A stretch of DNA of 64,000 bases from Limibacillus sp. Lineage in GTDB: Bacteria; Pseudomonadota; Alphaproteobacteria; Kiloniellales; CECT-8803. The notes under the pieces are model-generated. The model saw only the letters and a program-made list of their open reading frames with translations. It was not told the DNA's origin and did not search any database. Location of the stretch: positions 62,001 to 126,000 of the forward strand of contig JARRJC010000003.1 in NCBI GenBank assembly GCA_037379885.1. Direction: 5' to 3'. Of the stretch, positions 1 through 64,000 are shown piece after piece. Positions within the stretch are counted from its first letter, which is position 1. Every line of letters begins with the position of its first letter. A program made the translations under genes and the position numbers.

Positions 1-1417
1 AGTCGCCGGAGACCATGCCGAAGCGCTCGGCCACCTGCCGGGCCAGGGCCAGCAGCGCATCGCCGTCCGCGCGCGCCAGGACGCCAGAGCCCAGGATGAT
101 CATGGGCTTCTCGGCTTTCTCCAGCACCTCGGCGAAGGCGCCCTTGCCCTCGGCCAGTTCCTTCAGGCTGTCTGGCCCCGCGCCCAGGTAGTCGGTCTCG
201 TAGGTCAGGTCGACCGGCTGGCCGATCACGCCGACCCTGAAGCCGCCCCTCAGGAACCGCTTGCGCAGGCGTGCGTTGACCATGGCCGCTTCCCAGCGCG
301 GGTTGGACCCGACGATGAGACAAGCGTCAGCCTGTTCGATACCCGCGATGGAGCTGTTGAAAAGGTAGGAGGCGCGCACGCCCGGATCGCCCTTGGCGCC
401 GTCCTGGCGGCAATCGATGTTGGCCGAGCCGAGGGAGCTCATCAGGTCCTTCAGCGCCAGCATGGACTCGACCTCGCAGAGATCGCCCGCGATGGCCGCC
501 ACCTGCTCGCCCTTCAGCACGGAAAGCTTGTCGGCGATGGCCTGGAAGGCCACCTCCCAGCTCACCGGCTGCAGCTTGCCGTCCCGGCGCAGGTAGGGCC
601 GGTCCAGACGGCGCTTCTTGAGGCCGTCGATGGCATGGCGGGTCTTGTCGTGGATCCACTCCTCGTTGATGCCTTCATGCAGGCGCGGCAGGACCCGCAG
701 GACCTCCCTGCCCCGCACGTCGACGCGGATGTTGGAGCCCACGGCGTCCATAACGTCGACCGAGAGGGTCTTGCGCAACTCCCAGGGGCGCGCGTGGAAG
801 GCGTAGGGACGGCTGGTCAGTGCGCCGACCGGGCAGACATCCACAACGTTGCCGGAAAGCTCCGAGTTCACCGCCTGCTCAAGGCTGGTGATCTCGGCGT
901 GCTCGCCGCGATTGACGAGGCCCATCTGCTCGACGCCGCCGATCTCCGTGGAGAAGCGCACACAGCGCGTGCAGTGGATGCAGCGGGTCATGATCGTCTT
1001 GATCAGCGGCCCCATGTACTTCTCGGTGACCGCGCGCTTGTTCTCTTCGTAGCGGCTGCGGTCGAAGCCATAGGCCATGGCCTGGTCCTGAAGGTCGCAT
1101 TCACCGCCCTGATCGCAGATCGGGCAGTCCAGCGGATGGTTGATCAGAAGGAACTCCATCACGCCCTTGCGCGCCTTCTTGACCTTGTCGGTGTCGGTCT
1201 TGATCACCATTCCTTCGCCGACCGGCATGGCGCAGGACGCGATGGGCTTGGGCGCCTTTTCCATCTCGACCAGACACATGCGGCAGTTGCCCGCGATCGA
1301 CAGGCGGTCGTGATAGCAAAAGCGCGGTATCTCCTTGCCCGCCATCTCGCAGGCTTGGAGCACCGTGACTCCTGCCGGTACTTCGATTTCGATGCCGTCG
1401 ACGGTTACCTTCGGCAT
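1..1417 (-). CDS. nuoG: NADH-quinone oxidoreductase subunit G, 3' end cut by window edge
   Basis: This is the large iron-sulfur subunit of the peripheral arm of respiratory complex I, which passes electrons from NADH toward ubiquinone. About 472 codons are visible, starting at MPKVTVDGIEIEVPAG. An N-terminal plant-type ferredoxin domain has a CYH/CRMC cysteine set for a 2Fe-2S cluster. A complex I type motif follows (HPLDCPICDQGGECDLQD), then CIHCTRC and VCPVGAL cysteines for 4Fe-4S clusters, then the start of the molybdopterin-oxidoreductase-like domain. It starts 3 bases after nuoF ends and is the last nuo gene visible; nuoH and later genes are expected beyond position 1. No stop codon is in the window. 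Confidence 0.95.
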   Translation of the reverse strand, partial: MPKVTVDGIEIEVPAGVTVLQACEMAGKEIPRFCYHDRLSIAGNCRMCLVEMEKAPKPIASCAMPVGEGMVIKTDTDKVKKARKGVMEFLLINHPLDCPICDQGGECDLQDQAMAYGFDRSRYEENKRAVTEKYMGPLIKTIMTRCIHCTRCVRFSTEIGGVEQMGLVNRGEHAEITSLEQAVNSELSGNVVDVCPVGALTSRPYAFHARPWELRKTLSVDVMDAVGSNIRVDVRGREVLRVLPRLHEGINEEWIHDKTRHAIDGLKKRRLDRPYLRRDGKLQPVSWEVAFQAIADKLSVLKGEQVAAIAGDLCEVESMLALKDLMSSLGSANIDCRQDGAKGDPGVRASYLFNSSIAGIEQADACLIVGSNPRWEAAMVNARLRKRFLRGGFRVGVIGQPVDLTYETDYLGAGPDSLKELAEGKGAFAEVLEKAEKPMIILGSGVLARADGDALLALARQVAERFGMVSGD

Positions 1418-1420
1418 TGC

Positions 1421-2710
1421 TTACTCCGCTGCCGTTTGGTGGTTTTTCTTATAGTCCGCAATCCGCTTCTCCAGCTCCGGCCGGAAGTGGCGGATCAGGC
1501 CCTGGACAGGCCAGGCCGCAGCGTCGCCCAACGCGCAGATGGTATGGCCTTCGACCTGATAGCTGACGTCCAGAAGGTTATCGATCTCCTCGACGTCCGC
1601 GCGGCCCTGCACCATGCGGGTCATGACCCGGTACATCCAGCCCGTGCCCTCTCGGCAGGGCGTGCACTGGCCGCAGGACTCATGCATGTAGAAGTGGCTG
1701 AAGCGCGCGATGGCCTCGACGATATCGGTCGACTTGTCCATCACCATCACCGCCGCCGTGCCCAGGCCCGACTTCGCCTCCTTAAGCGAATCGAAGTCCA
1801 TCAGCACGTTGTCGCAGACATCCTTGGGGATGACCGGGACCGAAGAGCCGCCCGGCACTACGGCCAGCAGGTTGTCCCAACCGCCGCGCACCCCGCCCGC
1901 GTGCTTTTCGATCAACTCGCGCAGGGGGATGCCCATCTCCTCCTCCACGTTGCAGGGCTGCTCGACGTGGCCGGAGATGGAATAGATCTTGGTGCCGGTG
2001 TTGTTCGGGCGACCGAGACCGGCGAACCAGTCCGCGCCGCGCCGCAGGATCGTCGGCGCCACCGCGATGGTCTCCACGTTGTTGACCGTCGAGGGGCAGC
2101 CGTAGACGCCCACCGCCGCCGGGAACGGCGGCTTCAGGCGCGGCTGGCCCTTCTTGCCCTCCAGCGATTCGATCAGCGCCGTCTCCTCGCCGCAGATGTA
2201 GGCGCCCGCGCCGCGGTGGATGACGATATCGAAGTCATAGCCCGAGCCGCAGGCGTTCTTGCCCAGGTACCCCGCCTCGCGCGCCTCGGCCACGGCCTCC
2301 TCCAGGCGCACCCAGGGCTCCCAGTACTCGCCGCGGATATAGATGAAGGCCTTGGTGCAGCGCATGGCGAAGCCCGCGACCAGGCAGCCTTCCAGCAGCA
2401 TGTGCGGGTCGTTGCGCATGATCTCCCGGTCCTTGCAGGAACCCGGCTCGGATTCGTCCGCGTTGACCACCAGGTAGGCCGGGCGTCCATCGCTCTGCTT
2501 GGGCATGAAGGACCACTTCAGGCCGGTCGGAAAGCCCGCCCCGCCGCGCCCGCGCAAGCCGGAGGCCTTGATCCGCTCGACGATCTCCTCGGGGCCCAGG
2601 TCCAGCAGCTCCTTGGTCTTGTCCCAGACGCCGCGCTTCTCCGCGCCCTTCAGGCGCCAATCCTGCTGGCCGTAGAGGTTCTGGAAGATGCGGTCCTTGT
2701 CACTCAGCAT
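1421..2710 (-). CDS. nuoF: NADH-quinone oxidoreductase subunit F (NADH- and FMN-binding)
   Basis: NuoF oxidises NADH and holds FMN and the N3 4Fe-4S cluster at the tip of complex I. The 429-residue length is normal. The nucleotide-binding stretch [10 protein letters not shown] lies at about residues 54-63. The FMN region has [13 protein letters not shown], and [18 protein letters not shown] is the NADH-site motif. The N3 cluster ligands are in [12 protein letters not shown] near residue 346, with the fourth Cys in HTICALGD near 391. It sits 6 bases after nuoE and 3 bases before nuoG, so it is co-transcribed with both. Confidence 0.97.
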
Positions 2711-2716
2711 GGCTGC

Positions 2717-3346
2717 TCACGCCCCCTCCTTGCCGAAGGTGTCCTGAAGCGTGGTCGGGCCCCCTTCCGGGATCGAGGAGAGACGCCCCTTCTGCGACCC
2801 GGGCTCGGGCTTCTCGCCCTTGCGCAGAGCCGCCACGATCTCCTTGGCGCGCTCCGGCGTCAGGTCCTCGTAGTAGTCGCGGTCGTTGACCTGGAACATC
2901 GGCGCGTTGCAGCAGGCGCCCAGGCACTCGACCTCCGTGACAGTCACCTTGCCGTCTTCGCTGGTCTCGCCCAGCTTGGAGGTGCCGGCGGCTTCGAGAC
3001 AGGCCTTGGTGATCGCGTCCGACCCGTTGAGCCAGCAGTGCGAGGTGCGGCAGACCTGCACCAGATGGTCGCCCACCGGCTTCTGGTTGAACATGGTGTA
3101 GAAGCTGGAGACCTCGTAGACGCGGATCGGCGCCATATCGAGCAGGCGCGCCACGTGTTCGATGCAGGCCGGGGACACCCAGTTGCCGTTCTGCTCCTGC
3201 GCCAGATAGAGCAGATAGAGAACCGCGCTCGCCTGCCGTCCCTCGGGATAGCGGGCGATGTAGGCCTCCGCCTTCTTCTGGTTCTCGGGCGTGAACTCGA
3301 AGCCCTTATCCCGGGGCTCCGGATGGCTGGTGATCTTGAGGCTCAT
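2717..3346 (-). CDS. nuoE: NADH-quinone oxidoreductase subunit E
   Basis: NuoE is the 24 kDa thioredoxin-like subunit that carries the N1a 2Fe-2S cluster of complex I. The protein has 209 residues. The four cluster cysteines are seen in [11 protein letters not shown] and [11 protein letters not shown]. The start [11 protein letters not shown] was chosen because its ATG overlaps the nuoD stop as ATGA and a GGGGAGG ribosome site lies just upstream; the longer open frame only runs back through nuoD. A charged, Pro-rich C-terminal tail of about 40 residues follows the conserved domain. Confidence 0.96.
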
Positions 3347-4521
3347 CGGTCGACCTCCCCGAAGACGATGTCCATGGAGCCGAGGATCGCGACGGAATCG
3401 GCCAGCATGTGGCCCTTGCACATGTAATCCATGCCCTGGAGGTGCAGGAAGCCCGGCGCGTGTATGCGGCAGCGGTAGGGACGGTTGGAGCCGTCGGACA
3501 CCAGATAGACGGCGAACTCGCCCTTGGGCGCCTCGACCGCGCAGTAGGTCTCGCCCGGCGGCACGTGGAAACCCTCGGTGTAGAGCTTGAAGTGGTGGAT
3601 CAGCGCTTCCATCGACTTCTTCATCTCCGGGCGCTTGGGCGGCACGACCTTGTTGTTGACGGCGGAAACCGGGCCGTCCGGCATGCGCTCGATGCACTGG
3701 AGGATCAGGCTGTGGCTCTGTCGCATCTCCTCCATGCGGACGAGATAGCGGTCGAAGCAGTCGCCGTTCTTGCCGACGGGAATGTCGAAGTCCAGCTCCT
3801 CATAGCACTCGTAGGGCTGCGACTTGCGCAGGTCCCAGGCGACGCCTGAGCCGCGCAGCATCGGGCCGGTGAAGCCCCAATCGTAGCAGTCCTGGGCCGA
3901 GATCACGCCGATGTCCACCGTGCGCTGGCGGAAGATGCGGTTCTCGTTCAACAGCGCTTCGATGTCGTCCAGGTGCTTCAAGAAGCCCTTGGACCAGTCG
4001 TGGATATCCTCAAGCAGGCCCGCGGGAATGTCCTGATGCACCCCGCCCGGACGGAAATAGGCCGAGTGGAGCCGGGCGCCGGAGGCGCGCTCATAGAACT
4101 CCATCAGCTTTTCGCGTTCCTCGAACATCCAGAGGATCGGCGTCATGGCGCCCACGTCGATGGCGAAGGTCGCGATGTTCAGAAGGTGGTTCAGGATGCG
4201 CGTGATCTCGCAGAAGAGGACCCGCACGTACTGCCCGCGCGGCGGAACCTCCAGGCCCAGAAGCTTCTCGGTCGCCAGCACGAAGGCATGCTCCTGCGAC
4301 ATGGGCGACACGTAGTCCAGCCGGTCGAAGTAGGGCATGGCCTGAAGGTAGGTCTTGTATTCGATCAGCTTTTCCGTGCCCCGGTGCAGCAGGCCGATGT
4401 GCGGGTCGGCGCGCTCGATCACCTCGCCGTCCATCTCCAGCACCAAGCGCAGCACGCCGTGGGCGGCGGGATGCTGCGGGCCGAAGTTCAGCGTGAAGGG
4501 GCGGATCTTGGTCTCAGCCAT
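3343..4521 (-). CDS. nuoD: NADH-quinone oxidoreductase subunit D
   Basis: NuoD is the 49 kDa subunit related to the large subunit of NiFe hydrogenases. It forms much of the quinone-binding pocket of complex I. The 392 residues are full length. The N-terminal [21 protein letters not shown] is replaced here by the shorter recognisable core [15 protein letters not shown], and the C-terminus ends in DIVFGEVDR, both typical of the family. Its ATG shares one base with the nuoC stop (TGATG), which implies translational coupling. It is a separate gene from nuoC, as usual in alphaproteobacteria and unlike the fused gene of E. coli. Confidence 0.97.
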
Positions 4522-5141
4522 CAGGAAGCCCCCTCTTCTTTCTTCTTCTCGGCCTTCTCGTCGCCCGGCAGGTGCAGGATGCCCTCCCAGGGGCTGACGA
4601 AGTCGAAGGTGCGGAAGTCCTGGGTCAGCTTCACGGGCTCGTAGACCACGCGCTTCTGGGTCTCGTCATAGCGCAGCTCGACGTGACCGGTCAGCGGGAA
4701 GTCCTTGCGCAGCGGGTGCCCTTCAAAACCGTAGTCGGTGAGGATGCGGCGCAGGTCGGGGTGATCGGCGAAATAGACGCCGTAGAGGTCCCAGACCTCC
4801 CGCTCCATCCAGCCCGCGGAGGGAAAGAGGGAGACGACGGAGGGCAGCGTGTCCTCCTCGCCCGCCGACACCTTCACGCGGATGCGCTGGTTGTGGATCA
4901 GGGAAAGCAGGTTGTAGACCACCTCGAAACGCTCTTCGCGCGAGGGGTAATCAACCGCCGTGATGTCGAGAAGCTGCTGGAACTTCAGGTTCTGGTCGTC
5001 GCGCAGATGCTTCAAGAGCACCGGCAAACCGGTCTTGCTGGTCCAGACGATCAGCTCGCCCACCACCTCTTCGACCTGCAGGACTTCCGAGGGGCGTGTC
5101 GCCTCCAGAAGATCGGCCATTTCCTTCAAAGCTTCGTTCAT
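4521..5141 (-). CDS. nuoC: NADH-quinone oxidoreductase subunit C
   Basis: NuoC is the 30 kDa hydrophilic subunit of the connecting module of complex I, next to NuoD and NuoB. The 206-residue protein carries the family signature [20 protein letters not shown] around residues 115-135, followed by [15 protein letters not shown]. The C-terminus is a charged tail ([13 protein letters not shown]). It lies 54 bases after nuoB and overlaps nuoD by one base, so it is part of the nuoABCDEFG operon. Confidence 0.97.
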
Positions 5142-5195
5142 ATCGGCTTTCGTTCGACTTCCCTGGAGGAGCCACGCTGAATCAACGCGCCCCTG

Positions 5196-5750
5196 TTAGC
5201 GTGACAGCCCGCCCTGACGGCGGATCTTCTTCTGCAGCTGCAAAATGCCATAGAGCAGCGCTTCTGCGGTCGGCGGGCAACCCGGCACGTAGATATCGAC
5301 CGGCACGATCCGGTCGCAGCCGCGCACCACGGAATAGGAGTAGTGGTAGTAGCCACCGCCGTTTGCGCAGGAGCCCATGGAGAGCACGTAGCGCGGCTCT
5401 GCCATCTGGTCGTAAACCTTGCGCAGGGCCGGCGCCATCTTGTTGCAGAGCGTGCCGGCGACGATCATCACATCCGATTGGCGCGGGCTCGGCCGGAACA
5501 CCATGCCGAAGCGGTCGAGATCGTAGCGGCTACAGGCCGTGTGCATCATTTCGACCGCGCAGCACGCCAACCCGAAGGTCATGGGCCAGAGCGAGCCCGA
5601 CTGGGCCCAGGCTCCGAGCTTGTCCAACTGAGCGACCACGAAACCCTTGTCCTGGAGCTCGTCGTTGACCTTCTTGAAGATCAAGTCCTGCTCGGCGCCG
5701 GGGGGCAGCGGCGCCGCCGCGTCGAGCGCGCCTGTCGCCTTTACTCCCAT
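5196..5750 (-). CDS. nuoB: NADH-quinone oxidoreductase subunit B
   Basis: NuoB carries the N2 4Fe-4S cluster that hands electrons to quinone in complex I. Cluster ligands are visible in [11 protein letters not shown], in [15 protein letters not shown] and in [15 protein letters not shown]. The start [10 protein letters not shown] is preferred because AGGGAG lies 7 bases upstream; it overlaps nuoA by 10 bases. An upstream in-frame ATG at 5771 would add 7 residues and has no ribosome site. The protein is then 184 residues, a usual length. A 54-base gap to nuoC shows no clear terminator. Confidence 0.95.
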
Positions 5751-6106
5751 TCCAAAGCTCCCTTTCGCCATTCGTAGATGAAGCCGATGGTCAGAACGCC
5801 CAGGAACACCATCATGGACCAGAAGCCGAAGACGCCGATCTCGCCCAGGGACACGGCCCAGGGGAAGAGGAAGGCGACTTCCAGATCGAAGATGATGAAC
5901 AGCAGGGTGACCAGATAGAAGCGCACGTCGAAACGGCTGCGTGCGTCGTCGAAAGCCTCGAAGCCGGATTCGTACGCCGAGAGCTTCTCGGGATCGGGGC
6001 GCTGCGGCGCCACGACGAAGGAGGCGATCACCATCGCGCCCGCCAAGCCGATCGCCAGCCCGATAAAGATAAGGATCGGGAGGTATTCGATTAAGAGTGC
6101 GTCCAT
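5741..6106 (-). CDS. nuoA: NADH-quinone oxidoreductase subunit A
   Basis: NuoA is a small membrane subunit of complex I with three transmembrane helices. It is seen here as 121 residues. Helices are at roughly residues 9-30, 63-83 and 88-108. The family motif [20 protein letters not shown] lies on the loop after the first helix. The start [10 protein letters not shown] has GGAGGAT directly upstream; a longer open frame exists but its extra residues are not membrane-like. It is the first gene of the nuo operon, and the operon promoter should lie in 6107-6405. Confidence 0.95.
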
Positions 6107-6405
6107 ATCCTCCGCTCCAAATGCCCGTTCGGCGGCGGCTCCGCGCTCGGGACTATAACGACCTCGCCTTACGCCGCAAGCCGCAAACGCAAGCGGCGGC
6201 AGGCGCAATGCTTCCCATGGAAGCTGCCAGCCGGACAAGCTCCATTAAAGCTACCGCATTGCAACACGCAAAGACGTGGAAAGCAAAGCCCCCAAGCGCT
6301 CTTAAAAGCACCGGGAACAAGAGACGCGCGGCAGCGCCGCCGCCGGTGAGCGGGAGAACGCCCGATTCTGCTTTCGGATTGCGATTTTGAAGGAGAACCG
6401 GGAAA
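6107..6405. other. Intergenic region upstream of nuoA
   Basis: About 300 bases between nuoA and tRNA-Asp, both on the minus strand. It must hold the nuo promoter unless the operon starts from the tRNA promoter. I see no convincing -35/-10 pair, no tRNA or riboswitch structure, and no credible small gene. A weak candidate (TTGCGT, 17 bases, TTAATG, minus strand) is not good enough to call. Confidence 0.4.
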
Positions 6406-6482
6406 TGGCGGGAGTGACGGGACTCGAACCCGCGGCCTCTGGCGTGACAGGCCAGCGCTCTAACCGACTGAGCTACACCCCC
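6406..6482 (-). tRNA. tRNA-Asp (anticodon GTC)
   Basis: The minus strand reads GGGGGTGTAGCTCAG at the 5' end, an anticodon loop CTGTCAC with anticodon GTC, a T-arm GGGTTCGAACCC, and a 3' end ACTCCCGCCA. The 7-bp acceptor stem pairs with one G-T wobble, the discriminator base is G, and CCA is encoded. The total length is 77 bases. Confidence 0.97.
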
Positions 6483-6703
6483 GGAACCTTCCAGATTGGA
6501 CTTCGTCCAGGGCGCCGCAGCCGTGACCGCGACGGAGCCGTGACTTACTCCAGCCCCCCGTGGCTGTCAAGCGAGCTGACGCGATTTTTGACCGCTTCCC
6601 GGCTGCCCGGCGAAGCGCAAGGGGCGGCGGGAGAAGCCGGCCTTTGCATATCGCCGTCCAGCGTGCAGACTCCTTTGCGTTCCAGAGGGGGAAGCCGCCG
6701 GAC

Positions 6704-7498
6704 ATGAGCAGCAAGAAACCTGAAAGCGAGCCTACGGTCCAAGCCAAGCTGCGTGCGCTCTACTTCGGAGACAGCCGCCTTTCCACACGCTTTCGTATCG
6801 GGTTGCTGATCTTCGATATCGCGACCCTGATTTTCTTCGTGGTGACCACGGCCCTACCCACAGGGACCAACCATTTCGGGCTGGACTACATCATTGCCGC
6901 GGTCATCGCCGCCGATCTCGCGGCCCGCACGATCATCGCGCCGCGCACCTGGCGCAGTCTCATGAGCCCCTTTGCTGTCGTGGACCTGCTGGTGATCTTC
7001 TCGCTGCTGGCGCCGCTGATCTTCGACAACCTCGCCTTCCTCAGGGTCTTGAGGATGCTGCGGCTGCTGCGCAGCTACCATGTCGTGAAGGAGTTGCGGG
7101 GGCATGTCGCGTGGTTCCGCAACAACGAGGACGCCCTGCGCTCGGCCACCAACCTCGTGGTCTTCGTCTTCTTCGTCTCGGCCGTCGTCTTCGTGCTGGA
7201 AGGGCGGAGCAATCCCGGCATCAGCTCCTTCCTGGATGCGCTCTATTTCACGGTCACCAGCCTGACCACCACGGGCTACGGCGACATCACCATGACGGAC
7301 ACCACCGGCCGGATCCTGACCGTCGTCATCATGGTGGTCGGCGTGGCGCTGTTCCTGCGTCTGGCGCAAACCATGTTCCGCCCGCAGAAGGTCCGCCACA
7401 CCTGCGAGCAGTGCGGGCTGACCCGGCACGATCCCGATGCCGTGCACTGCAAGCACTGCGGCAACACTCTGAAAATAAAGACGGAAGGTGGCGATTGA
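6704..7498 (+). CDS. Six-helix potassium channel (Kv-like) with C-terminal zinc ribbon
   Basis: This is a predicted inner-membrane ion channel of 264 residues. Six hydrophobic segments are seen. The fourth, FLRVLRMLRLLRSY, has regularly spaced arginines like a voltage sensor. The pore loop has the potassium filter TSLTTTGYGD between helices 5 and 6. After helix 6, a short cytosolic tail carries two CxxC knuckles (CEQC and CKHC, 12 residues apart), a zinc-ribbon pattern. The start ATG at 6704 precedes MSSKKPESEP. The downstream VanZ-like gene overlaps its stop codon, so the two are probably co-translated. The channel family is clear; the role of the zinc ribbon is unknown. Confidence 0.88.
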   Translation: MSSKKPESEPTVQAKLRALYFGDSRLSTRFRIGLLIFDIATLIFFVVTTALPTGTNHFGLDYIIAAVIAADLAARTIIAPRTWRSLMSPFAVVDLLVIFSLLAPLIFDNLAFLRVLRMLRLLRSYHVVKELRGHVAWFRNNEDALRSATNLVVFVFFVSAVVFVLEGRSNPGISSFLDALYFTVTSLTTTGYGDITMTDTTGRILTVVIMVVGVALFLRLAQTMFRPQKVRHTCEQCGLTRHDPDAVHCKHCGNTLKIKTEGGD

Positions 7499-7854
7499 GC
7501 CTGCTCGACCCGGCCCTGCGGCTGACGGCGCGGCGCTGGCCGACAGTGACCCTAGTGGTACTGGCGGCGATCAGCTACCTCTCCCTGGCGCCGCTCGATC
7601 AGCTGCCACCGGCGCCGGGCGGCGACAAGCTGCACCACCTGGCAGCCTATGCGCTGCTCGCCCTGCCCTCCGCGCTCGCCAGGCCGAAGGCTTGGCCGCT
7701 CCTGCTCTGCGGGTTCGTGGCCTGGGGCGGGGTCGTTGAACTGATACAGCCCTTCGTCAACCGCTATGGGGAGATGCTGGATTTTCTGGCCAACGCCGCG
7801 GGCGTCGCGATCGGTGCGGCGCTTGGCGCCTGGGCCCGCCGGTCACTCAGCTGA
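7495..7854 (+). CDS. VanZ-like small membrane protein
   Basis: A 119-residue membrane protein with a predicted TTG start that overlaps the channel stop (TTGA) and has GGAAGGTGG just upstream. No in-frame ATG occurs before GEMLDFLAN near the C-terminus, so the TTG start is needed. It shows the VanZ-family pattern: a first helix ending in SLAPLDQLPP, then GGDKLHHLAAYALLALP, then VELIQPFVNRYGEMLDFLANAAG and a last helix. VanZ itself raises teicoplanin resistance, but most family members have no known role. Its 3' end overlaps the convergent DUF2238 gene by 12 bases. Confidence 0.8.
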   Translation: MSLLDPALRLTARRWPTVTLVVLAAISYLSLAPLDQLPPAPGGDKLHHLAAYALLALPSALARPKAWPLLLCGFVAWGGVVELIQPFVNRYGEMLDFLANAAGVAIGAALGAWARRSLS

Positions 7855-8475
7855 GGACTTGCGTGACAGCAGCGCCGCCCCCGCCATGGCAAGAACCGCC
7901 CCCAGCGCGTTGAACACAAGGTCGAGGGCCGTGTTGTAGTAACCGCCCACGTTGGTGTTCGGCAGCATCACCACGGCCATGAACTCGATGATCTCATTGA
8001 CAGCCCCCAAGCCCATGGCGCCCAAGGCCGGAAACACGTAGAGCGACTTGCTGCCCGCCACGCCCGGGAAGGCGCGCAGCAGCAGATGCCGCAACACCAG
8101 CGCGGCGACGCCGAATCCGTAAGCATGCACCACCTGATCGTACTTCAGGACGGTGAACTCCCCCTCGCCCGCGATGGGGACGAGCCGGTAGGCGTAGAGC
8201 ACGCTGTCGCCGACCTGGACGCCGCCCCCGGCCATGTGCGCCAAGCCCCAGAGGCTCAGGGCCCAAAGAAGGTAGGCGGGAAACTCCGCCGCCCGCGCGC
8301 CTGCAAGCGCCAGCCCCATCAGCACGAGCATGGTGGTGACGTACCAGAGGAACTCATGGTTCCCGATGGCGAGGAAGTAGACCGAGAAGAGTCCGACATA
8401 GCCGAGCGTGAAAAGAAGCACCGCCCATTCCCGGGGCTTTAAGGAGAAACCCCCGCCGTTGTCACGCTGCGGCAT
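7843..8475 (-). CDS. DUF2238 (YjdF-like) inner-membrane protein
   Basis: A 210-residue polytopic membrane protein with about six helices, resembling the DUF2238/YjdF family of unknown function. Family-like features are the HMAGGGVQVGD segment after helix 3, YDQVVHAYGFGVAAL, and the NEIIEFMAVVMLPNTNVGGY stretch followed by a last helix. It has no obvious operon partner on the minus strand except the monooxygenase 41 bases upstream. It converges on the VanZ-like gene; both belong to families with a similar late D/H-E-F-x-D-x-x-x-N layout, so a shared membrane role is possible but unproven. Confidence 0.75.
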   Translation of the reverse strand: MPQRDNGGGFSLKPREWAVLLFTLGYVGLFSVYFLAIGNHEFLWYVTTMLVLMGLALAGARAAEFPAYLLWALSLWGLAHMAGGGVQVGDSVLYAYRLVPIAGEGEFTVLKYDQVVHAYGFGVAALVLRHLLLRAFPGVAGSKSLYVFPALGAMGLGAVNEIIEFMAVVMLPNTNVGGYYNTALDLVFNALGAVLAMAGAALLSRKSSAE

Positions 8476-8516
8476 GTCGTCCTATCCCTCCCGCTGCCCA
8501 TGAAGGAGCCGCTGCG

Positions 8517-9758
8517 CTATGCGACATTGGTCTTTCCTCCCGCGGCGATATGACCCGCCAGATACTCCGCATCGGGCCAAACGCCCCAAATGAATGACGA
8601 GCCCCGGCAGGACAGCCACGGCAAGCCCAGGAAATAGAGCCCCGGCTCGACCGAGACGCCGCGCCTATGCCTGGGTCTGCCGCTTTCATCGAAGACGTCT
8701 AGATCGAGCCAGCCAAAGTCGAGGGCGTAGCCCGTCGCCCAGATGATCGAGGTGATACCGGCCTCTGCAAGGTCCAACGTCAAAATCGGGTTGGTCATGC
8801 AAGCCGGGTCCGGGCCGATCTCGTGGGCCTCAGGTTCCTCCGGCATATCGAGGCCCTGGCGTGCGACATAGTCATCCGCCTCGGCCAGCAGCGAGAGGTA
8901 GTTGGCGTCACCCTGGGCGATGTTGCGCGCGAGATCAGGGGCGAAGCTCAGGACGCCCTCCTTGCAAGCGTCGGTCCGGCCAAGGAGCGTCATGCCGCGC
9001 GCGGCGAGGCGCCGGAAGTCGACGGTCTGCCCGCCGTGCGCGCCGCTCACGGCGATGGTGACATGCTCCATGCCGGGCTCCAGCGCCTTGATCTCCCACT
9101 TGCCGAGAACCCGGAGCCACCAAACGAAATCCTTGCCGCGGTAGCGCCGGGGCGGGCGGTCGTGCGGGCCGACGGAGAGGTATACCGGCCTGCCCGCTCT
9201 CAGCAGTTCATCGGCGATCTGGACGCCCGACGACCCGGCGCCCACCACCAGCACCGCCCCCTCGGGCAGCTGGGCCGGATTCCGGTAGTTGTAGGAATGG
9301 ATCTGCAGGAGGCCTGCCTCTTCAGGCACGATCGGGGGAATGATCGGGCGTTGGAAAGGCCCGGTCGCGGCGACCAGGTTCCTGGCCTCGATCACACCGT
9401 CCGACGTCTCGACGGTGAAGGCTGCCTCGCCCGCCTTGCGCTGAACCCGCGTCACCTCCACGCCGCAGCGGATCGGCGCCTTGATCTGCTCGGCATAGGC
9501 CTCGAAGTAGTCCGCGATCTCGTCCTTCGGCGGAAAGCCGTCGGGGCCGGTCACGGAGAACTCCCTGTCCGGGAAACGGTCATGCCAGGCCGGGCCGTTG
9601 GCGACCAGGGAATCCCAGCGCCCGCTGCGCCAACGCTCGGCGATCCGGGAGCGCTCGACAACCAGATGGGAAAGCCCCTGGCGGCTGAGATGCTTGCTCA
9701 TCGCCAAGCCGGCCTGTCCGCCGCCCACCACCAGTGTCTCGACTTTCTCGTTCGGCAT
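8517..9758 (-). CDS. Flavin-containing monooxygenase-like NAD(P)/FAD oxidoreductase
   Basis: A soluble flavoprotein of 413 residues. The FAD dinucleotide fold is at the N-terminus (LVVGGGQAGLAMSKHL). A second Rossmann motif near residue 165 (VLVVGAGSSGVQIADELL) should bind NADPH. Between them lies an FMO-like region (SYNYRNPAQLP), and the C-terminus has the ATGYALDFGWLD segment. The start MPNEKVETL was chosen because GGGAAGGTGAG sits directly before it. An ATG 21 bases upstream (9779) is possible. The substrate cannot be read from the sequence; relatives act on organic N or S compounds or on ketones. Confidence 0.85.
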   Translation of the reverse strand: MPNEKVETLVVGGGQAGLAMSKHLSRQGLSHLVVERSRIAERWRSGRWDSLVANGPAWHDRFPDREFSVTGPDGFPPKDEIADYFEAYAEQIKAPIRCGVEVTRVQRKAGEAAFTVETSDGVIEARNLVAATGPFQRPIIPPIVPEEAGLLQIHSYNYRNPAQLPEGAVLVVGAGSSGVQIADELLRAGRPVYLSVGPHDRPPRRYRGKDFVWWLRVLGKWEIKALEPGMEHVTIAVSGAHGGQTVDFRRLAARGMTLLGRTDACKEGVLSFAPDLARNIAQGDANYLSLLAEADDYVARQGLDMPEEPEAHEIGPDPACMTNPILTLDLAEAGITSIIWATGYALDFGWLDLDVFDESGRPRHRRGVSVEPGLYFLGLPWLSCRGSSFIWGVWPDAEYLAGHIAAGGKTNVA

Positions 9759-9891
9759 CTCACCTTCCCATTCCGGCATCAGGGCCTTTCGAAACCCCGC
9801 TCAAGAAGTCTATTTCAGACGCTTGCTTTGAAGAAGGGATAGATCGCGGGAACAGGCCCCACCCCCCGCGAGGACTAGGGGTCAGGAAAAT

Positions 9892-9921
9892 CACCTCTCC
9901 GCCGAAGTGGAGAGGTGATCG
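9892..9921 (-). terminator. Rho-independent terminator of the DsrE-like gene
   Basis: A perfect 11-bp inverted repeat (ATCACCTCTCC and its complement, 8-base loop). On the minus strand it is followed by TTTTCC, 27 bases after the DsrE-like stop codon. Confidence 0.8.
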
Positions 9922-9947
9922 CTCGTCCTGGAGGCGGGAAAAGAAGC

Positions 9948-10409
9948 TTAGGGCTTGATGTAGGTATAGCCCTGCTGCTGCAGATGGGAGAGTTCGGCCA
10001 CGCCCGAGGGCACGATGTCCTGGTCCCAGACATCGTAGAGGTCGTTCTGGTAGCTGATGTTGCGGCCGGTCAGCGTGTTGTTGCAGACATAGAAACCGAC
10101 ATTCTGACCCTTGAGCGAGGCGACCGTGGTTTGGAGCGTGTCGTCGCTCTTGGCGCTCATGAGAAGACCAACGCCATTGCCATGGAGCACCACCTTCAGG
10201 TCGAGGTTCTCCGCGCCCACGGCATTGATGTGGTTCTGAATGTTCCGCATGGCGCCCTTGTAGGCCTTGTCGCCCTCACCACCCGGATAGTTGATGTGAT
10301 AGACGACCTTCTGCTTGCCGTAGCCCTCCGCGGCGGCCTCTTGACCAGCCGGGAAAGCCACGAGTGCCACGAGGGTCAAAGCGGATAACAGTTTCATGGC
10401 GAGTGTCAT
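9948..10409 (-). CDS. Periplasmic DsrE/DsrF-like protein
   Basis: A 153-residue protein with a signal peptide (MTLAMKLLSALTLVALVAF, cleavage near AAAEG) and a DsrE-like fold. The core has VVYHINYPGG, a LKVVLHGNGVGLL strand, and VGFYVCNNTLTGR with the single conserved Cys near residue 110. Family members act in sulfur transfer or sulfur sensing, and exported forms are poorly studied. The ATG at 10409 was chosen because GGGAGG lies 7 bases upstream; a TTG 15 bases earlier overlaps that site. The gene is monocistronic, with its own terminator at 9892-9921. Confidence 0.82.
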   Translation of the reverse strand: MTLAMKLLSALTLVALVAFPAGQEAAAEGYGKQKVVYHINYPGGEGDKAYKGAMRNIQNHINAVGAENLDLKVVLHGNGVGLLMSAKSDDTLQTTVASLKGQNVGFYVCNNTLTGRNISYQNDLYDVWDQDIVPSGVAELSHLQQQGYTYIKP

Positions 10410-10490
10410 CTGAGTTCCTCCCAAGATTTTTCTATTGTAGGAGGAGCTTATATTAATATTCGCATATTTGGAATGGTTTGGGCTGGAAGG

Positions 10491-10566
10491 TGGTGGGCGG
10501 TGACAGGCTCGAACTGCCGACCCTCTCGGTGTAAACGAGATGCTCTACCAACTGAGCTAACCGCCC
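10491..10566 (-). tRNA. tRNA-Val (anticodon TAC)
   Basis: The minus strand begins GGGCGGTTAGCTCAG, has the anticodon loop TTTACAC (anticodon TAC), a T-arm GCAGTTCGAGCCTG and ends ACCGCCCACCA. The acceptor stem pairs fully, the discriminator is A, and CCA is encoded. Length is 76 bases. Confidence 0.97.
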
Positions 10567-10644
10567 ATCTCGGCGGAACCATCGCACCCGTTTAGCGGTG
10601 CGAATGCCGCAGCGCCGCTCTTCTACCGCAAAAACCTTGAAAGA

Positions 10645-10685
10645 AAAACGGCCGTTGCGCGGTTTCCCGTCGCAACAGCCGTTTT
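10645..10685 (-). terminator. Rho-independent terminator of hupB
   Basis: A long inverted repeat, AAAACGGCCGTTGCG against CGCAACAGCCGTTTT, with one mismatch and an 11-base loop. The minus strand continues in a T-run (GTTTTTCTTTC). It lies 24 bases after the hupB stop. A-tracts on both sides may let it work in both directions. Confidence 0.85.
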
Positions 10686-10709
10686 CTTGAAACCTGGTCG
10701 ACGCTCGTT

Positions 10710-10982
10710 TTAGTTGACGGCGTCCTTCAGGGCCTTGCCAGCCTTGAATTTCGGCTGCTTGGAGGCCGGGATGTGGATCTTCTCACCGGTGCGCGGGTTA
10801 CGGCCCTCGGAGGCGGCGCGCTGGCTGACGGCGAAGTTGCCGAAGCCGACCAGCCGGACATCGTCACCGGACTTCAAAGCACCGGTGATGGAATCGAAAA
10901 CCGCGTCAACGGCCTTTGCGGCGTCGGCCTTCGAGAGACCGGTGCCGGACGCGACGGTGGAAATCAGATCGTTTTTGTTCAC
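10710..10982 (-). CDS. hupB: HU family DNA-binding protein
   Basis: A nucleoid protein of 90 residues that bends DNA as a dimer. The GTG start ([11 protein letters not shown]) was chosen because it gives exactly the usual HU length and a GGGGGG ribosome site lies 6 bases upstream; upstream codons are not HU-like. The family signature [20 protein letters not shown] is on the beta arm, followed by [18 protein letters not shown]. It follows lon, a very common alphaproteobacterial order, but has its own terminator and a strong hairpin separates it from lon. Confidence 0.96.
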
Positions 10983-11105
10983 GTCGAACCCCCCTTCCAA
11001 TAAAGCTGCGGGTGTCTTTTGGAATCTAACAAAGCGAAAACCGCTTCAGACCCGTAGATTTTACCGGCGGGGATTCAGCCGCGTCAACGCGCGAAGCTGT
11101 GGAAA

Positions 11106-11143
11106 GCGTGGGAAAACCGCCAGTTTCAGCGGATTTCCCACGC
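11106..11143 (-). terminator. Strong hairpin between lon and hupB, probable lon terminator
   Basis: Perfect 10-bp arms GCGTGGGAAA/TTTCCCACGC, then one A-A mismatch and four more pairs around an 8-base loop. It starts 12 bases after the lon stop on the minus strand. Only a short TTTCC follows, so termination may be partial. Confidence 0.55.
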
Positions 11144-11154
11144 GACTCGGGTGG

Positions 11155-13563
<2,409 letters not shown>

Positions 13564-13677
13564 ATGTCCCCTTTCAACAGCATTCCTTGTCCGGGTCAAA
13601 CCATCCCCAACATGGGCAACGATTCCCGGAATACGCCAGTTCTCTAAAGAAAAGACGAACCAGCGCGGTCAAAGAAC

Positions 13678-13707
13678 AAATTGGGCAGATAGCACCCCTT
13701 GTTCAAG
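13678..13707 (-). promoter_or_regulatory. Candidate RpoH (sigma-32) promoter of lon
   Basis: The minus strand reads CTTGAA, 16 bases, then CCCAATTT, close to the heat-shock consensus CTTGAA and CCCCATNT. The -35 element is embedded in the 14-base palindrome CCCTTGTTCAAGGG. It is 115 bases before the lon start. The rpoH2-type gene at 51568-52440 could serve it. Confidence 0.45.
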
Positions 13708-13748
13708 GGCGCAGTTCTTGAAACGGCCGGTTCGCCAGGGCGGCCGGA

Positions 13749-15014
13749 TCAGGCGCTGCTGCCGACGTCGTCGCGACGGTCGGCATAGATGCTGAGCGGC
13801 TTGGCGCGCCCCTCAACCACCTCGCGATTGATCACCATTTCCTCGACGCCTTCGAGAGACGGCAGCTCGTACATGGAATCGAGCAGAATGCCCTCCATGA
13901 TGGAGCGCAGACCCCGCGCGCCGGTCTTGCGCGCGATGGCGCGCTGAGCGATCCCCTCGAGCGCATCGTGGCTGAACTCCAGCTTCACGTTCTCCATCTC
14001 AAAGAGGCGCTGGTACTGCTTGACCAGGGCGTTCTTGGGCTGGGTCAAAATCTCGATCAACGCGGCCTCGTCCAGATCTTCCAGGGTCGCGACCACCGGC
14101 AGGCGTCCAACGAACTCCGGGATCAGGCCGAACTTCAAGAGATCCTCCGGCTCCACGCCCTTCAGGATTTCACCCGTCGAGCGGTGGTCGGGCCCCTTGA
14201 CCTCGGCGCCGAAGCCGATGGAGGAGCCCTTGTCGCGCCCAGCGATGATTTTCTCCAGTCCCGCGAAGGCGCCGCCACAGATAAAGAGGATGTTGGTGGT
14301 GTCGACCTGCAGGAACTCCTGTTGCGGATGCTTGCGCCCGCCCTGCGGCGGCACGGAGGCGACAGTGCCCTCCATGATCTTCAACAGCGCCTGCTGAACG
14401 CCCTCGCCCGACACGTCACGGGTGATCGAGGGGTTGTCGGACTTGCGGCTGATCTTATCGACCTCGTCGATGTAGACGATGCCGCGCTGCGCCTTCTCGA
14501 CATTGTAGTCCGCGGCCTGCAGCAGCTTCAGGATGATGTTCTCGACGTCCTCGCCGACATAGCCCGCCTCGGTCAGCGTGGTGGCGTCGGCCATGGTGAA
14601 GGGCACATCGAGGATGCGCGCCAGCGTCTGAGCCAGCAGCGTCTTGCCGCAACCTGTGGGCCCGACCAGCAGGATGTTCGACTTGGCCAGTTCCACGTCG
14701 TTGTGCTTCTGGCCATGCGCCAGGCGCTTGTAGTGGTTGTGGACCGCGACCGAGAGAACCCGTTTCGCCTGCCCCTGACCGATCACGTAGTCGTCCAGAA
14801 CCCCGCAAATGTCGCCGGGCGAAGGCACGCCATCGCCGGTTTTCGGAAGAGCGGACTTGCTCTCCTCGCGGATGATGTCCATGCAGAGTTCGACGCATTC
14901 ATCGCAAATAAAGACCGTCGGGCCCGCAATGAGTTTACGAACTTCATGCTGACTCTTTCCGCAGAAAGAACAGTAAAGAGTATTCTTGGAATCGCTTCCG
15001 GTGCTTTTAGTCAT
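13749..15014 (-). CDS. clpX: ATP-dependent Clp protease ATP-binding subunit ClpX
   Basis: ClpX is the AAA+ unfoldase that feeds tagged substrates into ClpP. The 421-residue protein has the N-terminal zinc-binding domain (CSFCGKSQ and CDECVELC, residues 15-43), Walker [16 protein letters not shown], Walker [11 protein letters not shown], the pore loop GYVGEDVEN, the RKH-type loop GGRKHPQQ, and an IGF-type loop IGFGAEV for docking on ClpP. It follows clpP by 169 bases, the standard order. The upstream gap could hold its own promoter (see 15082-15109). Confidence 0.98.
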
Positions 15015-15081
15015 GGCCTCGTCACTTAGCGTTCCAGCACAATTGTCATGTTAGACAAGTCATTCGAAACCGCACAACGAA

Positions 15082-15109
15082 AAATCGGGCGATACCCCTG
15101 AAAGACAAG
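15082..15109 (-). promoter_or_regulatory. Weak heat-shock-like promoter candidate before clpX
   Basis: The minus strand has CTTGTC, 14 bases, then CCCGATTT, a partial match to the RpoH consensus, 68 bases before the clpX start. It is noted because lon carries a similar element. A sigma-70-like pair (TTGTGC, 18 bases, TAACAT) overlaps the same region. Confidence 0.25.
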
Positions 15110-15183
15110 GGCAGCGCTCGTTTCTTCCGATCCGCCGATGGGAGTTTCCGGCAGTTGAAGGGCGGTTCCTCGCGGACCCTGCG

Positions 15184-15846
<663 letters not shown>

Positions 15847-15916
15847 GCTCTCTCTTCCTGTCGCCTGATGTGTCGTCGCCCCGCTTGGCCCGCCTCTTCT
15901 CATTTAAGCCCTTGGA

Positions 15917-17419
15917 TCAGGCTTCGCCAGACTTCTTGGCGGAAGTTTTTTTGGCGGCCGGTTTCTTCGCCGCGGCTTTCTTCTCAGCTGGCTTCTTGGC
16001 TGGCGCCTTATCGGCCGCCTCCTTCTTGGAGGCCGCCTTCTTGGCCGGGGCCTTCTTGGCGCCGCCCTTCTTGGCGGGTTTCTCGCCGGCCTTCATCTCC
16101 GCGTCCAGTTCGTTGCGCAGATCTTCGGGCGAAATCTTGCGGTCCGTCACCTGGGCCAGTTCGGTGATGAAATCAATCACCTTGTCCTCAAAGACGGGCG
16201 CGCGGAGGTTGTTCATGGCCTCGGGCGTCTTCTGGAAGAACTCGAAGACCTCGCGCTCCTGACCGGGGTGGCGCTGCACCTCTTGCAGAAGGGCGCGGTT
16301 CAACTCGTCCTGAGTTACCTCGATCGCGTTGATGCGGCCAACCTCGGAGAGGACCAGGCCAAGACGCACACGGCGCTCGGCGATATCCCGGTACTCCTGC
16401 TGCAGGGTCTCGTCATCCTTGTCCGCGTCTTCCGGATCGAGCTCACCCTTTTCCTTGTCCTGCTGGACCTGACGCCAGATCACCTCGAACTCGCTCTCCA
16501 ACATGCCTGCCGGCACGGGGAAATCGTGGCCCTCGGCCAGCTTGTCCAGCAGCTGACGCTTCAACTTGGAGCGCGTGACGCCGGCGTAGTCGCCCGCGAT
16601 CTGCTCGCGCACGCGGTCCTTCAGGGTCGCCAGGGACTCTTCGCCGAACTTCTTCGCCAGCTCATCGTCGATGGGCTGCGGCAAGGTTTCCTGAATGTCC
16701 TTCACCTTCACCTCGAAGACGGCGTCCTTACCGGACAGCTCGTCGTTCATGTACTCCTTCGGGAAGGTGACGTTCACGGTCAGCTCGTCGCCCTTGCTGG
16801 CGCCGATCAGCTGGTCTTCAAATCCTTCGATGAAGCGGTTGGACCCCAGCTCCAAGGCATGATCCTGACCGGCCATGCCCGGCATCTTCTTGCCGTCGAC
16901 CGACCCGTCGAAGTCGAGGATCAGGGTGTCGCCCTTCTTGGCCGGGCGGTCCTTTTCCAGAGGCTTGGTGTCGCGGTAGTTCGCGGCCAGGTTCTCGATC
17001 GCCTGCATGACCTCGCCGTCGGGCACCTCAACGGTGACGCGCTCGAGCTCCAGCTTGGAGAAGTCCATGGGCGTGAAATCGGGCAGCAGCTCGATCTCCA
17101 TCTTGTATTCGAGATCCTCGCCCTCTTCGAACTTCGTGACCTCGATCTTCGGCTGCATGGCCGGGCGCAGGCCGCGCTCATCCAGCGCCTGGCGGGAGCT
17201 GTCGTTGACCGCCTGCTCCAAAACCTCGCCCATCACGGCCTGGCCGTAGCGCTTCTTCAAGAGGTTGAGCGGCACCTTGCCGGGACGGAAGCCCGGCATC
17301 TTGACCGTCTTGCCGACCTCTTCCAAACGGCTCTCGACCTTCTCGTCGATGTCCTTGGCGCTGATTGTTACCGAGAACTCGCGCTTCAAGCCTTCGGTGC
17401 TGATCTCTTGTACCTGCAT
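15917..17419 (-). CDS. tig: Trigger factor with a lysine/alanine-rich C-terminal tail
   Basis: Trigger factor is the ribosome-bound chaperone and peptidyl-prolyl isomerase that meets nascent chains. The N-terminal ribosome-binding motif is in GFRPGKVPLNLLKKRYG (about residues 40-56). The FKBP-type domain follows (KKGDTLILDFDGSVDGK), then the helical chaperone domain. The start MQVQEISTEGLKREF matches the family start. The protein has 500 residues against about 430 in E. coli; the extra length is a tail of some 55 residues, mostly AKK and PAKK repeats, from about residue 445. It leads the tig-clpP-clpX block. Confidence 0.95.
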   Translation of the reverse strand: MQVQEISTEGLKREFSVTISAKDIDEKVESRLEEVGKTVKMPGFRPGKVPLNLLKKRYGQAVMGEVLEQAVNDSSRQALDERGLRPAMQPKIEVTKFEEGEDLEYKMEIELLPDFTPMDFSKLELERVTVEVPDGEVMQAIENLAANYRDTKPLEKDRPAKKGDTLILDFDGSVDGKKMPGMAGQDHALELGSNRFIEGFEDQLIGASKGDELTVNVTFPKEYMNDELSGKDAVFEVKVKDIQETLPQPIDDELAKKFGEESLATLKDRVREQIAGDYAGVTRSKLKRQLLDKLAEGHDFPVPAGMLESEFEVIWRQVQQDKEKGELDPEDADKDDETLQQEYRDIAERRVRLGLVLSEVGRINAIEVTQDELNRALLQEVQRHPGQEREVFEFFQKTPEAMNNLRAPVFEDKVIDFITELAQVTDRKISPEDLRNELDAEMKAGEKPAKKGGAKKAPAKKAASKKEAADKAPAKKPAEKKAAAKKPAAKKTSAKKSGEA

Positions 17420-17460
17420 GACAGGGCCCGGCCTTTCTTGGTCCAAATTCAAATCTCAAA

Positions 17461-17505
17461 CACGGTCTTCGCGTCCACGGTCTTCGTGTCCACGGTCGTC
17501 ACGTC
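17461..17505. repeat. Three imperfect 15-bp tandem repeats upstream of tig
   Basis: The unit CACGGTCTTCGCGTC is repeated three times in a row with one to four changes. It lies 42 bases before the tig start, where the promoter should be. I see no clear operator symmetry inside the unit. Confidence 0.75.
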
Positions 17506-17558
17506 GGCGCCTCAATCACATTCGTCGCGATAATCGGCGGCCGGACGGCAAAGAGTTG

Positions 17559-17643
<85 letters not shown>

Positions 17644-17679
17644 AACTCTTTGCGAGGTGCGCGGTGTACAACAAAGACG

Positions 17680-17707
17680 GCCCCTCTGGCAACTGCGCCA
17701 GAGAGGC
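17680..17707 (-). terminator. Terminator downstream of the 88-residue unknown protein
   Basis: An 11-bp stem GCCCCTCTGGC/GCCAGAGAGGC with one wobble and a 6-base loop. The minus strand continues CGTCTTTGTTG. It lies 55 bases after the stop of the gene at 17762-18028 and before tRNA-Leu. Confidence 0.6.
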
Positions 17708-17761
17708 TTTCTTCTGCGATCTTAACAGGACTGGAGGCAGGCCGGGCTTCGGCCGGCGGAA

Positions 17762-18028
17762 TCAGGCGACCACGGCCTCGCAATAACGCTCCCGGAAGCT
17801 CTTCAGATTGAGCGTGCGCGGACCGTCCACGAAGGGGCGCTGGTAGGGCGCCTGGATGGTCACGCGGAAGCGGACGTGCGGGATGCCCATCTCGTCTTTG
17901 ATCAGCGCGATGACTTCGGCGGTTTCCGTGATCTTCTGGCCGCAGAACCGGAAACGCGAGCCAGGCTGCACGCCATCGTCGGGCGATGGTTTCCGGAAGA
18001 ATGTCGAAACTCGTTCCTGAGCACCCAT
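17762..18028 (-). CDS. Small unknown protein
   Basis: An 88-residue soluble protein that I do not recognise. The start MGAQERVSTFFRK has AGGGTGG 4 bases upstream. The visible segments are an N-terminal basic stretch, GSRFRFCGQKITETAEVIALIKDE is represented here by its core FRFCGQKITETAEVIAL, then a beta-rich middle (GIPHVRFRVTIQAPY) and a C-terminus LKSFRERYCEAVVA. It has no signal peptide or membrane segment. It looks real because of its ribosome site, its own terminator and codon use like its neighbours. A longer open frame to 18169 adds residues without coding character. Confidence 0.6.
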   Translation of the reverse strand: MGAQERVSTFFRKPSPDDGVQPGSRFRFCGQKITETAEVIALIKDEMGIPHVRFRVTIQAPYQRPFVDGPRTLNLKSFRERYCEAVVA

Positions 18029-18280
18029 AAAGCCACCCTGCCCCCAGAGCTTGGCCCCAAACTGAGAAGCGTACCGGGCGGACCCTTTGGCCTTCTCTTC
18101 ACGACCGATTTCCGATCGCTGACCCGGCGCTTCAGTCTCGACTATATGCGGGAAAGCAAAGAGTTGCAACTGCCGTCCCCTTTCTCACGCTAAGATAATC
18201 ATGGCGGCAACTCATCGCGATTGCCGTCCTGAAACGGTAGACTGGGGCGGATTAATGGCAGGTTAAGCGAAAGCTGATGT

Positions 18281-19744
18281 TTACAGGCCTGCAAGCAATC
18301 CCGGAATCGCCTCTATCAGGTCATCCGCGATCAGTCCGGGACCGCAGGCGGCGCCGGCTTCTCCCTGCAACCAGCAACCCGCCGCCGCCGCTTCGAAAGG
18401 CGGCATCCCCTGTGCCAGCAGGCCGGCGATCATCCCAGCAAGCACGTCACCGCTGCCCGCCGTGGCAAGGCATGCGGGCGCATTCGCGTTGATAGCGGCC
18501 CGGCCGTCCGGCGCGGCGATCACGCTGTCCGCTCCCTTGAGCAGCACAACGGCGCCGCTCCGTGCGGCGGCGGACCGGCAGCGGCTCAGCTTGTCCTCCT
18601 CCCCCAGGTCAGGAAAGAGACGGCTGAACTCCCCTTGATGGGGCGTTAGCACCACAGGCCCCGCAATTGCGGAGAAAAGTGCGTCCGGATCCTGCCGAAA
18701 GCTGGTGAGGGCATCGGCGTCGAAGACGCAAGCGCGGTCCTCGGCCAGCGCATCCAGGCAGGCGGCGCGGCTCGCCTCCCCCACCCCATTGCCGGGGCCG
18801 ACCAGACAGGCGTTGCGCCGTCGGTCGCGCAGGAGGTCGCGCCAATCGCCACGCGCATCGTCCCGCGCCAGCATCACAGCGGCGCCCGAGAGCGCGTAGA
18901 GCGGATGCAGCGCGGCCGGACCCGCGAGGGTGACGAGCCCCGCGCCGATGCGCAGACCCGCCCGGGCTGCGAGACGGGCCGCGCCACTGCCCGCGCCGCC
19001 GCGCACAAGGAGATGGCCGTGACTATACTTATTGTCCGCCAGCCCGCGCACCGGGAAGCCGGAGCGCCAGAGCGCCGGCCCGTTCTCGGCCACTTGAGGC
19101 GCTATCGTCTCAAGCGCCTCCGCCGGGATGCCGATCTCGGCGAGCAGCAGCTCACCGCAGAGCAGCCGGCCGGGCAGTAGCAGGTGACCCGGTTTCTTCC
19201 GGAAGAAGGTCACGGTCACATCGGCTTCAAGTGCGAGTCCGCCGAGCGCGGCCCCGCTGTCGCCGCTCACGCCGCTCGGCACGTCGACGGCGAGTTTCAA
19301 ACCCGGCAGCGCGTTCAGCTTGCCGACCAGCGCCGCGACGGCGCCCTCCAAAGGCCGGCTGAGACCCGCTCCGAAGAGAGCATCGATCACCGCCTCTTCC
19401 GCTTGGGGCTCGACGTCCTCGATTGACAGCACCTCACCCGTCCAACGCTGGGCGTGCAGGGCGGCGTCTCCCTTGAGCGCCTCGCGCGGACCGAACAGCG
19501 CCAGGCGCACGCGCCAGCCCCGCTCCGCCAGATGGCGCGCTGCAACGAAACCGTCCCCGCCGTTGTTGCCGGGGCCGCAGAGCACCAGGACCGCGCCACA
19601 GGGCGCCCGCTCGCAAAGGGCGTCCGCCACCGCGCGCCCTGCGTTTTCCATCAGAAGCTCCCCGGGAACGCCCGCCTCGATTGCCAAGCGGTCTGCGCGC
19701 CCCATCTGCTCGACGGTCAAAAGTTCCAGCCCGGACTGCATCAT
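18281..19744 (-). CDS. nnr: Bifunctional NAD(P)HX epimerase / ADP-dependent NAD(P)HX dehydratase
   Basis: This enzyme repairs hydrated NADH and NADPH. The 487-residue protein has an N-terminal YjeF epimerase domain (LCGPGNNGGDGFVAARHL near residue 60, then FGAGLSRPLEG). The C-terminal ribokinase-like dehydratase domain has LTPHQGEFSRL, VVLLKGADSVIAAPDGR and the nucleotide site TAGSGDVLAGMIAGLLAQG. Both domains are complete, as in E. coli Nnr. In many alphaproteobacteria this gene is next to glnB; here it is 8 kb away. An aldolase gene lies 26 bases upstream. Confidence 0.94.
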   Translation of the reverse strand: MMQSGLELLTVEQMGRADRLAIEAGVPGELLMENAGRAVADALCERAPCGAVLVLCGPGNNGGDGFVAARHLAERGWRVRLALFGPREALKGDAALHAQRWTGEVLSIEDVEPQAEEAVIDALFGAGLSRPLEGAVAALVGKLNALPGLKLAVDVPSGVSGDSGAALGGLALEADVTVTFFRKKPGHLLLPGRLLCGELLLAEIGIPAEALETIAPQVAENGPALWRSGFPVRGLADNKYSHGHLLVRGGAGSGAARLAARAGLRIGAGLVTLAGPAALHPLYALSGAAVMLARDDARGDWRDLLRDRRRNACLVGPGNGVGEASRAACLDALAEDRACVFDADALTSFRQDPDALFSAIAGPVVLTPHQGEFSRLFPDLGEEDKLSRCRSAAARSGAVVLLKGADSVIAAPDGRAAINANAPACLATAGSGDVLAGMIAGLLAQGMPPFEAAAAGCWLQGEAGAACGPGLIADDLIEAIPGLLAGL

Positions 19745-19770
19745 TTCGTTTTTCCGGCTCCGCTCAGCGC

Positions 19771-20535
19771 TCAGCTATCGCTACGAAAGGCCTCTACCGA
19801 CTGACAGCCGCCACGCCGAAGCAGGGTGATGTCCGAGTCCGCCACGACCAAGGCGTAGCCATCGCGCGCCATGGAGGCGGCGCTGCGCCCCCGCAGCAGG
19901 ATGCTTCCGATGTGAACGCCGGCGGAGGCCGCCGCGCGTTCAATGCGCGCAATGGCCTCGGCCACCTCGCCATGCCCCGGATCGCCGTGGTGCCCGATCG
20001 TGGAGGAGAGATCGGAGGGGCCGATGAAGAGCATATCCACGCCCGGCACACCCGCTATTGCCTCGACGTTCTCCAGACCTTTGGCGCTTTCGATCTGGAG
20101 GATCACCAGAAGGTCGTCGTTGGCGGTCTTCTGATAGTCCTCGGCCCGCAGACCATAGTCGGACGCGCGGACCAAACCGGCGGCGTTGCCGCGAATCCCC
20201 TGCGGCGGGTATCGGCAAGACCTGAGCGCCTCCTCGGCCTCGGCGACGCTGCTGACGTTGGGGATGATGATGCCCTCGACCCCCAGGTCGAGGGTCTTCT
20301 TGATCGAGACCGGCTCGTTGGACGGCACGCGGGCCAGCGGAGCGCAAGAGGTTCCCTTGATCGCCTGAAGCAGGGGAATCGCTTCGAGATAGCTTCCCGC
20401 GCCATGTTCCATGTCGATCACGACGCAATCGTAACCGGAGAGCGCCACGATCTCGGCGGCGATGGGATTGAAGAGTCCCAGCCAGCAGCCGAGGGTGCGC
20501 TGCCCGTCTTTCAGGCGTTCCTTGATGGTCGGCAT
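19771..20535 (-). CDS. HpcH/HpaI family aldolase
   Basis: A class II pyruvate-type aldolase of 254 residues, the group that contains HpaI, 2-dehydro-3-deoxyglucarate aldolase and 2-keto-3-deoxy-L-rhamnonate aldolase. Typical parts are GCWLGLFNPIAAEIVALSGYD at the N-terminus (core GLFNPIAAEI), VVIDMEHGAGSY, PLARVPSNEP, GVEGIIIPNVSS, the metal-ligand region LVILQIESAKGLENVE and MLFIGPSDLSSTIG. The start MPTIKERLKDGQ has GGGGAGGGACC before it. The exact substrate cannot be told. It may be co-transcribed with nnr, 26 bases downstream. Confidence 0.9.
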   Translation of the reverse strand: MPTIKERLKDGQRTLGCWLGLFNPIAAEIVALSGYDCVVIDMEHGAGSYLEAIPLLQAIKGTSCAPLARVPSNEPVSIKKTLDLGVEGIIIPNVSSVAEAEEALRSCRYPPQGIRGNAAGLVRASDYGLRAEDYQKTANDDLLVILQIESAKGLENVEAIAGVPGVDMLFIGPSDLSSTIGHHGDPGHGEVAEAIARIERAAASAGVHIGSILLRGRSAASMARDGYALVVADSDITLLRRGGCQSVEAFRSDS

Positions 20536-20626
20536 GGTCCCTCCCCGTCGTCCCCGAAAACAGAAGCAAGAAGGCAACAGTAGGACGGTGGGGCGCTGCG
20601 GTCGAGAGCGCGCTGCGTGCGTGCAA

Positions 20627-21784
20627 TCAGGGCTGAAGCACGGCGCAGAACGCGTTTTCGATGTCGCGCTTCAGGGTGCGGCAGAACGCAAGCGCCGCCT
20701 CGCTATCGGGCAATCCGGCCACCATCACCCGGAAGCGCCCTTCGCCAGCGGGCTCAACCTGCAAGGGCCGTTCCGCGAAGCGCGCGCCATAGAGCGCGAT
20801 GGTCTTGTCCTTGAAGGTCTCGGCTTCCGCGCGCTCGGCGAAGCTGCCCAGCCATAGCAGCCCCACCCCGCTCTCGGTTTTTTCAGGCTCCGAAAGGGTC
20901 TCCGGCTTGGCGGCGGGTGCAGTGGCGGGTGCAGTGGCGACTTCGGTGGCTGGCTCCGGGTCGGCCTCGGACGCTGCCGCCGCTGGGGCGGTCCCGGTCG
21001 GCGCTTCGGCGGCGTCGGCCTCTTCCTCAATCGCTGGTGGGCGTTCTGCGGTTTCCGCCACCGGCGGCACCTCCGCGTCCTCGGCTACGGGCAGCGGCGT
21101 GCCGGGCGCTGCCGCGACCACGCCCTCTTCGCGCAAGCGCTGAGCCTGCCGCCCGGCATCGTTGTGCCCCTGCGCTTCGGCCAGGGCGAACCACGTGAGG
21201 GCGCGGCCAGGATTGCGGGCGGTGCCGACTCCCAGGGCGTTCATCTGCCCCATGGCGAACTGTGCGTCCGCCATTCCAGCATCGGCGGCCCGTCGGAACC
21301 AGCCAAGGGCGCGAGTCGCATCCGGCACCACGCCCTCTCCCCGGTAGTAGGCGAGGCCGAGGTTGTACTGCGCCAGCAGGTTGTCCTGCCGGGCCGCCAG
21401 TTGCCAGTAATGCACCGCCAGGGGTTGGTCCTTCGCCACGCCAGCGCCTTGGGCCAGGAGGCTCGCGTAGTTGGTCTGCGCGCCCGGATGGCCCTGTTCG
21501 GCGGCCCGGCGGTACCACTCGGCCGCCTGCTCCAGGAAGGCGGGATCGCGACCGCCCCGCTTCTCGTAGAGCACGGCCAACGCGTATTGGGATCTCAGAT
21601 CGCCGCTGCGCGCCAGCGGCAGCCACTCAGCCTCCGCCCGGTCGTATTGGGCCTGGTTGAAGGCGCGCAAGCCCGCCTCGTAGGTCTGCGCGCGCAGGTC
21701 GCTCGCGACCATGCCGAGGCCGAAGAAGAATACGAAGGCCACCAGCCCGAAGCGTCGCGCCAACAGCTGCCAACGTCCGGTCAT
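20627..21784 (-). CDS. Sel1-repeat protein with C-terminal SPOR domain
   Basis: An exported or membrane-anchored protein of 385 residues. One hydrophobic segment lies at residues 10-30 (LVAFVFFFGLGMVA). Four to five Sel1-like TPR repeats follow (AEWYRRAAEQGHPGAQTNYA and similar units, residues 35-200). A long Ala/Pro/Glu-rich linker is next (about 205-305). The C-terminal 75 residues look like a SPOR peptidoglycan-binding domain (LLWLGSFAERAEAETF and FRVMVAGLPDSEAALAFC). The family is linked with the cell envelope and division site. It is divergent from the response regulator at 22131. Confidence 0.85.
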   Translation of the reverse strand: MTGRWQLLARRFGLVAFVFFFGLGMVASDLRAQTYEAGLRAFNQAQYDRAEAEWLPLARSGDLRSQYALAVLYEKRGGRDPAFLEQAAEWYRRAAEQGHPGAQTNYASLLAQGAGVAKDQPLAVHYWQLAARQDNLLAQYNLGLAYYRGEGVVPDATRALGWFRRAADAGMADAQFAMGQMNALGVGTARNPGRALTWFALAEAQGHNDAGRQAQRLREEGVVAAAPGTPLPVAEDAEVPPVAETAERPPAIEEEADAAEAPTGTAPAAAASEADPEPATEVATAPATAPAAKPETLSEPEKTESGVGLLWLGSFAERAEAETFKDKTIALYGARFAERPLQVEPAGEGRFRVMVAGLPDSEAALAFCRTLKRDIENAFCAVLQP

Positions 21785-22130
21785 AGGGGAAGGCTCCTCC
21801 TGATTCTCTCCACAGGTACAGACTGCAACCTTAAGGTTAAGGATAACTTTCGCTATCGTACCCTTATGAGAATTTTCTATTTTCACAATAAGCGAAACTT
21901 GCTAGTCTGCGAACGATTACTAATAAGAGCAGATTCACTGCTCGATAACACCCGTCTGGCCGATCGACCCTTTGCAGCAGATTACGCGAATACCCGGGTC
22001 TTACAAGGTTGGAAACAGGCGGGATGAGAAGGCCGGTCGGCGGAGAAGCGCCTATCAAGGCCTCACCATTGGGGGTCTAACAAGCCGTCCGGCGTGCGCC
22101 AGCGGTTCGAGGGTGAAAGGAGCCTATGAC
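21785..22130. promoter_or_regulatory. Divergent promoter region between Sel1/SPOR gene and signalling operon
   Basis: An AT-rich gap of about 345 bases in a GC-rich genome. It contains a perfect 12-bp palindrome, AACCTTAAGGTT, at 21827-21838. A plus-strand sigma-70-like pair is TTGCTA (21899-21904), 16 bases, TAATAA (21921-21926). The OmpR-type regulator encoded next to it could bind here, but no direct repeats typical of OmpR sites stand out. Confidence 0.4.
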
Positions 22131-22931
22131 GTGCCAGCCAGTGAGACTGTCGTGGAAGCCCGTGACGGCGGGTACCGAAGCCGCGAGGAACAGAGCAGCG
22201 AGTCGCTCAACCGCTTACTTCTAATTGAGGACAACGAAGACCTGCGCAGCGAACTCGCCGAGTACCTGACGCGCCAGGGATATGAGGTTACGGCCTATCC
22301 CGATGGACGTCTGCTGCATGGCGGCGGCCACCGCCTGCCCTTCGATGTCATTCTGATGGACCTGACGATACCCGGGGACGACGGGATCGCGCTGACCCGC
22401 GAAGTCCGGGGTCGCTCCAACGTGCCGATCATCATCATCACCGCGCGCGACGATGTTATCGACCGCGTGGTGGGGCTTGAGATCGGAGCGGATGATTACA
22501 TCAGCAAGCCCTTTGACTTCCGGGAGTTGCAGGCGCGCATCAAGGCCGTCATGCGACGCCACGCGATCGCCAGCACCGTGCCCCAGCGCACCTCCAACAA
22601 GCAGTGGAAGTTCCTCGGCTGGAACGTCGACGGACGCAGCCGCAGCGTCATGACGCCCAAAGGCGATTACGTCGATCTGACCACTGCTGAATACATGCTG
22701 CTGGAGGCGTTCCTCAATCATCCGGGCCAGCTTCTGAGCCGCGATAACCTGTTGCAGAACGTCTACAACAGGAAGTGGTCGCCGCTCGACCGCAGCATCG
22801 ACAACCTGGTCGCCCGGCTGCGCAAGAAGCTGGAGGACGAACGCGAGGGCGTGCAGATGATCAAGACGGTCAGAAGCCGCGGATATCTTTTCACCCCCGA
22901 CATCGAGGAGCTGGGCGGCGGTCAGGATTGA
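22131..22931 (+). CDS. OmpR-family response regulator
   Basis: A two-component response regulator of 266 residues. The receiver domain begins RLLLIEDNEDLRSEL; the phosphoacceptor is Asp77 in VILMDLTIPGDDG, and the conserved Lys is in DDYISKPFDFREL. The C-terminal winged helix binds DNA (DLTTAEYMLLEAFLNHPGQ, RSIDNLVARLRKKLED, IKTVRSRGYLF). The GTG start was chosen because GAAAGGAG lies 8 bases upstream; in-frame codons before it give no conserved sequence. It is the first gene of an operon with a YfiR-like protein (22 bases later) and a histidine kinase. Confidence 0.92.
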   Translation: MPASETVVEARDGGYRSREEQSSESLNRLLLIEDNEDLRSELAEYLTRQGYEVTAYPDGRLLHGGGHRLPFDVILMDLTIPGDDGIALTREVRGRSNVPIIIITARDDVIDRVVGLEIGADDYISKPFDFRELQARIKAVMRRHAIASTVPQRTSNKQWKFLGWNVDGRSRSVMTPKGDYVDLTTAEYMLLEAFLNHPGQLLSRDNLLQNVYNRKWSPLDRSIDNLVARLRKKLEDEREGVQMIKTVRSRGYLFTPDIEELGGGQD

Positions 22932-22953
22932 CCGCCGCTGCGGCGGCCGGCAC

Positions 22954-23547
22954 ATGAAGCGAGCCCGCACCAGCACCTCGAGACAGATGGCCCGCCACGG
23001 GGTCTTCGCCAGCCTGGTGTTGATATCTCTGACGGGCCTTGTATCGGTTGCCTATGCGAAAGCCGGGGGGAGCACCGCGCCCGTCGTGCGCGGCTGGGCG
23101 ATCGTAAACCTCATGCGGTTCTCCTACTGGCCCGATGCGGCCTACGCGGACAAGGAAGCGCCGACCGTCGTCTGCGCGCGCCCCGGCCACGTGGTCTTGC
23201 CGGAAGACTATGCAAATGCCGCCACGCCGATAAACGGGCGCGGCGTCATCCTGCGTGAATCGGAAGACTTGGTTCACCTGGAGTCCTGTCAGGTCGCCTT
23301 CTTCTCCAGCGAGGACATGGCGGTCTTCCGGCGTCACCATGCCGGGCGGGCCGACCATCCCATCGCCTATGTCGGCGACACCCCCGGCTTCGCCGCGGAG
23401 GGCGGCTCGTTCGAACTGATACTCAACGAAGACAACGCCTTCTTCCGCTTCAACCAACCGATGCTGGTCGAGTGCGGAATCCAGCTCGCCCAATCGCTGA
23501 TGCGCATGGGCAGCCTGCCCGGCCACGGCGACGGGAGGCAGCCGTGA
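22954..23547 (+). CDS. YfiR-like (DUF4154) periplasmic protein
   Basis: A 197-residue secreted protein. A signal peptide spans about residues 1-36 (FASLVLISLTGLVSVAYA). The rest fits the YfiR/DUF4154 pattern: IVNLMRFSYWPDAAY, VVCARPGHVV, LESCQVAFFSSED, PIAYVGDTPGFAAEGGSFEL (core YVGDTPGFA) and the closing FFRFNQPMLVECGIQLAQS. In Pseudomonas, YfiR is a periplasmic repressor of the diguanylate cyclase YfiN. Here it lies between a response regulator and a histidine kinase whose sensor half resembles that of YfiN. Its stop overlaps the kinase start (GTGA), so the two are translated together. Confidence 0.83.
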   Translation: MKRARTSTSRQMARHGVFASLVLISLTGLVSVAYAKAGGSTAPVVRGWAIVNLMRFSYWPDAAYADKEAPTVVCARPGHVVLPEDYANAATPINGRGVILRESEDLVHLESCQVAFFSSEDMAVFRRHHAGRADHPIAYVGDTPGFAAEGGSFELILNEDNAFFRFNQPMLVECGIQLAQSLMRMGSLPGHGDGRQP

Positions 23548-25394
23548 GCCGCTTCGACAGCAGCCGCTTGGCCAGCGCCCCCTCGCTCCACTCGAAGCTG
23601 AAGCGGGCCTCCCTGGGGACCGTGGTGCTCGCGCTGCTGCTCGTCACCATCACGCTTACCTACGTCCAGTTCGACGGGAACCGCCGCTCCGCGATCAACG
23701 CCGAAGAAGCCATCGCCAAGGTGATCAGCCAGAACCTCGGCGCCACGGTTCTGTTCCGCAATGACACGGCGGCGCTGGAGGTGCTGCACTCGCTCGAAGG
23801 CCGCCCGGGCATGACGGCGGCCGGCGTCTTCCTGCCCGATGGCACGCTCTTCGCCGCCTATCCCCAAGGCGTGGACAAGGAATACCTCCGCATGGGGCTG
23901 GAGATCGAGGGGCACCAATTGGACGCCGGACGCCTGAGCGTGCGTACGCCGATCATGGTGGATTCCGAACTCGTCGGCCAACTGGTCATGGTCTCCGCCC
24001 TGCAAAGCTTCTCGCAGTGGTTCCAAAGCACGGCCGTCATCGTGCTTCCGATCCTGCTGGTCTCCATCGCGCTCGCGGGGATGCTGGCGCGCCGTCAGGT
24101 GAACGCGATCCTCTCCCCTCTGGACGTCTTCCGCCAAGCCATGCGCTGCGTCGGTGAGGGCCGCACCTCGGGTCTTTACATGCCGAAGATCGGAGACCGG
24201 GAGCTGAAGCCGCTGGTGAACGGTTTCAATGAGATGGTCGAACAACTGAACGCTAGCCGCCGGGCCTTGAGCGAAAGCGAGGAGCGCTACCGCAGCATCG
24301 TCGAAAGCCAGACGGAGAGCATCTGCCGCCTCGACCGCCATTTCCAAGTGACCTTCACCAATGGCGCGTTTCTGGAGATGGTGGGGTACGACAGGGACAC
24401 ACTCTACGGAGAACGGCCGGCGAGATTGATCCCGCCGGAGGACTGTAAGTACATCGAGGCGGCTCACGCGAAGCTTTCCCCGCAACAACGCAGCGCCGCC
24501 TTCGCCTGCCGCCTGACCACCGCCGATGGGGAGATCCGCTGGATCGAGGCAACCCTCAGTGCCGTCTTCGACGATCTTGAGCGCATCTCGGAATATCTGA
24601 TCGTGGCGCGTGACGTCAGCAAGCAGCGTGTCGCCGAGCAGATGGCGATCCAGACATCTAAGCTCGCGACCCTGGGGGAGATATCCACCTCCATCGCCCA
24701 TGAGCTCAAGCAACCCCTGAGCGTCATGGACATGATCGCCCAGAACATGATGGAGACGCTCAAGGAGGAGGACTTCACGGCCGAGGAGATGCGCTCCTAC
24801 GCCTTTTCCAAGGCGGAGCGGATCGCATCGAGCACGGCCCGCCTCAGGGCCGTGATCGAGCATCTGCGGATGTTCGGCAGGAAGGTCGACGGCGAAACCC
24901 AGGTCTTCGACAGCCGGGAGAGCCTGAAGGCCGCCTTGATGCTGATCCAGCATCGCTTCGAGCGCGCGGATATCCGTCTCAGCCTGCGCCAGCCCCAACA
25001 GCCTCTGCCGGTGCGGGGGCATACCATCCTCTTCGAGCAGGTCCTGCTCAATCTGCTGAACAACGCCGCGGATGCGTTGGAGGCGCTGCCCGCGGGCTCT
25101 GAGCGAAAAGTCACCGTGGAACTCTGCCGCACCGATAATCTTCTCAGCCTGCTGGTCGAAGATACGGCCGGCGGCATGCCTGATGCCCTGCTCCAGCGGG
25201 CCTTGGAGCCCTACTTCACCACGAAGCCCGCGGATCGAGGCACGGGCCTGGGACTTTCCATCAGCAGCGAAATCCTGCGCGACATGGAAGGCGGCCTCAG
25301 CCTCAAGAATGGCGAGACGGGTCTCCAGGCGACCATCACCGTGCCGCTGGTGCAGGAGGCGTCGCGGGTGAGCGACACGGCTGCCGCACAGTGA
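23544..25394 (+). CDS. Sensor histidine kinase: CHASE8-HAMP-PAS-HisKA-HATPase
   Basis: A membrane sensor kinase of 616 residues. Helix 1 is at about residues 24-44. A periplasmic domain (about 48-160) resembles CHASE8, with AKVISQNLGATVLFRNDTAA and GVFLPDGTLFAAY. Helix 2 is followed by a HAMP linker ending LVNGFNEMVEQL, as in YfiN. A PAS domain (about 248-370) precedes the kinase core: His386 in STSIAHELKQPLSVM, the N-box NLLNNAADALEAL, and the G2 box GTGLGLSIS. The GTG start overlaps the YfiR-like stop, with GGGAGGCAGCC before it. The likely partner is the regulator at 22131-22931. The periplasmic YfiR-like protein may gate it. Confidence 0.9.
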   Translation: MSRFDSSRLASAPSLHSKLKRASLGTVVLALLLVTITLTYVQFDGNRRSAINAEEAIAKVISQNLGATVLFRNDTAALEVLHSLEGRPGMTAAGVFLPDGTLFAAYPQGVDKEYLRMGLEIEGHQLDAGRLSVRTPIMVDSELVGQLVMVSALQSFSQWFQSTAVIVLPILLVSIALAGMLARRQVNAILSPLDVFRQAMRCVGEGRTSGLYMPKIGDRELKPLVNGFNEMVEQLNASRRALSESEERYRSIVESQTESICRLDRHFQVTFTNGAFLEMVGYDRDTLYGERPARLIPPEDCKYIEAAHAKLSPQQRSAAFACRLTTADGEIRWIEATLSAVFDDLERISEYLIVARDVSKQRVAEQMAIQTSKLATLGEISTSIAHELKQPLSVMDMIAQNMMETLKEEDFTAEEMRSYAFSKAERIASSTARLRAVIEHLRMFGRKVDGETQVFDSRESLKAALMLIQHRFERADIRLSLRQPQQPLPVRGHTILFEQVLLNLLNNAADALEALPAGSERKVTVELCRTDNLLSLLVEDTAGGMPDALLQRALEPYFTTKPADRGTGLGLSISSEILRDMEGGLSLKNGETGLQATITVPLVQEASRVSDTAAAQ

Positions 25395-25402
25395 CCGAGG
25401 GC

Positions 25403-25438
25403 GCGCTGGGCCCGGGGCGCTGGGCCCGGGGCGCTGGG
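25403..25438. repeat. 14-bp tandem repeat after the kinase gene
   Basis: The unit GCGCTGGGCCCGGG occurs twice exactly plus a partial third copy, starting 8 bases after the kinase stop codon. It is very GC-rich and could form alternative hairpins. No T-run follows, so it is not a classic terminator. Confidence 0.8.
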
Positions 25439-25471
25439 ACCGTGCGATGCCGTCTAATCTGAATTGAAGAA

Positions 25472-25548
25472 TGGGGTGGCTGACCGGATTTGAACCGGCG
25501 ACCTCCTGGACCACAACCAGGCGCTCTAACCAACTGAGCTACAGCCAC
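25472..25548 (-). tRNA. tRNA-His (anticodon GTG)
   Basis: The minus strand begins GTGGCTGTAGCTCAG, has the anticodon loop TTGTGGT (anticodon GTG), a T-arm CGGTTCAAATCCG and ends CAGCCACCCCA. The discriminator is C, and the extra 5' G of tRNA-His is encoded at 25549. CCA is encoded. Length is 77 bases without the extra G. Confidence 0.97.
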
Positions 25549-25757
25549 CATCGGGACAAGGGCGAAGACGGTAGAAGTCGGCCCGTTCCTGCTGAGGTTT
25601 CGCGTTGTATGCCCTCGCGCGCGTGGCGTCAAGTTGTCTCGGGGAGCCTCCATTCGGACCTTGGCGGACAGCGGACGTTCGGCCTATCTTCGCCTTCGCG
25701 CCGATCCTGGCGCCGCCTTTTCGAGCCACTGCTTTCAAGCCGCAGAGAGAGACCCCG

Positions 25758-26930
25758 ATGCTGAAACCCGCCGCCGCCATGAGCCGCCTGGGAACCGAGA
25801 CCGCCTTCGAGGTGCTCGCACGTGCGAAGGCGCTGGAAGCCAAGGGCCGGTCGGTGGTCAACCTCGGCATCGGGCAGCCTGACTTCCTGACCCCCGAGCA
25901 CGTGGTGGAGGCCGCTGTGAAGGCCCTGCGCGACGGTCATCACGGCTACACCCCTGCCAACGGCATCCCAGAGTTGCGAGAGGCCGTCGGACGGTACCTG
26001 AACGGCTGCTACGGGGTGGAAGTCGATCCGGCCCGCGTCGTGATCGTGCCGGGCGGCAAGGTCACCATGTTCTTCGCGATCCTGATGTTCGGCGAACCGG
26101 GGGCCGAGATCATCTATCCCGACCCGGGCTTCCCCATCTATCAATCCATGATCCGCTTTTCCGGGGCGACGCCCGTTCCGCTGCCGCTGGAGGAGAAGAA
26201 CGGATTCGCCTTCGCCGCCGAGGCGCTGCTCGGGCGTATCACGGAGCGCACGCGCCTTATCATCATCAACTCGCCGGCCAATCCGACCGGCGGCGTCACG
26301 CCCAAGGAAGAGATCGACAAGCTGGTGGCGGGCCTGGAACGCCACCCGGACGTCTGCCTCCTGTCCGACGAGATCTACAGCCGGCTGCTTTATGATGGGC
26401 GCGAGCACGTTTCCCTGCTCAGCTATCCCGAGATCGCAGACCGGCTGATCCTCCTGGACGGCTGGAGCAAAACCTACGCCATGACCGGCTGGCGCATGGG
26501 CTTCGGCGTTTGGCCCGAGAGCCTCGTCGAGGGGGCCACGCGCCTTGCCGTCAACTCCAATTCCTGCGTCAACGCGGCCACCCAGTACGCGGGCATCGCC
26601 GCCCTCGACGGGCCGCAGGACTCCGTCGATGACATGGCCCGGGCCTTCGACGAGCGGCGGCGTTGGCTCGTCGATGCCCTGAACGCCCTGCCCTCGGTCC
26701 GCTGCGTGGAGCCCGGCGGCGCCTTCTATGCCTTCCCGAATATCTCCGCCACCGGATTGACGGCCAAGGAGATGGAGGTGGGTCTGCTGGAAGATGCCGG
26801 GGTCGCGACCATCGCCGGGACCTCCTTCGGACGCTGCGGTGAAGGCTTTCTCCGCCTCTCCTATGCGAACTCCCTGGAGAACATCCAGGAGGCCGTGGGC
26901 CGCATGGGTGACTGGATCGCAGCCCGCTAG
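25758..26930 (+). CDS. Class I/II pyridoxal-phosphate aminotransferase
   Basis: A PLP enzyme of the aspartate aminotransferase fold, 390 residues. Key parts are NLGIGQPDFLTPEHV, HHGYTPANGIPELREAV, YPDPGFPIYQSMI, the NSPANPTGGV loop, LLSDEIYSRL with the PLP-binding Asp, and the Schiff-base Lys in LLDGWSKTYAMTGWRMG. The substrate-anchoring Arg is near LRLSYANS at the C-terminus. The start MLKPAAAMSRLG has GAGAGAGACC upstream. The sequence fits the AspC/DapL/alanine-type group, but the amino acid used cannot be read from motifs. It is a single gene, unrelated in function to glnBA downstream. Confidence 0.9.
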   Translation: MLKPAAAMSRLGTETAFEVLARAKALEAKGRSVVNLGIGQPDFLTPEHVVEAAVKALRDGHHGYTPANGIPELREAVGRYLNGCYGVEVDPARVVIVPGGKVTMFFAILMFGEPGAEIIYPDPGFPIYQSMIRFSGATPVPLPLEEKNGFAFAAEALLGRITERTRLIIINSPANPTGGVTPKEEIDKLVAGLERHPDVCLLSDEIYSRLLYDGREHVSLLSYPEIADRLILLDGWSKTYAMTGWRMGFGVWPESLVEGATRLAVNSNSCVNAATQYAGIAALDGPQDSVDDMARAFDERRRWLVDALNALPSVRCVEPGGAFYAFPNISATGLTAKEMEVGLLEDAGVATIAGTSFGRCGEGFLRLSYANSLENIQEAVGRMGDWIAAR

Positions 26931-27543
<613 letters not shown>

Positions 27544-27634
27544 TCCGCCGGACCATTCGTTACTTGAGGGCGCCCGCGCCCTCCACCCACCGCTAGAGCC
27601 AACCGACCAACCGTCCAATTGAAGAGGAACCATC

Positions 27635-29044
27635 ATGTCGGACCCAAAGACCATTCTGGAAATGATCAAGGACAACGACGTCAAGTACGTCGACTTCCGT
27701 TTCACCGACCCCCGCGGCAAGTGGCAGCACGTCGCCCAGCACATCGACACCGTCGATGAAGAGATGCTGGAAGAGGGCATCATGTTCGACGGCTCCTCGA
27801 TCGCCGGCTGGAAAGCGATCAACGAGTCGGACATGAGCCTGAAGCCCGACCTCGCCACCGCCGTCATGGACCCCTTCGCCGCGCAGCCGCAGCTGATCCT
27901 GTTCTGCGACGTGCTGGAGCCCTCGACCGGTCAGCCCTATGACCGCGACCCCCGCACCACCGCGAAGAAGGCGCTGGCCTACCTTCAGTCCAGTGGCATC
28001 GGCGACACCGCCGTTTTCGGCCCCGAGGCCGAGTTCTTCGTGTTCGACGACGTGCGTTTCGGCGTCAACATGAACCACTCCTTCTTCCGCTTCGACAGCG
28101 AGGAAGGTCCCTACAACTCGGGCACCGAGTTCGAAGAGGGCAACCTCGGCCACCGTCCGGGCGTCAAGGGCGGCTACTTCCCCGTTCCGCCCGTCGATTC
28201 CGGAACCGATCTGCGCGCCGAGATGGTCACGGTGATGAAGGAGATGGGTCTCGAAGTTGAGAAGCACCACCACGAGGTGGCGCCCTCCCAGCACGAGCTC
28301 GGCATCAAGTTCAACACGCTGATCAAGATGGCCGACGGCATGCAGCTCTATAAGTATGTCGTGCACAACGTCGCCCACACCTACGGCAAGACGGCAACCT
28401 TCATGCCGAAGCCGGTCTACGGCGACAACGGCTCGGGCATGCACGTTCACCAGTCGATCTGGAAGGACGGCAAGCCGCTGTTCGCGGGCGACGGTTATGC
28501 CGGTCTGTCGGAGATGGCCCTCTTCTACATCGGCGGCATCATCAAGCACGCCCGCGCGATCAACGCCTTCACCAACCCCAGCACCAACAGCTACAAGCGT
28601 CTGGTGCCGGGCTTCGAGGCGCCGGTCCTGCTGGCCTACTCCAGCCGCAACCGTTCGGCCTCCTGCCGTATCCCCTTCGGATCCAGCCCCAAGGCCAAGC
28701 GCGTTGAGATCCGTTTCCCGGATCCGACCGCCAACCCCTATCTGGCCTACACGGCGATGCTGATGGCGGGTATCGACGGCATCAAGAACAAGATCCACCC
28801 GGGCGACGCCATGGACAAGAACCTCTACGATCTGCCGCCCGAGGAGCTGAAGGACGTCCCGACCGTCTGCGGTTCGCTGCGTGAGGCCGTCCAGGCGCTC
28901 GCCGAGGACCACGAGTTCCTGCTCGGCGGCGACGTCTTCACCAAGGACCAGATCGAGGGCTACATGGAGCTCAAGTGGGAGGAGATCTACGCCTTCGAGC
29001 AGGCTCCCCACCCGATCGAATTCCAGATGTACTACTCTTCCTGA
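27635..29044 (+). CDS. glnA: Glutamine synthetase type I
   Basis: GlnA makes glutamine from glutamate, ammonia and ATP as a cytosolic dodecamer. The 469 residues are full length. Signatures are [18 protein letters not shown], the EAEFFVFDD metal-ligand strand, [13 protein letters not shown] and [16 protein letters not shown]. The adenylylation site is Tyr398 in [10 protein letters not shown], so activity should be controlled by GlnE through P-II. It forms an operon with glnB and is followed by a hairpin terminator. Confidence 0.98.
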
Positions 29045-29081
29045 CGAGTTTCTGTAGCGTAAGTTCAGACTCTTGAAGGCT

Positions 29082-29116
29082 GGGCCGTCCCTATTGCGGG
29101 GGCGGCCCTTGCTTTT
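29082..29116 (+). terminator. Terminator after glnA
   Basis: A GGGCCG/CGGCCC based stem with an extra CCC/GGG pair and a short loop, followed by TTGCTTTTG. It begins 38 bases after the glnA stop. Confidence 0.6.
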
Positions 29117-29185
29117 GCGGAAACCACTGCCAAGAGGCACTTTTTTTGGTTCTTTCCCGCGACGGTTCGGCTATCTAGGCGGGCA

Positions 29186-31069
29186 ATGCGTTACAGGGAC
29201 GACATAGATGGGCTGCGCGCCGTAGCCGTTCTGCCGGTGGTTTTCTTCCATGCCGGCTTCTCCGCCGTCTCCGGCGGCTTCGTCGGCGTGGACGTCTTCT
29301 TCGTCATCTCGGGCTATCTCATCACGCGATTGCTTCTTGAGGAGCATGATCGAGAAGGGCGCATCTCGATTCTCGGGTTCTATGAGCGGCGCATCCGCCG
29401 CATCTTTCCCGCGCTCTTCACGGTGATTGGCGCCTGCGTCTGGATCACCCTGGTGATGTTCGAGCCGGAAGCCCTGATCCGCTTCGCGCAAAGCGCCGCG
29501 AGCGCCGCGCTCTTCGTCTCCAACATCTTCTTTTATCTGGAACTGGATTACTTCGCCGCCGCGGCGGATACCGAACCCCTGATCCACACCTGGTCGCTCG
29601 CTGTCGAGGAACAGTACTACCTCATCTTGCCGGTGATGATGATCCTGCTGCTGAAGCGCAACCTCAAGACACTGCGTGCCTGGGTCGTGGGGCTGAGTGT
29701 CGCTTCCTTTGCGGTCAGTCTGCTTCTGGCCCCGATAGATCCGCAGGCGAATTTCTTCCTGGCGCCGTCTCGGGCCTGGGAGCTCTTTGCGGGAAGCTGC
29801 ATCGCGCTTGGCCTTTTTCCGGCGCCCGGCAGCCAGCGCATGAAAGACTGTACGGGCCTCCTTGGGTTGCTTTTGATCCTAGGCGCCATCGTCTTCTATG
29901 ACCCGCAAACGCCGTTCCCTGGCATTGGCGCTGTCCCGCCGGTGCTGGGCGCCAGCCTGATCATCTGGTCTGGACTCGGCGGCGCGGAGGGATTGGCTTC
30001 GCGGTTCCTGCGGCTTTCGCCCTGGGTCTTCTTCGGCAAGATCTCCTATTCGCTTTATCTCTGGCACTGGCCCTTGCTGGTGTTTCCGGTCTTCTGGCTG
30101 GGGCGCGACTTGGAGACATGGGAATCCCTGACCGCCGCGGCCCTGGCCGTGGTCATCTCGACCCTGTCATGGCGCTTCGTCGAGCAACCCTTTCGCAAAC
30201 GCCGGGGCTGGCCGGGCCGGAGGTCGATCTACGCCGGCGGCGTGCTGTTGATCGCTCTTTGTGTCTTCCATGCGGTCCGCGCAACGGAGTTCGAGGGCTA
30301 TCCCAAGCGTCTGCCCGCCGGCTACGCCGACCTCGATTTGACTGGGCGTGAGTACTACGCCATGGACGGCTGCATGCAGAACAAGCGCCAAACGCCGGAC
30401 GACTGGCGTTTGGAGGACTGCATCATCCCCGGCGCTTCAGAGAGCCGCTATCTGCTTTGGGGTGATTCCTTCCTCGGCCACTACCGCCCGGGGTTGACTG
30501 TGCGCGACGACCAGCTGCCGGTCACATTTGTCGAGCATACAAAGTCCGCCTGCCCGCCCGGCTTCACCTACGAACCGCCGTCCAACAAGACCTGCGTCGA
30601 CTACAACGAGCATGCCCGCGACCTCTTGGAACAAGGTGGCTTCGAGGGAGTCATTCTGGGAGCCGACTGGACCACTGCGCTTGGTGAGGGTTATCGGCTC
30701 GAAGAGCTGAGCCAGACAGTCGCTTGGCTGAAGCAGCGCGGTCTCAAGGTGATCGTGATCGGACAATCGCCCAGTTTCGCAGCTCGGGTCCCAGCCCTCT
30801 TCGCCTGGGGAAACATGGGGCCCGAACGCAGCGTCGGCAGCGGACAGCCTGTGCAGGAACCAGGTTTGAACGAGTCGGTCGCCGCCGCGTCCGAGGGCGC
30901 CCTCTTCCTCGATCCCTGGCCCCTGTTCTGTGAGCGGCAGACCTGCCGTTTCGGCGAAGGGGACCGCCTCTATTTCTGGGATCGCGGCCACTACACTCTG
31001 CTGGGAAGCCGTCGGGCGGTGGACGAGATGCTGACGCCCGCCATCAAACGGCTTGAGAATCCTTCCTAG
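29186..31069 (+). CDS. OafA/YrhL-type O-acyltransferase with SGNH domain
   Basis: A 627-residue inner-membrane protein. The N-terminal half (about 1-350) is an acyltransferase-3 domain with ten or so helices, beginning RDDIDGLRAVAVLPVVFFHAG with the usual DGLRA and active-site His, followed by GGFVGVDVFFVISGYL and RRIRRIFPAL. The C-terminal half is a periplasmic SGNH hydrolase-like domain, with LLWGDSFLGHY at its start and DRGHYTLLGSR at the end carrying the Asp-His pair. Relatives acetylate lipopolysaccharide or other surface glycans. It stands alone, with no glycan genes next to it, so its target is unknown. Confidence 0.9.
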   Translation: MRYRDDIDGLRAVAVLPVVFFHAGFSAVSGGFVGVDVFFVISGYLITRLLLEEHDREGRISILGFYERRIRRIFPALFTVIGACVWITLVMFEPEALIRFAQSAASAALFVSNIFFYLELDYFAAAADTEPLIHTWSLAVEEQYYLILPVMMILLLKRNLKTLRAWVVGLSVASFAVSLLLAPIDPQANFFLAPSRAWELFAGSCIALGLFPAPGSQRMKDCTGLLGLLLILGAIVFYDPQTPFPGIGAVPPVLGASLIIWSGLGGAEGLASRFLRLSPWVFFGKISYSLYLWHWPLLVFPVFWLGRDLETWESLTAAALAVVISTLSWRFVEQPFRKRRGWPGRRSIYAGGVLLIALCVFHAVRATEFEGYPKRLPAGYADLDLTGREYYAMDGCMQNKRQTPDDWRLEDCIIPGASESRYLLWGDSFLGHYRPGLTVRDDQLPVTFVEHTKSACPPGFTYEPPSNKTCVDYNEHARDLLEQGGFEGVILGADWTTALGEGYRLEELSQTVAWLKQRGLKVIVIGQSPSFAARVPALFAWGNMGPERSVGSGQPVQEPGLNESVAAASEGALFLDPWPLFCERQTCRFGEGDRLYFWDRGHYTLLGSRRAVDEMLTPAIKRLENPS

Positions 31070-31110
31070 TCACCGGGGCAAGGTCACCGGGGCAAGGTCA
31101 CCGGGGCAGC
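31069..31110. repeat. Three 14-bp tandem repeats spanning two gene ends
   Basis: The unit GTCACCGGGGCAAG is present three times (the last copy differs at its final two bases). It starts at the last base of the acyltransferase stop codon and runs into the 3' end of the facing gene at 31098. On the minus strand the unit repeats that gene's last codons and stop, so it looks like a local duplication of a gene end. Confidence 0.85.
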
Positions 31111-31466
31111 GTCACCCGGAACAGCTCCGGCCCGTGGCCATGCAGCGAGTCCCGGGCGCGGATCATGACGTGATCGAGGTCTTCGGGAACCCGCACACCG
31201 CTCAAGGAGCGCCTGAAGGGCTGCTCGTTGACGTGGGGGTGGTAGAGGGTCCGGGTGCCCAGCACGCCGCCGTCCGGCGCCAGCACCTCCCACTGATCGG
31301 CGTAGTGATCCCAGCCGGTGTCCCCATGCTTCAAGGTGACGTCGAACATCCAGGTTCCGCCCGCATCGGCGTAGGCGACGGCCTCGACGATCTCGACATC
31401 GCCCGCCATCGCCGGGAATGCGGGAAAGGCTAGAGCGGCGGCCAGGACGAATTTTCTCAACTTCAT
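31098..31466 (-). CDS. Small exported protein of unknown function
   Basis: A 122-residue protein with a signal peptide (KFVLAAALAFPAFPAMAGD, cleavage after AMA). The mature part is beta-rich: WMFDVTLKHGDTGWDHYADQ, WEVLAPDGGVLGTRTLYHPH and DHVMIRARDSLHGHG. Several His residues stand out (HPH, HGH), possibly for metal. I do not recognise the family. The start has GAGGAGCGAGTC before it. It begins 10 bases after the thioesterase gene and is probably co-transcribed with it. Its last codons lie in a 14-bp tandem repeat. Confidence 0.7.
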   Translation of the reverse strand: MKLRKFVLAAALAFPAFPAMAGDVEIVEAVAYADAGGTWMFDVTLKHGDTGWDHYADQWEVLAPDGGVLGTRTLYHPHVNEQPFRRSLSGVRVPEDLDHVMIRARDSLHGHGPELFRVTLPR

Positions 31467-31476
31467 GACTCGCTCC

Positions 31477-31890
31477 TCACGCGATCTGCGTCCGGGTCGG
31501 GTCGGGCGGCAGGGCGCGCTTGTTACCGCGCTCGTCGATGGCGACGTAGACAAAGGTGCCCTCGGTGACCTTGACGGGCTGTTCGTTGTCGCGGTGCCCG
31601 GCCCAGGTTTCGATATGGACCGAGACGGAGGTTGTCCCCTCCTCCTTGATCCAGGCATAGCAGCTCACCAGATCGCCGATGAAGATCGGGCGGTGGAAGC
31701 GCATCGCATCGACCGCGACGGTGGCGACGCGCCCGCGGGCCCGGCGCACGGCCGGCACGGCGCCCGCCAGGTCCATCTGGGACAAGACCCAGCCGCCGAA
31801 GATGTCGCCGTTCGGATTCGCATCGCCCGGCATGGCGAGCGTCCGGAGCGCAGGCTCGATCCCCTCCGGTGGTGCGGCTTTGGCGTTCAT
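31477..31890 (-). CDS. Acyl-CoA thioesterase, YciA type hotdog fold
   Basis: A cytosolic hotdog-fold thioesterase of 137 residues that hydrolyses acyl-CoA esters. The family motif LAMPGDANPNGDIFGGWVL near residue 18 includes the catalytic Asn/Asp region, and VDAMRFHRPIFIGDLVSCYA follows (core MRFHRPIFIGDLV). The later strand VTEGTFVYVAID is also typical. It is divergent from parE, with about 100 bases between the genes, and has the small exported protein downstream. Confidence 0.9.
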   Translation of the reverse strand: MNAKAAPPEGIEPALRTLAMPGDANPNGDIFGGWVLSQMDLAGAVPAVRRARGRVATVAVDAMRFHRPIFIGDLVSCYAWIKEEGTTSVSVHIETWAGHRDNEQPVKVTEGTFVYVAIDERGNKRALPPDPTRTQIA

Positions 31891-31993
31891 GCTGACCTCT
31901 TTTTCTGTAACTGTCTGAGAATTGGCTATATCTAGTGGAAATCGGACTTATCCACCACAGCATTTGCTTGCTACGGCCCGGTGCGGATTTATA

Positions 31994-33994
31994 ATGCCCG
32001 CCATGGCCGATCTCTTCCAGAACGCAGCGCGAACCGACGACGCCTACTCCGCCAAGGACATCGAGGTCCTGGAGGGGCTGGAGCCCGTGCGCCGCCGCCC
32101 CGGCATGTACATCGGCGGCACCGATGAGCGCGCGCTGCATCATCTGGTCGCCGAGTTGCTGGACAACTCCATGGACGAGGCCGTCGCCGGACACGCGACG
32201 CGAATCGAGATGGAGTTGGGCGAGGACGGCGCGGTGGTGCTGCGCGATAACGGGCGCGGCATCCCGGTGGACCCGCATCCCAAGTACAAGAACAAGTCCG
32301 CCCTGGAAGTGATCCTGACCACGCTCCATTCGGGCGGCAAGTTCGGCGGCAAGGCCTACGCCACCTCCGGCGGCCTGCACGGCGTCGGCCTGTCGGTCGT
32401 CAACGCCCTGGCGGACAAGCTGACGGTCGAGGTGGCGCGCGACAAGACCCTCTGGCGCCAGTCCTATTCCAAGGGCCAGCCGCTCGGCAAGCTGGAGAAC
32501 GCCGGCGCCGTCTCGAACCGGCGCGGCACTACGATCCTGTTCCATCCCGACCCGGAGATCTTTGGCAGCGGCGCGCGTTTCCTGCCTCAGCGTCTCTACC
32601 GCATGGCGCGCTCCAAGGCCTACCTCTTCCGGGGCGTGGAGATCCGCTGGTCCTGCGCGGAGAGCCTCATCCGGGAGGGCGATGCGACCCCGGCCACTGA
32701 GACGCTGCACTTCCCCAACGGACTGCAGGACTTCCTGACCAGTTCGCTGGGCCAGCGCCGCTCGCTGACGCCCGCTCCCTTCGTCGGAGAAGCCGCTTTC
32801 CCCGGAGACCGGGGACGCGCCGAATGGGCGATCACCTGGCCCGCCGACGAGAACGGCTTCCAGAACTCCTACTGCAACACCGTCCCGACGCCCGAGGGCG
32901 GCAGCCACGAACAGGGGCTGCGCTCGGCGCTGCTGCGGGGCCTCAAGGCCTATGGCGAGTTGATCGGCAACAAGAAGGCGCAGCAGGTGACGGCTGAAGA
33001 CCTGCTCGGCGGGGCCATGTCCCTGCTCTCCGTCTTCATCCGCGACCCGCAGTTCCAGGGCCAGACCAAGGAGCGGCTGGCGACCCCGGAAGCGCAGCGT
33101 CTGGTGGAAAGCACCGTCAAGGATCACTTCGAGCACTGGCTTTCGGGCGACCCGGAGCAGGCCCGCCTCCTGCTGGAGCGGACCATCGAGCGCGCCGAGG
33201 AGCGCCTGCGCCGCCGCCAGGAAAAGGAACTGAACCGCAAGACCGCGACCAGCCGGAAGCTGCGCCTGCCCGGTAAGCTCGCCGACTGCTCGCGCAACCG
33301 CTCCGACGGCACGGAAATCTTTCTGGTCGAGGGCGATTCGGCCGGTGGGTCAGCCAAGCAGGCGCGGACCCGCGACACCCAGGCGGTGCTGCCCCTGCGC
33401 GGCAAGATCCTGAACGTCGCCAGCGCGACCTCCGACAAGCTCAAGCAGAACCAGGAGCTGAACGACCTGACCCAGGCGCTGGGCTGCGGCACGCGCGGGC
33501 AGTTCGATCTCGAGAAGCTGCGCTACGAGCGGGTCATCATCATGACCGACGCCGATGTCGACGGCGCGCACATCGCCTCGCTGCTCATGACCTTCTTCTA
33601 CCGGGAAATGCCCGGTCTCATCGAATCCGGCCGCCTCTATCTGGCCCAACCGCCGCTCTATCGCCTGACCCAGGGCACAACCTCCATCTACGCCCGCGAC
33701 GACCTCCACAAGGAGGAATTGATGGAGAGCGGATTCAAGGGGCGCGGCAAGATAGAAATTAGCCGATTCAAAGGCTTGGGAGAAATGCCTCCCATGCAGC
33801 TTAAAGAAACGACCATGAACCCGAAGACCCGCACCCTGCTGCGTGTCACCGTGGTCGAAGCGGACGACGCGGACCCCGCGGCAGAGCAGAAGCGCGCCGC
33901 CGACCTCGTTGAACAACTGATGGGCAAGAAGCCGGAGTTGCGTTTTGCCTTCATCCAGGAGCGCGCCCGCTTCGTCGAGGAGATCGACATCTAA
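31994..33994 (+). CDS. parE: DNA topoisomerase IV subunit B
   Basis: ParE is the ATPase subunit of topoisomerase IV, which separates daughter chromosomes together with ParC. The 666-residue protein has the GHKL ATPase site (RRRPGMYIGGTD, LLDNSMDEAV, DNGRGIPVDPHPKYK, SGGLHGVGLSVVNAL) and the TOPRIM domain (FLVEGDSAGGSAKQART and MTDADVDGAHI). VDPHPKYKNKSALEVI favours ParE over GyrB, as does the length, about 660 rather than 800 residues. The start is 31994 or, equally well, the second ATG at 32003 (MADLFQN); neither has a clear ribosome site. parC is not in the window. Confidence 0.95.
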   Translation: MPAMADLFQNAARTDDAYSAKDIEVLEGLEPVRRRPGMYIGGTDERALHHLVAELLDNSMDEAVAGHATRIEMELGEDGAVVLRDNGRGIPVDPHPKYKNKSALEVILTTLHSGGKFGGKAYATSGGLHGVGLSVVNALADKLTVEVARDKTLWRQSYSKGQPLGKLENAGAVSNRRGTTILFHPDPEIFGSGARFLPQRLYRMARSKAYLFRGVEIRWSCAESLIREGDATPATETLHFPNGLQDFLTSSLGQRRSLTPAPFVGEAAFPGDRGRAEWAITWPADENGFQNSYCNTVPTPEGGSHEQGLRSALLRGLKAYGELIGNKKAQQVTAEDLLGGAMSLLSVFIRDPQFQGQTKERLATPEAQRLVESTVKDHFEHWLSGDPEQARLLLERTIERAEERLRRRQEKELNRKTATSRKLRLPGKLADCSRNRSDGTEIFLVEGDSAGGSAKQARTRDTQAVLPLRGKILNVASATSDKLKQNQELNDLTQALGCGTRGQFDLEKLRYERVIIMTDADVDGAHIASLLMTFFYREMPGLIESGRLYLAQPPLYRLTQGTTSIYARDDLHKEELMESGFKGRGKIEISRFKGLGEMPPMQLKETTMNPKTRTLLRVTVVEADDADPAAEQKRAADLVEQLMGKKPELRFAFIQERARFVEEIDI

Positions 33995-34034
33995 GCGGCT
34001 TGGAGCGGAGCATCAGGCCGCCTATCTTCATGAC

Positions 34035-34622
34035 ATGACGATCCGTTCACAGATCAGCGCCCTCAAGGGCCTCCTTTGCGCCGCGGCCCTGCTGCTCACG
34101 GCCTGTGCGCAGACCCCGGGCGCGCCGCTGGTGAACAACGTCGATGTCGGGCCTTCCTACAGCCCTGCCCTGCTGCGCTACACCGCCGCTCAGGGGGGCA
34201 TCCCGGTCAGCTTCCCGAACCTTCCGTTCCTTGAGCCGCGCGAAACCGCCGTGCCGCTCCTGCTTCAATCCATGCGCACCGCGCGGATCGGCGACCAGAT
34301 CCCGCTTCTGGCCGAAGCGCCGCCGGGTGTTAACCCTGGTCTTCGGATCGTCGTGCTGCTCGATGCGGCGGCGAGCACGGAAGCAGGCGATCTTTGCCGG
34401 GGCGGCGAGCTGACGGCCGGATCAGCCGGAGAGCGCATGCGCGTCTACATGGCGGCCTGCCGGGGAAGGCAGCCGGTATCCCGGTCCCGGGGATCGTTGC
34501 TGCCGCCGGCGCGGCCGGACGACGCGGCGCTCGGTGAGCTCCTGCGAACCATGCTGCTGGTCACGTTGCCGCCCGACAACCCGAACCGGGGCCGCGACGG
34601 CAGGCGGAAGTGGAAGCCCTGA
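34035..34622 (+). CDS. Predicted lipoprotein of unknown function
   Basis: A 195-residue protein with a lipoprotein signal (KGLLCAAALLLTACAQ, lipobox LTAC with the Cys at about residue 24). The mature part has PSYSPALLRYTAAQGGIPVS and PFLEPRETAVPLLLQSM (cores), then a region with a Cys pair (DLCRGGE and MAACRGRQ) and a basic C-terminus. No enzyme motif is seen and I do not recognise the family. It starts 40 bases after parE on the same strand and converges on the hydrolase gene 4 bases later. Confidence 0.65.
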   Translation: MTIRSQISALKGLLCAAALLLTACAQTPGAPLVNNVDVGPSYSPALLRYTAAQGGIPVSFPNLPFLEPRETAVPLLLQSMRTARIGDQIPLLAEAPPGVNPGLRIVVLLDAAASTEAGDLCRGGELTAGSAGERMRVYMAACRGRQPVSRSRGSLLPPARPDDAALGELLRTMLLVTLPPDNPNRGRDGRRKWKP

Positions 34623-34626
34623 TTTC

Positions 34627-35325
34627 CTAGCGGTCAAGCCAGGCGCGCAACGCGGCGGTGACGGCCTCGGGCCGTTCCAGCGGCGTCAGGTGCCCCGCAC
34701 CTCCCAGAATCACCAGATCGGCGTCGGGGATCGCTTCGGCCATCTCCTGAAGCCGGTCCGGCGGCGTCAGTACGTCCTCCGCCCCGCAGAGCAGCAGGGC
34801 CGGAACTGAAATGCCGGCCAGGTCCGGCCTGCTATCGGGGCGGTTCATGATGGCCCGCTGCTGGTTCTTGAAGGCCTCGCGACCGACCCGCTCGGCCATC
34901 TCCATCACGACCGAGGTGATGGTCTCGTCCTCCAGGAAACGCTCGGCGATCAGCAGCGGCAGCAAGCGGGGCGTGACGCCCTTGAACTGGCCGCGCTCGG
35001 CCAGCGACAGCAGCCCACGGCGCTTGCGCGACTGTTCTTCGGTGTCCGGACGGGCCGAGGTGTCCAGGAGGGCGAGGCGCTCCACCCGCTCCGGCGCGCG
35101 GCGCATCACCTCCAGCGCCACGTAGCCGCCCATGGAAAGCCCGGCCAACGCGAAGCGCTGCGGCATCATGGCGAGGACGCTCTCGGCCATGTCCGCGACG
35201 GAGTCCTGCGTGGTGAAGTCCGCGACCTGCGAATCTGCTATATCTATGAGCGAATCCACCTGATGCCGCCAAAGCGCATGATCGCAGAGAAGTCCGGGAA
35301 GAAGCGCCAGCGCTGTCTTGGTCAT
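34627..35325 (-). CDS. Alpha/beta hydrolase
   Basis: A 232-residue alpha/beta hydrolase. The N-terminal LLPGLLCDHALWRHQ forms the oxyanion region, the nucleophile Ser is in LAGLSMGGYVAL, the acid is in LLLCGAEDVLTPP and the His in GGAGHLTPLERPE. It is similar in layout to small esterases and MenH/BioH-type enzymes; the substrate is unknown. No signal peptide is seen, so it should be cytosolic. It is a single gene, divergent from the DEAD-box helicase. Confidence 0.87.
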   Translation of the reverse strand: MTKTALALLPGLLCDHALWRHQVDSLIDIADSQVADFTTQDSVADMAESVLAMMPQRFALAGLSMGGYVALEVMRRAPERVERLALLDTSARPDTEEQSRKRRGLLSLAERGQFKGVTPRLLPLLIAERFLEDETITSVVMEMAERVGREAFKNQQRAIMNRPDSRPDLAGISVPALLLCGAEDVLTPPDRLQEMAEAIPDADLVILGGAGHLTPLERPEAVTAALRAWLDR

Positions 35326-35445
35326 CGCCCCTTCCTTTCCCTCAACACCGCCATGAATTCGCGAAACAAAGCTGCTATGGCGGCCGGTCTTGTGGCAATA
35401 AAGGCACGTTCTTGGCCCAAGAATCCCGAAATAACAAGGCTTTCA

Positions 35446-35473
35446 TTGACAATTTTTCAGGTGAGCGTATATA
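35446..35473 (+). promoter_or_regulatory. Sigma-70 promoter of the DEAD-box helicase gene
   Basis: A perfect -35 TTGACA, a 16-base spacer and TATATA as -10. Transcription should start near 35480 and leave a leader of about 65 bases before the ATG. The long leader would suit cold-shock control, but no cold-box is recognised. Confidence 0.7.
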
Positions 35474-35546
35474 GCGGCCATCGACGCGATGAGCGCGTCT
35501 TTAATCGAGCCGATAGAGCTACAAAAATCCCAAACAAAGAGACTGC

Positions 35547-37121
35547 ATGAGTTTTAGAGACCTAGGGTTGAGCACCGAGGTGGTCGACGCCGTAGAGGCG
35601 ATGGGCTACACGAAGCCGACACCCATTCAGGAAAAGGCGATTCCTTACGTGCTGATGAGCCGCGACGTCCTCGGATGCGCGCAGACCGGCACCGGGAAAA
35701 CCGCTTCCTTCACCCTTCCCATGATCGATATTCTGGCCTCCGGCCGCGCCAAGGCGCGGATGCCGCGTTCCCTTATTCTTGAGCCGACGCGCGAATTGGC
35801 CGCGCAGGTCGCCGAGAACTTCGAGAAGTACGGAGCCAACAACAAGCTTTCCATGGCGCTGCTGATCGGCGGCTCCTCCATGGCAGAACAGCTGAAGCGC
35901 CTGGATCGCGGCGTCGACGTGCTGATCGCCACGCCGGGCCGCCTGCTCGACCTGTTCGAGCGCGGCAAGATCATCCTGGCCGACACCCGCATCCTGGTGA
36001 TCGACGAAGCCGACCGCATGCTGGACATGGGCTTCATCCCCGATGTCGAGCGCATCGTCTCCAAGCTGCCCTTCCCGCACCAGACGCTTTTCTTCTCGGC
36101 CACCATGCCCAAGGAAATCCGCCGTCTGGCCGACAAGTTCCTGTCAAACCCCAAGGAAATCAGCGTGGCGCCGCCCTCCTCTCCGGCGGAGACCGTGACC
36201 CAGCGCCTGGTGCGCTGCGCCAAGGAGCCTCAGGCCAAGCGCGCGGTGCTCCGCACGCTGCTGAACCAGGAGTTGGATTCGATCCAATCCGCCCTGATCT
36301 TCTGCAACCGCAAGCGCGACGTGGGCATCCTGCAACGGTCGCTGGCGCGCCACGGCTACGATGCCGAAGCGCTGCACGGCGACATGGTCCAGTCCTCGCG
36401 CATGGAGACCCTGGAGCGCTTTCGCAAGGGACAGATCAAGATCCTGGTCTGCTCCGACGTCGCGGCCCGCGGTCTCGACATCCCGGAAGTCTCGCACGTC
36501 TTCAACTTCGATGTGCCCAGCCACGCCGACGACTACATCCACCGCATCGGCCGCACCGGCCGCGCGGGCCGCAGCGGCAAGGCCTTCACCCTCTCCACCT
36601 CTCTCGACAGCAAGTTGCTGAGCGCGGTCGAACGCCTGATCAAGCGCCCGATCGAAGAGATGGTCCCCGACAGCAGGAATGCTCCGCAGGCGCACGACAA
36701 GCGCGCGACGACCGAGACAGCCGAAACCCCGGAAAACGCGAAGACCGAAGCCGCGAAGCCGTCTGAAACGGAAATCAAGGCCGAGGCGGCGCCGGAGCCT
36801 TCAGAGGCTGCCGCGCCCAAGCAAGAGGCCAAGGACGACACGGCCAAGGACGAGGCGCCAAAGGTCGAGACGGCCAAGGAAGATGCGGGCAAGGACGAAA
36901 AGCCCAAGGCCAAGAAGTCCGCCCGCTCTAAGAAGCCCAAAAAAGAGGAAAAAATGGACAATAGCGACAAGACCGAGAACAAGCCGCGCGGCAAGCGCGC
37001 CGAGGGCGGCAAGGGCCGTCATGGCGAGAAGCAGCCCGGCGACGGTAACGGCCACGTTTCCACGCCCTTTGGCGATCACACCCCGGCCTTCCTGCTAAAG
37101 CCGGTGCCGCTGGTCGCCTGA
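35547..37121 (+). CDS. DEAD-box ATP-dependent RNA helicase with long charged tail
   Basis: An RNA helicase of 524 residues, RhlE-like. The core (1-375) has the Q motif at TKPTPIQEKAIP, motif I AQTGTGKTASF, PTRELAAQ, motif II DEADRMLDMGF, motif III SATMP, and the C-terminal helicase half with SDVAARGLDIPEV and HRIGRTGRAGRSG. From about residue 380, a low-complexity tail of 115 residues rich in Lys, Glu and Ala follows. The last residues are DHTPAFLLKPVPLVA, a patterned end after the disordered tail. It is likely to act in ribosome assembly or mRNA decay. It has its own promoter and terminator. Confidence 0.93.
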   Translation: MSFRDLGLSTEVVDAVEAMGYTKPTPIQEKAIPYVLMSRDVLGCAQTGTGKTASFTLPMIDILASGRAKARMPRSLILEPTRELAAQVAENFEKYGANNKLSMALLIGGSSMAEQLKRLDRGVDVLIATPGRLLDLFERGKIILADTRILVIDEADRMLDMGFIPDVERIVSKLPFPHQTLFFSATMPKEIRRLADKFLSNPKEISVAPPSSPAETVTQRLVRCAKEPQAKRAVLRTLLNQELDSIQSALIFCNRKRDVGILQRSLARHGYDAEALHGDMVQSSRMETLERFRKGQIKILVCSDVAARGLDIPEVSHVFNFDVPSHADDYIHRIGRTGRAGRSGKAFTLSTSLDSKLLSAVERLIKRPIEEMVPDSRNAPQAHDKRATTETAETPENAKTEAAKPSETEIKAEAAPEPSEAAAPKQEAKDDTAKDEAPKVETAKEDAGKDEKPKAKKSARSKKPKKEEKMDNSDKTENKPRGKRAEGGKGRHGEKQPGDGNGHVSTPFGDHTPAFLLKPVPLVA

Positions 37122-37155
37122 CGGCTCAAAACGTCAGCCACGCGTAAGACGAAGA

Positions 37156-37184
37156 AGCGCTCGCCTCCCGGCGGGCGCTTTTTT
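37156..37184 (+). terminator. Rho-independent terminator of the helicase gene
   Basis: AGCGCTCGCC and GGCGGGCGCT form a 10-bp stem with one wobble and a TCCC loop, followed by TTTTTTC. It starts 35 bases after the stop codon. Confidence 0.9.
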
Positions 37185-37287
37185 CTTGCCCGGCCCTGGA
37201 GTTTCTTGTCCGGCCTGGGGCTTGCCGCGAGCGCCCCTTCTGTCGCACCTTCTTTGGCGAGGGGTCGAATCGGGAGCGCCAGCCTTC

Positions 37288-37707
37288 ATGACCGGCAAAA
37301 CGTCAGAAAAAATGGAAGAGATGCTGCGGCGCGCACTGGCCGCCAGGGAGCGGGCCTATGCGCCCTACTCCGGCTACCGCGTCGGGGCCTGCCTTGAAGA
37401 GGCCGGCGGGGAGTACTTCTGCGGGTGCAATGTGGAGAACGCCAGCTATCCGGAGGGCGCCTGCGCCGAGACCGGCGCGATTTCGGCGATGGTGGCCGGC
37501 GGTGGCCGGCGCATTACAAGCCTGCTTCTGGTCGCTGAGGGAGAGCGTCTCTGCACGCCCTGCGGCGGTTGCCGCCAAAGGCTGGCCGAGTTCGCCGAGG
37601 CCGACACACCCGTCCTCGTCTGCGGCCCCGAGGGGCTCCGGGCCCGCTTCACCCTTGGCGAGCTGCTGCCCGAGGCCTTCGGCCTGCCAGAGGAAGAGCG
37701 TCGATGA
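37288..37707 (+). CDS. cdd: Cytidine deaminase
   Basis: Cdd converts cytidine and deoxycytidine to uridine forms in the cytosol. The 139-residue protein has the substrate region FCGCNVENASYPEGACAE is seen as CNVENASYPEG plus the catalytic CAE, and the zinc cysteines in CTPCGGCRQ. This is the short homotetrameric type. The start MTGKTSEKMEEM has GGGAG upstream. Its stop overlaps the deoC start (ATGA), so it leads the operon cdd-deoC-deoA-MFS, which breaks down pyrimidine deoxynucleosides. Confidence 0.95.
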   Translation: MTGKTSEKMEEMLRRALAARERAYAPYSGYRVGACLEEAGGEYFCGCNVENASYPEGACAETGAISAMVAGGGRRITSLLLVAEGERLCTPCGGCRQRLAEFAEADTPVLVCGPEGLRARFTLGELLPEAFGLPEEERR

Positions 37708-38435
37708 GCGGGGCTGACACGAAAGCGCTGGCGCGCCGCCTGATCGGTCTTCTGGACCTGACCAGCCTCAACGATGCGTTGGACGACGACATGGCCGCGC
37801 TGTGCGAGCGTGCGCTCGCATTGGACCCGCACCCGGCCGCCGTCTGCGGCTGGCCGGATTTCGCCGCGCTCTCTGCCAGACGGCTGGCCGGGAGCCCCAT
37901 CGCGCTCGCCGTGGTCGCCAACTTTCCGAACGGCACCGACGAGGTCGAAGCCGTGGAGGCCGAGGTGATCGCAGCACTGGCCGTCGGAGCCGGCGAGATC
38001 GACCTCGTCTGGAACTGGCGCGCCTGGCAGGAAGGCCGCAAAGCCCGCGCTCTGGTGGCGGTAGAGCGCATTGCAGCGCTCACCGAGGGACGCGCGCGGC
38101 TCAAGGTGATCTTGGAAACCAGCGCCTTCGAAGGTCGGGACGACCTGCCGGAGGCGGCGCGCGCCTGCCTGGAAAGCGGCGCCGACTTTCTCAAGACATC
38201 GACCGGCAAGTGCGGCGGCGGTGCGACGCTGGAGGCCGCCCGCATCCTGCTGGACGCGATCGCCGAGGACGGCGGCGCGGCGGGCTTCAAGGCCTCGGGA
38301 GGCATCAAGACCCTGGAGCAGGCAACCGCCTACCTATCCCTGGCCGAGGAGATCCTGGGCGAAGGTTGGGCGGATCCGGCCCACTTCCGCATCGGCGCCT
38401 CCTCACTGCTCGACGACCTGCTCTCCAGGCTGTGA
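37704..38435 (+). CDS. deoC: Deoxyribose-phosphate aldolase
   Basis: DeoC splits 2-deoxyribose 5-phosphate into glyceraldehyde 3-phosphate and acetaldehyde. The 243-residue class I aldolase has LLDLTSLNDALDD at the start, EIDLVWNWRAW, VILETSAF, and the Schiff-base Lys in DFLKTSTGKCGGGAT. GFKASGGIKTLEQA carries the second active-site Lys. GGAAGAG lies before the ATG, which overlaps the cdd stop. It acts on the sugar phosphate made after the DeoA reaction. Confidence 0.95.
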   Translation: MSGADTKALARRLIGLLDLTSLNDALDDDMAALCERALALDPHPAAVCGWPDFAALSARRLAGSPIALAVVANFPNGTDEVEAVEAEVIAALAVGAGEIDLVWNWRAWQEGRKARALVAVERIAALTEGRARLKVILETSAFEGRDDLPEAARACLESGADFLKTSTGKCGGGATLEAARILLDAIAEDGGAAGFKASGGIKTLEQATAYLSLAEEILGEGWADPAHFRIGASSLLDDLLSRL

Positions 38436-38449
38436 GCGGCGGGGCGGGC

Positions 38450-39772
38450 ATGACCTTCTTTCCCCAGGAAGTGATCCGCAGGAAACGCGACGGGCAAGCC
38501 CTTACCCGCGAGGAAATCGAGGCGCTGGTCCAGGCCCTGACGGACGGCAGCCTCAGCGACGGCCAAGCAGCCGCCTTTGCCATGGCGGTCTACTTCCAAG
38601 ACATGACAGCGGACGAACGTCTGTCGCTGACCCAGGCCATGGCGGACTCGGGCGAAAGACTGACCTGGCCCGGCCTGGACAGGCCCGTCCTCGACAAGCA
38701 TTCAACCGGCGGCATAGGCGACAAGGTCTCGCTCATCCTGGCCCCTCTGCTGGCGGCCTGCGGCGCGGCGGTTCCCATGATCTCGGGCCGCGGACTGGGA
38801 CACACAGGCGGCACGCTCGACAAGCTGGAGTCCATACCCGGCTACGACGCCCAGCCGGATCTGGAGCGGTTCCAGGCGGTCGTGCGGGCCGAACACTGCG
38901 CGATCATCGGACAGACCGGGTCCCTCGCGCCCGCTGACGGACGCCTCTATGCCATCCGGGACGTCACCGCGACGGTGGAGTCGATCCCGCTGATCACCGC
39001 CTCCATCCTCTCCAAGAAGCTGGCTGCCGGGCTCCAGGGTTTGGTGATGGACGTGAAGACCGGCGGCGGCGCTTTCATGCCGCTGCTGGAGGACGCCCGG
39101 AAGCTGGCCCGCAGCCTGGCCGAAACCGGTGCTGCCTCCGGCCTGCCGGTCACCGCGCTGATCACGGACATGGATCAGCCCTTGGGCCTGACCGCGGGCA
39201 ATGCGCTGGAGGTCCGCGAGGCCCTGGACTTCCTGAAGGGCGAGGCGCGCGAGCCGAGGCTGGAGCAGGTCACGCTGGCGCTCGCCGCCGAAGCTCTCCT
39301 TCTTTCCGATCTGGTCGCGGATCAGACGCAGGCGGCGCGCCTTCTGGACGACGCCCTGCAAAGCGGCGCGGCGGCGGAGCGCTTCCAACGCATGGTTGCC
39401 GCCCTTGGCGGCCCCGCCGATCTTTTGGAAGCCCCGGACGAACACTTGCCGGAGGCGCCCCTGAGGCGGCCCGTCCTCGCCGGACGGTCAGGCGTCGCGG
39501 CCGCGGTCGACACGCGGGCGGTGGGCCTCGCCGTCATGGGGCTGGGCGGCGGGCGCAGCCGGGCCGATCAATCCATCGACCCTGCGGTCGGCTTCTCCGC
39601 CCTGCTCCCGCGCCATGCCGCCGTTGAGCCCGATACGCCCCTGGCCCTGATCCACGCCCGCGACGAGGCCTCCTTTGAGGAGGCCGCCAACGCGCTCCGC
39701 CGGGCCTACCGCATCGAAGAGGAAGATGGCGCGGCCGCCCCCTCGCCGGTGATCGAGCGGATCGGGACATGA
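38450..39772 (+). CDS. deoA: Thymidine phosphorylase
   Basis: DeoA splits thymidine into thymine and deoxyribose 1-phosphate. The 440 residues equal the E. coli length and the start MTFFPQEVIRRKRDGQAL aligns with it. The phosphate and substrate sites are in DKHSTGGIGDKVSLIL, SGRGLGHTGGTLDKLESIPG is seen as GRGLGHTGGTLDKLES, and MDVKTGGGAFM. A GTG at 38432 overlapping the deoC stop is an alternative start. Phosphopentomutase (deoB), needed to link DeoA and DeoC, is not in the window. The downstream MFS gene overlaps its stop. Confidence 0.95.
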   Translation: MTFFPQEVIRRKRDGQALTREEIEALVQALTDGSLSDGQAAAFAMAVYFQDMTADERLSLTQAMADSGERLTWPGLDRPVLDKHSTGGIGDKVSLILAPLLAACGAAVPMISGRGLGHTGGTLDKLESIPGYDAQPDLERFQAVVRAEHCAIIGQTGSLAPADGRLYAIRDVTATVESIPLITASILSKKLAAGLQGLVMDVKTGGGAFMPLLEDARKLARSLAETGAASGLPVTALITDMDQPLGLTAGNALEVREALDFLKGEAREPRLEQVTLALAAEALLLSDLVADQTQAARLLDDALQSGAAAERFQRMVAALGGPADLLEAPDEHLPEAPLRRPVLAGRSGVAAAVDTRAVGLAVMGLGGGRSRADQSIDPAVGFSALLPRHAAVEPDTPLALIHARDEASFEEAANALRRAYRIEEEDGAAAPSPVIERIGT

Positions 39773-40926
39773 GCGGACAGACGGGCCGGGTCGGCAGCGG
39801 CCCGCGCTTCGCCTTCTTCTACGGCGCTCTATTCTTTGCCGCGGGCGTGCAACTCCCCTTCTGGCCGCTCTGGCTCAGCGGACGCGGCCTGTCCGCCGAG
39901 GAAGTCGGGTTTCTGCTGGCTGCGGGAACCTGGGCGCGGGTCGCCGTCGCGCCACTGTTCGGGGAGGTGGCCGACCGGAGCCAGCGCCTGCGCAGCCTCC
40001 TGCTCTTCTGTTCCTTCACCAGCATCACCGCCTTCCTGATGATGCCTCTCAGCCAGGGTTTCTGGTCACTCCTCGCGTTTCAGATAGCCGCCTACGCCCT
40101 CTCCCAGCCGCTGCTCCCCCTCGGCGAGAGCCAGGCCATGCAGGCGGTCAAACGGGGCGAGATGGATTACGGACGCGTCCGGCTTTGGGGATCGCTCAGC
40201 TTCATTCTCGCCGTGACGGCGACCGGCAAGCTGGTGACCCTGACGGACAGCGACAGCATCTTCTGGCTCCTGATCGGCGGCGCTTTGGCGACCGCGGCCA
40301 CCATCGGTTTTCTGCCGAGGGCGCCACGGGCGCCTCGACCGGCGGCACGGCCGCGTACCCTGCTGAAGGACAGCTACTACCTCCACTTCCTGGGCACCGC
40401 CGCCCTCTTGCAGGCAAGTCATGCCGTCTACTACGCCTTCTCCGCCCTGCACTGGAAGGCAGGCGGACTGGATGAGACCCTTGTGGGCTTGCTCTGGGCT
40501 CTGGGCGTGATCGCGGAGGTGCTGCTTTTCTACCTCGGCAAGCCGCTGGTCCGGCGGATGCGGCCCACGAGCCTCTTGTTGCTGGCGGCGGGCGGCGGCG
40601 TTCTGAGGTGGGCACTGCTCGCCTGGACCGTCGACCCCTGGTTGCTGGGTGCCGGACAGCTGCTTCATGCCCTGACCTTCGGCGCGGCGCACCTGGGGGC
40701 CATGTACTGGATCGCCGGACGGGTCGAACCGCAGCGGGCCGCCGGGGCCCAGTCGCTGCTGGCCGCCGCCGTCGGCGGCGCCATGGGCCTGATGATGCTG
40801 GTGAGCGGCCCCTTGTTCGAGACCTATGGCGGAATGGCATTCCTGGCCATGGCCGCCCTCTCCGCGCTAGCCCTCTTGCTGGGCTTTTGGCTGAGGCGCC
40901 GGCGCGATCCTCACTTGGTGCCGTAG
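39769..40926 (+). CDS. MFS transporter, possible nucleoside importer
   Basis: A 12-helix major facilitator of 385 residues, resembling the MFS_1-like/HcaT group. The N-terminus [25 protein letters not shown] (core PFWPLWL) with [14 protein letters not shown] and [12 protein letters not shown] after helix 2 is typical. Its ATG overlaps the deoA stop (ATGA), so it is translated with nucleoside salvage genes. By context it could import nucleosides or deoxynucleosides; this is inference, as HcaT-like proteins are best known for aromatic acids. Its 3' end overlaps the facing upp gene by 16 bases. Confidence 0.85.
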
Positions 40927-41561
40927 ATGCGGTCGCCCGCGTCGCCCAGGCCCGGCAGGATGTAGCCCTTCTCGTTCAAACGCTCGTCTATCGCGGCTGT
41001 AAAGATCGGCACATCGGGATGGGCGGCGCGCAGCTCACGGATGCCCTCGGGCACGGTCAGAAGGCAGACGAAGCGCAGGCTCTTGGCGCCCGCCTCCTTC
41101 AGCCTGGTCAGGGCGGCCACCGCCGTGTGGCCCGTCGCCAGCATGGGATCGACCACGATGCACATCCGCTCTTCCAGGTGGCTCGGAACCTTGAAGTAGT
41201 ACTCGACCGCCTGCAGCGTTTCGTGATCGCGGTAGAGACCGATGTGGCCGACCGGGACGTTGGGCACCAGGTCCATCATGCCCTCCAGCAGCCCGTTGCC
41301 CGCCCGCAGGATCGAGATCAGGCAGAATTTCTTGCCGTCGATCACCGGCGACCGCATGGCCTGGAGCGGGGTTTCTATGTCGATGGTGGTCAGTTTCAGG
41401 TCCCGCGTCACCTCATAGGCCAGCAGCAGCGCAATCTCCTTCAGCAGCAGGCGGAACTGCGGGCTCGGGGTGTCCTTCTGGCGCATCCAGGTCAGCTTGT
41501 GCTGCACCAGCGGATGGTCGACGAGGGTCACCCCCTCGAACTCAGATGGTGTGACGGACAT
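40911..41561 (-). CDS. upp: Uracil phosphoribosyltransferase
   Basis: Upp makes UMP from uracil and PRPP. The 216-residue protein has [19 protein letters not shown] at the N-terminus (core HPLVQHKLT), [15 protein letters not shown] for the flexible loop region, the PRPP motif [13 protein letters not shown] and the C-terminal uracil site [20 protein letters not shown] plus [14 protein letters not shown]. It faces the cdd-deoC-deoA-MFS operon, whose products include uracil, so the two transcription units serve the same salvage pathway. Confidence 0.97.
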
Positions 41562-41666
41562 GGAACGGCTGGCTCCCCTGATCGATGAAGTCTGTCGGCA
41601 AAGATCAGAAATAGCAGGCCGCGCGGAGACGGGAAACCCGGATGCCGCCCTTCCGCCGCACCGCGG

Positions 41667-42569
41667 TCATTCGCTGCGGTACTTCTCCGGGATGAACATC
41701 ATGGAATCGCTGGCCGTCGCCAGATGGCAATCCGCGCAGAACTGCATCTTCCCAGAGCCCTCTCCGCCAGTGCTTCCGGCCACCGTTCCGTCGGGCAACA
41801 CCATGGTGTAGCGCCAGTCGTTGCTCGCCGGGCTGAAGCCCGAGCCCATCTTCTCCATGATGAAAAGCGGCCCGACCTGAACGGCGCCCGCCTCCGTCAC
41901 CCGGAAGGAGTCCTTGGCGAGCTTGGCGCCCTCTGGCATGACGCCTGCGTTCTCGAACGCGCCATAAGCCTCCGCCGCCTCGTTCGCGTAGTTGTGAACA
42001 TAGAGGCCGCCGTGCGTCGCGGAGCCATAGGGCGCGGTGCTGTAGATGTCCCAGGCTTGATAGGAAACCGCGCTCTCCAGCCCGGACTTCGCATAGGCGG
42101 CCCCCAGAGCTTCCAAGACGCAGTCATAGGCAGCCAGCGCTTCCGCATCGCTCAAGCCTGCGCTCGCCGAAACCGCACAGGGGTTACCGGCCCCGCAAGG
42201 GCTACAGGGATTCGCAGCCGCGCAGGGATTGGTGGCCGCGCAGGGATTGGTGGCCGCGCAGGGATTGCAGGGTGAACTGGGCCTACAAGGCGAACCGGCG
42301 GCCGCGTTCCGCAGCCTTGGAACGTAGCAATCCGTCGGGACCGCCGCCGATGATGCCGCGCAGGGGCTGCAAGGGCCACAACCGCCCGCTTGAGCCATCT
42401 GCGAGGACTGCGGCTTCGGCTGGGCCTGCGGCAGCAATGTCCGTTCGGGCTCAGCAGCCCTCAGCGGCTTGTGGCTGGTCATGACCAAGGCCGTTCCCCC
42501 GGCCACTCCGAACGCGACGGCGAGAGGAAGCATCGTAGAGGTGAAGAGTTTGATCTTCCTGGCGCGCAT
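41667..42569 (-). CDS. Exported cytochrome P460-like protein with Cys-Pro-rich repeats
   Basis: A 300-residue exported protein. The N-terminus has an uncleaved anchor or signal peptide (FTSTMLPLAVAFGVAGG). Residues about 65-130 form a Cys-rich segment: CGPCSPCAAS, then NPCAATNPCAATNPCAAANP-like repeats and SPCGAGNPC. The C-terminal 160 residues fit the cytochrome P460 pattern, with SYQAWDIYSTAPYGSATHGG, PEGAKLAKDSFRV, DWRYTMVLPDG and a single haem c site FCADCH. ATG at 42569 has AGGAG 6 bases before it; an ATG two codons earlier overlaps that site. The redox role is unknown. Confidence 0.78.
   Translation of the reverse strand: MRARKIKLFTSTMLPLAVAFGVAGGTALVMTSHKPLRAAEPERTLLPQAQPKPQSSQMAQAGGCGPCSPCAASSAAVPTDCYVPRLRNAAAGSPCRPSSPCNPCAATNPCAATNPCAAANPCSPCGAGNPCAVSASAGLSDAEALAAYDCVLEALGAAYAKSGLESAVSYQAWDIYSTAPYGSATHGGLYVHNYANEAAEAYGAFENAGVMPEGAKLAKDSFRVTEAGAVQVGPLFIMEKMGSGFSPASNDWRYTMVLPDGTVAGSTGGEGSGKMQFCADCHLATASDSMMFIPEKYRSE
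42217..42270. repeat. 18-bp tandem repeat inside the P460-like gene
   Basis: GCCGCGCAGGGATTGGTG occurs twice exactly and once with three changes. On the coding strand it encodes the NPCAAT-type hexapeptide repeats. Confidence 0.9.
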
Positions 42570-42833
42570 CTTCATCTCCTGAGCTATGGACCGAGAGGGG
42601 AGCCATTCCTGATGACTCGGCGTCCGTCGAGCTTATGTCCTAATAATAATTTAAGTAATTTAGAACTACACGCAAGAGTCGCGTCTTTCAAAATGACATC
42701 CCTGTGAGGCCGCCGGCCTGCCGCTGGCTTGACGCTGGCCTGCAACGAAAAAGGGCCCGCCCATTCGCTGGGCAGGCCCTTCTTCGCACCGTAGCGCCGA
42801 AGCGGACCAAGCCGCTACGGCGATCAAGAGCGT
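42570..42833. other. Intergenic region between P460-like and cytochrome c genes
   Basis: 264 bases. It contains the cytochrome c terminator at 42751-42781 and an AT-rich block near 42635-42670 that should hold the promoter of the P460-like gene. No clean -35/-10 pair is evident. Confidence 0.5.
42751..42781 (-). terminator. Rho-independent terminator of the cytochrome c gene
   Basis: AAGGGCCCGCCCA and TGGGCAGGCCCTT form a 13-bp stem with one mismatch and a 5-base loop. The minus strand continues TTTCG. It is 53 bases after the stop codon. Confidence 0.85.
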
Positions 42834-43214
42834 TTAGAGAGTTACGAGGTAGGCGATCACGTCCGCGCGCTCACCGGCGTCCTTGAGGCCGGGGAAAGCC
42901 ATGCGGGTGCCCTTGACCACGCCGCGCGGGTCCTCGAGGTAAGGATCCAGGGTTTCGGCGTCCCAGACCACATCGTGGCTCTGCATGGCGCTCGAGTAGC
43001 GGAAGCCATCGACGGTGCCCGCCTGCCGACCGACGACGCCGTGGAGAGATGGCCCCACCTTGTTCTTGCCCTCTTCCACCGCATGGCAGACGGCGCACTT
43101 CTTCTTGAAGATGCCCTCGCCATTGGCAGCGTCGCCAGCGGCCTGAGCAGCGCCAACGCTGAATACAACACCGGTCACAGCGGCGGCGGCGATCGCGAAA
43201 TTCTTGAAACGCAT
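42834..43214 (-). CDS. Class I cytochrome c (c2/c550 type)
   Basis: A periplasmic electron carrier of 126 residues. The signal peptide MRFKNFAIAAAAVTGVVFSVG ends near AQAAG. The haem c site is KCAVCHAV (about residues 39-46), with GKNKVGPSLHGVVGRQAG after it. The Met ligand is in GTRMAFPGLKD and the closing helix is RADVIAYLVTL. GAGGAGGAATC precedes the start. It could link the bc1 complex to a terminal oxidase. It is divergent from the SUF regulator gene. Confidence 0.94.
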   Translation of the reverse strand: MRFKNFAIAAAAVTGVVFSVGAAQAAGDAANGEGIFKKKCAVCHAVEEGKNKVGPSLHGVVGRQAGTVDGFRYSSAMQSHDVVWDAETLDPYLEDPRGVVKGTRMAFPGLKDAGERADVIAYLVTL

Positions 43215-43464
43215 GATTCCTCCTCGGGTCTCTTTTTGCGTATTCCTGAGGTTGGCCACAATCCGGGCCAGCGCCTCACAGTGATATACGGTCCAAGAAA
43301 TGGATCAATCCCCGGAGCCTGACAAGCCTTTAGCCTCGGCGTGGGTCAATTTATCGCAAGAAAGCAGTGAAATGACCCAATCCTTACCACTTTACTCTTG
43401 ATTTTTAGCTGAGCGTGGGTACCTATCAAACCATACTAATTTCGTAGGGATTGGAGGCCCGGGA
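43215..43464. promoter_or_regulatory. Divergent promoter region, cytochrome c and SUF operon
   Basis: 250 bases, relatively AT-rich. For the SUF side a weak pair is TTGATT (43398-43403) with TACCTA at 43420. Another possible -10 is TACTAA at 43434. The Rrf2-type regulator encoded next to it probably binds here, but I cannot define its site. Confidence 0.4.
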
Positions 43465-43962
43465 ATGTTCCGGCTCAACCGCCTGACAGATTATGCCGTC
43501 GTCGTGATGTCGCAGCTGGCTCTGCGCGAGGAAGAAACCCTTTCCGCACAGCAGTTGGCACGGGAAACCGCCGTTCCCTTGCCGACCGTCTCGAAAGTGC
43601 TGGGGCTTCTGGCCAAGGACGGCCTGATTGTTTCACAGCGGGGCGCATCCGGCGGGTACAACTTGGCCCAAGCGCCTGAGCGCATCACCATGGCGGCGAT
43701 CATCCAGGCCATCGAGGGGCCCATCGCCCTGACAGCCTGCGTGGACGGGTCGGAAGATTCCTGCGCTTCTGAGTCGCTCTGCCCGATCCGCGGCACCTGG
43801 GACCGCGTCAATCAGGCGATCCAAGGCGCCCTCGACAGCGTGACGCTGGCGGAGATGGCTGCCTCCTTCCTGACGTTTCCGCCCGCCCCCGCCGCCGATG
43901 CGGCGCGGCGGAGCGGCACCACCACCGGCGCAACCGCCGGCACAAGCACGGGAGAATCCTGA
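43465..43962 (+). CDS. Rrf2-family SUF system regulator (IscR-like)
   Basis: A winged-helix transcription factor of 165 residues that should sense iron-sulfur status. It starts MFRLNRLTDYAVVVMSQLAL is seen as RLTDYAVVVMSQLAL; the recognition region is ETAVPLPTVSKVLGLLAKDGLI, and the wing has SQRGASGGYNLA. Three cysteines in ACVDGSEDSCASESLCPIRG can bind a cluster. A Thr/Ala/Gly-rich tail follows. It stands directly before sufB (no gap), as the first gene of the operon, which suggests feedback control of the SUF genes. Confidence 0.92.
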   Translation: MFRLNRLTDYAVVVMSQLALREEETLSAQQLARETAVPLPTVSKVLGLLAKDGLIVSQRGASGGYNLAQAPERITMAAIIQAIEGPIALTACVDGSEDSCASESLCPIRGTWDRVNQAIQGALDSVTLAEMAASFLTFPPAPAADAARRSGTTTGATAGTSTGES

Positions 43963-45420
<1,458 letters not shown>

Positions 45421-45463
45421 AGGCCCGAGGAACATAGAAATTTAGGTGAGGAACGAGCAGCAA

Positions 45464-46213
45464 ATGCTTGAAATTAAAAATTTACATGCGGAAGTCGATG
45501 GCAAGGGAATCCTGAAGGGGATCAGCCTTTCCATCGCCCCTGGCGAGATCCACGCGATCATGGGGCCCAACGGCTCCGGCAAGTCGACGCTGTCCTATGT
45601 CCTGAGCGGGCGCGACGGCTACGAGGTGACGGGCGGGGAGGTTCTGTTCAACGGAGAGAACCTTCTGGAGATGGAGCCTGAGGAGCGAGCCGCCGCCGGT
45701 ATCTTCCTGGCCTTCCAGTACCCGGTGGAGATCCCCGGCGTGCCAAACTCCACCTTCCTGAAGGAGGCGGTCAACGCCCTGCGCAAGACGCGCGGCGAGT
45801 CGGGCCTGGACGCCATGCAGTTCATGAAGCTGCTGCGCGCGAAGACCAAGGAACTCGGCATGAAGGAAGAGATGCTGAAGCGTTCGGTCAACACGGGCTT
45901 TTCCGGCGGCGAGAAGAAGCGCAACGAGATGCTTCAGATGGCCATGCTGGAGCCGTCGCTCGCGATCCTGGACGAGACCGACAGCGGCCTGGACATCGAC
46001 GCGCTGAAGGCGGTCGCGGACGGCGTCAACGCCATGCGCAGTCCCGAGCGCTCGATGCTGGTGATCACCCACTACCAGCGCCTGCTCGACTATATCGTCC
46101 CGGATCATGTTCACGTGCTGGCCGGGGGCAAGATCGTGCGCTCCGGCGGCAAGGAACTGGCCGCCGAGCTGGAAGCCAAGGGCTACGGCGAGTTCACCGA
46201 GTCTGCGGCGTAA
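45464..46213 (+). CDS. sufC: Fe-S assembly ATPase SufC
   Basis: SufC is the ABC-type ATPase of the SufBCD complex. The 249-residue protein has Walker [15 protein letters not shown], the Q-loop [13 protein letters not shown], the signature [13 protein letters not shown] and Walker [13 protein letters not shown], with the SufC-specific [11 protein letters not shown]. The ATG at 45464 is used; a GTG 18 bases earlier is possible. The end of the gene is duplicated as an 18-bp tandem repeat that includes the stop codon. Confidence 0.97.
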
Positions 46214-46231
46214 GCCGAGTCTGCGGCGTAA
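46197..46231. repeat. 18-bp tandem duplication of the sufC 3' end
   Basis: CCGAGTCTGCGGCGTAAG occurs twice in a row, with the last base changed in the second copy. The first copy holds the final codons and the TAA of sufC, so a second in-frame copy of the same codons and stop follows at once. Confidence 0.9.
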
Positions 46232-46251
46232 AGAGAGACCGACGAGGAAAC

Positions 46252-47535
46252 ATGAAAGATAGCAGCGACATTCTGCTGACGGCATTCGAAGGCCAGGGCG
46301 CCCTCCCCCAGGAGCTGCGCGACCAGGCCCTCGAACGCTTCAAGGCGACCGGCCTGCCGACGCGGCGGATGGAGAGCTGGAAGTTCACCCATCTCCGCGC
46401 GCTGGAAGGCTTCGACTTCGCCGCCGCCAAGGAGACCCACGCCGGCACCGACCGCTTGCCCAGCCTGGTTGGGCAAGGCGCGGCGCGCTGCCGTCTGGTC
46501 TTCGTGAACGGTGTCTTCGAGGCGGAGCTCTCTGACTCTCTGCCCGAAGGTCTCAGCTTCGAGCGTCTCTCCCAAGGGGTTCCCGGCTGGGCCGAGGATC
46601 ACCTGGGCCGGATCGCGGAGGCCGATGCGGAGAGCCCGCTTCTCGATCTGAACACCGCCCTGGCGGGCGAAGGCCCCCTGCTTCGCGTGGAGCGGGGCCG
46701 GAAGCTCAACGCGCCTATCGAGCTGGTGCTCCTGGACGCCAGCGGCGAGAAGGCAGCCGCCACGCAGTGGCGCGGGCTGCTGGTGATGGAAGAGAACAGC
46801 GAGGCCACGCTGATCGAACATCACATCTCCCAAGGCGGCGCCAGCTTCACCAATGGCGCACTGGAGATTTCCCTGGGCCAGGGCGCGCGCCTCAAGCACA
46901 TCCGCAACCAGCAGAAGAACCGGGAAGCGCTGATCCTGACCAACACGCAGGTCCGCGTGGCGCGGGACGCCGACTACCGGGCGCTGCTGCTGGTGCTGGG
47001 CGGCGCCGTCGCCCGCGAGGACTACAAGATCAGGCTGGTGGGCCAGGGCGCGCACTGCGGCCTCAACGCCAGCTACCTGCTGGATGGCGAGCAGCACAGC
47101 GACATCACCACCGTGGTCGAGCATCTCGCCCCCCACACCACCTGCGACGAGGCCATCAAGGGCGCGCTCGACGGCAAGTCGCGCGGTGTCTTCCAGGGCC
47201 TGATCAAGGTGGCCCGGGACTCCCAGCAGATCGAGGGCAACCAGTCCCACCGCGCGCTGCTCCTGTCCGGCGACGCGGAGGTCGACGCCAAGCCCGAGCT
47301 GGAGATCTACGCCGACGACGTGAAGTGCAGCCACGGCGCGACCGTGGGCGAACTGGACCGCGAGGCACTCTTCTACCTGCGCAGCCGCGGCCTGCCTCTG
47401 CGCGACGCCCGGCGGCTGCTGATCGGTTCCTTCCTCACCGACGTGATCGAGAGCTTTGGGGCCGAAGACCTGACGCCCGCCCTGGTGGCGGCGCTGGACG
47501 ACAAGCTCGACAGTTTGGCGGGAGACGGCGCATGA
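46252..47535 (+). CDS. sufD: Fe-S cluster assembly protein SufD
   Basis: SufD pairs with SufB in the SufBCD scaffold. The 427-residue protein begins MKDSSDILLTAFEGQGALP and has the N-terminal GLPTRRMESWKFTHLRAL region. The beta-helix core and the C-terminal KCSHGATVGELDREALFYLR (seen in KCSHGATVGELD with the conserved His) are typical. It is less conserved than SufB, as expected. Its stop overlaps the sufS start. Confidence 0.96.
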   Translation: MKDSSDILLTAFEGQGALPQELRDQALERFKATGLPTRRMESWKFTHLRALEGFDFAAAKETHAGTDRLPSLVGQGAARCRLVFVNGVFEAELSDSLPEGLSFERLSQGVPGWAEDHLGRIAEADAESPLLDLNTALAGEGPLLRVERGRKLNAPIELVLLDASGEKAAATQWRGLLVMEENSEATLIEHHISQGGASFTNGALEISLGQGARLKHIRNQQKNREALILTNTQVRVARDADYRALLLVLGGAVAREDYKIRLVGQGAHCGLNASYLLDGEQHSDITTVVEHLAPHTTCDEAIKGALDGKSRGVFQGLIKVARDSQQIEGNQSHRALLLSGDAEVDAKPELEIYADDVKCSHGATVGELDREALFYLRSRGLPLRDARRLLIGSFLTDVIESFGAEDLTPALVAALDDKLDSLAGDGA

Positions 47536-48800
47536 GCCTCGTGAGCGAAGCAAAGGGCGTGCTGCCCGGCGACAACTCGGTCGCGGCTTTCGACGTTGAG
47601 CGGATCCGGGAGGACTTCCCGATCCTGAAGCGGGAGGTCTACGGACGCCCGCTGGTCTATCTCGACAACGCGGCCTCGGCCCAGAAGCCCCGGCAGGTCA
47701 TAAAGGCCATGACCGACTGCATGGAGAACCACTACTCCAACGTCCACAGGGGCGTGCACCGTCTGAGCCAGGAGGCGACCGACCTCTATGAAGGCGGCCG
47801 CAAGAAGCTCGCAAGCTTCATCAACGCCGCCTCCGACGACGAGATCGTCTTCACCCGCGGCGCGACCGAGGCGATCAATCTGGTCGCCAGCTCCTTCGGC
47901 TCGCAGCTAGAGCCGGGCGACGAGGTGATCTTCACCGAGATGGAGCATCACTCCAACATCGTGCCCTGGCACCTGCTGCGAGACCGCGCCGGGATCACCC
48001 TGAAGGCCGTGCCGATCACGCCCGAAGGCGAGCTCGACATGGAAGCCTTCGACAAGCTGCTGACGCCCAGGACGAAGCTGGTCGCGGTGGTGCACATCTC
48101 CAATGCGCTGGGCACCATCAACCCGATCAAGGAGATCGCGGAGAAGGCCCACGCCGTTGGCGCAAAGGTGCTGGTTGACGGCTGTCAGGCGCTGCCGCAC
48201 ATGCCTGTCGACGTGCGCGACCTGGATGTCGACTTCTACGCTTTTTCCGGCCACAAGATGTACGGCCCCACGGGCATCGGCGCGCTCTACGGCAAGAAGG
48301 CGCTGCTCGACTCCCTGCCGCCCTATCAGGGCGGCGGCGAGATGATCGCCAGCGTGACCCTGGAGAAGTCCACCTTCAAGAAGGCCCCCCACCGCTTCGA
48401 GGCGGGAACGCCCGCGATCGTCGAGGCCGTGGGCATCGGCGCCGCGGTGGATTACCTGCAGGCGCTGGGGCTTGAGAACGTGGCGGCGCACGAAGCGGGC
48501 CTGCTGGCCTATGCGACCCAGAAACTGGAGGCGATCGAGGGCCTGACCCTGCAGGGCCGCGCGCGGGAGAAGGCGGGCATCCTCTCCTTCACCCTGGACT
48601 GCGCCCACCCGCACGACATCGGAACCATCGTCGACCGGACAGGCGTTGCGGTGCGCGCCGGACACCACTGCGCGCAGCCCGTCATGGACGCCTTCGGCGT
48701 GGCCGCCACGGCGCGCGCCTCGGTCGGCCTCTACAACACCAAGGCCGAGATCGACGCGCTGGTCGAGGCAATCGAAACGGTAAGGGAGTTCTTCGGCTGA
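47532..48800 (+). CDS. sufS: Cysteine desulfurase SufS
   Basis: SufS takes sulfur from cysteine for cluster assembly, using PLP. The 422-residue protein has YLDNAASAQKPRQVI, VHRGVHRLSQEAT, the PLP Lys in YAFSGHKMYGPTGIGALYG, and the persulfide Cys in VAVRAGHHCAQPVMD. The group II desulfurase form is clear. The ATG overlaps the sufD stop (ATGA), and the stop overlaps the next ATG (TGATG). Confidence 0.97.
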   Translation: MSLVSEAKGVLPGDNSVAAFDVERIREDFPILKREVYGRPLVYLDNAASAQKPRQVIKAMTDCMENHYSNVHRGVHRLSQEATDLYEGGRKKLASFINAASDDEIVFTRGATEAINLVASSFGSQLEPGDEVIFTEMEHHSNIVPWHLLRDRAGITLKAVPITPEGELDMEAFDKLLTPRTKLVAVVHISNALGTINPIKEIAEKAHAVGAKVLVDGCQALPHMPVDVRDLDVDFYAFSGHKMYGPTGIGALYGKKALLDSLPPYQGGGEMIASVTLEKSTFKKAPHRFEAGTPAIVEAVGIGAAVDYLQALGLENVAAHEAGLLAYATQKLEAIEGLTLQGRAREKAGILSFTLDCAHPHDIGTIVDRTGVAVRAGHHCAQPVMDAFGVAATARASVGLYNTKAEIDALVEAIETVREFFG

Positions 48801-49270
48801 TGCTCGACGAACTGAGAGAGCTCTATCAGGAAGTGATCCTCGATCACGGCAAGAATCCCCGCAACCTGCGGCGGATCGAGGACGCGAACCATTCGGCGCA
48901 CGGGCACAATCCCATGTGCGGCGATACGCTTCAGGTCTATCTGAAGACCAACGGCCAGGGAATCATCGAGGACGTCTCCTTCGTCGGCAAGGGCTGCGCC
49001 ATCTCCATGGCCTCCGCCTCCATGATGACGGAGATCCTTAAAGGCAAGTCGGTGCGCGAGGCCGAAGTGCTGTTCGACGGCTTCCACCGGCTCTGCACGG
49101 AAGACGACGCCGACCTCTCGGAGGCCATTGAGACCGATGAGGACGCCGTGGACCGCTTGCAGGTTCTGGCCGGCGTGCGGGAGTTCCCGGTGCGTGTGAA
49201 GTGCGCCACGCTCGCCTGGCACACGCTGGACGCCGCTGTCCACGATAAGGAAGAGATAACGACCGAGTAG
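48800..49270 (+). CDS. sufU: SufU-type sulfur transfer or scaffold protein
   Basis: A 156-residue member of the IscU/SufU family. Conserved parts are LYQEVILDHGKNPRN, HNPMCGDTLQVYL with the first Cys and Asp, FVGKGCAISMASASMM with the second Cys, and VRVKCATLAWHTLD with the third Cys. The inserted segment between the second and third Cys (about 20 residues longer than IscU) is a SufU trait. SufU takes sulfur from SufS, and no sufE is seen in the operon. Its start shares bases with the sufS stop. Confidence 0.92.
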   Translation: MLDELRELYQEVILDHGKNPRNLRRIEDANHSAHGHNPMCGDTLQVYLKTNGQGIIEDVSFVGKGCAISMASASMMTEILKGKSVREAEVLFDGFHRLCTEDDADLSEAIETDEDAVDRLQVLAGVREFPVRVKCATLAWHTLDAAVHDKEEITTE

Positions 49271-49318
49271 CCCCTTGCCGGGCAGGACCATGAGGGTATC
49301 AGTCAAGGAGAAGACGCC

Positions 49319-49717
49319 ATGATGCCAGGACATCCCATGTACTTCATGGGCGAAACCGAGGAGACCGAGGGCCTCACCGCCTATGCCGGAAAGCCGCTCC
49401 CCGAAGGCGAGGAGAAGGCCGGCAACGAGCGCATCGAGGACGCGCTGCGCACGGTCTATGACCCGGAGATCCCCGTGAACATCTTCGACCTCGGCCTGAT
49501 CTACGAGATCAAGCAGGACGACAAGGGCGACGTCGCGATCACCATGACCCTGACCGCCCCCGCCTGCCCCGTTGCCGGGGAGATGCCCCAGCAGGTCGCC
49601 GATGCGGTCGGCGGCACGGCGGGGGTCGGCGAGGTCGAGGTGACGCTGACCTGGGACCCGCCCTGGGACAAGGAGCGCATGAGCGAGGATGCAAAGCTGG
49701 CGCTCGGCATCTTCTGA
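49319..49717 (+). CDS. sufT: SufT, MIP18/DUF59-family Fe-S maturation protein
   Basis: A 132-residue DUF59 protein of the SufT type, which helps maturation of Fe-S proteins. The core is RIEDALRTVYDPEIPVNIFD with LGLIYEI, then MTLTAPACPVAGEMP carrying the conserved Cys, and LTWDPPWDKERMSEDAKLAL. An N-terminal extension of about 40 residues precedes it. AAGGAG lies 8 bases before the first ATG. It belongs to the SUF operon, 48 bases after sufU. Confidence 0.92.
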   Translation: MMPGHPMYFMGETEETEGLTAYAGKPLPEGEEKAGNERIEDALRTVYDPEIPVNIFDLGLIYEIKQDDKGDVAITMTLTAPACPVAGEMPQQVADAVGGTAGVGEVEVTLTWDPPWDKERMSEDAKLALGIF

Positions 49718-49792
49718 TCCCATATTCTGTGTTATGCTCCTGCGGGAGCGGTAAGCGCTAACGCTTGGAAGACAAACGGAGAAGACGAAACC

Positions 49793-50134
49793 ATGGCTCA
49801 ATCCGTCGTAACGCTGACAGACGCCGCCGCCGCGCGGGTCCGCAAGCTTATGGAGGCCGCCGGCGACGAACCGGTGCTGGGTCTGCGCGTCGGCGTGAAG
49901 ACCCGCGGCTGTTCCGGCCTCTCCTACTTCGTGGAATACGCCACCGAGCAGAAGAAGTTCGAGGACGTGGTCGAGGACAAGGGCGTGCGCATCTTCATCG
50001 ACCCGACCGCAACCATGTTCCTGCTTGGCACCGAAATGGACTACCAGGAAGACAAGCTGCAATCCGGCTTCGTGTTCAACAATCCAAACGAGGCTTCGCG
50101 CTGCGGCTGCGGCGAGAGCTTCAACGTGGCGTGA
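49793..50134 (+). CDS. sufA: A-type Fe-S carrier SufA/IscA
   Basis: A HesB/IscA family protein of 113 residues that carries clusters to targets. The three conserved cysteines are in KTRGCSGLSYF and in EASRCGCGESF. TLTDAAAARVRKLM at the start and GTEMDYQEDKLQSGFVFNNP (core FVFNNPN) are family features. GGAGAAGACGAAACC precedes the ATG. It closes the SUF operon proper. Confidence 0.94.
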   Translation: MAQSVVTLTDAAAARVRKLMEAAGDEPVLGLRVGVKTRGCSGLSYFVEYATEQKKFEDVVEDKGVRIFIDPTATMFLLGTEMDYQEDKLQSGFVFNNPNEASRCGCGESFNVA

Positions 50135-50169
50135 CAGCCAAGCGCCCTTCCCCTTATTCCTGAGGCCCC

Positions 50170-50919
50170 ATGACCCAGAGCCCGCCCGCGCCGCGTAAAC
50201 TGACCGCGCGCGTGACCGATAAGCAGGTTCTGGCCGGCGGCATCGTGCGCCTCTGGCTCCAGCCGCTGACCGAGGGCGGCGCGGCCTTCTCCTTTCTTCC
50301 CGGCCAGTACCTCCGGCTTTTCCTGGCGGATTTCAAACCCCGCGACTACTCGATCGCCAGCCAGCCCGGCGACCCGGCGCTGGAGTTCCATATCAAGGAT
50401 CATGGAGAAGGCGGCGCTTCCAGCTTCGTGGCGCAGCGACTTTCGCCCGGCGACCACCTGCCGATCGAAGGCCCCTTCGGAACCTGCGTGCTGCGCGCGG
50501 GCCACGAAGGCCCGCTGCTCGGGGTCGCCGGCGGCACCGGCTTGGCGCCGGTCTACAACATCCTGCTTCAGGCCTTGCGCGAGGGATTCCGGCATCCGGT
50601 GAAGCTCTACTACGGAGCCTCCAACGAGGCGGAGATCTTCCTTCATGATGACTTTAGGAAACTAACGGAACTATTTGATAATTTTTCGTTCTCTTTGGTA
50701 TCGATGGATCAGAACGACGCCCTTCCGCAGGGCAAGGTGACGGACCTGCTTTCGCCGGACGAGCCTTTGACTGGGGCCCGCGTCTATGTCGCGGGGCCGC
50801 CGGCCATGGTCGAGGCCACCGTCGCCCGCCTCAAAGAACTGGGGCTGCCGGAAGAACGGGTCCACGCAGACGCCTTCACCCTCGGGCCCGCCCTTCCCCA
50901 AGCAACCGACGAGGCCTGA
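50170..50919 (+). CDS. FNR-like flavin oxidoreductase
   Basis: A ferredoxin-NADP+ reductase-fold protein of 249 residues. The FAD domain has FLPGQYLRLFL and the flavin motif RDYSIASQPG; the NAD(P) domain has LLGVAGGTGLAPVYNIL, LYYGASNEAEIFLHDDF and YVAGPPAMVEATV. No ferredoxin domain is attached, so an outside partner is needed. It follows sufA by 35 bases and may supply electrons for cluster assembly, but this is inference from position. A stretch at about 50643-50702 has AT-rich, rare codons unlike the rest. Confidence 0.88.
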   Translation: MTQSPPAPRKLTARVTDKQVLAGGIVRLWLQPLTEGGAAFSFLPGQYLRLFLADFKPRDYSIASQPGDPALEFHIKDHGEGGASSFVAQRLSPGDHLPIEGPFGTCVLRAGHEGPLLGVAGGTGLAPVYNILLQALREGFRHPVKLYYGASNEAEIFLHDDFRKLTELFDNFSFSLVSMDQNDALPQGKVTDLLSPDEPLTGARVYVAGPPAMVEATVARLKELGLPEERVHADAFTLGPALPQATDEA

Positions 50920-50988
50920 AGCGCTCTCCGACTCGGCATCCCTCGCTATAGTACAAATCTTCAAAAATGAGGGCGTAGCGGATAGCCG

Positions 50989-51519
50989 ATGGACCTCTCC
51001 CTGATAACGTCGTTCCTTTGTCTTGCCGGTTTCGCCGGGCTCTGCCTCGCCGCGGCGATCACCGACATTCAACGACGGAAGATCCCCAACGGCATCACGC
51101 TGGTGATCGCCCTGCTTTTCGGGATCTATTTCCTTGCGAACCTGGGAGAGGTCGATTGGGTCGGCCCGCTGGTCGTGGGCGGCGCGATCCTCGCCGTGGG
51201 CTTCCTGATCTTCGCGATGAACTGGCTGGGCGCGGGCGACGTCAAGATGCTGGCGGCGGCCGGGCTTTGGGCGGGCTTTGCCCATGTGACCGAGCTGTTG
51301 CTGGTGACCGGACTGGCGGGCGGCATCCTGGGCCTGGGCTACGTCCTGGGCGACCGTTTGCGGCGGGTGCCCTGGATTCCCTTGCCACCGCCCGAGGTCA
51401 AGGACCTGGAAGAATTGAAGAAGCAGAAGATCTACCTGCCCTACGGCGTGGCGATCTGCGCCGGTGCGCTGGTCGTAGCACTGCAAAAGGCGCGCGACCT
51501 TTCGGCCGGCGCCTTTTGA
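50989..51519 (+). CDS. Prepilin peptidase, CpaA/TadV type
   Basis: A membrane aspartyl peptidase of 176 residues with about five helices. The two catalytic Asp residues are in AAITDIQRRKIPN and in the GxGD motif WLGAGDVKMLAAAGLW. It lacks the N-terminal methylase domain of PilD, as in Tad-type enzymes. No pilin or Tad secretion genes are near, so it is an orphan here. A hairpin with T-run lies across its last codons and stop. Confidence 0.88.
   Translation: MDLSLITSFLCLAGFAGLCLAAAITDIQRRKIPNGITLVIALLFGIYFLANLGEVDWVGPLVVGGAILAVGFLIFAMNWLGAGDVKMLAAAGLWAGFAHVTELLLVTGLAGGILGLGYVLGDRLRRVPWIPLPPPEVKDLEELKKQKIYLPYGVAICAGALVVALQKARDLSAGAF
51485..51517. terminator. Bidirectional terminator at the 3' end of the prepilin peptidase gene
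   Basis: AAAAGGCGC and GCGCCTTTT form a perfect 9-bp stem around a 15-base loop. It lies inside the last ten codons and can also stop rpoH2 transcripts coming from the other strand, 50 bases after the rpoH2 stop. Confidence 0.55.
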
Positions 51520-51567
51520 GGCTTCAACGGAGGATTTGGCTCTCGTGAAGAAGCGCCGGTTCGTGAC

Positions 51568-52440
51568 CTAGAGGGGTGCCGAGGTGCCCGCCTCTTCGAC
51601 GATCAATTTGCGAAGGGTCTTGAGCGCGCGCTGCTCGAGCTGGCGCACCCGCTCCTTGGAGATGCCGAGCTCCTTGCCCAGGTCTTCCAAAGTCACGGAG
51701 TCTTCGACCAGATGGCGCTGACGGATGATCATCTCCTCGCGCTGCGGCAGTTTACGCAGAGCGCGGGATAGCCAGCGCGCCCGGGTCTGGTTGTCGCGCA
51801 GGTCGGTGACGACCTCCTCCGGTCCCGGACGCTGATCCACCAGCATGTCCTGGACCTCCATGTCCCCTTCCTCGCCGACCGGCACGTTCATCGACTGATC
51901 GGGAACCGAGAGGCGAACTTCCATGCGCTCGACCTGCTGTCGCTTGACCTTCAGTTCCTTGGCGATGGAGCCGACGGCCTCCGGGCTCATGTAGCCGGCG
52001 CTGGCCTCGGCGATCTTCGCGCGCAGGCGGCGCAGGTTGAAGAACAGGCTCTTTTCAGAGGTGGTCGTACCCACGCGGACGACGGACCAGTTGCGCAATA
52101 TGTAGTCCTGGATCGCGGCGCGAATCCACCAGACGGCATAGGTCGAAAAGCGCACCTCCCGGCCCGGATCGAAGCGCTCGGCCGCCTGAAGCAGACCGAG
52201 GTATCCCTCTTGGATCAGGTCGGCGGAAGGCAGGCCGTATCCGCGGAACTTACTGGCGAGACTGACCACGAGACGGGCGTGAGCCCGTACGATCTTGTGC
52301 ATGGCGCGCTCGTCGCGCTCCTCCACCCAAGCTTTGGCCAGTTCGACTTCTTCCTCGCGGGAAAGCAGCGGCGCGTTCATGGCGTCGCGGACGAACTGAC
52401 GGTTGGCGCGGTCGCTGTCTAGGATGGGGGCGGTCACCAT
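51568..52440 (-). CDS. rpoH: RNA polymerase sigma-32 family factor, RpoH2 (RpoHII) type
   Basis: An alternative sigma factor of 290 residues. Region 2 has GLPSADLIQEGYLGLLQAAERF and RFSTYAVWWIRAAIQDYILR (cores SADLIQEGYLGL and FSTYAVWWIRA). The RpoH-box-like TTSEKSLFFNLRRLRAKI follows, and region 4 has LGISKERVRQLEQRALKTL. The N-terminus MNAPLLSREEEVELAKAW is closer to RpoHII of Rhodobacter than to standard RpoH. That factor is switched on by RpoE in the singlet-oxygen response. An RpoE-type promoter (52504-52533) and AGGAG precede the gene. Confidence 0.9.
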   Translation of the reverse strand: MVTAPILDSDRANRQFVRDAMNAPLLSREEEVELAKAWVEERDERAMHKIVRAHARLVVSLASKFRGYGLPSADLIQEGYLGLLQAAERFDPGREVRFSTYAVWWIRAAIQDYILRNWSVVRVGTTTSEKSLFFNLRRLRAKIAEASAGYMSPEAVGSIAKELKVKRQQVERMEVRLSVPDQSMNVPVGEEGDMEVQDMLVDQRPGPEEVVTDLRDNQTRARWLSRALRKLPQREEMIIRQRHLVEDSVTLEDLGKELGISKERVRQLEQRALKTLRKLIVEEAGTSAPL

Positions 52441-52503
52441 GAATAGCGCTCCTGCTCGAGAGGTTGTCGTGATCGGTCTTATCGCCGGATCGTTTGTTAC
52501 CTT

Positions 52504-52533
52504 TGCTTACGCGCAGGAGACGCGTTCGGATCA
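52504..52533 (-). promoter_or_regulatory. RpoE (ECF)-type promoter of rpoH2
   Basis: The minus strand reads TGATCC, exactly 18 bases, then TAAGCA. TGATCC is the -35 element known for Rhodobacter sphaeroides RpoE targets. It lies 64 bases before the rpoH2 start. Confidence 0.82.
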
Positions 52534-52573
52534 CAGGAGCCCCGATTTATTCTGGAAAATTTTTCCGCCTTAA

Positions 52574-52607
52574 GAAAAAAGCCGGGCGGATTGCTCCAGC
52601 CCGGCTT
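52574..52607 (-). terminator. Terminator after rpoE-chrR
   Basis: AAGCCGGGC and GCCCGGCTT form a 9-bp stem with an 11-base loop, followed on the minus strand by TTTTTTC. It separates chrR from the rpoH2 promoter. Confidence 0.88.
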
Positions 52608-52631
52608 CCCGTTCGGCTATGACGTGAATGC

Positions 52632-53206
52632 TTAGAAGCGCACGAACATGTTGAGCCAGCGGCCTACCGGACCGGTGAAGCGCAGCGGCGCGTCGGTGAC
52701 CGTGATGCAGAGACAGTCCTCACCGGGGTCTGCGACCGGGCGGTGTTCGATCTGGTTGTCGGCCACGGAGACATCGCCGCGCAGGTAGTGGCCGTGCTCG
52801 TCGGTGAAGCCGCCGCTCAGCACCATGGTGATCTCCGCACCTTCGTGGGTGTGCTGCGGGATGGCCGAGCCCGCACGGATGCGCAGAAGCTTCGTGCGCA
52901 CCCCGCTGGACTGCGGCAGCAGGTTGACCTCGCTCACGGTGCCCCGGGATTTCCAATCCAAATTGGCCAGCGCCCCGCCGAGATAGCTGCGCAGCGGCTC
53001 CGGAACGACAATGTCGCCCTCGACCGGCGCGCCCATCTTCTCCGGGATATGGAGCTCGGCCTCGGGCTCGTCCAGGCGGGCCATGACACGCGCCGGCAAT
53101 CGGGACAAAGCGCGGTATGGGTCGCCACCAAAAGCGACAGCGCTTCTTCCAGATGCCCGGCCGCATAGGCCTGGAGCAGTTCCTCAGTGGGATGAAAACG
53201 AGGCAT
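52632..53206 (-). pseudogene. chrR: ChrR-type zinc anti-sigma factor gene, broken by an internal deletion and frameshift
   Basis: ChrR binds RpoE and holds it inactive until singlet oxygen appears. The first part (from 53206) reads MPRFHPTEELLQAYAAGHLE and has the zinc site VATHTALCPDC. After this the frame turns into nonsense and stops at 52934. The C-terminal cupin half lies in another frame (RVMARLDEPEAEL, then IPQHTHEGAEITMVLSGGF and CITVTDAPLRF, stop at 52632). About 25 residues expected between the zinc site and RVMARLDE are also missing. A TGCCGG direct-repeat deletion near 53090-53105 would give both defects. GAGGAG precedes the start, 3 bases after rpoE. A sequencing error is possible. 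Confidence 0.75.
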
Positions 53207-53209
53207 GTC

Positions 53210-53779
53210 TCACTCCTCTTCCAACTTCACCCGCAGCTTGTTCATCGCCAGTCTAAGCCGCGACTTGACTGTCCCGAGCGGCAGGTCCAACTGGCCCGCG
53301 ATCTCCGCATGGGACAACTCCTCAAAATAGGAGAGGCGCAAAAGCGTCGCCTGCTCCTCAGGTAGCTCTCTGATGATCCGGCGCAACTCTTCGCCCTGCT
53401 GTCGCGCCACCACCGCTTCTTCTGGAAGCGGTTCGGCGTCGGGCACGAGCGCCGGATCGTTCGGATCGATTTCCGGGCGCTTCTCACGCCGGATCGCGTC
53501 GATCCTCTTGTTCCGCGCGATGGTGAAGATCCAGGTCGAAAGCGCCGCTTGGGCCGGATCGTATTGCCCGGCACGCCGCCAGACCGTCAACATCACCTCC
53601 TGCGCGAGGTCCTCGGCCAACGCTTCGTCGGCCTTCATTCCCCTCAGGTAGGATTTAACCCGGGGCGCGAAGTAGCCGAACAGCGCCGCGAAGGCTTCCC
53701 GCTCCCCTTTCTCGGCAACGCGGCCGATCAGGGACAGCAGGTCTTCGGACGACAGGTCTGAGGTCAAGGTGTCTGCCAT
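53210..53779 (-). CDS. rpoE: ECF RNA polymerase sigma factor, RpoE of the ChrR-paired group
   Basis: An extracytoplasmic-function sigma factor of 189 residues. Region 2 has LAEDLAQEVMLTVWRRAGQYD and STWIFTIARNKRIDAIRREK (cores DLAQEVMLTVW and FTIARNKRIDAIR). Region 4 has LRLSYFEELSHAEIAGQL with the helix-turn-helix LPLGTVKSRLRLAMNKL. The pairing with chrR places it in the ECF11 group. In Rhodobacter this factor drives the singlet-oxygen response, including its own operon, rpoHII and photolyase and lipid genes. The start MADTLTSDLSS is preceded by its own TGATCC promoter at 53881-53910. Confidence 0.93.
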   Translation of the reverse strand: MADTLTSDLSSEDLLSLIGRVAEKGEREAFAALFGYFAPRVKSYLRGMKADEALAEDLAQEVMLTVWRRAGQYDPAQAALSTWIFTIARNKRIDAIRREKRPEIDPNDPALVPDAEPLPEEAVVARQQGEELRRIIRELPEEQATLLRLSYFEELSHAEIAGQLDLPLGTVKSRLRLAMNKLRVKLEEE

Positions 53780-53880
53780 GATCAACCTATGCTGCGCAGC
53801 TTTCGGGCTGGACTCAACCCGTCGCGCATCTACCTCAGAACTGACGCTATGAAGGTCCAATGCTTCTCCTCCATTCAGGC

Positions 53881-53910
53881 TTGTTACGCCCGGGCTTGGA
53901 AATTGGATCA
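53881..53910 (-). promoter_or_regulatory. RpoE-type promoter of rpoE-chrR (autoregulation)
   Basis: The minus strand reads TGATCC, exactly 18 bases, then TAACAA, 102 bases before rpoE. It is back to back with the plus-strand promoter at 53938, 27 bases away. Confidence 0.78.
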
Positions 53911-53937
53911 CAGAGTGTCGAAAAAAGTTGACGTCAA

Positions 53938-53967
53938 TGATCCATTCGCCTTCCACGACCGTATCTT
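53938..53967 (+). promoter_or_regulatory. RpoE-type promoter of the FAD protein-cfa-DUF3833 operon
   Basis: TGATCC, exactly 18 bases, then TATCTT. The leader to the first ATG at 54054 is about 80 bases. The -10 is the weakest of the four such promoters here. Confidence 0.72.
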
Positions 53968-54053
53968 GTTGGTCACGAGTTCAGGTAAGAAGGTCAGCGG
54001 CCCCGGCGATTTCGCCCGGCGGCGCGCGTCTAGCGGAGAGAACAAGCAGAATT

Positions 54054-55388
54054 ATGCGAATAGCAATCATCGGAAGCGGCGCCGCCGGACTTGGAGCCGC
54101 CTGGCTTTTATCCCAGCGCTACGACACCGTCGTCTATGAAGCCGCCTCCAAACTGGGCGGTCATGCCAACACCGTCGACGTTCTGGGGCCCAAGGGCGTG
54201 GTGCCCGTCGATACCGGCTTCATCGTTTACAACGAACACAATTACCCGCAGCTGACCGCTCTTTTCGAGCATCTGGGCGTGGAGACCGAGGCGAGCGATA
54301 TGTCTTTCGCCGTCTCCCTGGCGAATGGCGGCTATGAGTACGAAGGCAGCGCGGGTGGCTTCTTCGGCCAGCGGCGCAATCTGCTGCGGCCCAAGCAGTG
54401 GCGGCTTCTGGTCGATATCCGCCGCTTCTTCCGCGAGGCGCCGGCGATCCTGTTGCAGCCCGATCAGGGCCTGTCGCTCGGCGACTACCTGAAGACCAAC
54501 CGCTATTCCAAGACCTTCGCCTACGATCACCTGCTGCCCATGGCGGCGGCCATCTGGTCGTCCAGCGTCGAGGAAATCCTGGCCTTTCCCGCGCGCAGCT
54601 TCGTGTCCTTCTACGCCAATCATGGCCTGTTGCGCTTCACCGACCGGCCGGAATGGCGGACGGTGGCGGGCGGCAGCCGGCGCTACGTCGAGACCATCTC
54701 TGCGGGCTTCAGGAAGCAGGTTCGGCTCTCCACCCCCGTCAAGGCGGTGCGGCGGCTCAATCCGGGCGTCGAAGTGATCGACGCGACGGGTCATCGCGAC
54801 CGCTTCGACGCCGTGGTCATGGCGAGCCATGCCGATCAGAGCCTGGAGATCCTGGGTGGGGATGCGAGCCCGCTGGAGCAGAAGGTCCTGGGCGCCTTCC
54901 GCTATCAGGAGAACCGCGCCGTCCTGCATTCCGACGAGACTCTCATGCCGCGTCGCAAGCGTCTCTGGGCGAGCTGGAACTATCTGTCGCCCCAACGCCG
55001 CGACGACGGAGAGCGGTTGGCCGTCACCTATTGGATGAACCGGCTTCAGAACCTCGATCCCGCCCTTCCCCTCTTCGTAACGCTGAACGCCTATCGCGAG
55101 CCCGCCCCGGAAACGGTGCACGGCAGCTACACCTATGATCACCCGCAGTTCGACAAGGCGGCCATTGAGGCGCAGGCCCTGCTGCCCGAGATTCAAGGGG
55201 CCGGCGGTCTCTGGTTCTGCGGCAGCTACTGCGGCTTCGGCTTCCATGAAGACGCGCTTCAGTCGGGACTGGCGGTCGCCGAGCGCTTCGGGCTGAAGAC
55301 GCCTTGGGCCGATCGGCAGAGCCTTACCGGTCCGGCCTGGCGATCGGTCCGACCCGATCCCGCCGGGCTTCCGGCGGCGGCGGAGTAG
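54054..55388 (+). CDS. NAD/FAD-binding amine-oxidase-like protein (COG2907 type)
   Basis: A flavoprotein of 444 residues. The FAD motif is at the very start (RIAIIGSGAAGLGAAWLL), followed by VYEAASKLGGHANTV and the stretch VPVDTGFIVYNEHNYPQL. The C-terminus has LWFCGSYCGFGFHEDALQSG. It resembles amine oxidase and carotenoid desaturase-like flavoproteins. Such genes stand with DUF1365 and cfa genes in many proteobacteria, in a cluster tied to membrane fatty acid modification under RpoE control. The exact reaction is unproven. It starts the operon behind the RpoE-type promoter. Confidence 0.88.
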   Translation: MRIAIIGSGAAGLGAAWLLSQRYDTVVYEAASKLGGHANTVDVLGPKGVVPVDTGFIVYNEHNYPQLTALFEHLGVETEASDMSFAVSLANGGYEYEGSAGGFFGQRRNLLRPKQWRLLVDIRRFFREAPAILLQPDQGLSLGDYLKTNRYSKTFAYDHLLPMAAAIWSSSVEEILAFPARSFVSFYANHGLLRFTDRPEWRTVAGGSRRYVETISAGFRKQVRLSTPVKAVRRLNPGVEVIDATGHRDRFDAVVMASHADQSLEILGGDASPLEQKVLGAFRYQENRAVLHSDETLMPRRKRLWASWNYLSPQRRDDGERLAVTYWMNRLQNLDPALPLFVTLNAYREPAPETVHGSYTYDHPQFDKAAIEAQALLPEIQGAGGLWFCGSYCGFGFHEDALQSGLAVAERFGLKTPWADRQSLTGPAWRSVRPDPAGLPAAAE

Positions 55389-55397
55389 GAAAGCGGC

Positions 55398-56246
55398 ATG
55401 ACCCGGAAAGGCGGCCAGAAGGACGAGAGGGAGCAGCGGGACGCGGGCGGAGACCTGGCCAGTTGTCTCTATCCCGGTCGTGTGATGCACCGGCGGCTGA
55501 TGCCCTTCGGTCACCACTTCGTCTACCGCCTCTTCTCTCTCTACCTCGACCTCGACGAGTTGCCGCGCCTCGATCGCCGACTGAGGCTGTTTGGCCATAA
55601 CCGCGCCGCACTCTTTTCCTTCCGCGATGCCGATCACGGCGCGCGGGACGGCGGCCCGCTGCGCCCCTGGATCGACGGACAACTGGCGCGCGCCGGCATC
55701 GACCTGGAGGGCGGCGCGGTCCGGCTGCTCTGCTTTCCGCGCATCCTGGGCTACGTCTTCAATCCCCTGACGGTCTGGTTCTGCCACCACCGGGACGGCC
55801 GTTTGGCGGCGCTGCTCTACGAGGTCAGCAATACCTTCGGTGAACACCACTGCTACCTGCTGCCCGTACCGCCCGACCATGAGCCCGGCGAGCCGGTCCA
55901 TCAGGGCTGCGAGAAGGCCTTTTACGTATCGCCCTTCATCGAGATCCGGGGCCGCTACCGCTTCCGGGTCCTGCCGCCGGCCGAGCGCCTGTCGCTTGGC
56001 ATCCGCCTCGTGATGCCCGAAGGCGATCAACTCGTAGCCGTCCAGAGCGGTCAGCGAGCGGAAATATCGGACCGCGCGCTCGCCAAGCTGTTCTTTTCCT
56101 ACCCCCTGATGACGGTTAAGATCATGGCCGGGATCCACTGGGAGGCTCTCAAGCTCTGGCGGAAAGGTGCTGCTTACATCAAGCGCCCCGCCCCGCCCCG
56201 AGAGACGGTGAGCGTTGAGAACACCTTGCCCGAGGCGGCTGAATAG
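55398..56246 (+). CDS. DUF1365 family protein
   Basis: A 282-residue protein of the DUF1365 family. Features are LYPGRVMHRRLMPFGHHFVYRLFS (core VMHRRLMPFGHHF), a CFPRILGYVFNPLTVWFCH segment, and VSNTFGEHHCYLL. A hydrophobic C-terminal part includes KLFFSYPLMTVKIMAGIHWEAL (core YPLMTVKIMAGIHW). Function is not established; its constant neighbours are the FAD protein and the fatty acid methyltransferase, so it may act in the same lipid pathway. It starts 9 bases after the FAD gene. Confidence 0.9.
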   Translation: MTRKGGQKDEREQRDAGGDLASCLYPGRVMHRRLMPFGHHFVYRLFSLYLDLDELPRLDRRLRLFGHNRAALFSFRDADHGARDGGPLRPWIDGQLARAGIDLEGGAVRLLCFPRILGYVFNPLTVWFCHHRDGRLAALLYEVSNTFGEHHCYLLPVPPDHEPGEPVHQGCEKAFYVSPFIEIRGRYRFRVLPPAERLSLGIRLVMPEGDQLVAVQSGQRAEISDRALAKLFFSYPLMTVKIMAGIHWEALKLWRKGAAYIKRPAPPRETVSVENTLPEAAE

Positions 56247-56264
56247 GGAGCGGTCGACCTTTCG

Positions 56265-57476
56265 ATGAGCAGTGAAGAAACGGCAGGAAAGCTGGAGAGC
56301 GGACTCTCGCGCGGCGAAAAGCTGGGCCTAGGCATCGCCCGGCGGCTCTGCAGCGGCAGTCTCGTCCTGACCCTTCCCAGCGGCTACCAGGAACGCATCG
56401 ACGCGTCGGAACCGGGCCCGTCGGCCGATCTCCGAATCATCTCTCCGAGATTCTTCAAGCGCATCTTCACCGGCGGATCCAATGGCTTCGCCGAAGCCTA
56501 CATGGACGGCGACTGCGATACCGACGACCTCTCGGCCTTTCTGACCCTGGCAGCGGCCAACCACGACGCCATCGTGACCGCCATCGAGGGTCACTGGTGG
56601 TCACGCACGCTCAACCGCGCCTACCACCTGCTGCGCCCCAACACCAGGAGCGGCTCCAAGCGGAACATCCGCGCGCACTATGATCTGGGCAACGACTTCT
56701 ACGCGGCCTGGCTGGACGGCACCATGACCTACTCCTCGGCCATCTTCGATGCGCCCGAGGCGCCGCTGGAGGCCGCCCAGGAAAGCAAATACCGCCACCT
56801 GGCGACCAGCTCGGGCATCGAACCGGGGCACAAGGTGCTGGAAATCGGCTGCGGCTGGGGCGGCTTTGCGAGCTGGGCGGCGCGCGAGATCGGTTGCGAG
56901 GTCACGGCCATCACCATCTCCGACGCCCAGTACAACTTCGCCGCTGAGCGCCTGCAACGCGAAGGGCTGAACGACCGGGTCACCCTGCTGCGCCAGGACT
57001 ACCGCGACACGCGTGGCGCCTACGACCGCATTGCCTCGATTGAGATGTTCGAGGCTGTAGGAGAGGCTTATTGGCCACAATATTTCAATACGTTACGAGA
57101 GAATCTTAAACCCGGTGGAAAAGCGGGTCTTCAGATCATCACCATCGCCGATAACGTCTTCGAGCAGTACCGGCGCAGCGCCGATTTCATCCAGCGCTAC
57201 ATCTTTCCCGGCGGCATGCTCCCCTCGCTCCCCGCGCTCGACCGTCAGGTTCGTGATGCGGGTCTCTCCTGGATCGGCAACCGGGGCTACGGGCAGCACT
57301 ACGCTCGCACGCTGCGCGAATGGCACGAGCGGTTCGAAGCGGCCTGGCCCGAGCTTCAGACCGATGCGTTCGACGAGCGCTTCCGGCGCATGTGGAAGTA
57401 CTATCTCAGCTACTGCGAGGCCGGCTTCGCCACGGGCCGGATCGACGTGCAGCAGATCGCCCTTGCCCGCGACTGA
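56265..57476 (+). CDS. cfa: Cyclopropane-fatty-acyl-phospholipid synthase family methyltransferase
   Basis: A SAM-dependent enzyme of 403 residues that methylates unsaturated acyl chains of membrane lipids. The SAM site is VLEIGCGWGGFASWAA near residue 190. Family parts are SKRNIRAHYDLGNDFYAAWLD (core AHYDLGNDFY), MTYSSAIF, and FIQRYIFPGGMLPSL. In Rhodobacter the RpoE-controlled member (CfaA) and its neighbours are linked with modified or furan fatty acids, which scavenge oxidants. A short AT-rich codon patch at about 57055-57118 is unlike the rest of the gene. Confidence 0.93.
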   Translation: MSSEETAGKLESGLSRGEKLGLGIARRLCSGSLVLTLPSGYQERIDASEPGPSADLRIISPRFFKRIFTGGSNGFAEAYMDGDCDTDDLSAFLTLAAANHDAIVTAIEGHWWSRTLNRAYHLLRPNTRSGSKRNIRAHYDLGNDFYAAWLDGTMTYSSAIFDAPEAPLEAAQESKYRHLATSSGIEPGHKVLEIGCGWGGFASWAAREIGCEVTAITISDAQYNFAAERLQREGLNDRVTLLRQDYRDTRGAYDRIASIEMFEAVGEAYWPQYFNTLRENLKPGGKAGLQIITIADNVFEQYRRSADFIQRYIFPGGMLPSLPALDRQVRDAGLSWIGNRGYGQHYARTLREWHERFEAAWPELQTDAFDERFRRMWKYYLSYCEAGFATGRIDVQQIALARD

Positions 57477-57497
57477 GCCAGCGCCACTTCCCTGAAC

Positions 57498-58862
57498 ATG
57501 TCCGATAGCCCCACCCTCACGCGCTGGCGCCTGCTCGCCTACGGCCTGCCGGGACTGCCGGGTGCGGTGGTGCTGCTGCCGCTCTACGTCTATCTGCCGA
57601 CCTACTACGCCGACGACCTGGGACTCGGGCTCGCCTGGGTGGGAAGCGTTCTGCTCATCGCGCGGCTCTGGGACATGGTGAGCGATCCCTTGATCGGGCT
57701 GCTCTCGGACCGTTGGACCACGCCGTTTGGCCGGCGCAAACCCTGGCTGGTCGCCGGAACGCCCTTGGTGATCGTCAGCGCCTTCCCGCTGTTCCTGGCC
57801 GAGAGCGGCGCGACGCCCTGGGACCTGCTGCTCTGGACCTCCCTGCTCTACCTCGGCGCGACCATGGTTTCCCTGCCGCACAACGCCTGGGGCGCCGAAC
57901 TCTCGGACGACTATCACGCCCGCAGCCGCATCACAGGGACGCGCGAAGGCCTCGTGGTCCTGGGCACCCTTGCCGCCGCCGCCCTGCCCGCTCTGCTGCC
58001 GGGCGGAACAAAAACCACGCTTCAGGTGATCCCTTACGCGTTGGCGGTCGTACTACCTTTGACAGTTTTGCTCGCGACCTTGAGCGTGCCGGAGGTTCCG
58101 GTCAGGAAACCAGCCCGCGCAGCGGCAAGGTCCTGGCGACAAGGTTGGAAGATCTTGCGGGGCAACCGTCCGTTCCTGCTGCTGATCGCAGCCTATCTGG
58201 TGAACGGCATAGCGAACGGACTGCCCGCGACGCTCTTCCTGATGTTCGCGCGCCACGTTTTGGAGGCCAATGAATGGCAAGAAGGCATGCTGCTCTTGAG
58301 CTACTTTCTCTGCGGAATCCTCTCGATTCCGCTGTGGCTCGCCTGCAGCCGGAGGCTGGGCAAGCACCGCGCCTGGATGCTGGCGATGGGGCTTTCCTGC
58401 CTCTTCTTCGCCCTGGTGCCCTTTCTGGGGAGCGGGGATGTCTGGCTGTTCCTGGGGATCTGTCTGGCGACCGGCCTTTGTCTCGGCGCGGATCTGACGC
58501 TGCCCGCCTCGATGCAGGCGGACGTGGTGGACCTGGACCGACTGAGGTCGGGAAAATCGCGCGCCGGGCTCTTCTTCGCGGTCTGGGGCATGGCGACCAA
58601 ACTGGCCCTCGCGCTGGCGGTGGGCATCGCCTATCCCTTGCTGGAGCTGTTCCAGTTCGACCCGCAGGCGGAGCAACACCAGGCTGGCGGCCTCTTCGCT
58701 CTCGCCGTGCTCTACGCCTGGCTGCCCGTGGCTCTGAAACTGGGGTCCATTTGGCTCTTCTCCGCTTACCCCATCGATCAGGCGACGCAGCTGCGCATCC
58801 GCGGTCTGATCGCAAAGCGCGTCGGGCTGGAGCGGCCGGAAGCTCCGGCGGCGCAAAGCTGA
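57498..58862 (+). CDS. MFS transporter, glycoside-pentoside-hexuronide (GPH) cation symporter type
   Basis: A 12-helix transporter of 454 residues. The GPH trait LLIARLWDMVSDPLIGLLSD with the RxxDxxxDP motif and RTPFGRRKPWL-like WTTPFGRRKPWLVAG is clear. LPHNAWGAELSDDYHARSRI (core AWGAELSDDYHAR) matches the TPY-AL-EL region of the family. The substrate is unknown; relatives carry sugars, but MelB-like lipid transporters such as MFSD2A share the fold. Its place between cfa and a lipoprotein gene fits a role with lipids. That is inference. Confidence 0.87.
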   Translation: MSDSPTLTRWRLLAYGLPGLPGAVVLLPLYVYLPTYYADDLGLGLAWVGSVLLIARLWDMVSDPLIGLLSDRWTTPFGRRKPWLVAGTPLVIVSAFPLFLAESGATPWDLLLWTSLLYLGATMVSLPHNAWGAELSDDYHARSRITGTREGLVVLGTLAAAALPALLPGGTKTTLQVIPYALAVVLPLTVLLATLSVPEVPVRKPARAAARSWRQGWKILRGNRPFLLLIAAYLVNGIANGLPATLFLMFARHVLEANEWQEGMLLLSYFLCGILSIPLWLACSRRLGKHRAWMLAMGLSCLFFALVPFLGSGDVWLFLGICLATGLCLGADLTLPASMQADVVDLDRLRSGKSRAGLFFAVWGMATKLALALAVGIAYPLLELFQFDPQAEQHQAGGLFALAVLYAWLPVALKLGSIWLFSAYPIDQATQLRIRGLIAKRVGLERPEAPAAQS

Positions 58863-58898
58863 CGGCCCATCCCATGACTCAAACTGGAGACACCAGAC

Positions 58899-59495
58899 AT
58901 GCTACGGCGCTTTGCCGCATTTTTTCTCACAGCAATCATTTTGGCGGGATGTAGTTCCATGAAGCCTGAAGACTTCGCAGGACGCGAACCCAAGCTGGTG
59001 CTGGAGGAGTACTTCCTCGGCAAGACCAAGGCCTGGGGCATATTCGAAGACCGCTTCGGCACGCTGCGCCGCAGCTTTACCGTGGATATCACCGGGACCT
59101 GGGACGAGGAGCAGCAGTTGCTGACGCTGGAGGAGGATTTCCTCTACGACGACGGCGAGGTCGACCGCCGGGTCTGGCGCGTCACCAAGAAGGACGAGCA
59201 CAACTACAACGGCCGCGCCGACGATGTCGTCGGTGTCGCCGAGGGCAAGATCTACGGCCCCGCCCTCAATTGGAAGTACGACATCGACCTCAAGATGAAG
59301 GACAGCAGCCTCAGGGTCACCTTCAACGACTGGATGTTCCTCCAGGATGAGGAGACCATGATCAACCGCGCCAAGGTGACCAAGTTCGGCATCCTTCTGG
59401 GCGAGGTGACCATTTTCTTCCGCAAGCAGGAGGTCGAAGAGACTGCGATGAACGCCGCGGAAAAGCTGGTGAAGCAGGCGAGCGCGGCGGAGTAA
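58899..59495 (+). CDS. DUF3833 family lipoprotein
   Basis: A 198-residue outer- or inner-membrane lipoprotein. The signal FAAFFLTAIILAGCSSM has lipobox LAGC with the Cys at about residue 19. The mature part fits DUF3833: LVLEEYFLGKTKAWGIFEDR, TWDEEQQLLTLEEDFLYDDG (core LTLEEDFLYDDG), AEGKIYGPALNWKYDIDLKM (core GPALNWKYDIDL) and NDWMFLQDEETMINRAKVTK (core DWMFLQDEETMINR). Function is unknown. It is the last gene of the RpoE-type plus operon and meets the facing operon after 6 bases. Confidence 0.88.
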   Translation: MLRRFAAFFLTAIILAGCSSMKPEDFAGREPKLVLEEYFLGKTKAWGIFEDRFGTLRRSFTVDITGTWDEEQQLLTLEEDFLYDDGEVDRRVWRVTKKDEHNYNGRADDVVGVAEGKIYGPALNWKYDIDLKMKDSSLRVTFNDWMFLQDEETMINRAKVTKFGILLGEVTIFFRKQEVEETAMNAAEKLVKQASAAE

Positions 59496-59501
59496 AGCCC
59501 G

Positions 59502-59939
59502 CTAGTCCACGGAGAGCCGCTTCTTGATCGCGCGGAGCAACCCGCCCAGGAGCGGCACGCCCTCATAGACCGTGCCGGCGGCGTCCCAGTGGTCGCGGTG
59601 GCGCGTCACCCGGCCCTGCTCATCGAACTCGATCTCGCTGACCCCGTCGAAGACCAGAGGGTTCCCCGACTTGGTGCGGCCCTCGAAGCGCCAGCCGAGG
59701 AAGCTGACGGGTGCGCCCGGCGCTGAAGCTTTCACCGTGAAGGCAATCTGCGGCACATCTTCATACATCTTCTCCAGAACCCGCCGGTAGCGCGCCACTC
59801 CTTCGACCTTGTTGAAGGGGTCCTGAAACAGGATCGCGGGCGCGCAGACCTCCTCCAGAAGGCCGAGACGCTCGGGGCTCAGCGCTTCCAGGAAATCCGC
59901 GTAGCGCTTCAGCGCCTTTTCGCGCTCTTCCGGACTCAT
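59502..59939 (-). CDS. SnoaL/NTF2-like protein
   Basis: A 145-residue alpha+beta barrel protein of the nuclear transport factor 2 (SnoaL-like) superfamily. Visible parts are KRYADFLEALSPERLGLLEE, CAPAILFQDPFNKVEGV, and FEGRTKSGNPLVFDGVSEIE (core GVSEIEFDEQGRVTRHRDHW). The latter is the usual late strand with Asp-Trp. It may be an enzyme or bind a small lipid or ketone. Its ATG overlaps the SDR stop (ATGA). It is the last gene of the photolyase operon. Confidence 0.85.
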   Translation of the reverse strand: MSPEEREKALKRYADFLEALSPERLGLLEEVCAPAILFQDPFNKVEGVARYRRVLEKMYEDVPQIAFTVKASAPGAPVSFLGWRFEGRTKSGNPLVFDGVSEIEFDEQGRVTRHRDHWDAAGTVYEGVPLLGGLLRAIKKRLSVD

Positions 59940-60727
59940 GGCTGCTCCTTGGGTTGGGCCTTGGCCGTCAAGCGCAGGGAAAGGCCATAGGGCAAGGCCC
60001 GCAGGAGCTTCATCAGCCAGACGAAGACGCGCGGGAAATAGATCTCGAAGCGGCGGCTCTTCAGGCCCCTGGCGAAGGCGCGCGCCGCATCCTCGGGCTC
60101 CATGAGGAAAGGCATCTCGAAGTCGTTCTTGTCGGTGAGCGGCGTGCGCACGAAGCCGGGATTGACCACTTGCAGCAGGATGCCCTCGCTTTCCAGTTCC
60201 GGGCGCAGGGATTCGCACATGTTGATGACGCCCGCCTTGGAAAGACCGTAGGCCGCCGCCGTGGGCAGCCCCATGTATCCCGCGACCGAGGCGACCACGG
60301 CGATCTGTCCGCGGCCCGACGCGCGCATCAGTGGGATCAGCGCGTTCAGGCAGTTGACCGCGCCGCCGATGTTGAGCGCGATCAGCTTGTCGAACACCTC
60401 CGGGTCGAAATCCTTGGCGGCCATGGGATGATGGCTTCCGGCGTTCAGAACCGCGAGCGCGATGCGGCGCTCGGCGGCGGCCTCCTCAAGCTTCGTCTTC
60501 ACAGCCTCGCGGTCCGTGACGTCAAGGGCCAGGGGCTCGATGCTCCCGGGCAGCGCCGAGGCTTCCTTGGAGAGGCTTTGCAGGTCCTCGAGCGTCCGCG
60601 CCGTGGCGAGGACGCGCCAGCCTTCCGAAGCCAGCTGCAAGGCGAGCGCGCGGCCCAGCCCCTTGCCGGCCCCGGTGATCCAGGCCCAGCCGTCTTCAGG
60701 TTTCGCGATATCGGCTCTACGCGTCAT
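59936..60727 (-). CDS. Short-chain dehydrogenase/reductase
   Basis: A classical SDR of 263 residues. The cofactor motif is WITGAGKGLGRALALQL, with LNAGSHHPMA, the catalytic Ser in VVASVAGYMG and the Tyr-Lys pair in AAYGLSKAGV. NPGFVRTPLTDKNDF follows. The C-terminal 40 residues are hydrophobic (VFVWLMKLLRALPYGLSL), suggesting membrane contact. Such SDRs occur with cfa/DUF1365 clusters in other proteobacteria. AAGGAG lies 5 bases before the ATG, inside the gap after the photolyase gene. Confidence 0.9.
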   Translation of the reverse strand: MTRRADIAKPEDGWAWITGAGKGLGRALALQLASEGWRVLATARTLEDLQSLSKEASALPGSIEPLALDVTDREAVKTKLEEAAAERRIALAVLNAGSHHPMAAKDFDPEVFDKLIALNIGGAVNCLNALIPLMRASGRGQIAVVASVAGYMGLPTAAAYGLSKAGVINMCESLRPELESEGILLQVVNPGFVRTPLTDKNDFEMPFLMEPEDAARAFARGLKSRRFEIYFPRVFVWLMKLLRALPYGLSLRLTAKAQPKEQP

Positions 60728-60736
60728 GATCACTCC

Positions 60737-62272
60737 TTATAGCGCATCCAGATCGTCGAGCAGAACGTCCGCCCGGCGGCGCAGGGCCGCCTGCTTTTCC
60801 GGCTTCATCCTGTCCCAGGTCCTGAGCGGCATCGCCATGCGCGGATTGTCCGAGAAGCGCCCTGCGTTGCGCGCGATGAAATCCCAGTAGAGGGCGTTGA
60901 AGGGACAGGCGCCCTCCTCCGTCGATTGGGTAACCTTGTAGCGGCAGTCCTTGCAGTAGTCGGACATGCGCGCGATGTACTTTCCGCTGGCGGCATAGGG
61001 CTTGGAGGCGAAACGCCCACCGTCCGCATAGAGCGCCATTCCGGTGACGTTGGGCAACTCGACCCACTCATAGGCGTCGGCGTAGACCACCAGGAACCAC
61101 TCATTGACCTCCTTCGGGTTTATCCCGGCCAGAAGGGCGAAGTTGCCGAGCACCATCAGCCGCTGGATGTGATGGGCGTAGGCGTGCTCGCGGGTCTGCC
61201 GGACGGACTCCGAGAGGCAGCGCATCCCGGTCTCTCCGCTCCAGTAGAACCACGGCAGCTTGCGCTGCGCTCGCAGGTGATTGCGCCCTGCGTAGTCCGG
61301 CATCTCGAGCCAATAGACGCCGCGAATGAACTCCCGCCAGCCGATGATCTGACGGATGAAGCCCTCAACGGCGTTCAGCGGCGCCCTGCCCTCATGGTAG
61401 CGGGCCTCGGCCCGGCGGCAGACCGCCAGCGGATCGAGCAGACCGGCGTTGATATAGGCCGAAAGTAGACTGTGATAGAGGAAGGGCGCGCCGCTCTTCA
61501 TCGCGTCCTGATAGTCGCCGAAGGATGGCAGGCTCCGCTCCAGAAAGTCCTCCAGCGCCCGCTCCGCCCCGGCGCGCGTCACCGCGTAGCCGAAGGCCTC
61601 CAGGCCGCCGAAGTTCCCGGAAAAACGATCCTCCACCAGGGCCAGCACCTCACGGGTGATGCCATCGGGCTCGAAGCGGCAGCGCTCCGGCGGCGACAGC
61701 TCGTCAGGAAGCGCCTTCCGGTTTTCGGCGTCGTAGTTCCACTGGCCGCCCAGCGGCTCCTTTCCCTCCATCAGAAGCCCGGTCTTGCGGCGCATCTCGC
61801 GATAGAAGAACTCCATGCGCAGGGTCTTGCGCCCCTCGGCCCAGGCGGCGAAGGCCTCGCGCGAGCAGAGAAAGCGGTCGTCTTCGCGAATCTCCACTGG
61901 CAGGTCCAGTTCCTCGCTCCAGCCTTTCATCTCCTCCAACAGACGCCATTCGCCGGGCTCCGTGACCGCAAGGCCGCCGAGGCCCTCGGCCTCCAGCGCC
62001 CGCTTCACCTCGCCCAGAAGGCTCTGGCTGTTCTCCGGGTCGTCGAGACGGCTGTAGCGGACACGCAGGCCCTCATTCTCCAGTTCTCGCGCGAAGTGGC
62101 GCATGGCTGAGAAGAGGAAGGCGATCTTCTGCTTGTGATGGGGGACGTAGCCGGCCTCGCTCATGACCTCGGCCAAAAGCACGACATCGCGGTCCCGGTC
62201 GAGATCGGCGAGGCAGGAGAGGTCGCTGGTCAACTGGTCGCCCAGCACCAGCCGCAGGCGGCCTTCAGTCAT
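60737..62272 (-). CDS. Iron-sulfur bacterial photolyase/cryptochrome (FeS-BCP class)
   Basis: A 511-residue flavoprotein of the class that includes Agrobacterium PhrB and Rhodobacter CryB. The N-terminal domain starts LRLVLGDQLTSDLSC and has HHKQKIAFLFSAMRHFA. The C-terminal FAD domain has GWREFIRGVYWLEMP, HHIQRLMVLGNFALL and NEWFLVVYADAYEWVELPN (core). The four cluster cysteines are Cys352, Cys440, Cys443 and Cys456, with the same spacing as in PhrB. It should repair UV photoproducts, probably the 6-4 type, or act as a light sensor. It is in an operon with an RpoE-type promoter. Confidence 0.94.
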   Translation of the reverse strand: MTEGRLRLVLGDQLTSDLSCLADLDRDRDVVLLAEVMSEAGYVPHHKQKIAFLFSAMRHFARELENEGLRVRYSRLDDPENSQSLLGEVKRALEAEGLGGLAVTEPGEWRLLEEMKGWSEELDLPVEIREDDRFLCSREAFAAWAEGRKTLRMEFFYREMRRKTGLLMEGKEPLGGQWNYDAENRKALPDELSPPERCRFEPDGITREVLALVEDRFSGNFGGLEAFGYAVTRAGAERALEDFLERSLPSFGDYQDAMKSGAPFLYHSLLSAYINAGLLDPLAVCRRAEARYHEGRAPLNAVEGFIRQIIGWREFIRGVYWLEMPDYAGRNHLRAQRKLPWFYWSGETGMRCLSESVRQTREHAYAHHIQRLMVLGNFALLAGINPKEVNEWFLVVYADAYEWVELPNVTGMALYADGGRFASKPYAASGKYIARMSDYCKDCRYKVTQSTEEGACPFNALYWDFIARNAGRFSDNPRMAMPLRTWDRMKPEKQAALRRRADVLLDDLDAL

Positions 62273-62286
62273 GGCGGTGCGGCGCG

Positions 62287-62982
62287 TCAGTTGGCGGAGG
62301 TGTCCAGTGAAGCCTCGCGCTGCAGCGGAGTCTCCAGATTGTAGACCACCTCGGCGCCGCGTGCCTCAAAGGCGATCTTGGACCAGGTCTCTCCCGGCCC
62401 GTACCAGAGATCAAGCTTCAGATCGCCGGAGACCCGGAAGCGCTCAGCCTGGATCGGACCGTTGCTGCCCCGGATCGACTCCTTGCCCCGGCTCTCGATC
62501 TTCACCTCCATCAACCTGCCCTTCTGGGTATCCAGAAGCTGGGTTTGCTCCACCGTCTTCGGGTTCCAATAGCTGGTCGGAATTATTCCGGCGGGCGCCA
62601 CGATCCGGCCCGCGTCGCCCTGCACGACAAATCCTTCATCCGTCGCCCTGCCGGTCAGCTTGTATTCATCGCCATTGTCGTTGGTCGTGGTCTCGATGGA
62701 GACCAACTTTCCGTCGCGCCAGACCTCGTGATTGCGGTGGCTGTAGCGGAACACCGTCATGAAGGCGAGCTTCACGGCCAGCTCGATTTCGACCGTCACA
62801 TGCAGGTCCTCTCCCTCCTGACGGAAGGAGACCTCGTGACGGCCGATATCGCTGTCGCTGCGCATTACCTGGAACGCGAGAGACCCGGTCGAGGGGATGG
62901 CCGCCCACAGCGGGGCGGCGGCGACCAGGGCGCAGAGCGTCAGGGCGGCGGCAAGCGTTTTCATGCCTTTAGACTTCATCAT
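62287..62982 (-). CDS. Exported DUF6134-like protein
   Basis: A 231-residue secreted protein. A signal peptide (KTLAAALTLCALVAAAPLWA) precedes a beta-rich domain with SLAFQVMRSDSDIGRHEVSF, TVEIELAVKLAFMTVFRYSH (core), EVWRDGKLVSIETTTNDNG and DLWYGPGETWSKIAFEARGA (core WYGPGETWSKIAFEARG). This fits DUF6134, and DUF3108 is the other candidate; both lack a known role. The start could be 62982, 62979 or 62964; the first has GAGAGG upstream. It is the first gene of the photolyase operon and lies only about 20 bases from the RpoE-type -10 element. Confidence 0.75.
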   Translation of the reverse strand: MMKSKGMKTLAAALTLCALVAAAPLWAAIPSTGSLAFQVMRSDSDIGRHEVSFRQEGEDLHVTVEIELAVKLAFMTVFRYSHRNHEVWRDGKLVSIETTTNDNGDEYKLTGRATDEGFVVQGDAGRIVAPAGIIPTSYWNPKTVEQTQLLDTQKGRLMEVKIESRGKESIRGSNGPIQAERFRVSGDLKLDLWYGPGETWSKIAFEARGAEVVYNLETPLQREASLDTSAN

Positions 62983-62983
62983 C

Positions 62984-63020
62984 AAAAAAACCTCTCCGAC
63001 ATTGCTACGTAGGAGAGGTT
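62984..63020 (-). terminator. Rho-independent terminator of the bactofilin genes
   Basis: AACCTCTCC and GGAGAGGTT form a perfect 9-bp stem around a 14-base loop, and the minus strand continues with seven T. It lies 52 bases after the bactofilin stop. The loop contains the -10 element of the promoter listed at 63002-63031. Confidence 0.85.
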
Positions 63021-63031
63021 CCTTTGGATCA
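63002..63031 (-). promoter_or_regulatory. RpoE-type promoter of the DUF6134-photolyase-SDR-SnoaL operon
   Basis: The minus strand reads TGATCC, exactly 18 bases, then TAGCAA. The start of transcription would be near 62995, leaving a leader of only 12-30 bases. The -10 lies in the loop of the upstream terminator. Confidence 0.78.
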
Positions 63032-63071
63032 CAAGGTTTTGGAATTTCGCCGGTTTTTCACTGGCCGGGGG

Positions 63072-63485
63072 TCATCCGCGCCGCTTGCAGTGGCCGTTGA
63101 TGTAGGCGCCCCCTTCCATGGAAAGGCTGTCATGCACCACATCGCCTTCCATGCGCGCACTGGATGTGAAGTTGACCGAGCCGGCATCGACCTGACCCTT
63201 CACCGAGCCTTGGACCTCGACACGGTCGGCCTTGATGCCGCCGACCAGCTTGGCCGAGCGCCCGACGGTGACGCTGGCGGCGTTCACGTCGCCTTCCACC
63301 TCACCTTCGATTTGAAGATCGCCTTTGCTGATCAGGTTGCCGACGACCTTGAGGTCGCCGCCGATCACGGAACGCCCGCCGGAGGCGGGTCGGCTTTGCA
63401 TTTCGCGGGGCGCGGTGGGGCTGCTCTGCGGGGATGCGGCCTCAGGGCTGGTGCCGGAATCTTCCGGTTTCGTCGGTTTGAACAT
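63072..63485 (-). CDS. Bactofilin
   Basis: A polymer-forming cytoskeletal protein of 137 residues. A disordered N-terminal region (Ser/Pro-rich, residues 1-38) precedes a right-handed beta-helix made of short repeats: SVIGGDLKVVGNLISKGDLQ, EGEVEGDVNAASVTVG (core), and later VQGSVKGQVDAGSV and MEGDVVHDSLSMEGGAYING (core). The ATG at 63485 has AGGAG 9 bases before it; a TTG two codons earlier is less likely. Bactofilins position wall or stalk enzymes. A second bactofilin-like gene ends 48 bases upstream. Confidence 0.92.
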   Translation of the reverse strand: MFKPTKPEDSGTSPEAASPQSSPTAPREMQSRPASGGRSVIGGDLKVVGNLISKGDLQIEGEVEGDVNAASVTVGRSAKLVGGIKADRVEVQGSVKGQVDAGSVNFTSSARMEGDVVHDSLSMEGGAYINGHCKRRG

Positions 63486-63533
63486 TTCCAATCGCTCCTC
63501 TCCTAAGCTTCGATGACATCAATCGGTATGGGA

Positions 63534-63986
63534 TCAACCCTGCCCGCCAGGTGTTTTCTTGTTGGGTCGCCAGGGCCTCAGGCCGCGTACCTGAGCGCCG
63601 GACTCGACGACCATTTCGTGATGGTGGAGCGTTCCGTCGACCTCCGCGCTGGACTCGACAAGCACAATGTCGGCATCGCTGCGGCCCACGAAGGTCCCGG
63701 CAATGCGAAAACGCGTGGCGTCCACCTCGCCCTCCAGGTAGGCGCCGGGCGCGAGGTACAGGTCCTCCACCCTGACATTGCCGAAGACCTGCCCGTGGAT
63801 CGCCAGGCTGCCCCGGCCCAGAAGGTCGCCCTCGATCACCAGGGTCTCGTGCACGACGGAATGAGTTGGCGGGGACGATGACCCTGCCCGCTCCCTCGCG
63901 CGCCACCATTTTTCCTTGGATTCGACCAACGCTTCCCCTGAGACCTTCGCGCCCGGCAAATGGAACTTGAAATTCTGCGGACGCAT
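63534..63986 (-). CDS. Bactofilin-like protein, possibly extending past the window
   Basis: A 150-residue second bactofilin-like protein. The beta-helix part has VIEGDLLGRGSLAIHGQVFGNV (core), VEDLYLAPGAYLEGEVDA, RIAGTFVGRSDADIVLVES (core) and VDGTLHHHEMVVESGAQVRG (core). The N-terminal 40 residues are basic and unlike bactofilin. The ATG at 63986 has no clear ribosome site and the frame stays open to the window end, so the true start may lie upstream. It is probably in one transcript with the bactofilin downstream. Confidence 0.8.
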   Translation of the reverse strand: MRPQNFKFHLPGAKVSGEALVESKEKWWRARERAGSSSPPTHSVVHETLVIEGDLLGRGSLAIHGQVFGNVRVEDLYLAPGAYLEGEVDATRFRIAGTFVGRSDADIVLVESSAEVDGTLHHHEMVVESGAQVRGLRPWRPNKKTPGGQG

Positions 63987-64000
63987 TGTGGCAAAGGCGG

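Follow-up and report, generated by a model that had tools for sequence, protein, structure and literature searches.

Within the window, a 64,000-nucleotide stretch of Limibacillus sp. DNA, three genes on the plus strand lie in the order response regulator, DUF4154 gene, and CHASE8 kinase between positions 22131 and 25394 (22131-22931, 22954-23547, and 23544-25394, respectively), as laid out in an earlier note made from the sequence. A gap of 22 bases separates the regulator from the DUF4154 gene, and the latter overlaps the kinase gene by 4 bases, with its TGA stop codon at 23545-23547 and the GTG start codon of the kinase at 23544-23546; the overlapping stop and start that the note had taken as support for a physical pair are thus present. 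The short gap and the overlap suggest that the three genes are co-transcribed and that the DUF4154 and kinase genes are translationally coupled. Since the Sel1/SPOR gene upstream is divergent and the tRNA-His gene downstream lies on the opposite strand, the putative unit comprises only these three genes; an aminotransferase gene also flanks the locus, and the region yielded no sigma-70-like promoter. In a profile search, the genome yielded a single DUF4154 and a single CHASE8 domain, side by side, which argues that their adjacency does not reflect chance.

The first gene encodes an OmpR-family response regulator of 266 amino acids, in line with the type assigned in the note, with a receiver domain at 22218-22544 (Pfam Response_reg, 9.5e-26) and a winged helix at 22671-22892 (Trans_reg_C, 9e-22). 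The predicted phospho-acceptor aspartate lies in the motif LMDLTIP (22353-22373), and both the aspartate and the lysine of the regulator are present. The second gene encodes a YfiR/HmsC-like protein of 197 amino acids, whose DUF4154 domain at 23101-23511 scores above the Pfam cut-off (PF13689, 3.1e-14, 53.7 bits versus 24.9). Its only N-terminal hydrophobic segment (residues 15-37) resembles a signal peptide and is followed by AYA-KA; from this segment, the protein is predicted to be exported to the periplasm. A PDB search with a profile of its family matched YfiR only (6.7e-26), and the best 15 Foldseek matches of its AlphaFold model (pLDDT 80.9) were all YfiR crystal chains (prob 1.00, TMt 0.61-0.71). 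These matches make the proposed membership in the YfiR family near certain. A plasmid search with the DUF4154 protein returned no match.

The third gene encodes a membrane sensor histidine kinase of 616 amino acids composed of TM1, CHASE8, TM2, HAMP, PAS, HisKA, and HATPase. The periplasmic sensor domain at 23688-23990, called CHASE8-like in the note, does match CHASE8 (PF17152, 2.1e-12, 47.6 bits, cut-off 27), near certainly, so that both domains for which profile searches had been suggested exceed their Pfam cut-offs. Hydrophobic segments at residues 19-45 and 158-184 flank CHASE8 as anticipated; the HAMP domain (24102-24251) falls below the Pfam cut-off (PF00672, 0.0035, 18.1 bits, cut-off 25), yet a profile of the kinase family's N-terminal half matches solved HAMP structures (NarQ, 3e-06). 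The likeness of this half to YfiN is borne out by the NCBIfam DgcN/YfiN model, which matches residues 13-246 (6.9e-21), and a relative's model shows a CHASE8 region similar to the PAS-like domains of WalK and CitA, which are periplasmic or extracellular, in agreement with the PAS model applied to YfiN.

In the output half, the PAS domain (24282-24641; PAS_4 PF08448 at 9.3e-13, PF00989 at 4.9e-12) and the ATPase domain were recovered as the note had drawn them, whereas HisKA, with 26.4 bits, stayed just below its Pfam cut-off of 26.9. The kinase core, from HisKA to the end of HATPase, spans 24675-25349 (HATPase_c, 6.6e-16) and carries an H-box HELKQP at 24699-24716, an N-box at 25050-25073, and a G-box GTGLGL at 25239-25256. 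No Pfam match to GGDEF was found in the kinase, and its output is HisKA-HATPase, a kinase in the place of a cyclase. Because the H-, N-, and G-boxes and the aspartate and lysine of the regulator are present, the kinase output looks functional. A scan of genome contigs with the whole kinase returned distant kinase cores only.

Contact site and co-variation

Genetic data from P. aeruginosa place the action of YfiR on the PAS domain of YfiN, where the proposed binding site is the AAVVF motif (residues 66-70), matched on the YfiR side by a hydrophobic C-terminal patch (V160, F162, and L183, with mutants F151, E163, I169, and Q187) (Malone et al., 2012; PMC3375315). The kinase carries ATVLF (residues 67-71; 23742-23756) as the equivalent of AAVVF and proposed YfiR-binding motif, and the DUF4154 protein carries FFRFN (23440-23454) as the equivalent of the VSFEVN-type stretch of YfiR and proposed YfiN-binding surface, in which F164 corresponds to YfiR F162 by alignment to a Pseudomonas YfiR and 175 homologues. 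Of 167 paired sensors, kinases and cyclases alike, 166 have the equivalent of kinase Phe71; among CHASE8-like kinases that have no DUF4154 neighbor, a small and distant control set, it occurs in two of five.

Mean-field DCA on 175 concatenated DUF4154-sensor pairs ranked C74-C112, the known disulfide pair, as the top coupling within DUF4154. The top inter-protein pair was A162 (YfiR V160) with S62 (YfiN residue 61, next to Y62), with a z of 6.7, against a highest value of 5.6 among 15 row shuffles. When compared with shifted blocks, the published contact-site block came within the top 0.04-0.65% depending on the measure (above 99.96% for strong couplings). These numbers offer support rather than proof, since row shuffling also erases shared ancestry and shifted blocks overlap. 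Co-variation was weaker in the kinase-only subset (120 pairs), with the contact block in the top 0.7-7.5% by measure and the strongest inter-protein pair outside the published contact site. When a relative's pair (L070) was modeled by AlphaFold as one chain, with two inter-gene stops read through, the model reached a high pLDDT of 91.9 but a pTM of 0.66, and it speaks neither for nor against a contact. The contact on which the note had staked its proposal thus finds indirect evidence in the kept residues and in the co-variation at the same site, and a functional contact between the DUF4154 protein and the kinase appears likely from these alignments.

A different reading is that the DUF4154 protein has its role elsewhere and shares only a transcript with the kinase, which would sense a ligand of its own by CHASE8 or by the cytoplasmic PAS domain. 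The PAS domain after HAMP may indeed supply a separate input, and CHASE8-like kinases without a DUF4154 neighbor do occur; we nevertheless regard this reading as very improbable, given that the only DUF4154 and CHASE8 domains of the genome adjoin each other, that the contact phenylalanine is near-invariant, that co-variation appears at the known site, and that the gene overlap is kept in a relative from the same family.

Sensor outputs across DUF4154 loci

With profiles built for this analysis, 227 non-redundant DUF4154 loci, taken from species-level samples rather than a census, were classified. A sensor with a CHASE8-HAMP-like N-terminal half adjoined DUF4154 as a histidine or hybrid kinase at 122 loci and as a diguanylate cyclase at 49, with a median distance of 47 bases between the DUF4154 and sensor domains, the split between plain and hybrid kinases being approximate as a receiver domain may be hidden in some short loci; the other loci held DUF4154 alone (22), were cut by the contig or locus end (17), encoded single-ORF kinase fusions (8), or were truncated or unclear (9). 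The excess of kinase partners in this survey, of a sort suggested in the note as a check, runs against the unusual rewiring that the note implied. In the literature, the GGDEF domain of YfiN was described as swapped for GGDEF-EAL, HPT, or sensor histidine kinases in many divergent operons, mostly without YfiB, and an ancient modular core was proposed (Malone et al., 2012; PMC3375315); NCBIfam likewise names both families (NF053591/NF053592, YfiR_like_TOL0243 and HK_near_YfiR_like). On these three counts, the reading of the locus as a rare rewiring was rejected.

The solitary DUF4154 genes indicate a family not bound to one role and leave room for a YfiR-like protein that is a co-receptor required for kinase activation rather than a repressor, so that its loss would silence the pathway. 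Some periplasmic partners of kinases, such as LuxP and TorT, act positively, and these data are compatible with either sign of control. However, YfiR and HmsC, the relatives that have been studied, act as repressors, and their contact residues are preserved at this locus; we consider the co-receptor role unlikely.

Parsimony on a FastTree phylogeny of the N-terminal half gave 14 changes between kinase and cyclase output, compared with 41 for shuffled labels, a count rendered uncertain by long branches; well-supported branches force two of the changes. The output was thus probably swapped more than once. In this tree, the window is paired with full support to a relative that belongs to another genus of its family. 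In this relative, the regulator, DUF4154, and kinase genes occur in the same order, with the stop/start overlap, and share 75%, 45%, and 46% identity with their counterparts in the window, respectively; within the family, the sensing pair is far less conserved than the regulator. Separate regulators or kinases lie beside 12 of 23 plain-kinase pairs, whereas all 42 cyclase pairs lack them (p about 3e-07), and a dedicated OmpR-type regulator is found at 4 of the 23 and none of the 42. These four are the window, the family relative, and two genomes that share a genus placed elsewhere in the phylum, where the order is kinase, DUF4154, regulator.

Other arrangements were also observed. Eight DUF4154-HATPase single ORFs (L149, L158, L163, L165, L166, L167, L312, and L313), several with HisKA and three with a receiver, have no CHASE8-like half, and the YfiR-like domain may therefore be the kinase's own sensor. 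At L182, L205, L206, and L207, DUF4154 lies beside kinases whose N-terminal half fails the CHASE8-HAMP profile and which may be sensor partners of another type. A divergent DUF4154-like protein from Alphaproteobacteria (L262) has an OmpR-type regulator upstream.

Redox and outer-membrane input

The Cys71-Cys110 disulfide of YfiR opens and closes in crystals (PMC4887326). By alignment and DCA, its equivalents in the window are Cys74 (23173-23175) and Cys112 (23287-23289); 140 of 167 relatives carry both, and their loss is usually joint. A redox input via this pair is possible, judging from its sequence. The structural pair Cys145-Cys152 of P. aeruginosa YfiR is absent from the window and occurs with 18 of 47 cyclase-type and 0 of 120 kinase-type partners; since 29 of the 47 cyclase-type relatives also do without it, the pair does not define the family.

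No YfiB OmpA/Pal lipoprotein was found in the operon or the flanking genes (Sel1/SPOR, tRNA-His, and aminotransferase), and neither a TonB-dependent receptor upstream of DUF4154 nor any other outer-membrane partner is visible in the window. Among the surveyed loci, DUF4154 is immediately preceded on the same strand by a gene for a TonB-dependent receptor (plug and barrel) at 30 of 70 kinase-type and 13 of 43 cyclase-type loci, with a median gap of -3 bases (L074:4519-6612, L079:5414-7393, and L142:4425-6539, and about 50 other loci), and the receptor may replace YfiB as the outer-membrane input there. Among a few papers that mention both, none appears from its title and abstract to deal with this pairing. 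In Alphaproteobacteria, two divergent DUF4154-like proteins (L257 and L258) are followed by a TonB-dependent-receptor-like ORF.

Relation to Yfi systems and the proposed switch

The locus has the features of the YfiR-YfiN[PAS/HAMP] core module (Malone et al., 2012), namely CHASE8 between two TM segments, HAMP, and a YfiR-like neighbor gene, and is not YfiBNR proper, having neither a GGDEF output nor YfiB in the operon. As in YfiBNR/TpbB of P. aeruginosa and HmsCDE of Y. pestis, a DUF4154 gene adjoins a CHASE8(PAS)-TM-HAMP sensor gene, with the same contact residues and a Cys71-Cys110 equivalent; unlike in these systems, PAS-HisKA-HATPase and an OmpR-type regulator stand in the place of GGDEF, YfiB is missing from the operon, and Cys145-Cys152 is absent. 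The kinase-output Yfi systems (Malone et al., 2012, Table S4; NCBIfam) share with the window a YfiR-like gene followed by a CHASE8-HAMP kinase without YfiB, whereas the window adds the dedicated OmpR-type regulator and scores below the NCBIfam cut-offs (HK_near_YfiR_like on the kinase, 4.9e-32, 111.3 bits versus 194; YfiR_like_TOL0243 on the DUF4154 protein, 34.5 bits versus 125). NF053592 is a narrow subfamily model, its cut-off being reached in only 2 of 397 Pseudomonadota genomes. Because kinase-output YfiR systems are described by Malone et al. (2012) and NCBIfam, the window trio is not new in kind and is a divergent addition to an already published kind of system, its OmpR-type regulator being a small variation, less usual than bare kinase output. 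Among the open papers covered, Table S4 of Malone et al. (2012) not being among them, no earlier description of the OmpR-type trio was found, nor any experiment on a kinase-type member.

We consider it quite probable that the locus encodes a periplasmic switch of the Yfi type whose output is a two-component system. In it, the YfiR-like protein would bind CHASE8, set the state of the kinase, and alter phosphorylation of the regulator. This reading draws on the domains and the YfiR fold, gene order, and overlap, the adjacency of the only DUF4154 and CHASE8 domains in the genome, the kept contact residues and their co-variation, the trio in the family relative, the regulators and kinases found beside kinase-type versus cyclase-type loci, and the YfiR-YfiN genetics. 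Points that weigh against it are the weaker co-variation among kinase-only pairs, the lack of a visible outer-membrane partner, and the HisKA and HAMP scores under the Pfam cut-offs. The exported YfiR-like protein would dock on the kinase's CHASE8/PAS domain at the YfiR-YfiN site and hold one signaling state, to be released or changed by a periplasmic event such as Cys74-Cys112 redox, a ligand, or sequestration by some partner. Via TM2 and HAMP, the change would reach the kinase core, which would alter the phosphorylation state of the OmpR-type regulator encoded alongside it and, in turn, the genes of that regulator. We infer physical binding of the two window proteins from their conserved residues; repression would be the sign of control by analogy with the studied relatives, and the signal, the phospho-transfer to the co-encoded regulator, and the target genes are likewise putative.

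The logic of the trio is shared by CpxP-CpxA-CpxR, in which a periplasmic inhibitor, a membrane kinase, and an OmpR-family regulator act together, a functional analogue compared by logic only; CpxP and CpxA are not known to share a fold with DUF4154 and CHASE8. The proposed switch fits the view of the YfiR-CHASE8 module as a general periplasm-to-cytoplasm switch with variable output, c-di-GMP synthesis being one of several. So small a set of genes, regulator included, would make YfiR control of a kinase directly testable, since phosphorylation of one regulator gives the readout. Far more tentatively, the trio could represent a distinct Yfi subclass, in which YfiR itself would be a redox sensor without an outer-membrane partner, controlling an OmpR-type regulon with no c-di-GMP step. 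One surveyed genome (G392) carries a lone DUF4154 gene (L138) and, elsewhere, a CHASE8-like kinase with AALAF and no DUF4154 neighbor (L187), possibly a split pair.
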